Assembly (NCBI GenBank): GCA_021783235.1
Contig: JAJXUD010000054.1
Span: 1-32,104, forward strand
Direction: 5' to 3'
DNA length: 32,104 bases
From: Myxococcales bacterium
GTDB lineage: Bacteria; Myxococcota; Myxococcia; Myxococcales; JAKAPL01
The notes beneath the pieces are model-generated. The model was not told the DNA's origin and ran no database searches. It worked only from the letters and a program-made list of their open reading frames with translations. A program made the position numbers and the translations under genes. Positions 1 through 32,104 of the stretch are shown in pieces (positions within the stretch are counted from its first letter, which is position 1; each line of letters opens with the position of its first letter).

Positions 1-517
1 GGTCGAGCGTCACCCGCGGGCGGAAGTGGCCGCAATCCTTGCCGCAACGCGTCTCTTCCTCGCCCGAGTGGGCGAACTCGGCGTCGACGTGCAGCGCTTC
101 GGGCCCGACGGCCGCGTGGAGGCCGCGGGCGTCGCGCGTCACCTCGAACTCCAGCGCCCCTCCCTCGCGCTTCACCCCAACCGGCACGCCGTTGTCCCTC
201 ATCGGCTGCGCGTCGAGCCGCCTCGGCGCGAGCGCGTGGCCCCCGTGCTGCCCCTGGTCCGCCACCGCCACGAGGACCGGCTCGACGACGGGGACGGCAG
301 GGGCGCGTTCAAGCTGCCCTTTCGGCTGTCCCGTCCGGTCGATGAGCCGCCGCGCCGCGCGCAGCGCCTCGCTCTCGCCCACCAGCGTCGGGCGCACGCC
401 GTCGCCCGGCGGCGGCTCGCGGAAGTCGCACGCCGAGCGCAGATCTGCCCGTAGTCCCGAGAGGTTGCGCGAGAAGTGGAGCACGTTGCCCGGCCCGACT
501 CGGCCCCGGCTGCCCAC
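1..517 (-). CDS. Unrecognised protein, 3' part cut by the window edge
   Basis: The minus strand is open from a GTG at 517 (first codons V-G-S-R-G-R-V) to the left edge, about 172 residues, with strongly G/C-ending codons, which favours this frame over the antisense plus-strand frames. A second in-frame GTG at 484 is another possible start; neither has a convincing ribosome-binding site. A TGA near 598 closes the frame upstream, so it is not an extension of the DUF2304 frame. Visible pieces include LHFSRNLSGLRADL, GVRPTLVGESEALRAARRLI and a Cys pair in EETRCGKDCGHF near the edge. There is no signal peptide or membrane segment. It lies 25 bases after the DUF2304 stop and is probably the next gene of that operon. 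I do not recognise the family. Confidence 0.6.
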   Translation of the reverse strand, partial: MGSRGRVGPGNVLHFSRNLSGLRADLRSACDFREPPPGDGVRPTLVGESEALRAARRLIDRTGQPKGQLERAPAVPVVEPVLVAVADQGQHGGHALAPRRLDAQPMRDNGVPVGVKREGGALEFEVTRDARGLHAAVGPEALHVDAEFAHSGEEETRCGKDCGHFRPRVTLD

Positions 518-542
518 GTCGAGGGAACGACGAGCGCGAGCG

Positions 543-911
543 CTACGCGCTCTCGCGTTCGTGTTCGAAGGTCGCTGCCGGCTCGCGTTCCACGGTCAGG
601 ATCGCCACCTCCTGCGCGAGCGTCCGAAGCTGCTCCTTCTGCCGCGCCACGTCCAGGCTGAGGCGGAAGACGATCCAGAGCACGGCGGCGAGGGAGAGGA
701 AGAAGAGGGCGGAGGGGGCGTAGTAGATGCCCATGGCCCGCGCGAGCAGGTCGATGGCCGGGCGCCAGATGGCGAGGGCGGCGATGGCGGCGCAGACGAG
801 GAGCCAGGCGAGGGTGTGGCGCTCCTCGGTGCGGTGGCGGCGCGCGGAGGCGAGGATGGCGACGGCAAACGCGAGGGCGAAGGCGAGGACGAGGAGGCTC
901 GAGCGGGTCAT
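543..911 (-). CDS. DUF2304 family membrane protein
   Basis: This 122-residue protein has an N-terminal membrane segment (SSLLVLAFALAFAVAILAS), a second (LAWLLVCAAIAALAIW) and a third (SALFFLSLAAVLWIVFRLS), then a short cytosolic helix (DVARQKEQLRTLAQEVAIL) and an acidic tail. That arrangement and length match DUF2304 proteins, which are commonly encoded beside family-2 glycosyltransferases that use polyprenyl-phosphate acceptors. The glycosyltransferase gene lies 89 bases upstream on the same strand, which supports this. The ATG at 911 has GAGG about 10 bases upstream. The biochemical role is unknown; acting with the glycosyltransferase at the membrane is inference from the pairing. Confidence 0.85.
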   Translation of the reverse strand: MTRSSLLVLAFALAFAVAILASARRHRTEERHTLAWLLVCAAIAALAIWRPAIDLLARAMGIYYAPSALFFLSLAAVLWIVFRLSLDVARQKEQLRTLAQEVAILTVEREPAATFEHERESA

Positions 912-920
912 GGGACGGGT

Positions 921-947
921 CCTCTAGGAATTCCAACGGAATGGCAA
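921..947 (-). promoter_or_regulatory. Weak candidate promoter for the DUF2304 gene
   Basis: On the minus strand TTGCCA (947-942) is followed after 15 bases by TAGAGG (926-921), 9 bases before the ATG. The spacer is shorter than ideal. The spacer contains GGAATTCC. It could allow internal transcription within the operon. Confidence 0.3.
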
Positions 948-1000
948 GGGCTCCGAGCGACGCGGCGGTCTCTGGGCCTCAGAGGACGCGCTGGTCGCCG

Positions 1001-1708
1001 CTAGGCGCGCGACCGCCCGCGCGCCAGCTCGAGTCCGAGCGCCAGCGTCACCTTCACCATGTAGTAGCCCGACTTCCACGGGGTGAGCGAGCTCCTCCCC
1101 GCGAGGCGGGGGCGCATCTGGACGGGGATCTCCTCGACGCAGAGCCCGGCGCGGTGGGCCCAGACGAGGCTCTCGGGCTCGGGGTAGTCGTGGGGGAAGC
1201 GCTCGGCGAAGAAGGGGATGGCCCTCCCGCCGAAGGCGCGCAGGCCGGAGGTGGGGTCGGTCACGCTCTGGCCGCAGAGGGAGGAGACGATTCGGGCGAG
1301 GAGCGCGTTGCCGGCCCGCCGGGCGGCGCTCGACTGGAAGCCCTCGCGCTCGAGGAAGCGGCTGCCGACGGCGAGCTCGGCGCCGCGCTCGACGGCGCCG
1401 AGGAGCTCGCGGGCGCTCTTGGGGTCGTGCTGGCCGTCGCCGTCCATCCGCACGACGGCGGGGTGGCCGTGGCGGAGGGCGTAGCGCAGGCCGGTGGCCT
1501 CGGCGGCGGCGACGCCGAGGTTGAAGGGATGGCGGGCGACGCGCGCGCCGGCGGCGCGGGCGGCGGCGGCGGTGCGATCGGAGGAGCCGTCGTCGACGAC
1601 GAGCAGCGCGGCCTCGGGCAGCTCGCGGCGGAGCTCCTCGACGGTCCGGCCGATGGCGGCCTCCTCCTCGTAGGCGAGGAGGACGGCGAGCGGTCGGGTC
1701 TCGCCCAC
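1001..1708 (-). CDS. Family-2 glycosyltransferase (dolichyl-phosphate-mannose-synthase-like)
   Basis: The protein has 235 residues from GTG at 1708. This start overlaps the stop codon of the upstream nucleotidase by one base (TAGTG), so the two genes are translationally linked. The GT-A fold signatures are in order: the N-terminal nucleotide-sugar strand LAVLLAYEEEAAIGRTVEE, VVDDGSSDRT at about residues 38-47, and the metal-binding DGDGQHDP that supplies the DxD motif. The C-terminus (GYYMVKVTLALGLELARG) is amphipathic, with no long membrane segments. By family it transfers a sugar from a nucleotide donor, often to a polyprenyl phosphate at the cytosolic membrane face. The adjacent DUF2304 gene is the usual partner. 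Donor and acceptor cannot be read from sequence. Confidence 0.9.
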   Translation of the reverse strand: MGETRPLAVLLAYEEEAAIGRTVEELRRELPEAALLVVDDGSSDRTAAAARAAGARVARHPFNLGVAAAEATGLRYALRHGHPAVVRMDGDGQHDPKSARELLGAVERGAELAVGSRFLEREGFQSSAARRAGNALLARIVSSLCGQSVTDPTSGLRAFGGRAIPFFAERFPHDYPEPESLVWAHRAGLCVEEIPVQMRPRLAGRSSLTPWKSGYYMVKVTLALGLELARGRSRA

Positions 1709-3261
1709 TACGACCGGTCCTCGCCGAACGGCGCGAGCTTCAGCGTGCCGCGCTCGTGGGCCATGGCGGCGCGCGGGGCGCGGAAGTACTGCATGGGCGA
1801 GTACTGGAGGAAGTTCGAGGCGCGGCTCGTGTACAGGTCGGCGTAGTCCTCGACCTGCTCGCCGAAGCGGCTGTTCTCGTGCCGCTCCTTGAAGAGCATC
1901 CCCCAGTAGCGGTTGAAGCCGGTCTCGAGCTGGCTCTCGGTCCGCTCGATCCCCTCGTTCAGCTCGCGCAGGCCGCGCCGGAGCTGCTCGAGCTCGGCCT
2001 TCTCCCGCTTGCGCTCCCCCTCGAGCTCGGCGCGCGTCTCGGGCGTCGGGTGGCCCTTCTCGATCCGCTTCTCGAGCGCGTTCAGCGCGACCTTGCGCTG
2101 GTTCAGCTCGTCGTCGAGCCGGGTGCGCAGCGTCTCGAGCTCCGAGAGCCGCTCGATCTCGCCGGCGCGCTGGTCGACGTAGGCGAGCTCGTCCTCGAGC
2201 TCCTGCACGACCATGCAGGTGCGCCAGAGGCTGCTCTTCTTGCTGCGCAGGATGTCGCCGTAGATGTGGTCGCCGACGTAGAGGATCCGCTCGCCGCCGA
2301 TGCCGACGAGCCGCTCGAAGTCGACCAGGTTGCCGCCCATCTGGACGCGACCGCGCTCGAGCGCGTGCGCCTCGCCGAGCGAGGCGCCGGTCCGCTCGTC
2401 CACCTCGAAGAAGGGCAGCCGGTCGGAGAAGAAGCCGGGCTTCTGCGCGCCCACGATCACGAAGTCGAAGTAGCTCCGCCAGGTGGGGTACTCGGGGAGC
2501 AGGCCGTTCAAGAGGTGGCCGAGCACGACGTCGGTGTAGTCGAGCAGCGAGTTCGTGAGCAGGAAGATCTTCTTGCCGCCCGAGCGGAGCTTGTGGAGCA
2601 TCGGCCCGATCTCGGCGTCGGCGAGGAAGTACTCGCCGAGCTGGTCGCGGATGATGGTCTTGAGCGAGCCGTCCCGGTGGACCTCGTCGATCGACTTGCG
2701 GATGTCGTCGTAGAGCCGCGCCCAGTCGACCGCGCGGCCCTCTCCCTCGAGCCGCTCGATGATCTGCGCGAAGAGCGCGGCCTCGGGGAGCGCGAAGAGG
2801 GTGTCGATCCAGGCGAAGCGGGGAGTCGAGAGCTTGATCTTCACGTCCCGGTAGAGCCGCTTCCACTCCGCGTCGTCCAGCGGCCTTCGGCCGTGGTAGC
2901 AGCGGCCGACGTGGTTGAAGCGATCCATCTTGAAGATGTTGCCGTGCTCCTTGTCGACGACGAGCCCGCGGATGACGAACTCGTGGTCGTACTGGAGCCC
3001 GAGCAGCTCCTCGGGGTAGCCGCAGGCGTCGACGAGCCGCCGCAGCGTGAGCCCGAACGACAGCTCCTCGATCCGGCGGAGCCGGTAGATCGCGAGCGTG
3101 TAGTCCATGTCGAAGCCGACGAGCTCGATCCCGTCGAGCCGCAGGTTGCGGTTGACGAAGATCTGCCGCGCGTGGGGGATCTCGTGGGCCGCTGGCCGCT
3201 CGAGCAGCCGCAACAGCTCTGGATCGACGGCCGGGCGGCCGAGCTCGGCCTGGCTGCTCAT
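1708..3261 (-). CDS. HAD-superfamily 5'-nucleotidase (cytosolic purine 5'-nucleotidase type)
   Basis: The 517-residue protein carries HAD motif I as GFDMDYTLAIY near residue 51 (two catalytic Asp), a KIFLLTNS segment with the motif II Ser/Thr, and the motif IV acidic pair in RILYVGDHIYGDIL. The rest matches the HAD-IG family related to eukaryotic cN-II, which dephosphorylates purine nucleoside monophosphates. A charged helical stretch at roughly residues 370-450 is probably a coiled coil. The ATG at 3261 is preferred to an in-frame GTG at 3279, because a good -10 box lies between them (3275-3270). It is the first gene of a minus-strand cluster and overlaps the glycosyltransferase start by one base. 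Substrate specificity and any link to glycan synthesis are inference. Confidence 0.9.
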   Translation of the reverse strand: MSSQAELGRPAVDPELLRLLERPAAHEIPHARQIFVNRNLRLDGIELVGFDMDYTLAIYRLRRIEELSFGLTLRRLVDACGYPEELLGLQYDHEFVIRGLVVDKEHGNIFKMDRFNHVGRCYHGRRPLDDAEWKRLYRDVKIKLSTPRFAWIDTLFALPEAALFAQIIERLEGEGRAVDWARLYDDIRKSIDEVHRDGSLKTIIRDQLGEYFLADAEIGPMLHKLRSGGKKIFLLTNSLLDYTDVVLGHLLNGLLPEYPTWRSYFDFVIVGAQKPGFFSDRLPFFEVDERTGASLGEAHALERGRVQMGGNLVDFERLVGIGGERILYVGDHIYGDILRSKKSSLWRTCMVVQELEDELAYVDQRAGEIERLSELETLRTRLDDELNQRKVALNALEKRIEKGHPTPETRAELEGERKREKAELEQLRRGLRELNEGIERTESQLETGFNRYWGMLFKERHENSRFGEQVEDYADLYTSRASNFLQYSPMQYFRAPRAAMAHERGTLKLAPFGEDRS

Positions 3262-3269
3262 CTCCCCGT

Positions 3270-3299
3270 CCAGTAGCACGCGGGGGAAACGAGCGGCAA
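3270..3299 (-). promoter_or_regulatory. Promoter of the nucleotidase-glycosyltransferase operon
   Basis: TTGCCG (3299-3294), an 18-base spacer and TACTGG (3275-3270). The -10 box ends 8 bases before the ATG at 3261, so the transcript would begin at or next to the start codon. The GGGGAG abutting the ATG is too close to act as a normal Shine-Dalgarno. Confidence 0.5.
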
Positions 3300-3325
3300 G
3301 GGTGACGGTCGCCCGCCGGTGTGCG

Positions 3326-3355
3326 TTGACGCTCGGCCGCCGGCCGGGCTACCGT
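3326..3355 (+). promoter_or_regulatory. Promoter of the first tandem lipoprotein gene
   Basis: TTGACG (3326-3331), 18-base spacer, TACCGT (3350-3355). This leaves a leader of about 32 bases with GGGGAG (3380-3384 region) placed 9 bases before the ATG at 3394. The -10 context GGGCTACCGT is repeated exactly in front of the PilZ gene at 31048-31056. Confidence 0.5.
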
Positions 3356-3393
3356 TCGATCATCGACGTCTCCTCCGTCGGGGAGTGCCCCTC

Positions 3394-5937
3394 ATGAGAA
3401 ATCTGCTGCCGCTTCTGCTCTCGGCCTCGCTCCTCGCCGCCTGCCCGGCGACGGCGCCGGCGTCGATTCCGTGCCGCTCGAGCGACCAGTGCCCGACGGG
3501 CTACGGCTGCGGGGCGAGCGGGGTCTGCGAGAAGGGGATCGCGGGCTCGTACGGGGGCGGCTGCCTCGCGGACGCGGGGCTGACGGCCTGCGACGGCGGG
3601 CTCGAGACGTTCTGCGCGAGCCTCGCGAGCGACCGGAACAACTGTGGCGGCTGTGGCGTCGTCTGTCCGGCGGGACAGCTCTGCACGGGCGGCGCCTGCG
3701 CGGAGAGCTGCGCCGCCGGGACGACCGCCTGCGGGCAGGGCGGCGGCGCGCCGTACTGCGCGAACCTCGAGACGGACCCGGCGAACTGCGGGGTGTGCGG
3801 CAAGGCGTGCCCCTCCGGGGAGCGCTGCTCGTCGGGTGGCTGCGCGCCGAGCTGCCTCGAAGGGCAGACGGCGTGCACGCCGACCGGGGGGGCGGCGCTC
3901 TGCGCGAACCTGTCGACGGACAGCCGCAACTGCGGGGCGTGCGGCAACGTCTGCCCGGCGGGAGAGACGTGCGACGGCGCGGGCCACTGCGCGGGGAGCT
4001 GCGCCGCGGGGACGAGCGTCTGCGCGGCCGACGGCGGGCCGCCCTACTGCGCGAACCTCGCGAGCGACGGGCGCAACTGCGGCGCCTGCGGGAACGGCTG
4101 CCCAGCGGGACAGAGCTGCGACGGCGCGGGCCACTGCGCGGAGAGCTGCGCCGCGGGCTTCACGGCCTGCGGCGGGGCGGCGAGCGCTCCGGATGGCGGG
4201 ACGGACGGCGGGGCGGACGGCGGGGCGGATGGTGGGGCGGATGGTGGGGCCGCGGCAGGGGCTCCTTACTGCGCGAATCTCCAGAGCGATCCGACGAACT
4301 GCGGCGGCTGCGGGCTGCCCTGCGCGAGCGGCCAGGCCTGCGTGAACGGCGCCTGCGCGGAGAGCTGCGCCGCGGGCTTCACGGCGTGCGGCGGGGCGGC
4401 GAGCAGCCCGGACGGCGGGGTCGACGGCGGGGCGCCGTACTGCGCGGATCTGAAGGACGACACGAACAACTGCGGCAACTGCGGGGTGTCGTGTCCGAGC
4501 GGGCAGACGTGCGTGGGAGGCGCGTGCGCCGAGAGCTGCGCTTCGGGCTACAGCGCCTGCGGCGCGGGGCCGACGGCCTACTGCGCGAATTTGAAGACCG
4601 ACCCGACGAACTGCGGGTTCTGCGGCACCGCATGCACCACCGGACTGTGCGGTTCGGGGAGTTGCTGCGTCGTTGGAGCCATCCTCTGCTCGGAGGCCTG
4701 CACGGATCCACTGACCGACGCCAAGAACTGCGGGGGCTGCGGGGTGGTCTGCCAGACCGGGGCCCCGTGTGAGAGCGGCGTCTGCGAGCCCTTCCCGTCC
4801 ACGGGAATCGAGGGCGCGTTCAACCCCCAGAGCAATACGACGCTCAGCGCGGGGGTCCACAACTTCACGACGATCGACATCCCGAGTGGAGTCACCGTCT
4901 GGGTCACGGGCGGCAGCAGCGGCGTTTTGGACCTGCGAGCGACGGGCAACGTGACGGTGAGCGGGACGATCGACCTCTCGGGCTCTGCTGGCGGCGCGGT
5001 CAACCCGTCCTGCAATGGCTGCGGTCCCGGCAACGGCGGGGTGACCGGAAACCCGACGATGGCGGGGAGCAGCAACGCCTCCGGATCCGCCGGGCCTGGC
5101 GGGAGTGGGTCCCCGGGCGCCAACAACTCGAGCTTCGCCGAGGGTCAGGGTGGACAGTACGGGGGTGGGGGCGGTGGCGGCTACGCCGGCTGCAACGGCT
5201 ATGGCGGCGGCGGTGGGGGGGGGTATGCCGGCGGTGGCGGCGGCGGCAGCAACAACGGAGCAGGCGGCGCGGGTGCGAGTGACAACGGCGGCCTCAACGG
5301 CGCCGGTGGCTGGAGCTGGAACGGCGGCCAGAATGGAGGCGGTGCCCCCGGGAGCAACAGCGTCTCGAGCGTCTACAACGGCGCCGCCGGGACCGCCGCC
5401 CCTTACTATGGCGGCGCCGGGGGCGCCGGCGGCTCCATCGGCTCGGGGGCCGCGTCCGATCTGGCCGTCGCCTCGACGTTCTACGCAGGGAGCGCAGGCG
5501 GCGGAGGGGCCTCGAGCACGCAATGTCCCTGGGGATGGAATGGCGGTAGCGGCGGTGGAGGCGGTGGCGCGGGCGGCGCCCTCCGAATCGCCAGCCCCAC
5601 GCAGATCCTCGTCTCTGGAGCGCTCCTGGCAAATGGGGGCCCAGGCGGGCAAGGGGGCGTCGAGTATTACTGGTCGGGCAGCGGCGGCGGCGGTTCGGCA
5701 GGAGTCATCTACCTGTCCGCGCCGGCGGTCCAGGTGACCGGGACCATCCACGCGGTCGGCGGTGGAGGTGGAGGCGGCGGCTATCCAGGCGGCGCGGGCG
5801 GCCTGGGCCGGATCCGGCTGTCGCTCTCCCCGGGCAGCTCCACGCTCACGCCGTCGTCCTTCAACCCGCCGCTCCAGAGCGGCGTCGCCCCGGCGAACGC
5901 CCCGGGCTACACCTACGTGGCGACCTGGCCGCAGTGA
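3394..5937 (+). CDS. Secreted lipoprotein with Stig1-like Cys repeats and glycine-rich domain (copy A)
   Basis: The 847-residue product begins with a lipoprotein signal (MRNLLPLLLSASLLAAC, lipobox LAAC, Cys17). About eight repeats of ~45-55 residues follow, of the form C-A-N-L-x-T/S-D-x-x-N-C-G-x-C-G-x-x-C-P-x-G-x-x-C-x-x-G-x-C, with A-E-S-C joining units. They resemble the Stig1-like repeats frequent in myxobacterial surface proteins. One unit carries a DGGA/DGGT run. From about residue 470 the protein changes to a beta-rich segment (FPSTGIEGAF, HNFTTIDIPSGVTVWVT, LDLRATGNVTVSGTIDLSG), then a long Gly-rich region with GGGGGGG runs, ending in SFNPPLQSGVAPANAPGYTY. A surface or outer-membrane location is likely; the function is unknown. 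The start is set by the signal peptide and the GGGGAG ribosome site. The repeat half is nearly identical in DNA to the next gene. Confidence 0.88.
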   Translation: MRNLLPLLLSASLLAACPATAPASIPCRSSDQCPTGYGCGASGVCEKGIAGSYGGGCLADAGLTACDGGLETFCASLASDRNNCGGCGVVCPAGQLCTGGACAESCAAGTTACGQGGGAPYCANLETDPANCGVCGKACPSGERCSSGGCAPSCLEGQTACTPTGGAALCANLSTDSRNCGACGNVCPAGETCDGAGHCAGSCAAGTSVCAADGGPPYCANLASDGRNCGACGNGCPAGQSCDGAGHCAESCAAGFTACGGAASAPDGGTDGGADGGADGGADGGAAAGAPYCANLQSDPTNCGGCGLPCASGQACVNGACAESCAAGFTACGGAASSPDGGVDGGAPYCADLKDDTNNCGNCGVSCPSGQTCVGGACAESCASGYSACGAGPTAYCANLKTDPTNCGFCGTACTTGLCGSGSCCVVGAILCSEACTDPLTDAKNCGGCGVVCQTGAPCESGVCEPFPSTGIEGAFNPQSNTTLSAGVHNFTTIDIPSGVTVWVTGGSSGVLDLRATGNVTVSGTIDLSGSAGGAVNPSCNGCGPGNGGVTGNPTMAGSSNASGSAGPGGSGSPGANNSSFAEGQGGQYGGGGGGGYAGCNGYGGGGGGGYAGGGGGGSNNGAGGAGASDNGGLNGAGGWSWNGGQNGGGAPGSNSVSSVYNGAAGTAAPYYGGAGGAGGSIGSGAASDLAVASTFYAGSAGGGGASSTQCPWGWNGGSGGGGGGAGGALRIASPTQILVSGALLANGGPGGQGGVEYYWSGSGGGGSAGVIYLSAPAVQVTGTIHAVGGGGGGGGYPGGAGGLGRIRLSLSPGSSTLTPSSFNPPLQSGVAPANAPGYTYVATWPQ
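3433..4552 (+). repeat. Long direct repeat, unit A (partner 6068-7187)
   Basis: The two units are collinear at an offset of 2635 bases. I see only two differences inside the unit, at 3454/6089 (g/a, Ala to Thr) and 4509/7144 (g/a, silent); divergence starts at 4553/7188. The 1054-base stretch 3455-4508 appears identical, since translations in several frames agree residue for residue. The unit begins within the codons around the lipobox and ends in the seventh Cys repeat. Confidence 0.95.
4192..4251 (+). repeat. Five 12-base tandem units in copy A
   Basis: Five units of GAYGGYGGGRCS encode DGGT-DGGA-DGGA-DGGA-DGGA between two Cys repeats. The identical array, with the same unit number and variants, is at 6827-6886 in copy B. 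Confidence 0.9.
5821..5922 (+). repeat. 3'-terminal direct repeat, unit A (partner 8471-8572)
   Basis: These 102 bases encode the last ~34 residues before the end of copy A and appear identical to 8471-8572 in copy B (offset 2650). The flanking Gly-rich DNA is clearly divergent. The next difference is 5923/8573 (a/g, Thr to Ala), three codons before the stop. Confidence 0.9.
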
Positions 5938-5956
5938 GGCCGCGGGGGGCTTCGCG

Positions 5957-5986
5957 TTGACCTGGGGCGGGCGGTCGGATTAACGT
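5957..5986 (+). promoter_or_regulatory. Promoter of the second tandem lipoprotein gene
   Basis: TTGACC (5957-5962), 18-base spacer, TAACGT (5981-5986), in the 88-base gap between the copies. It leaves a short leader with CGGAG (6013-6017) placed 8 bases before the ATG. Apart from a shared TTGAC box, this upstream region is unlike that of copy A. Confidence 0.45.
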
Positions 5987-6025
5987 TTGCTGGCCGACCC
6001 CTCGTCTCCGCTCGGAGCCCCGTCC

Positions 6026-8587
6026 ATGACGAAGAAGCTCGCGCCGCTGCTCGCCACGGCCCTCGCGCTCGCCGCCTGCCCGGCGACGACGCCGGCGTCG
6101 ATTCCGTGCCGCTCGAGCGACCAGTGCCCGACGGGCTACGGCTGCGGGGCGAGCGGGGTCTGCGAGAAGGGGATCGCGGGCTCGTACGGGGGCGGCTGCC
6201 TCGCGGACGCGGGGCTGACGGCCTGCGACGGCGGGCTCGAGACGTTCTGCGCGAGCCTCGCGAGCGACCGGAACAACTGTGGCGGCTGTGGCGTCGTCTG
6301 TCCGGCGGGACAGCTCTGCACGGGCGGCGCCTGCGCGGAGAGCTGCGCCGCCGGGACGACCGCCTGCGGGCAGGGCGGCGGCGCGCCGTACTGCGCGAAC
6401 CTCGAGACGGACCCGGCGAACTGCGGGGTGTGCGGCAAGGCGTGCCCCTCCGGGGAGCGCTGCTCGTCGGGTGGCTGCGCGCCGAGCTGCCTCGAAGGGC
6501 AGACGGCGTGCACGCCGACCGGGGGGGCGGCGCTCTGCGCGAACCTGTCGACGGACAGCCGCAACTGCGGGGCGTGCGGCAACGTCTGCCCGGCGGGAGA
6601 GACGTGCGACGGCGCGGGCCACTGCGCGGGGAGCTGCGCCGCGGGGACGAGCGTCTGCGCGGCCGACGGCGGGCCGCCCTACTGCGCGAACCTCGCGAGC
6701 GACGGGCGCAACTGCGGCGCCTGCGGGAACGGCTGCCCAGCGGGACAGAGCTGCGACGGCGCGGGCCACTGCGCGGAGAGCTGCGCCGCGGGCTTCACGG
6801 CCTGCGGCGGGGCGGCGAGCGCTCCGGATGGCGGGACGGACGGCGGGGCGGACGGCGGGGCGGATGGTGGGGCGGATGGTGGGGCCGCGGCAGGGGCTCC
6901 TTACTGCGCGAATCTCCAGAGCGATCCGACGAACTGCGGCGGCTGCGGGCTGCCCTGCGCGAGCGGCCAGGCCTGCGTGAACGGCGCCTGCGCGGAGAGC
7001 TGCGCCGCGGGCTTCACGGCGTGCGGCGGGGCGGCGAGCAGCCCGGACGGCGGGGTCGACGGCGGGGCGCCGTACTGCGCGGATCTGAAGGACGACACGA
7101 ACAACTGCGGCAACTGCGGGGTGTCGTGTCCGAGCGGGCAGACATGCGTGGGAGGCGCGTGCGCCGAGAGCTGCGCTTCGGGCTACAACGCCTGCGGCGC
7201 GGGTGCGACGGCCTACTGCGCCAATTTGCAGAGCGACCCGGCCAACTGCGGCGGCTGCGGTAGCTCGTGCCACGACACGGCCTGCGCGAGCGGCCACTGC
7301 TGCCAGCTCGGGCAGGGCAACTGTGGCGGCGCCTGCACCGACCTGCTCTCGAATCTGAACGACTGCGGGGCCTGCGGGAACGTCTGCAATCCGAGCACGC
7401 AGATCTGCCTGTCGGGGGGCTGCCAGACGGTGCCGTTCCCGTCCACGGGCGCGGAGGGGGCGTTCGCGCCGACGGCCAACACGACCCTGACGGCGGGGAC
7501 GCACAACTTCACGACGATCAACGTGCCGGCGGGGGTGACGGTTTGGGTGACGCCCGGGTCGAACGGACAGCTCGACCTGCGCGCCACCGGGGACGTCACG
7601 ATCGCGGGGACGATTGACCTGAGCGGCTCTCCCGGCGGCTTCAGCACTTGCTGCGGCTGCGGCGAGCCCGGGGCGGGCGGGATGACGGGGAACCCCACGA
7701 TTCCCGGGGCGGTGAACGACTCGGGCGCGCCGGGACTGGGCGGGAGCGGGTCGCCGGGGCTCGTCAACAGCAGCGGCAACGAGGGTCAGGGCGGCCAGTT
7801 CGGGGGCGGGGGCGGCGGCTACGTGACCTGTGGAGGCAACAGTTATGGCGGTGGCGGCGGCGGGGGCTATTCGGGAGGCGGCGGGGGGGCTGGCCGCTGC
7901 GCTTCGGGCGGCTGGGGTGGGAGCGCCAACGGCGACGCGCCGGGAGCGGGGGGACAGGAGGCCGCCTGCTGTGGCTGTGCCGGCGTCGTCAACGGCGGTG
8001 GCGGCGGGCAGGGCAACGTCAACGCGCCCTATGACGGTACCACCGCCGCTCCAGCGAACTGGCCGGGTGGCGCGGGCGGTGGTGGCGGATCCATCGGTGC
8101 TCAGGCGATCGCTGACCTCGCGTTGGCAAGCACGTTCTACTCCGGCAGCGCGGGTGGCGGGGGTGGCGCCTCCTGGTGCGACGATTCGGGCGGCGGCGGA
8201 GGCGGCGCGGGCGGCGCGCTGCGCCTCTCGTCTCCGACCTCCATCCAGGTGATGGGTCGGCTCTTGGCCAACGGGGCGAACGGCGGCAACGGCTACTACT
8301 GCGCCTACGGCTCGGGCGGCGGCGGCGCCGGCTCCGGGGGGGTGATCTACCTCGACGCGCCGGCCATCGACGTCACGGGCGCCGTGCAGGCCGTGGGCGG
8401 GCCCGGCGGTGCGGGCGCGGGTCCCTACGGCACGGCCGGCGGCGCGGGCGGTCTCGGCCGCATCCGGCTCTCGCTCTCCCCGGGCAGCTCCACGCTCACG
8501 CCGTCGTCCTTCAACCCGCCGCTCCAGAGCGGCGTCGCCCCGGCGAACGCCCCGGGCTACACCTACGTGGCGGCCTGGCCGCAGTAG
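6026..8587 (+). CDS. Secreted lipoprotein with Stig1-like Cys repeats and glycine-rich domain (copy B)
   Basis: The 853-residue tandem paralog of copy A has its own lipoprotein signal (MTKKLAPLLATALALAAC, Cys18). Roughly the next 370 residues match copy A with a single Ala/Thr change (PATTPAS versus PATAPAS), so about seven Cys repeats are shared. The last repeat (LLSNLNDCGACGNVC) and the beta-rich segment (HNFTTINVPAGVTVWVT, LDLRATGDVTIAGTIDLSG) are only similar. The Gly-rich region differs in sequence, contains extra Cys residues (STCCGCGEPG, EAACCGCAG), and ends in the shared tail. The ATG at 6026 is chosen for the signal peptide and CGGAG 8 bases upstream. A cell-surface role is likely; function unknown. 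The contrast between identical and diverged segments points to recent gene conversion. Confidence 0.88.
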   Translation: MTKKLAPLLATALALAACPATTPASIPCRSSDQCPTGYGCGASGVCEKGIAGSYGGGCLADAGLTACDGGLETFCASLASDRNNCGGCGVVCPAGQLCTGGACAESCAAGTTACGQGGGAPYCANLETDPANCGVCGKACPSGERCSSGGCAPSCLEGQTACTPTGGAALCANLSTDSRNCGACGNVCPAGETCDGAGHCAGSCAAGTSVCAADGGPPYCANLASDGRNCGACGNGCPAGQSCDGAGHCAESCAAGFTACGGAASAPDGGTDGGADGGADGGADGGAAAGAPYCANLQSDPTNCGGCGLPCASGQACVNGACAESCAAGFTACGGAASSPDGGVDGGAPYCADLKDDTNNCGNCGVSCPSGQTCVGGACAESCASGYNACGAGATAYCANLQSDPANCGGCGSSCHDTACASGHCCQLGQGNCGGACTDLLSNLNDCGACGNVCNPSTQICLSGGCQTVPFPSTGAEGAFAPTANTTLTAGTHNFTTINVPAGVTVWVTPGSNGQLDLRATGDVTIAGTIDLSGSPGGFSTCCGCGEPGAGGMTGNPTIPGAVNDSGAPGLGGSGSPGLVNSSGNEGQGGQFGGGGGGYVTCGGNSYGGGGGGGYSGGGGGAGRCASGGWGGSANGDAPGAGGQEAACCGCAGVVNGGGGGQGNVNAPYDGTTAAPANWPGGAGGGGGSIGAQAIADLALASTFYSGSAGGGGGASWCDDSGGGGGGAGGALRLSSPTSIQVMGRLLANGANGGNGYYCAYGSGGGGAGSGGVIYLDAPAIDVTGAVQAVGGPGGAGAGPYGTAGGAGGLGRIRLSLSPGSSTLTPSSFNPPLQSGVAPANAPGYTYVAAWPQ
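6068..7187 (+). repeat. Long direct repeat, unit B (partner 3433-4552)
   Basis: Second member of the 1.12-kb direct repeat; differences from unit A are at 6089 and 7144 only. Confidence 0.95.
6827..6886 (+). repeat. Five 12-base tandem units in copy B
   Basis: Same DGGA/DGGT-encoding array as 4192-4251, with equal unit number and the same base variants in each unit. Confidence 0.9.
8471..8572 (+). repeat. 3'-terminal direct repeat, unit B (partner 5821-5922)
   Basis: 102 bases identical to the end of copy A, inside otherwise diverged 3' halves. Confidence 0.9.
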
Positions 8588-8600
8588 CTGACCGGTCGCA

Positions 8601-8994
8601 CAGTCCGTCCACCCTCACGGTGGACATGGGCTCGGTTCGAAGCGGCATCGTCGAGCTGGTCTTCGAGGGGTCGCTCCGAGGCAACACGGCGGACCTCCCC
8701 GCCTACCAGGGCGCCGAGGCCTACCAGCTCGCCTGGAGCGCCGACGGGACGAACTGGAACCAGATCCCCCCGGTCGCGCCGGTGGACGGCGACGTCTTCG
8801 ACCAGCTGCTCGGGGCGCCGGTGAACGGCCGCTACCTCCAGCTCGTGCTGCACCAGGCGGCCGCGAGCCCGAGCAACCCCGTCCAGATCTCGATGCTCCG
8901 CGCCATCTCGTACCTGGAGGGGGAGAGCACGGTCGTCGATGCGCCCCGGCTCTACGGCGCTTTCGGGCTTCTCTGCGCCTGCTCGTCGTTCTAG
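8601..8994 (+). pseudogene. Truncated discoidin-like (F5/8C-type) domain remnant
   Basis: After the copy B stop, a different reading frame stays open to a TAG at 8992-8994 with strongly G/C-ending codons. It encodes SPSTLTVDMGSVRSGIVELV, then YQLAWSADGTNWNQI and GRYLQLVLHQ. This resembles the start and core strands of carbohydrate-binding discoidin-like domains found in secreted myxobacterial proteins. An ATG at 8626 (122 residues) lacks a ribosome site, and there is no signal peptide, so the domain has probably lost its 5' part. Upstream in this frame is only antisense-free shadow of copy B. It may be the C-terminal end of an ancestral lipoprotein displaced by the tandem copies. A small expressed gene from ATG 8626 cannot be excluded. 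Confidence 0.55.
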
Positions 8995-9011
8995 CGCCCC
9001 CGGCCCTTGGC

Positions 9012-9368
9012 TCAGGTGGGCGGCGGCGGCACCTTGGGCGCGTAGCGGAGCACGCGCACCTTCTCGAGCGTCACGAGCCCCTCGGGGACCATCTCGTCGA
9101 GGATGGGCAGGAGCGTCTCCTCGACGCGCTCCGCGCTGTCGACCACCTCGACGAGGACCGGTAGGTCCTGCGAGAGCCGCAGCACGTGGCTCGCGTGCAT
9201 GACGCTGTGGGCGCCGAAGCCGGCGAGCCCCTGGAAGACCGTGGCCCCGGCGAAGCCCTCTCGCCGAAGCCGCTCGACCAGCGCCACCGAGAGCGTCTGG
9301 TGGTGCCACTTGTCGCTCTCGCCGATGAAGATGCGGACGAGGAGCTGCTCTCCGTCGAGGGTTCTCAT
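9012..9368 (-). CDS. DUF190 family protein (PII-like), partner of CrcB
   Basis: The 118-residue protein has the DUF190 pattern: LLVRIFIGESDKWHHQTLSV (family consensus for the first strand and helix), then LRREGFAGATVFQGLAGFG, IHAS-type segment VMHASHVLRLSQDLPVLVEV, and a C-terminal strand EGLVTLEKVRVLRY. The fold is PII-like, and these genes are often linked to crcB. It starts 12 bases after the crcB stop with GAGG about 10 bases upstream, so it is the second gene of a two-gene operon. A regulatory or ligand-sensing role for fluoride efflux is inferred from context only. Confidence 0.9.
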   Translation of the reverse strand: MRTLDGEQLLVRIFIGESDKWHHQTLSVALVERLRREGFAGATVFQGLAGFGAHSVMHASHVLRLSQDLPVLVEVVDSAERVEETLLPILDEMVPEGLVTLEKVRVLRYAPKVPPPPT

Positions 9369-9380
9369 GCGGTGCGGTCC

Positions 9381-9770
9381 TCAGGCCCGGATCGCGACGA
9401 TCCAGCGGCCCAGCGCGAGGCCGGCCACCCCGGTGGCCAGGCAGAGCAGCACGGTGACGGCGACGTTGAGCGCCCCGAGGAGGAGGGCGCCCCGCTCGAA
9501 GAGCGACAGGCTCTCGTAGTTGAAGGTCGAGTAGGTCGTGAAGCCGCCCATGACGCCCGTGGTGAGCGCGAGGCGGAGGTCGGGGCCGATGATCCCTCCC
9601 TGCAGGGCGAGCACCATGATGAGCGCGATGAGGAAGGAGCCGATGGCGTTGATGGAGATGGTGCCGTACGGGAAGGTAGAGCCGAGCCGCTCTGCCACGA
9701 AGCCCCCGAACAGGTAGCGTGCCCCGCTGCCGAGGCCGCCTCCCAGGACGACGAGCGCGAGCTTGTACAC
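9381..9770 (-). CDS. crcB: CrcB/Fluc fluoride channel
   Basis: The 129-residue protein has four membrane helices, the usual Fluc size. The conserved elements are visible: LGGGLGSGARYLFG at the N-terminus, ISINAIGSFLIALIMVLAL with the channel Asn, and GVMGGFTTYSTFNYES, the signature TM3 break containing the Phe and Thr/Ser residues that line the fluoride path. Dual-topology dimers of this family export fluoride and protect the cytosol. The start is GTG at 9770. A -35/-10 pair ends 8 bases upstream, so the message probably has no leader and no room for the fluoride riboswitch often found before crcB. It is followed by a DUF190 gene. Confidence 0.95.
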   Translation of the reverse strand: MYKLALVVLGGGLGSGARYLFGGFVAERLGSTFPYGTISINAIGSFLIALIMVLALQGGIIGPDLRLALTTGVMGGFTTYSTFNYESLSLFERGALLLGALNVAVTVLLCLATGVAGLALGRWIVAIRA

Positions 9771-9778
9771 GGGGCTCG

Positions 9779-9808
9779 TGGTTAGCCGCGCGGGCCGGCC
9801 CTCGTCAA
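9779..9808 (-). promoter_or_regulatory. Promoter of crcB
   Basis: TTGACG (9808-9803), 18-base spacer, TAACCA (9784-9779), then 8 bases to the GTG. There is no purine-rich ribosome site between. Confidence 0.55.
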
Positions 9809-9842
9809 GCGATCAGAGGCGCGGTCGCCTGGCTCGGCCCGC

Positions 9843-9872
9843 TTGCCGTGGGTCGGGGCCATCGGTTACATG
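9843..9872 (+). promoter_or_regulatory. Promoter of carB
   Basis: TTGCCG (9843-9848), 18-base spacer, TACATG (9867-9872). The start ATG at 9885 is 12 bases further on, giving at most a few bases of leader and no Shine-Dalgarno. The region is shared back-to-back with the crcB promoter. Confidence 0.45.
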
Positions 9873-9884
9873 CTGGCCGCGCCC

Positions 9885-13103
<3,219 letters not shown>

Positions 13104-13145
13104 GGTCCGGGCTAGAGTCCCGATTCTTCTCCAAGGAGAGACACC

Positions 13146-13643
13146 ATGGCTGGCGACCGACTGCCCATGACCCTCGGCGGCCTCAACCGCCTCAAGGAAG
13201 AGCTCAAGCGGATCAAGGCGATCGACCGCCCGCAGAACGTCCGCGACATCGAGACGGCGAGGGCCCACGGGGACCTCTCGGAGAACGCCGAGTACCACGC
13301 CGCCAAGGAGCGGCAGGGGCAGCTCGACGGGCGCATGAAGTTCATCGAGGACGCCATCGCGCGCGCCGAGGTGATCGACGTCTCGAAGCTCTCGGGCGAG
13401 CAGGTGAAGTTCGGCGCCACGGTGGTCCTCCAGGACGTGGACTCCGAGCAGAAGGTCCGCTACCGGATCGTCGGCGAGCTCGAGGCCGACCTCAAGCAGG
13501 GGCGGATCAGCGTCACCTCTCCCATCGCCCGCGCGATGATCGGCCGCGAGGTGGGCGACATGGTGATGGTGCAGGCCCCTGGCGGGGCCCGCGAGTACGA
13601 GATCCTCGAGCTGCTCTGGGTCGAAGAGTCAGCCCGCGAGTGA
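13146..13643 (+). CDS. greA: Transcription elongation factor GreA
   Basis: The 165-residue protein has the N-terminal coiled coil with the diagnostic tip ETARAHGDLSENAEYHAAKE, whose acidic residues enter the RNA polymerase secondary channel, and a C-terminal FKBP-like domain with ITSPIARA-type sequence SVTSPIARAMIGREVGD. It stimulates cleavage of backtracked transcripts. It has a clear ribosome site AAGGAGAG five bases before the ATG and a possible -10 TAGAGT at 13113-13118, so it can have its own leadered transcript after carB. Its 3' end overlaps the convergent membrane-protein gene by 15 bases. Confidence 0.97.
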   Translation: MAGDRLPMTLGGLNRLKEELKRIKAIDRPQNVRDIETARAHGDLSENAEYHAAKERQGQLDGRMKFIEDAIARAEVIDVSKLSGEQVKFGATVVLQDVDSEQKVRYRIVGELEADLKQGRISVTSPIARAMIGREVGDMVMVQAPGGAREYEILELLWVEESARE

Positions 13644-14831
13644 CCGCGGCGGCGCGTCGGCGGCCCGCCAGGCCTCGCGCACGACGAACCCCGCGGCCGT
13701 GACGAGGAGCGCGCCGAAGAGCGAGTTGCCGCAGGCGGCCCCCGCCGACCAGAGTCGCCGCCCGACCACGTCCACGTCGATGAAGCCGCCGAGCAGCGTC
13801 CCGAGCGAAAGCAGCCAGAGCGCGCTTCGTCTCGCCATGGGGCGCAGCTCGGCCGTGCTCCCCGCGACGGCCATCGCCACGGGGGCGACGGGCAGGTAGT
13901 AGAAGTACCAGGCGAGCGGGAGCGCGGGCGTTCCGGCGAGCACGAGGAGCAGGCCGTCGAGCGCCCGGACCCGCGCCGAGGTCGCCGGGCGCGAGAGGAC
14001 CATGGCGAGCGCCGCGCCGAGGCAGAGCGCCCCGAGCGCCGCCTGGACGAGGCGCGCCGCCGGGATGGGGCCGAGGAAGCGGAGGACCAGGCCGCGGAAC
14101 GCCTGGTTCTGCAGCTCGGCGCCGCCGGCCTGCGGGATGACCCGGACGATCCAGAAGCGGAAGGCCTCGAGCGCCGCCCGAGGACCGTAGGCCGCCACCG
14201 CCACCGCGACCGCGCCGAGGCCGCCGGCCGCGGCGCCCGCGAGCGCCTTGGGCCACTGCGACCGGCGCATCAGGGCGGGGAGGGCGAGGATGGGCCAGAC
14301 CTTGAGCGCCGCCCCGAGGCCGAGGAGGGCGCCGGCGCGCAGGCGGTCTCCCCGGGCGTCCCGCTCGAGCGCCGCGACGACCAGGGCGCAGAGGAATAGG
14401 GTCACGTTCTGCGAGTTGAGGTCGCCGACGATGGGGCGCCAGCCGCAGAGCCAGCCGACGGCGACGAGGCCGAGCGACCTCGGCAGGGCGAAGATCCGCA
14501 GGCAGGCGAGGGTGAGCCAGGCGAGGCAGGCGAGCTGGCAGAGCCCCCAGAGCCAGCGGATCGCGGGATCGGGGAGGACGCGGGCCAGGGCGGCGAGCGG
14601 CGCCATCGCCACGGCGAAGGGCGGCGGGTAGGTGTCGATGGCGAGGCTCTCGAACGGCCACCGACCGAGCAGCCCGTCGCCGATCTGGAGGAAGCCCAGC
14701 CGATCGGGGTGGGGGCCGAGGTGGAGGGCTCGGGCGAGGAAGAGGCCGGCGAGCCCGAGGAACGCGAGCCGGGTCGGCCACGCCGCGATGCTCCAGGCCG
14801 AGCGGCGCGGGCGGTCGAGGGCGGCCTCCAT
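13629..14831 (-). CDS. GT87/DUF2029-type polyprenyl-sugar glycosyltransferase, multi-pass
   Basis: The 400-residue protein has about nine or ten hydrophobic segments. It carries the features of DUF2029/GT87 proteins: an N-terminal helix, then an outward loop with AIDTYPPPFAVAMAPLAALA, a GDLNSQNVTLFLCALVVAAL segment and AALKVWPILALPAL. Members transfer mannose or other sugars from polyprenyl-phosphate donors outside the membrane. ATG 14831 is preferred with GAGG about 10 bases upstream. An alternative in-frame ATG at 14882 lies inside the large hairpin at 14871-14932 and is unlikely to be used. It converges on greA. Donor and acceptor are unknown. Confidence 0.8.
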   Translation of the reverse strand: MEAALDRPRRSAWSIAAWPTRLAFLGLAGLFLARALHLGPHPDRLGFLQIGDGLLGRWPFESLAIDTYPPPFAVAMAPLAALARVLPDPAIRWLWGLCQLACLAWLTLACLRIFALPRSLGLVAVGWLCGWRPIVGDLNSQNVTLFLCALVVAALERDARGDRLRAGALLGLGAALKVWPILALPALMRRSQWPKALAGAAAGGLGAVAVAVAAYGPRAALEAFRFWIVRVIPQAGGAELQNQAFRGLVLRFLGPIPAARLVQAALGALCLGAALAMVLSRPATSARVRALDGLLLVLAGTPALPLAWYFYYLPVAPVAMAVAGSTAELRPMARRSALWLLSLGTLLGGFIDVDVVGRRLWSAGAACGNSLFGALLVTAAGFVVREAWRAADAPPRSLAG

Positions 14832-14870
14832 GGCGGCGCATCCTCGCCGAGCGGAGGGCGTCTGCGCAAA

Positions 14871-14932
14871 TCGGAGGGGCATCCGAGAGCTGGGGCCTCG
14901 GCGGTCCCGCCGTTTCTCGGATGCCCCTTCGA
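14871..14932 (-). terminator. Large compound hairpin after the SPW gene
   Basis: The arms 14871-14888 and 14915-14932 pair over 18 positions with one G-T wobble; the inner 13 (GGGGCATCCGAGA with TCTCGGATGCCCC) are perfect. The loop contains a second hairpin, CGGCGG/CCGCCG (14899-14912). Read on the minus strand, the stem is followed by TTTGCGC. It lies between the SPW stop and the GT87-type gene start, so it probably ends or attenuates transcription. Confidence 0.65.
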
Positions 14933-14953
14933 ACCGACCGATACCGGCTTCGG

Positions 14954-15286
14954 CTAGACCTGCTGCGGCGGCTGCCGGCGCCAGAAGATGCCGGTCGCCT
15001 CGCTTGGCGCGAGCGAGGCGAGGAAGATCACCACCGCCACGATCGCGTTGTTCCAGACCGTCCCCACGTGCTCGCTCGGCAGCGCGAACGCCGAGATGAA
15101 GAGCCAGATCGCGAGCAGCGTGTTCAAGAAACGGACCTGCGGCGCCCCCTGGGAGACGAGGGCGATGATCACGCAGAGGAGCCCCAGTATCCAGGTATTC
15201 GTCATCTGCTGCTGGGTGTGGGTCCAGACGAAGGCGGAGATGAAGAGCCAGATCCCCGCGATGATGTTGATCCCGCGAGCCGCCAT
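14954..15286 (-). CDS. SPW-repeat membrane protein
   Basis: The 110-residue protein consists of two repeats, each with two membrane helices. The repeat is visible as INIIAGIWLFISAFVW and LLAIWLFISAFALP, with NTWILGLLCVIIALV and WNNAIVAVVIFLASL as second helices. This is the SPW-repeat family of small integral membrane proteins, whose function is not established. The ATG at 15286 has an excellent AGGAGG six bases upstream, which rules out the longer in-frame starts. It is transcribed away from recG and followed by a strong hairpin, so it looks like a single-gene unit. Confidence 0.88.
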   Translation of the reverse strand: MAARGINIIAGIWLFISAFVWTHTQQQMTNTWILGLLCVIIALVSQGAPQVRFLNTLLAIWLFISAFALPSEHVGTVWNNAIVAVVIFLASLAPSEATGIFWRRQPPQQV

Positions 15287-15403
15287 GTGGATCCTCCTCG
15301 GAGGCATCTTTCCGCCCCTCACTTGCCAAGGTTGGGCCTCGGTGGGCTCCCGCAAAGGGTTGACCCCGGGGCCCGCGACCGGGCGTGCGTCAGGCCCCTC
15401 GCC

Positions 15404-15409
15404 TATCTT
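15404..15409 (+). promoter_or_regulatory. Candidate -10 box of recG
   Basis: TATCTT ends 8 bases before the GTG at 15418. No good -35 hexamer is seen 16-18 bases upstream, and no Shine-Dalgarno precedes the start. Confidence 0.35.
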
Positions 15410-15417
15410 CCGCGGCC

Positions 15418-17529
15418 GTGGACGTTCCCCGCCCCTCCGATCCGCTCCACGAGCCGCCGCAGGCCTTCCGCCGGCTCGGGCCGGCGCTCGCGAACGAGCT
15501 CGAGGGCCGGGGCCTCGCGACGGCGCGCGACCTCCTGCTCCATCGCCCGAGCCGCTACGAGGATCGGCGGCGGCTCGCGTCTCTCGCCGACGTGCGGCCG
15601 GGCGAGCGGGCGACGGTGCTCGCGGAGCTGCGGCATCCCCGGCCGGGCCGGATGCGGCGGGGCGGGATGACGCTCACCTGCCAGCTCGCCGACCCCACCG
15701 ACCGGATCGCCGCCGTCTGGTTCAACGTTCGCCCCTGGCAGCTCCGCGAGCTGACGGCCGGCCGGCGCTTCTTCTTCACCGGCGCGGTGCGGGCGGGGAA
15801 GGCGGGGGGACGGATCCTCTCGAACCCCGAGTACGAGCCCGCCGATGGCGAGGGAGACGAGCCGGGCGGGGCGCGGCTGCACACGGGCCGCGTCGTCCCG
15901 CTCTACCCGGGGACGTCGCACCAGCGCGCCTGGCGCTCGCTCGTCGGGGCCGTCCTCGCCCGGGTGTTGCCCGCGCTCGAGGATCCCTTCCCCGCGGAGC
16001 TGCTCGCGGAGCTGGAGCTCTGGCCGCTCGGGCGGGCGCTTCGAGAGCTCCACTTCCCGGGGCCCGAGGCGCGCCTCGAGGAGCTCGCGCTCGGCGACAG
16101 CGAGGCGCACCGGCGGCTCGCGTTCGACGAGCTCTACTTCCTCTCGCTCGCCCTCGCCGAGCGGCGGCGCGGCCAGCGGCGGGTCGCGGGGCCGAAGGTC
16201 CTCGCCGAACGCGATCGGATCGAGCGGGCCGTCGCGGCGCTGCCATTCCCGCCAACCGGCGCCCAGCGGCGCGCGATCGAGGAGATCGGGCGCGATCTCG
16301 GGGCGCCGCACCCGATGCAGCGGCTCCTCGAGGGCGACGTGGGCAGCGGCAAGACCGCGGTCGCCGCGGTGGCCCTGCGGCTCGTCGTCGAGAGCGGCCT
16401 GCAGGCCGCTCTGATGGCGCCGACCGAGCTGCTCGCCGAGCAGCACGCGCGAACGCTCGGGCGTCTCCTCGCCCCCGCGGGGATCGCGATCGAGCTCGTC
16501 ACCTCGGCGAGCGGTGGGGCCCAGCGCGCGACGGGCCTCGCGGCGGGCCGGCCGGGGGTGGTCGTGGGCACCCAGGCGCTGGTCCAGCCGCTGCTCTCCT
16601 TCGGCGCGCTCGGCCTCGCCGTCATCGACGAGCAGCACCGATTCGGCGTCTCCGACCGGCTGCGGATCTCCGAGAAGGGGAAGAACCCGCACGTGCTCCT
16701 GCTCTCGGCGACGCCGATCCCGAGGACCCTCGCGCTCGCGATCCACGGCGACCTCGACGTCTCGGTGCTCGACGAGCTCCCCCCCGGCCGGACGCCCATC
16801 GAGACGGCGCTCCTCGTGGGCAAGAGCCGGGCGCGGGCGTTCGAGGCGCTGCGGGCCGAGCTCGCGCTGGGCCGGCGGGCCTACGTCGTCTACCCGCTCG
16901 TCGAGGAGAGCGAGAAGCTGGACCTCGCGGACGCCACGCGCGGCGCGGAGCGGCTGCGCAAGGCGCTGCCCAGCGCCCGGATCGGCCTCGTCCACGGCCG
17001 CCTGCCCTCGGCCGAGCGGGAGCGGGTGATGGCGGCCTTCCGCGACGGGGCGCTCGACCTTCTCGTCGCCACCACGGTGGTCGAGGTGGGGGTCGACGTC
17101 CCGGAGGCGACGCTCATGATCATCTCGGGCGCCGACCGCTTCGGCCTCTCGCAGCTCCACCAGCTTCGCGGCCGGGTGGGGCGTGGCGAGCACGCCTCGC
17201 GCTGCTTCCTGCTCGTCGAGAAGCGCCCCTCGCAGGCGGCGCGAGAGCGGCTGCGGGCGCTCTGCGAGCTCTGCGACGGCTTCCGGCTCGCGGAGATCGA
17301 CCTGCGGCTGCGCGGGCCCGGTGAGCTCATCGGAACGCGGCAGTCGGGGCTGCCCGAGCTGCGCTTCGCCGATCCGGTGCGGCAGCCCGAGCTGCTCGCC
17401 CGCGCCCGAGAGCTCGCCTTCGAGCGGGTCGAGCGCGACCCCGCGCTCCTGGAGCCGCAATCTCGCCGGACGGTCGAGGCGCTGGAACGGATGTTCGGCG
17501 GCCGCCGCTCGCTCGGATCGGTGGCGTAG
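15418..17529 (+). CDS. recG: ATP-dependent DNA helicase RecG
   Basis: The 703-residue protein has the RecG order: an N-terminal wedge with OB fold (about residues 55-150, RPGERATVLAELRHP), then a superfamily 2 helicase core with Walker A LEGDVGSGKTAVA near residue 305, DEQH box near 404 (VIDEQHRFGVSDRLR), LLLSATPIPRTLALA, and motif VI QLHQLRGRVGRG, and a RecG C-terminal extension. It remodels stalled forks and Holliday junctions by branch migration. GTG 15418 is chosen because a -10-like TATCTT lies 8 bases upstream and the family's length fits. The yciO-type gene follows after 38 bases. Confidence 0.97.
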   Translation: MDVPRPSDPLHEPPQAFRRLGPALANELEGRGLATARDLLLHRPSRYEDRRRLASLADVRPGERATVLAELRHPRPGRMRRGGMTLTCQLADPTDRIAAVWFNVRPWQLRELTAGRRFFFTGAVRAGKAGGRILSNPEYEPADGEGDEPGGARLHTGRVVPLYPGTSHQRAWRSLVGAVLARVLPALEDPFPAELLAELELWPLGRALRELHFPGPEARLEELALGDSEAHRRLAFDELYFLSLALAERRRGQRRVAGPKVLAERDRIERAVAALPFPPTGAQRRAIEEIGRDLGAPHPMQRLLEGDVGSGKTAVAAVALRLVVESGLQAALMAPTELLAEQHARTLGRLLAPAGIAIELVTSASGGAQRATGLAAGRPGVVVGTQALVQPLLSFGALGLAVIDEQHRFGVSDRLRISEKGKNPHVLLLSATPIPRTLALAIHGDLDVSVLDELPPGRTPIETALLVGKSRARAFEALRAELALGRRAYVVYPLVEESEKLDLADATRGAERLRKALPSARIGLVHGRLPSAERERVMAAFRDGALDLLVATTVVEVGVDVPEATLMIISGADRFGLSQLHQLRGRVGRGEHASRCFLLVEKRPSQAARERLRALCELCDGFRLAEIDLRLRGPGELIGTRQSGLPELRFADPVRQPELLARARELAFERVERDPALLEPQSRRTVEALERMFGGRRSLGSVA

Positions 17530-17567
17530 CCCGCGCGGCTGTCATGGGGCGGCGGTAGGCTACCGCC

Positions 17568-18185
17568 ATGGCGGCGCGAATCTTGCCCATCGACCCGGTC
17601 CACCCGCAGCCCCACCGCATCCACCGGGCGGTGGCGGTGCTGGAGGCGGACTCGGCGATCGCGTTCCCCACCGACAGCTACTACGGCCTCGGCTGCGATC
17701 TCGGGAGCAAGAAGGCCATCGACCGTGTCTACCAGCTCAAGTCGCGCGATCGGCAGAAGCCGCTGTCGGTCATCTGCGCGGATCTCTCGGAGATCGCCCG
17801 CTACGCCAAGGTGAGCAACTTCGGCTATCGGGTCATGCGGCGGCTCGCGCCCGGGCCGTTCACCTTCGTGCTGGAGGCGACCCGCGAGGTCCCCGACGCC
17901 CTCGCGACGCGCCAGCGGACGGTGGGCATCCGCGTGCCGAACGCGCCCATCGCGCTCGCGCTCGTCCGGCAGCTCGGCCGGCCGCTGGTCTCGACCTCGG
18001 CCGCGAACCCCGCGGGCGAGCCGCTCCTCGGTCCGCAAGAGATCCTCGATCAGTTCGGCCACGGCCTCGAGCTCATCATCGACGGCGGCTACCAGATCTA
18101 CGAGCCCTCGACCGTCCTCTCCCTGGTCGACGACCAGCCCGTGATCCTGCGGCAGGGGAAGGGCGAGGTCGAAGGGCTGCTCTAG
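17568..18185 (+). CDS. yciO: YciO/YrdC/Sua5-family protein (threonylcarbamoyl-AMP synthase fold)
   Basis: The 205-residue protein is a single YrdC-like domain. It opens like YciO (ILPIDPVHPQPHRI) and carries IAFPTDSYYGLGCDL, the substrate-binding KSRDRQKPLSVIC, GPFTFVLEATREVP, and RPLVSTSAANPAGEP. TsaC/Sua5 relatives make threonylcarbamoyl-AMP for tRNA t6A; whether YciO-type members do the same job here is not certain. The length and the conserved C-terminal RQGKGEVEGLL match YciO. The ATG at 17568 follows TAGGCT by 6 bases and has no clear ribosome site. It sits between recG and xerD on the same strand. Confidence 0.88.
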   Translation: MAARILPIDPVHPQPHRIHRAVAVLEADSAIAFPTDSYYGLGCDLGSKKAIDRVYQLKSRDRQKPLSVICADLSEIARYAKVSNFGYRVMRRLAPGPFTFVLEATREVPDALATRQRTVGIRVPNAPIALALVRQLGRPLVSTSAANPAGEPLLGPQEILDQFGHGLELIIDGGYQIYEPSTVLSLVDDQPVILRQGKGEVEGLL

Positions 18186-18235
18186 ACCAGTGCCGCCCGC
18201 CAGGATGCCCCTGCCTCGGGCGGAGGGCCGAGAAC

Positions 18236-18263
18236 TTGCCGATCCGGGAAGGGGCCGTACGAT
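18236..18263 (+). promoter_or_regulatory. Promoter of xerD
   Basis: TTGCCG (18236-18241), 16-base spacer, TACGAT (18258-18263), then 6 bases to GTG 18270. There is no Shine-Dalgarno, so the transcript probably starts at the GTG itself. Confidence 0.55.
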
Positions 18264-18269
18264 CGGCCC

Positions 18270-19181
18270 GTGCCCCCAAAGCCGCTCGGGACGTTCGAGC
18301 CGTTGCTCGACCTCTTCACCCACCACCTCCGGGCCGAGCGGAACCTCGCCCGCAACACGGTCGAGAGCTACGCGCGCGATCTCCGAGACTACCTGGGCGA
18401 TCTCGCGGGGCACGGACTCTCGAAGCCCGGGGACTTCACGGAGCAGCGGGTGCGCGAGCACCTCGTCGCCCTCGGCGACGCCGGCCTCTCCGCCCGCTCG
18501 GTCGCGCGCCACCTCGCCGCCATCCGGACCTTTCACCGCTTCCTCGTCGACGAGGAGGAGCTCGAGGCCGATCCGGCGGAGGAGGTCGCGCCGCCGAAGC
18601 CCGCGAAGAAGCTCCCGGAGTTCCTCTCGCTCGGCGAGGTGGACGCGCTCTTGGCCTCGCCCGACGAGGCGAAGCCAGACGGCTGCCGCGACCGGGCGAT
18701 GATCGAGCTGATGTACGCGGCCGGGCTGCGCGTCAGTGAGCTCTGCGCGCTGCGCCTCGGCGACGTGCAGGCCGATCCCGGGCTCGTGCGGGTGCTCGGC
18801 AAGGGGAGCAAGGAGCGGATCGTGCCGGTGGGAGAGGTCGCGCTGCGCAAGCTCGAGGAGTACCTCGCGCGCGGGCGGCCGGCGCTGCTGCGCGGGCGGA
18901 CGAGCGGCGACCTCTTCGTCTCGCGGCGGGGGCGCCGCATGGGCCGGATCGTCTTCTGGCGGAGGCTCAAGGGCTACGCGAAGAAGGCCGGCATCGGCAA
19001 GAACGTCAGCCCGCACAAGCTCCGGCACAGCTTCGCGACCCACCTGCTCGAGCGCGGCGCCGACCTGCGGGCGGTCCAGGCCATGCTCGGCCACGCGGAC
19101 ATCGGGACGACGCAGATCTACACGCACGTGGACCGCGCGCGGCTGCGCGAGGTCCACGCGAAGGCGCACCCGCGAGCGTGA
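18270..19181 (+). CDS. xerD: Tyrosine site-specific recombinase XerD
   Basis: The 303-residue protein has an N-terminal SAM-like core-binding domain (ARNTVESYARDLRDYL) and a catalytic domain with all active residues: Arg154 (AAGLRVSEL), Lys178 (GKGSKER), His249 and Arg252 (SPHKLRHSFATHLL), His275 (MLGHADI) and nucleophile Tyr284 (TTQIYTHV). The ending REVHAKAHPRA is the XerD rather than the XerC type. With XerC it resolves chromosome dimers at dif during division. The start is GTG 18270, after a good promoter. I see no dif site nearby. It converges with the tryptophanase gene, with 12 bases between stops. Confidence 0.93.
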   Translation: MPPKPLGTFEPLLDLFTHHLRAERNLARNTVESYARDLRDYLGDLAGHGLSKPGDFTEQRVREHLVALGDAGLSARSVARHLAAIRTFHRFLVDEEELEADPAEEVAPPKPAKKLPEFLSLGEVDALLASPDEAKPDGCRDRAMIELMYAAGLRVSELCALRLGDVQADPGLVRVLGKGSKERIVPVGEVALRKLEEYLARGRPALLRGRTSGDLFVSRRGRRMGRIVFWRRLKGYAKKAGIGKNVSPHKLRHSFATHLLERGADLRAVQAMLGHADIGTTQIYTHVDRARLREVHAKAHPRA

Positions 19182-19193
19182 GGCCGCTTCGAG

Positions 19194-20561
19194 CTACGCC
19201 GGGGCGAGGACCGCGCGGAAGTGGCGGAGCGCCGCCGGGGCCGAGACGATCGTGTAGCCGCCGAGCCGCTCGCGCTGCGCGGCGATCTGGCCGAGCGTTC
19301 GGGCGACGTGGTCGAGGTGCGAGGCCGTGTACGTCCGCCACGGGATCGCGAGGCGGGTGAGCTGCCGGTGCGGCTCCTTCTCGGCCTCGGGGAACATCAG
19401 CGCGCCGACCTCGCAGCTCCGCACGCCGCCCTCGGCGTAGAGCGCGCAGGCGACCGAGTGGCCGGGGAAGCGGCTGGGCGGCACGTGCGGCAAGAGCGCG
19501 CCCGAGTCGACGTAGACGGCGTGGCCGCCGGCGGGGCAGACGACGGGGACGTTCGCGGCCCGCAGCGCCGCGTGGAACGCCTCGACCTGATCGAGGCGCG
19601 CCGAGAGGAAGCCCTCGTCGAGCGCCTCGCGCAGCCCGACCGCGATGGCGTCGAGGTCGCGGCCGGCGAGGCCGCCGTAGGTCTCGAAACCCTCGGTGAC
19701 GACGAGCCCCTGCCGCACCCGCTCGGCCAGAGCGGCGTCGCGCAACCCGATGAAGCCGCCGATGTGGGCGAGGCCGTTCTTCTTCGCGCTGACGAGGCAG
19801 CCGTCCGCGAGGTCGAAGAGCGAGAGGGCGATCCGAGCCGCCGGCATCCCCTCGCAGCTCGGGTCGCGACGAGCGAGGAGCCCCGCGTTCTCGGCGAACC
19901 GGGCGCCATCGATGAAGAGCGGCACCCCCTTTTTCTTCGCGAGCCGCGCGGCGGCCGTGGCGTTGCCGAGCGGGACCGGGTGGCCCCCGAGCGAGTTCGC
20001 GGTGGCCGTCAAGACGATGGCCCGGACCGGCTCGGCCGCGAGCGCCCGCTCGAGCGCATCGAGCGCGATCCCGCCCTTGAGCGGAGACTCGTCCAGCGGA
20101 TCGAGCGCCGCCGGCTCTGGCAGGTCGATCCCGCGCGCCCCGAGCCGCTCGACGTTGGCGCGGGTGGTGTCGAAGAGCGCGTTCGAGAGCACCACGTCGC
20201 CGGGCCGCAGGAGGGCCTCGAAGAGCAGCCGTTCGGCCGCCCGACCCTGGTGCGTCGGGATCACCTCCGGGAAGCCGGTCACCTCGCGAACCGCCGCTTC
20301 GAAGCGGAACCAGCTCTCGCTGCCGGCATAGCTCTCGTCGGCCTCCATGACCGCGGCCCACTGGCGATCGCTCATCGAGCCGGTGCCCGAGTCGGTGAGC
20401 AGATCGATGAAGACGTCCCGTGCGCGGAGCCGGAAGAGGTTGTGGCCGGAGTCGGCGAGGGCCCGGAGCCGCTCCTCGCGGGGAAGCAGCCGGATTCGTT
20501 CGACGCTTCGGATGCGATAGGGCTCGGGGGCAGGGTGCGCGGGCGGGCGAAGAGGGGTCAT
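19194..20561 (-). CDS. tnaA: Tryptophanase (beta-eliminating lyase)
   Basis: The 455-residue PLP enzyme of the tryptophanase/tyrosine phenol-lyase family has VIPTHQGRAAERLLFEALL, the Arg-containing DGARFAENAGLL, the Schiff-base lysine in SAKKNGLAHIGG (Lys261 by analogy), and GGHAVYVDSGALLPHVP. It has LFDTTRAN (Asp131) where tyrosine phenol-lyase has FTTTR, and SCEVG where the lyase has its substrate Arg (MERG), so tryptophanase is favoured. It splits tryptophan to indole, pyruvate and ammonia. The ATG at 20561 has GAGG 8 bases upstream. No TnaC-like leader is seen. It is divergent from metH, with an inverted repeat in between. Confidence 0.92.
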   Translation of the reverse strand: MTPLRPPAHPAPEPYRIRSVERIRLLPREERLRALADSGHNLFRLRARDVFIDLLTDSGTGSMSDRQWAAVMEADESYAGSESWFRFEAAVREVTGFPEVIPTHQGRAAERLLFEALLRPGDVVLSNALFDTTRANVERLGARGIDLPEPAALDPLDESPLKGGIALDALERALAAEPVRAIVLTATANSLGGHPVPLGNATAAARLAKKKGVPLFIDGARFAENAGLLARRDPSCEGMPAARIALSLFDLADGCLVSAKKNGLAHIGGFIGLRDAALAERVRQGLVVTEGFETYGGLAGRDLDAIAVGLREALDEGFLSARLDQVEAFHAALRAANVPVVCPAGGHAVYVDSGALLPHVPPSRFPGHSVACALYAEGGVRSCEVGALMFPEAEKEPHRQLTRLAIPWRTYTASHLDHVARTLGQIAAQRERLGGYTIVSAPAALRHFRAVLAPA

Positions 20562-20595
20562 GATCGCATCCTCGCCCCGGGGGAAGGGCGGCGGG

Positions 20596-20609
20596 TTGAC
20601 GATGGTCAA
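20596..20609. promoter_or_regulatory. Inverted repeat between tnaA and metH
   Basis: TTGACGATGGTCAA is a perfect 5+5 inverted repeat with a 4-base centre. It lies 35 bases before the tnaA ATG and 18 bases before the metH -35 box. A transcription-factor operator is possible; the TTGAC halves could also be read as -35 boxes. Confidence 0.35.
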
Positions 20610-20626
20610 TTCGCTCGGCATCGCGG

Positions 20627-20655
20627 TTGACGCAGGGCGTCGGCCCGCGCAAACT
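20627..20655 (+). promoter_or_regulatory. Promoter of metH
   Basis: TTGACG (20627-20632), exactly 17 bases, CAAACT (20650-20655), then 7 bases to GTG 20663. There is no leader long enough for a cobalamin or SAM riboswitch. Confidence 0.6.
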
Positions 20656-20662
20656 CCGACCC

Positions 20663-24184
<3,522 letters not shown>

Positions 24185-24188
24185 GGCG

Positions 24189-25220
24189 GTGGCGCCTCTG
24201 CGGATCGAGCCGCTCGCCACGACGGCGATCGGCAGCCTGCCGGAGACGGACGTCGAGGCGGCCCTCGAACAGGCCTTTTCGCTGGACCTCCCGTTCTTGC
24301 CCGAGCTCCCCCGCCGGGATCCGGCCGAGGGGATGCTCGCCCGGGCGCTCGAAGGGCTGGCCGGCCTTCGGATCGACGCGGACGGTCAGTCCCCTCCCGT
24401 GGTCGCGATCGAGCCCTGGCGGCGAGAGCGCGGGGCGCTGGAGCGCCGGCTGACGCGCGCGCTCGCCGACGGCGACTTCTCGCCGTTCGAGCCGAGCGCC
24501 CGCGCATCCCGCGCCTTCGAGCCGTTTCTCGCGCAGCTTCGGCGGCGGGGAGTCCGGCTCGCGAAGGCGCAGCTCGCCGGGCCGGCGACGGCCGTCTGGA
24601 GCGTCCGGCTGGAGGACGGACGTCCCGCCTCGGCCGAGCCGGAGCTGGCCCGCCAGATTGCACGCCTCGTCGCGGCTCGCGCGCTCGCGCTCGCGCAGGC
24701 GATCGCGCGCGCGGGTGCGGCCCCGGTCGTCTTCCTGGATGAGCCGGCGCTCATCTCGCTCGAGCCGCGCAACCCGCAGCACTCGCTTCGGCTCGGCGAG
24801 CTGCGCGAGCTGGCGGCGGGGATCGTCCGGGCGGGGGGTAGGGCAGGGCTTCACTGCTGCGCCGAGAGCCGCTGGAGCGCGCTGATGCCGCTCGGCTTCT
24901 CCTACCTCTCGATCGACGTCGCCAGGTCGCTTCCGGGCGTCCTCGCGGACCGGCCGCTGCTCGAGCGGTTTCTCGAGGACGGAGGCCGGCTGGCGCTGGG
25001 ACTGGTCCCCACCGAGGAGCCTCTGAGCGGCGCCGCCGCCGCGGGCGCGCTGCTCGATCGGCTGGAGGGCGGCCTGCCGGAGCCGCTGGTCGGCCGGATC
25101 CTCACCCAGGCGCTCCTCACGCCCGCCTGCGGCCTCGCGGGGCTGTCGGTGCCCCGCGCGCGAGAGATCCTGCGCGCGCTCGGCGCGGCGAAGGCCGAGC
25201 TGGCGGCCCGCCTCGTCTGA
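24189..25220 (+). CDS. Short MetE-like (core methionine synthase/UROD-fold) protein
   Basis: The 343-residue protein matches only the catalytic C-terminal barrel of cobalamin-independent methionine synthase. Visible marks are the opening ATTAIGSLPETDVEAAL, LAGPATAVWSV, the zinc-type HxC in GLHCCAESRW (His222, Cys224) and the later Cys314 in TPACGLAGLS, equivalent to the MetE Cys in its PDCGL motif. It lacks the N-terminal MetE domain. Such core MetE proteins transfer methyl groups to homocysteine from donors other than triglutamyl-folate in some lineages; here the donor is unknown. The GTG at 24189 starts 4 bases after the metH stop, with GAGG in the metH stop region as ribosome site, so the two are cotranscribed. 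A role in methionine synthesis beside MetH is inferred. Confidence 0.8.
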   Translation: MAPLRIEPLATTAIGSLPETDVEAALEQAFSLDLPFLPELPRRDPAEGMLARALEGLAGLRIDADGQSPPVVAIEPWRRERGALERRLTRALADGDFSPFEPSARASRAFEPFLAQLRRRGVRLAKAQLAGPATAVWSVRLEDGRPASAEPELARQIARLVAARALALAQAIARAGAAPVVFLDEPALISLEPRNPQHSLRLGELRELAAGIVRAGGRAGLHCCAESRWSALMPLGFSYLSIDVARSLPGVLADRPLLERFLEDGGRLALGLVPTEEPLSGAAAAGALLDRLEGGLPEPLVGRILTQALLTPACGLAGLSVPRAREILRALGAAKAELAARLV

Positions 25221-25248
25221 GCCCTCTCTCGCCGGAGGCTCTTCCGCT

Positions 25249-25272
25249 CGTCGGGCGCTTTACCGCCCGACG
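25249..25272. terminator. GC-rich stem-loop after the MetE-like gene
   Basis: CGTCGGGCG pairs with CGCCCGACG around a 6-base loop (CTTTAC), a perfect 9-bp stem 28 bases after the stop at 25220. No T-run follows. The loop overlaps the -35 box of the next gene, so it could be an operator instead of, or as well as, a terminator. Confidence 0.45.
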
Positions 25273-25287
25273 GCCCTTCGATAAGCT
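25259..25287 (+). promoter_or_regulatory. Candidate promoter of the TPR/Pro-rich gene
   Basis: TTTACC (25259-25264), 17 bases, TAAGCT (25282-25287). It gives a leader of about 25 bases with AAAGG (25303-25307) before ATG 25318. Confidence 0.4.
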
Positions 25288-25317
25288 TCGCAGCGAACAT
25301 CGAAAGGTCTGGTCCCG

Positions 25318-26136
25318 ATGCGCTCGACCGTCGCACTCCTCCTCTCGTTCGCCGCCCTGGCCGCGGGCCCGGCCCGGGCCTCCGAAATCTCGGCCAAATC
25401 CGCGCGAGCGCTCGAACGGCGAGCGACCGCGAAGATGACCGACCTCGACTACGAGGCAGCGGTCCCGTTGCTGCAGCGGGCGCTCCGCTCTTCGGCCCTG
25501 CCCGGTGAAGAGCGGGCCCGGCTGGAGGTCGAGCTCGGGGTCGCCTTCGTGAATCTCGGCAAGGATGGGAACGCCCGGGCGGCCTTCTCGAAGGCGCTCG
25601 AGCTCGATCCGAAGGCCGCGCTGCCGAGCGACGCCTCCCCGAAGATCCAGGGCCTCTTCGAGGAGGCGCAGCGGGCTCTGGCGCCGCCGCCGCCGCCGCC
25701 ACCTCCTCCCCCTCCGGTCCAGGTGGCGCCACCGCCCCCGCTGCCTCCGCCGGTGGTCGAACTGCCGCGCGCCGTCCCTCCCGCCTCCGTCGCGGCGGCC
25801 CCCGCTGGCGGCTCCCGGAGCCTCGCGGCGCCGATCGGGCTCGGCGTGGGCGCCGTCGTCGCGCTCGGGGTGGGCATCTGGGCGGCGGAGCAGTCGCAGG
25901 GCGCCGCGGTGGCGCTCCAGTCGGGCCTCAACTCGCGGTCGACCGTCGATGGACTGGTGTCGCGGCAGGGGACGTTCGCGACGGTTTCCATCGTCTCCTA
26001 TGTGGTGGCCGGCCTCGCCGCGGTCGCGGGCGTCACGCTCTTCGCGGTCGAGGGAAGCTCGGGATCGGCTGAGCCCGAGCGGCACGACGCGACGTTCTCG
26101 GGCCTCGGCCCCACGCCGCTCGCCTTCTCGTTCTGA
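25318..26136 (+). CDS. Secreted TPR-like, proline-rich protein with two membrane helices
   Basis: The 272-residue protein starts with a Sec signal peptide (STVALLLSFAALAAGPARA, cleavage probably after the Ala before SEIS). A TPR-like helical region covers about residues 25-120 (DYEAAVPLLQRALRSS, AFVNLGKDGNARAAFSKALE). A proline-rich linker with a run of eleven prolines spans about 120-150. Two hydrophobic helices follow (LAAPIGLGVGAVVALGVGIW and IVSYVVAGLAAVAGVTLFAV). The architecture is common for unnamed myxobacterial envelope proteins encoded beside PEGA kinases. It lies 54 bases before the kinase on the same strand, but the kinase has its own promoter. The function is unknown; a scaffold or sensing role is speculation. 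Confidence 0.82.
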   Translation: MRSTVALLLSFAALAAGPARASEISAKSARALERRATAKMTDLDYEAAVPLLQRALRSSALPGEERARLEVELGVAFVNLGKDGNARAAFSKALELDPKAALPSDASPKIQGLFEEAQRALAPPPPPPPPPPPVQVAPPPPLPPPVVELPRAVPPASVAAAPAGGSRSLAAPIGLGVGAVVALGVGIWAAEQSQGAAVALQSGLNSRSTVDGLVSRQGTFATVSIVSYVVAGLAAVAGVTLFAVEGSSGSAEPERHDATFSGLGPTPLAFSF

Positions 26137-26155
26137 GCGCCGATCTCCTCGAGGC

Positions 26156-26184
26156 TTGAACGGGAAGGCGATTCAGTCGAGACT
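26156..26184 (+). promoter_or_regulatory. Promoter of the Ser/Thr kinase gene
   Basis: TTGAAC (26156-26161), 17 bases, GAGACT (26179-26184), then 6 bases to GTG 26191. Spacing and the ANACT -10 core match the metH promoter. There is no ribosome site at a normal distance. Confidence 0.5.
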
Positions 26185-26190
26185 GGGCGG

Positions 26191-28233
26191 GTGTCGGCCA
26201 GCCTCGGCCAGATCGGCCGTTACACGATCGAACGAAGCCTCGCCCGCGGTGGAATGGCGGAGGTCTTCCTCGCCAGGGCCGAGGGGCCCGGCGGCTTCCA
26301 GAAGAGCGTGGTCATCAAGCGGATCCTGCCGGATCTCGCGGAGGACGGCCGCTTCGTCGAGATGTTCCTGAACGAGGCTCGGCTCGCGGCCCTGCTGAAT
26401 CACCCGAACATCGTTCAGGTCTACGACTTCGGCGAGGAGGACTCCGCCTACTTCATCGCCATGGAGTACATCCAGGGCGAGAGCGTCCGCAACGCCCTCT
26501 TGCATTTCCGCGACGCGGGGCGCCCGTTTCCCGTCAGGGCGGCGGCCCAGATCGCGGTCGGCGTCTGCGAGGGGCTGCACTACGCCCACGAGCTCTGCGA
26601 CCAGAACGGCGTCTCCTACAACATCATCCATCGAGACGTGACGCCGGAGAACATCCTCATCTCCAGCTCGGGGATCCCGAAGATCGTCGACTTCGGCATC
26701 GCCAAGGCGAGCTCGAACACCAACCGGACCGAAGCCGGTACGATGAAGGGCAAGTACGCCTACATGGCGCCCGAGCAGATCCGGGGCCACGGGGCCGACC
26801 GGCGGCTCGACGTCTACGCCGTGGGGGTCTGCCTCTACGAGCTGTTGGCCGGCCGCAAGCCCTTCGACGGCGAGCCGCTGCAGCTCCTGCACGCCATCCT
26901 CGAGGGGCGCATCCCACCGATCGCCGCCCTGAACCCGGCGGTCCCTCGAGAGCTCTCGGACCTCGTCGCGATCTCGATGGCCGTCGATCCCGAGAGGCGT
27001 TTCCCCGACGCCCACCGGATGGGTGACGCGATCGAGGACTGGCTGCTCGCGACGGGCAAGCGCGTCAGCGCGGTGGAGCTCGCCCACCTCGTGGCGGAGG
27101 TGGCGAAGGAGCGCAAAGGGGCTCGGCGAATCGACCAGACCTCCGGGCCGAAGGGCGTGCCCGGATTTCCGCCGGAGGGCGTCCTGTCGATGGGAGCGTC
27201 GCCGGCCGGGAGAAGGCCCTCCGGCGCCGGCCAGCGCGCCTCGGCGGAGGCCGCCGACGCGGTCGCGACGGTCTTCGAAGCGGTCGCGATCGACGGGGAT
27301 CACGAGGACACCCCGACCGACCTCGGGGAGGGCTTCGGGCCGACGGTCGAAAGCGAAAATCGGACCCGGATCCGGTCGTCGATGGCGAAGGCGGCGGTCG
27401 ACGACGCTCCGCCCGAGCCGATCGTTCGGGCCCCGCTGGGATCTCGACGTCTGATCCTCGCCCTCGGATCGCTCGGGGCGCTCGCCGTCCTGGCGGTGGG
27501 CTGGTTCGCGCTGCGCCGAGGGGCGCCGCCAGCCCGCGCGCCCCTCGCGGCGGTCGTCGAGGAGCGACCTTCGCCGGCGGCTCCCGCCACGGCTCCCGCT
27601 CCCGCGCCGCCGCCCGCTCCGGCGGCGTCCCCCCCGCCCCCGGTGCCTCCCGAGGCGACGGCGGTGGCTCCTGCCCCGGCACCCCCCACTCCCGCGCCCG
27701 CCCCCCCTGCCCAGCCGGACGGCGCCCAGACCGTCGCCGCGACCTCTCCGCCCCCGCGGGCGGCTCCCATCGAAGGTGGGCGCGGCGGCTCGACCCCGAG
27801 CGGTCCGGTCCAGCCCCGCCAAGGGCGAGGCTTCTTGACGGTCCGCTCCTCACCCTGGTGCGACGTCTACCTCGACGGCACGAAGATCGGCGTCACCCCC
27901 ATCTCCCGCTACGAGCTGCCTTCGGGCCGGCACTTCCTCGTCCTCAAGAACCAGAAGGAGGGGGCCTACCGAGAGACGTCGGTGAAGGTCGAACCGGGCC
28001 GCGAGGCGAAGGAGGCGCTCGTCTTCGGTCAGGGGACGCTGGACATCCGGGTGCAGCCCTGGGCGCAGGTCTTCGTCGACGGCAAGCCGCTCGGGATGAC
28101 GCCCCTCAAGCCGCTGGCCCTCCTCGCGGGCACGCACGAGCTGAGGCTCGTGAACCACGAGATCGGCAAGGAAGAGACGCGCCGCGTGGCCATCCGCGAG
28201 GGCGGCCGCGAGGTCGTCAAGGTCTTCTGGTGA
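26191..28233 (+). CDS. Membrane Ser/Thr protein kinase with two PEGA domains
   Basis: The 680-residue protein has a Hanks-type kinase domain: Gly-rich loop LARGGMAEVFLA (17-29), ATP-anchoring Lys43 (VVIKRIL), catalytic HRDVTPENIL (147-156), DFG (167-169) and APE (193-195). The usual catalytic-loop lysine (HRDxKxxN) is Thr151 here, a variant common in Myxococcota. A single membrane helix lies at about 416-436 (LILALGSLGALAVLAVGWFA), then an Ala/Pro-rich stretch (~440-540) and two PEGA domains (GFLTVRSSPWCDVYLDGTKIG-like near 546; GTLDIRVQPWAQVFVDGKPLG-like near 615). Kinase inside, PEGA sensors outside is the expected topology. The start is GTG 26191. It ends 5 bases from the convergent asd stop. 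Substrates are unknown. Confidence 0.93.
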   Translation: MSASLGQIGRYTIERSLARGGMAEVFLARAEGPGGFQKSVVIKRILPDLAEDGRFVEMFLNEARLAALLNHPNIVQVYDFGEEDSAYFIAMEYIQGESVRNALLHFRDAGRPFPVRAAAQIAVGVCEGLHYAHELCDQNGVSYNIIHRDVTPENILISSSGIPKIVDFGIAKASSNTNRTEAGTMKGKYAYMAPEQIRGHGADRRLDVYAVGVCLYELLAGRKPFDGEPLQLLHAILEGRIPPIAALNPAVPRELSDLVAISMAVDPERRFPDAHRMGDAIEDWLLATGKRVSAVELAHLVAEVAKERKGARRIDQTSGPKGVPGFPPEGVLSMGASPAGRRPSGAGQRASAEAADAVATVFEAVAIDGDHEDTPTDLGEGFGPTVESENRTRIRSSMAKAAVDDAPPEPIVRAPLGSRRLILALGSLGALAVLAVGWFALRRGAPPARAPLAAVVEERPSPAAPATAPAPAPPPAPAASPPPPVPPEATAVAPAPAPPTPAPAPPAQPDGAQTVAATSPPPRAAPIEGGRGGSTPSGPVQPRQGRGFLTVRSSPWCDVYLDGTKIGVTPISRYELPSGRHFLVLKNQKEGAYRETSVKVEPGREAKEALVFGQGTLDIRVQPWAQVFVDGKPLGMTPLKPLALLAGTHELRLVNHEIGKEETRRVAIREGGREVVKVFW

Positions 28234-28238
28234 GGCAG

Positions 28239-29321
28239 CTACCCGAGCTGGCCTCGCTCCTGTAGCAGCTCGGCGACCAGGATCGCGCCGCGGGCGGCGC
28301 CCATCTTGGTGTTGTGCGAGACCAGCAGGTACTTGAAGCCGTTCTCGAGGACCGGATCGGCGCGCAGCCGGCCGACGGTCGTGGTCATCCCGCCGCCGGC
28401 GTCGCGGTCGAGCCGGGGCTGAGGGCGGAACGGATCGGCCTGGAGCCGAATCCAGCGCTCCGGGGCCGAGGGGAGGCGGCTCGCCGGGCCGTCCTGGCCG
28501 AAGCGCTCGAGCGCCGCGCGGACCTCGTCGAGGCTCGCCTTCCGCCCGAGCCCCACGAAGACCGCCTCGGTGTGCCCCTCCAGCACGGGGACGCGGCTGC
28601 AGCTGCAGGAGAGCCGCGCGTCGTGGGGACTGATGCCGTCGGCGCCGACGCGCCCGAGGATCTTCCGGGTCTCGCGCTCCACCTTCTCCTCCTCGCCGGG
28701 GATGAAGGGGATGACGTTGTCGACGATGTCGAGCGCGATGACGCCGGGGGAGCGGCCGGCGCCCGAGCAGGCCTGCATCGAGGTCATCAGGACCGTCCGC
28801 AGCCCGAAGGCGTCGGCCAGAGGCTTGAGGGTGACCGCGAGGCCGGTGGTCGTGCAGTTGGGAATCGGCGTGATGAAGCCCCGCCAGCCGCGCCGCCGCC
28901 GCTGCGCCTCGAGGAGCGAGGCGTGGTCCGGGTTGACCTGCGGGATCAGGATCGGGACGTCGTCCTCGGCGCGGAAGGCGGACGCGGTGCTGATGACCGG
29001 GACCTCGCGGGCATAGCGCGGCTCCAGCTCGCGCGCCGGCTCGCTCTCGACCGCCGAGAAGACGCAGGCGAGGCCGTCCGTCGACAGCTGGGCGGCGTCC
29101 TCGACCGGCAGCTCGCCGAGCTCGGGGGCGAGCGGTTCGGCCGCGTACCAGCGGAACGCGCCGTTCGCGTCGGTGAGTGCCTCTCGCAGCCGTCTGCCGG
29201 CCGACCGCTCGGAGGCGGCGACCTTCGCCACCCGGAAGCGAGGGTGGTCTCTGAGCGAGGCGAGAAACTGCTGGCCGGCGAGGCCGGTGGCCCCGACGAC
29301 CGCGACGTCGAGCTTTGCCAT
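28239..29321 (-). CDS. asd: Aspartate-semialdehyde dehydrogenase
   Basis: The 360-residue protein has an N-terminal NADP-binding fold (VAVVGATGLAGQQFLASL), the catalytic cysteine in TPIPNCTTTGLAV (Cys156), and the C-terminal NTKMGAARGAILVAELL helix. The spacing and SMQACSGAGRSPGV are nearer to the archaeal/fungal-type branch than to the E. coli type. It reduces aspartyl phosphate to the semialdehyde for lysine/diaminopimelate, threonine and methionine. The ATG at 29321 follows TAGAAG (29334-29329) by 7 bases; AAGG inside that box is the only possible ribosome site. It lies 46 bases after the acyltransferase gene and may also be read through from it. Confidence 0.95.
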   Translation of the reverse strand: MAKLDVAVVGATGLAGQQFLASLRDHPRFRVAKVAASERSAGRRLREALTDANGAFRWYAAEPLAPELGELPVEDAAQLSTDGLACVFSAVESEPARELEPRYAREVPVISTASAFRAEDDVPILIPQVNPDHASLLEAQRRRRGWRGFITPIPNCTTTGLAVTLKPLADAFGLRTVLMTSMQACSGAGRSPGVIALDIVDNVIPFIPGEEEKVERETRKILGRVGADGISPHDARLSCSCSRVPVLEGHTEAVFVGLGRKASLDEVRAALERFGQDGPASRLPSAPERWIRLQADPFRPQPRLDRDAGGGMTTTVGRLRADPVLENGFKYLLVSHNTKMGAARGAILVAELLQERGQLG

Positions 29322-29367
29322 GTCGGGCCTTCTAGCACGGAAGCCGCCCGCGCATGAGGGCCGCCGC

Positions 29368-30237
29368 TCAGCCCCGCAGCCGCTCGGGCGCCTCGTCGGG
29401 GACCCCTTGGGGCGCCGGCGGCGCGAGGCTCGGGAGGCCGGCCTCCGTGCGCAGCCGCCGCTCCTCGCGGCCGAGCTCGGCGATCGCCTCGCGCATCCGG
29501 TCGGCGATCCGCTTGTGGACCGAGGGCCGATCCCCCTCGGCGTAGAGGTCGGAGAGGTCGAGGGGCCGGCCGAAGATCGCGAAGATCGGCTCCCGGCGCG
29601 TCCAGTTGTTCAGGACGGTCCGGGCGAGGCTGTTGCCCATGCCCAGGATGAAGACCGGAAGCACCGTGGGCCGCGCGAGCAAGGCGACCCTCCCGACCCC
29701 CGGCTGGGCCGGGAGCAGGTCGTAGGGATCCGGCCCCTTGTTGCGCGTCCCCTCGGGGTGGATGCCGACGAGCGTGCCCGGCGCGCGCAAGAGCTCGGCC
29801 GTCTCCTCCATGGCGAGCCGGTTGAAGCGGAGCTTCTTCCGATCGCGGAAGACCGGGGGGTACATCGCCCAGCCTCCGATGAGGGCGTTGATGAGAAGCC
29901 CGAGGGGCCCCTCGTAGAAGAAGCTCGCGCGGACGGGGAAGTAGAGCCGGCGCGACAGCTGGGCGCGCCGGTAGAGGACGGTCGAGAGGGCGAAGAAGTC
30001 GAAGAACGAGCGGTGGTTCGAGACGAGCAGGATGGGCGCGTCCGGCGGCAGGTCGCTGGCGTTCTCGAGGCCGACCGGCTGGATCGCGCGGCCGATGCAG
30101 AGCTCGAAGAGAAAGCCGAGCACGCTGTGCTGGTAGAGGGTGAGCAGCCCCTTGCAGCGCCGGTTGAGGAGGCGGGCGAGCCGATAGGCGAAGCGCTCGA
30201 AGCGCCCGAGCAGGCCGAGCGGGGAGGCGCCGGGCAC
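29368..30237 (-). CDS. PlsC-type 1-acylglycerol-3-phosphate O-acyltransferase
   Basis: The 289-residue protein has the acyltransferase motif I NHRSFFDFF (HxxxxD), a central KLRFNRLAMEE segment, motif III-like GIHPEGTRNKGPD and motif IV-like VLPVFILGMGN. Family members acylate lysophosphatidate or related lipids at the inner membrane. A hydrophobic stretch at about residues 36-50 (SVLGFLFELCIG) may anchor it. The GTG at 30237 lies 3 bases after the stop of the upstream membrane protein, so translation is coupled. Acceptor specificity is not certain. Confidence 0.9.
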   Translation of the reverse strand: MPGASPLGLLGRFERFAYRLARLLNRRCKGLLTLYQHSVLGFLFELCIGRAIQPVGLENASDLPPDAPILLVSNHRSFFDFFALSTVLYRRAQLSRRLYFPVRASFFYEGPLGLLINALIGGWAMYPPVFRDRKKLRFNRLAMEETAELLRAPGTLVGIHPEGTRNKGPDPYDLLPAQPGVGRVALLARPTVLPVFILGMGNSLARTVLNNWTRREPIFAIFGRPLDLSDLYAEGDRPSVHKRIADRMREAIAELGREERRLRTEAGLPSLAPPAPQGVPDEAPERLRG

Positions 30238-30240
30238 GGC

Positions 30241-30795
30241 TCAGGGAAGCCCGACGGGGAGGCACCAGACCGCGTCGGCGAGCCAGCTGCCGTCGACGTC
30301 GTGAAAGCCCGTCATCGACTTGCCGAACATGCTCACCCGCTCGACCCGGCGGCCGTCGACCACGGAGTCCTCGGCCACCTCCCAGTCGGGTTGCACGCGG
30401 ACCTGGGCGAGCCTCTTGCGGCAGGCCTCGATCGCGTCGGGGGTGAGCTGGTCCTGGACCTCGGGCATGAACGTCGCCTTGAACTCCCGGTCGCGCCCCT
30501 CCTCGAGGAGCCGGACCTGGGTGGAGATGGTCGCCTCGGGGCTGATGAGGGAGAAGCGCGCGAACCCAGGGCCGCCGTCGCTCGCGGGCGGCGGCATGGG
30601 CCGCGGCGCCGCGGCCGCGGGGAGGAAGGCCGGCGGTCGCCGCGGAATCGAGATCTTTGGCCGGACGAGGCTCGGGGGAGGCGGGGGCGCGGGGGCGCTG
30701 GGCGGCTCGCGGAGCAGCAGGAAGGCGAGGAGTCCGAGCAGCCCGGCGGCGGCGAGGAGCGCCAGCGCGAGGCGGTTTCCAGTGGGCGCGGGCAC
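30241..30795 (-). CDS. Unrecognised single-pass membrane protein
   Basis: The 184-residue protein has one N-terminal membrane helix (LALALLAAAGLLGLLAFLLL), a Pro/Ala-rich linker (about residues 30-75), and a soluble domain outside (ISPEATISTQVRLLEEG, MPEVQDQLTPDAIEACRKRL) that ends in SMFGKSMTGFHDVDGSWLAD and AVWCLPVGLP. I do not recognise the domain. GTG 30795 has AGGAGG 7-8 bases upstream, though that sequence also overlaps the -10 box. It is the first gene of an apparent operon with the acyltransferase and perhaps asd. A role in envelope lipid handling would be inference from position only. Confidence 0.75.
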   Translation of the reverse strand: MPAPTGNRLALALLAAAGLLGLLAFLLLREPPSAPAPPPPPSLVRPKISIPRRPPAFLPAAAAPRPMPPPASDGGPGFARFSLISPEATISTQVRLLEEGRDREFKATFMPEVQDQLTPDAIEACRKRLAQVRVQPDWEVAEDSVVDGRRVERVSMFGKSMTGFHDVDGSWLADAVWCLPVGLP

Positions 30796-30803
30796 GCCCT
30801 CGC

Positions 30804-30832
30804 CTCCTATCCGGTTCCGGCGCCGCGGTCAA
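30804..30832 (-). promoter_or_regulatory. Promoter of the membrane protein-plsC operon
   Basis: TTGACC (30832-30827), 17 bases, TAGGAG (30809-30804), then 8 bases to GTG 30795. The -10 box overlaps an AGGAGG that would otherwise serve as ribosome site, so the start could be leaderless or leadered from further upstream. Confidence 0.45.
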
Positions 30833-31028
30833 CAGCGGCGGGGCTCCCCTGATCCGTCGATAAGGGCGCATCTGCTTCGTTGTCGGGCTGGCTGCGGTGC
30901 TCATTACCCCACCACGGTAACTCCGCTCCTCGCCAGCCCTCCGCCTCGCATCTGCACCCTTCTCGACGGCCAGGGCGTTGGGGTGCAAGGGATTCGCTCG
31001 TTACGGACGGATCTGGGGGCTCGAAAAG
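30833..31028. other. Non-coding spacer between divergent genes
   Basis: Together with the two flanking promoters this forms a gap of about 307 bases between the minus-strand membrane protein and the plus-strand PilZ gene. Neither strand shows a convincing reading frame, tRNA or strong terminator. It is somewhat less GC-rich than the genes, which suits a divergent control region. Confidence 0.5.
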
Positions 31029-31056
31029 TTGATTTCGGCGGGAGCCGGGCTACCGT
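31029..31056 (+). promoter_or_regulatory. Promoter of the PilZ gene
   Basis: TTGATT (31029-31034), 16 bases, TACCGT (31051-31056), leaving a leader of about 40 bases with GAGGAGG (31091-31097). The -10 context GGGCTACCGT matches that of lipoprotein copy A. Confidence 0.45.
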
Positions 31057-31102
31057 CGCCGGAGAGGGTCGCGCCACCGCGGCCCCCCATGAGGAGGATC
31101 CG

Positions 31103-31402
31103 ATGGGACATCTGCGAAACCATCCCCGCGTCGCCAGCGGCCGGCCGGTCGAGATCGATCCTGGAGGCGCCGCCATCCGGGGGGAGGCGCGCGACCTGTC
31201 GATGGCCGGCTGCTTCGTCGTCGCGAAGAGCGCGCCGGCCTCGGAGGCGATCGAGATCGTCTTCGCCGAGGGGGGCGAGCAGATCCGCTGCCGGGGTCGG
31301 ATCGTGCGGCGGAGCCTCGAAGGCGTCGCGGTCCGGTTCGAGCGGCTCGACTGGGCTGACCTCTTCGGCCTCGCCCGGCTGGTCTCGCCCGCCCTGGGCT
31401 AG
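31103..31402 (+). CDS. PilZ-domain protein
   Basis: The 99-residue protein is a single PilZ domain. It has an N-terminal Arg cluster (HLRNHPRVASGRPVEI) and the DLSMAGCFV segment, which matches the D/NxSxxG part of the cyclic-di-GMP site. The beta-strands IRCRGRIVRRSLEGVAVRFERL follow. The family usually binds cyclic-di-GMP and modulates motility, exopolysaccharide or other envelope functions. The N-terminal RxxxR spacing is not perfectly canonical, so ligand binding is likely but not certain. ATG 31103 has GAGGAGG five bases upstream. Its stop shares CTAG with the stop of the convergent 56-residue ORF. Confidence 0.85.
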   Translation: MGHLRNHPRVASGRPVEIDPGGAAIRGEARDLSMAGCFVVAKSAPASEAIEIVFAEGGEQIRCRGRIVRRSLEGVAVRFERLDWADLFGLARLVSPALG

Positions 31403-31569
31403 CTCGCCCGGGGCTTCGGCGGGGCGTTCGTCGTGAGGTAGAGCGCCCGGCAGAGGTGGCCCTTCGCGCAGTTCCGCGCGCCGGTGCGCCCGTCCCGTTC
31501 GAGCTCGATGAGGACCTTCCGGCAGCAGTCGGCCCGGTCCTTGTACTTCTGCTCCAGCAGGTCGGCCAT
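31399..31569 (-). CDS. Small Cys-rich protein, 56 residues
   Basis: The frame runs from ATG 31569 to a TAG at 31401-31399. The product opens MADLLEQKYKDRADCCRKVL and continues with CAKGHLCRALYL; Cys residues are at 15, 16, 34 and 40, with a basic Pro-rich tail. Codons are strongly G/C-ending. It starts 9 bases after the stop of the zinc-knuckle gene, so the two are probably cotranscribed. The only ribosome site candidate is AAGG, very close to the ATG. I do not recognise the family; metal binding is plausible from the four Cys and one His. Confidence 0.6.
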   Translation of the reverse strand: MADLLEQKYKDRADCCRKVLIELERDGRTGARNCAKGHLCRALYLTTNAPPKPRAS

Positions 31570-31578
31570 GGCCTTGCG

Positions 31579-31890
31579 TCAGGCCGCGGGGGCGGCCGCG
31601 GGAGCGGGTGCCGCCTCGGAGGCGCCCTTCCGCGCGGCCTTCCAGGCATCGAGGTGCTGCTGGCAGAGGCCGCGCGCGACGGTCGGCTTGCGGCACTCGG
31701 CGGTCGAGCAGCTTCGGAAGCGACGGTGGGGCAGCTCGCCCTGCCGCCACTTCTTGTAGTGGAAGAAGCAGTAGCTCTTGGCTCGATAGGCCCGCTTGCA
31801 GCCCTGGACCGTGCAGCTCTTCTTGCCGCCGCTCTTCGGGGTCGGGCTCTGACGCTTCGCCTGCTTCGCCGCGGTCTTCTTCTCGGCCAT
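31579..31890 (-). CDS. Small protein with two C-x4-C-x9-C-x2-H zinc-knuckle repeats
   Basis: The 103-residue protein has a Lys/Ala-rich N-terminus (AEKKTAAKQAKRQSPTPKSG), then two homologous motifs: CTVQGCKRAYRAKSYCFFH and CSTAECRKPTVARGLCQQH. Each has C-x4-C-x9-C-x2-H spacing and is followed by an aromatic/basic helix (YKKW; LDAW). The tail is Ala/Pro-rich. The pattern suggests two zinc-binding knuckles and a nucleic-acid or protein-binding role, but no function can be assigned. ATG 31890 has CAGGAGCG about 10 bases upstream. Its leader is unusually A/T-rich for the window. Confidence 0.8.
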   Translation of the reverse strand: MAEKKTAAKQAKRQSPTPKSGGKKSCTVQGCKRAYRAKSYCFFHYKKWRQGELPHRRFRSCSTAECRKPTVARGLCQQHLDAWKAARKGASEAAPAPAAAPAA

Positions 31891-31926
31891 GGACCAATCG
31901 CTCCTGACGGGTTTGGAAAAGCGCTC

Positions 31927-31939
31927 CTGTTTAAAACAG
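31927..31939. promoter_or_regulatory. A/T-rich palindrome in the zinc-knuckle promoter
   Basis: CTGTTTAAAACAG has perfect 6-base arms around one base, and it covers the -10 region. It is the most A/T-rich site nearby and a reasonable operator candidate. Confidence 0.4.
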
Positions 31940-31956
31940 CGGGGGTGCGAAGGCAA
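31929..31956 (-). promoter_or_regulatory. Promoter of the zinc-knuckle gene
   Basis: TTGCCT (31956-31951), 16 bases, TTAAAC (31934-31929). It leaves a leader of about 30 bases. CAGGAGCG occurs twice in the leader (31929-31922 and 31906-31899); the second is the ribosome site. Confidence 0.45.
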
Positions 31957-32013
31957 GCGTTGCGGCGCTCGCGAGGCCGCGGGCAGGGCGACGGACCAGG
32001 GCCCGCGGGTGGC

Positions 32014-32048
32014 GGGCGCCCGGGGACCGTTCGGGTCCCCGGACGCCC
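32014..32048. terminator. Strong GC-rich hairpin near the right edge
   Basis: Arms 32014-32028 and 32034-32048 pair over 15 positions with one mismatch around loop GTTCG. No T-run follows on either strand. A weaker 7-bp inverted repeat (GGTGAGC/GCTCACC, 32050-32073) follows directly. It probably ends transcription of a gene beyond the edge. Confidence 0.4.
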
Positions 32049-32104
32049 GGGTGAGCTTCCGCGGCGGCTCACCGCGCCGTCGCTCGACGAACTACGGCGT
32101 CGAG

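Follow-up and report, generated by a model that had tools for sequence, protein, structure and literature searches.

The window analysed here (the whole contig G000:C15, 32,104 bases) ends in a pair of small genes, the first of which is a real, conserved and uncharacterised gene for a protein with two predicted zinc knuckles. The second, a 56-residue companion, is a real but lineage-specific gene. We think it probable, though well short of certain, that the zinc-knuckle protein is a zinc protein of the housekeeping type, encoded on the chromosome of Myxococcota, that would bind nucleic acid and be expressed from an ordinary sigma-A promoter, with the companion as a family-specific downstream cistron. 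Nothing about the two genes seems to resemble a new kind of system; they read as a conserved, ordinary small gene and a lineage-specific orphan. The features of the locus are given in Table 1, and a scan of positions 30800-32104 against Rfam gave no match. The convergent PilZ-domain gene adjoins the pair in the three genomes analysed from the window's family and is treated as a neighbour, for which we claim no part in the zinc-knuckle/companion system. Its stop codon and that of the companion overlap (31399-31402).

Table 1. Features of the zinc-knuckle locus, in window coordinates
Feature	Position	Strand	Description
Convergent PilZ-domain gene	31103..31402	plus	99 aa; Pfam PF07238, E 1.7e-11
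Companion gene	31399..31569	minus	56 aa; family core CCRKVLIEL...GRTGARNC.KGHL.RA
Zinc-knuckle gene	31579..31890	minus	103 aa; ATG at 31890, stop codon 31581-31579
Zinc-knuckle protein, parts			N-terminus rich in K/R, two C-x4-C-x9-C-x2-H fingers, tail rich in Ala/Pro
First knuckle, C26-C31-C41-H44	31759..31815	minus	Residues 26-44; ligands invariant across orthologs
Second knuckle, C61-C66-C76-H79	31654..31710	minus	Residues 61-79; ligands invariant across orthologs
Zinc-knuckle Shine-Dalgarno site, AGGAG	31901..31905	minus	10 nt 5' of the ATG
Probable sigma-A promoter	31928..31956	minus	TTGCCT 31956-31951, 17 nt, TAAACA 31933-31928

An earlier note on this DNA had described a basic 103-residue protein with two C-x4-C-x9-C-x2-H repeats, and both repeats are indeed exact. 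Six-frame translation of the window gives two copies of the motif, against none in 40 mononucleotide-shuffled windows, so the repeats are no chance event. The protein has a pI of 10.4, with 24 Lys and Arg residues versus five Asp and Glu. It is present in 33 of 40 genomes comprising the window's own and its relatives (E<=1e-3), and a profile search found a match in 148 of the 195 genomes of the phylum: 116 carry two-finger matches at E<=1e-20 (counted from the profile-search table) and 32 carry weaker matches only, so that a match at E<=1e-20 is absent from 79. Scanning genome contigs with the single protein, at low sensitivity, gave seven loci titled Myxococcales, Myxococcaceae or Anaeromyxobacter. 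Nothing on the protein appeared among the titles and abstract openings listed in a literature search.

Constant Cys/His positions, to which the earlier note had tied its proposal, are found throughout the zinc-knuckle orthologs, as all eight residues of the two knuckles are invariant in the 31-row alignment (A1), together with K32, R33, Y35, A37, K38, F43, R57 and G74; among the companions, discussed below, the fourth Cys varies. The alignment covers 31 of 37 zinc-knuckle loci. Four were excluded as near-duplicates (L011, L012, L013 and L022), L041 as likely the same record as L004, and L047 as missed by the spacing pattern. The spacing of the knuckles is not absolute. The second finger of L016 has 10 instead of 9 residues in a comparison of 35 rows that leaves aside L041 and L047, and in L047 the first gap is 10 residues long. 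Within the family genomes, dN of the zinc-knuckle gene is 0.21-0.35 and dS 0.58-0.86.

Retroviral-type CCHC zinc knuckles are spaced C-x2-C-x4-H-x4-C; this type was rejected for the present protein, whose ligands are spaced C-x4-C-x9-C-x2-H and for which the Pfam search returned no such family. The protein reached no family cut-off in Pfam or NCBIfam. The short zinc finger model Zf_WRKY19 (PF24906) resembles the orthologs, 16 of 31 of which match at E<=0.1 (best 1.1e-4), although the window protein, at 11.3 bits, stays far below the gathering cut-off of 27. The archaeal protein HVO_0758 and others of its group are likewise very small zinc-finger proteins but are reported to carry two C(P)XCG motifs (PMC10716476), whereas the zinc-knuckle protein has C-x4-C and C-x2-H, with Cys at positions 26, 31, 41, 61, 66 and 76, and was therefore not counted among these micro-proteins.

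Significant profile matches connect the knuckle region to the finger module of phage HNH endonucleases. PHROG 5351 matches residues 24-85 (E 2.5e-12; profile positions 7-73 of 171) and PHROG 1271 residues 6-86 (E 7.6e-11; positions 20-104 of 361), both being annotated as HNH endonuclease. The finger region is thus what the phage enzymes and the zinc-knuckle protein have in common. The matches are limited to the start of the HNH profiles, whereas the 103-residue protein has no nuclease part, and Pfam and NCBIfam searches returned no HNH family up to E 5. Because these PHROG matches stand beside missed cut-offs in Pfam, NCBIfam and Zf_WRKY19, the protein shares a known finger type and belongs to no named family compared here.

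By tblastn, 23 phage records match the protein at E<=0.01, all at less than 60% identity; among the 15 listed, 13 matches lie on genes annotated as HNH endonuclease or endonuclease VII. The two best-ranked records, both Mercurio, fall in an unannotated stretch; at the left end of Mycobacterium phage Mercurio, L132:35-217 matches residues 17-81 with 43% identity (E 3e-6). Four plasmid records match weakly, none over 80% of the length of the protein, and 28 and 19 candidate stretches from viral contigs yielded no confirmed relative. The PHROG and tblastn matches would fit a phage HNH endonuclease finger module that was domesticated without its nuclease. Such an origin is compatible with our preferred explanation, but we regard it as unlikely: the module is short and could have moved in either direction, and in most examined genomes of the order the gene stays at a single chromosomal position.

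Some of the weaker matches in the phylum point to relatives of a different build. Ten such ORFs that we opened (L083-L092), whose open frames are 152-277 residues long, encode paralogs with a single finger. They share with the zinc-knuckle protein a related finger in basic surroundings and differ from it by having one finger, longer frames and, mostly, a basic stretch of the GRP type and a tail that contains LPRGR. By eye, the basic GRP stretch precedes the finger in eight of the ten, three of these with KRGPGRPRK, which we take to be AT-hook-like; L090 has a helix-turn-helix-like N-terminus in its place. The LPRGR-containing tail was also seen by eye in eight of the ten. Both these GRP-bearing paralogs and the phage endonucleases give a hint that the zinc-knuckle protein binds DNA. 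As background, VegA is a histone-like vegetative protein of Myxococcus.

Structure prediction added little for the zinc-knuckle protein. A model built from seven sequences (A5: the window protein and six of the seven contig-scan loci, L044 being excluded) reached a mean pLDDT of 63.5 and a pTM of 0.31, and because the model is poor the fold is unproven. In a two-sequence AlphaFold model of the companion (mean pLDDT 72.7), residues 14-26 form a helix, and residues 30-33 and 39-42 form strands. Foldseek gave no significant fold match for either protein (best E 1.7 for both), nor did a profile search for solved relatives, in which the best zinc-knuckle match had an E of 0.076.

The zinc-knuckle gene has a recurrent neighbourhood outside the window's family. 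In a sample of one locus from each of 30 genomes, 27 of them extra-family, 26 of these 27 (exception L025) have a SpoU RNA methylase gene (Pfam PF00588, E 7e-22) on the downstream side, tail to tail with the zinc-knuckle gene, and 16 have a trypsin/PDZ protease gene upstream; both counts are lower bounds, as the flanks span about 1.5 kb and are shorter at some contig ends. SpoU was also found in 34 of 36 further extra-family loci (L042-L047, L052-L073 and L075-L082; missing in L069 and L078), some of which come from genomes already counted. A purC-type gene follows SpoU in many loci, and the order-wide arrangement of a variable trypsin/PDZ protease gene, the zinc-knuckle gene, the convergent SpoU methylase gene and purC can be seen in L002, L005-L030 and L042-L047. 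In all three genomes analysed from the window's family this arrangement is missing at the locus, where the zinc-knuckle gene is followed instead by the companion and then by the PilZ gene in convergent orientation. Upstream, L003 has a NUDIX gene.

The SpoU neighbourhood hints at RNA as the ligand, and a strongly basic protein tail to tail with a SpoU gene in nearly all extra-family genomes of the sample might act on RNA together with its neighbour, as a factor that associates with ribosomes or tRNA and is linked to the methylase. This possibility too is compatible with our preferred explanation, and we give it rather little weight, since convergent genes are unlikely to share one transcript and the link is missing at the locus in the three family genomes as well as in L025, L069 and L078.

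The earlier note had also reported a tiny ORF with four Cys after 9 bases. The companion ATG is separated from the stop codon of the zinc-knuckle gene by exactly 9 bases, and the four Cys are at positions 15, 16, 34 and 40. Three genomes of the window's family were analysed, one of them 69% complete. The companion is conserved in all three (61-71% identity to the window's, tblastn), as the proposal in the earlier note required, and the gap to the zinc-knuckle gene measures 9-11 bp in each. With dN of 0.21-0.33 and dS of 0.48-0.67 over 52-54 codons, the companion is under purifying selection in the three genomes. Two further companions, outside the family, are 37% identical to the window's. Invariant in all five are C15, C16, C34, H38 and the stretch RTGARNC, with C40 replaced by Val in L041, L050 and L051; the conserved ligand set would thus be Cys-Cys, Cys and His, and these four would fit one metal ion. 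A reading of the companion as a spurious ORF or decaying gene draws on its mere 56 residues, the missing family match in Pfam, NCBIfam and PHROGs, and a dN/dS of 0.3-0.5 that is only moderately low. We find this reading very hard to credit, given that the gene is kept in all three family genomes analysed and is recognisable, with the same invariant residues, in two distant ones. The companion was also compared with the zinc-knuckle family as a possible diverged finger and rejected (profile comparison probability 0.2%).

Outside the window's family the companion keeps different company. A profile search found it in 5 of the 147 genomes of the class. With the five-row profile, matches occurred in 9 of the 195 genomes of the phylum, five clear and four weak, although very diverged companions may have been missed because scoring was limited to 34-45 first-look candidates in each genome. 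The weak matches (G058, G006, G159 and G162; E 7.8e-4 to 8.3e-3) lack the CC ... TGARNC ... GH core and were dropped on reading; in three of them, stop codons interrupt the translated stretch. Both extra-family companions lie directly behind a radical-SAM gene (L050:1486-1665 and L051:1423-1611; the L051 protein matches Pfam PF04055 at E 9.5e-16). This radical-SAM gene has matches in 57 of 60 genomes, among them that of the window, and the companion pattern is absent from all 30 of the matching loci that were fetched, some of which may end early.

This distribution bears on the claim of an uncharacterised metal- or nucleic-acid-binding pair. The basic protein, its invariant Cys/His and the missed Pfam and NCBIfam cut-offs all stand, whereas a conserved pair does not: the companion is found beside the zinc-knuckle gene only in the window's family. 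An obligate two-gene module was rejected, as the companion occurs in 5 of 195 genomes (adjacent in three) versus 116 for the two-finger gene. Partner proteins or a toxin-antitoxin-like module would be in keeping with the short gaps and with a dN below dS for both genes in the family. We nevertheless judge a dedicated functional pair improbable. Among the first-look candidates scored, no companion was detected in 112 of the 116 two-finger genomes; G100 carries it without a two-finger match, and in G095 the two genes are on different contigs. Moreover, plasmid matches to the zinc-knuckle protein are only partial, plasmid and phage searches gave no companion match, and no viral contig held a confirmed relative. 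A more far-reaching idea sees in the companion the first member of a new micro-protein family, metal-binding through Cys-Cys ... Asn-Cys-x2-Gly-His, whose members join unrelated genes (a radical-SAM enzyme gene in two genomes, the zinc-knuckle gene in the window's family) as metal-handing or metal-sensing adaptors. In the window it would then regulate the zinc-knuckle protein or load it with metal; this idea we consider decidedly doubtful.

The upstream region had been described as a palindromic promoter with a duplicated octamer. Both elements are present. The palindrome CTGTTTAAAACAG at 31927-31939 has 6-bp arms around one base; of 118 inverted repeats in the window with 6-bp arms and a spacer of 0-3, only two have at least four A/T per arm, which makes it unusual for this GC-rich window but a single case. 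The octamer CAGGAGCG occurs twice on the minus strand (31922-31929 and 31899-31906), a duplication that is unremarkable by itself because the window holds 249 comparable 8-mer repeats 8-40 nt apart (7.8 per kb). Their role as special promoter features did not hold up. The octamer copy at 31899-31906 contains the AGGAG Shine-Dalgarno site, and AGGAG or AAGGAG is likewise found upstream of the zinc-knuckle gene in L003 and L004. The symmetrical CTGTTTTAAACAG covers the likely -10 element of TTGCCT-17-TAAACA, and the two family relatives have TTGCCT-17-TAAGAA (L003) and TTGCCA-17-TAGAAA (L004) upstream without palindromic symmetry. The distance from promoter to ATG is 61 nt in L003 versus 37 nt in the window.

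The promoter score of the window was reached in one of 100 shuffles. Starts were located for 36 loci, and the upstream regions of 30 of these (L001-L030) were scored; 15 reach p<=0.05 (100 shuffles each), and an inverted repeat with 6-bp arms lies at the promoter in two, those of the window and L027. A stricter scan of 31000-32104 found neither a promoter nor a terminator. With moderate confidence, we predict an ordinary sigma-A promoter and a ribosome-binding site upstream of the zinc-knuckle gene. Two further observations were made by eye. In the leader of L041 (L041:3963-3993), and in this genome only, an inverted repeat AACGGCTCC ... GGAGCCGTT, whose second arm covers most of the zinc-knuckle Shine-Dalgarno site, may form a hairpin. 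In several families, the -10 element is followed at a short distance by a run of pyrimidines resembling CCTTTTTC (L009, L012, L014, L017, L022-L026 and L028-L030).

In the explanation that we favour, each of the two CCCH knuckles would hold one Zn2+, and together they would form a basic core between flexible tails, one Lys-rich and one Ala/Pro-rich. Through its basic fingers and tails, the protein would bind nucleic acid, either RNA or DNA, and would discriminate little between sequences. Its gene would be expressed constitutively from the ordinary sigma-A promoter. The companion would have become a downstream cistron, presumably co-transcribed, in the window's family alone; with its Cys-Cys, Cys and His it is probably metal-binding, and it belongs to an independent small family whose members elsewhere lie behind another gene.

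The zinc-knuckle gene offers a well-bounded, conserved and unnamed myxobacterial gene that is amenable to knockout, and its product is probably a small, basic, predicted nucleic-acid-binding zinc protein. The companion represents a small, possibly metal-binding protein that is found behind different genes in different lineages. Our findings suggest that short CCCH fingers are not confined to phage nucleases but also make up a bacterial protein of their own, kept at one chromosomal place.
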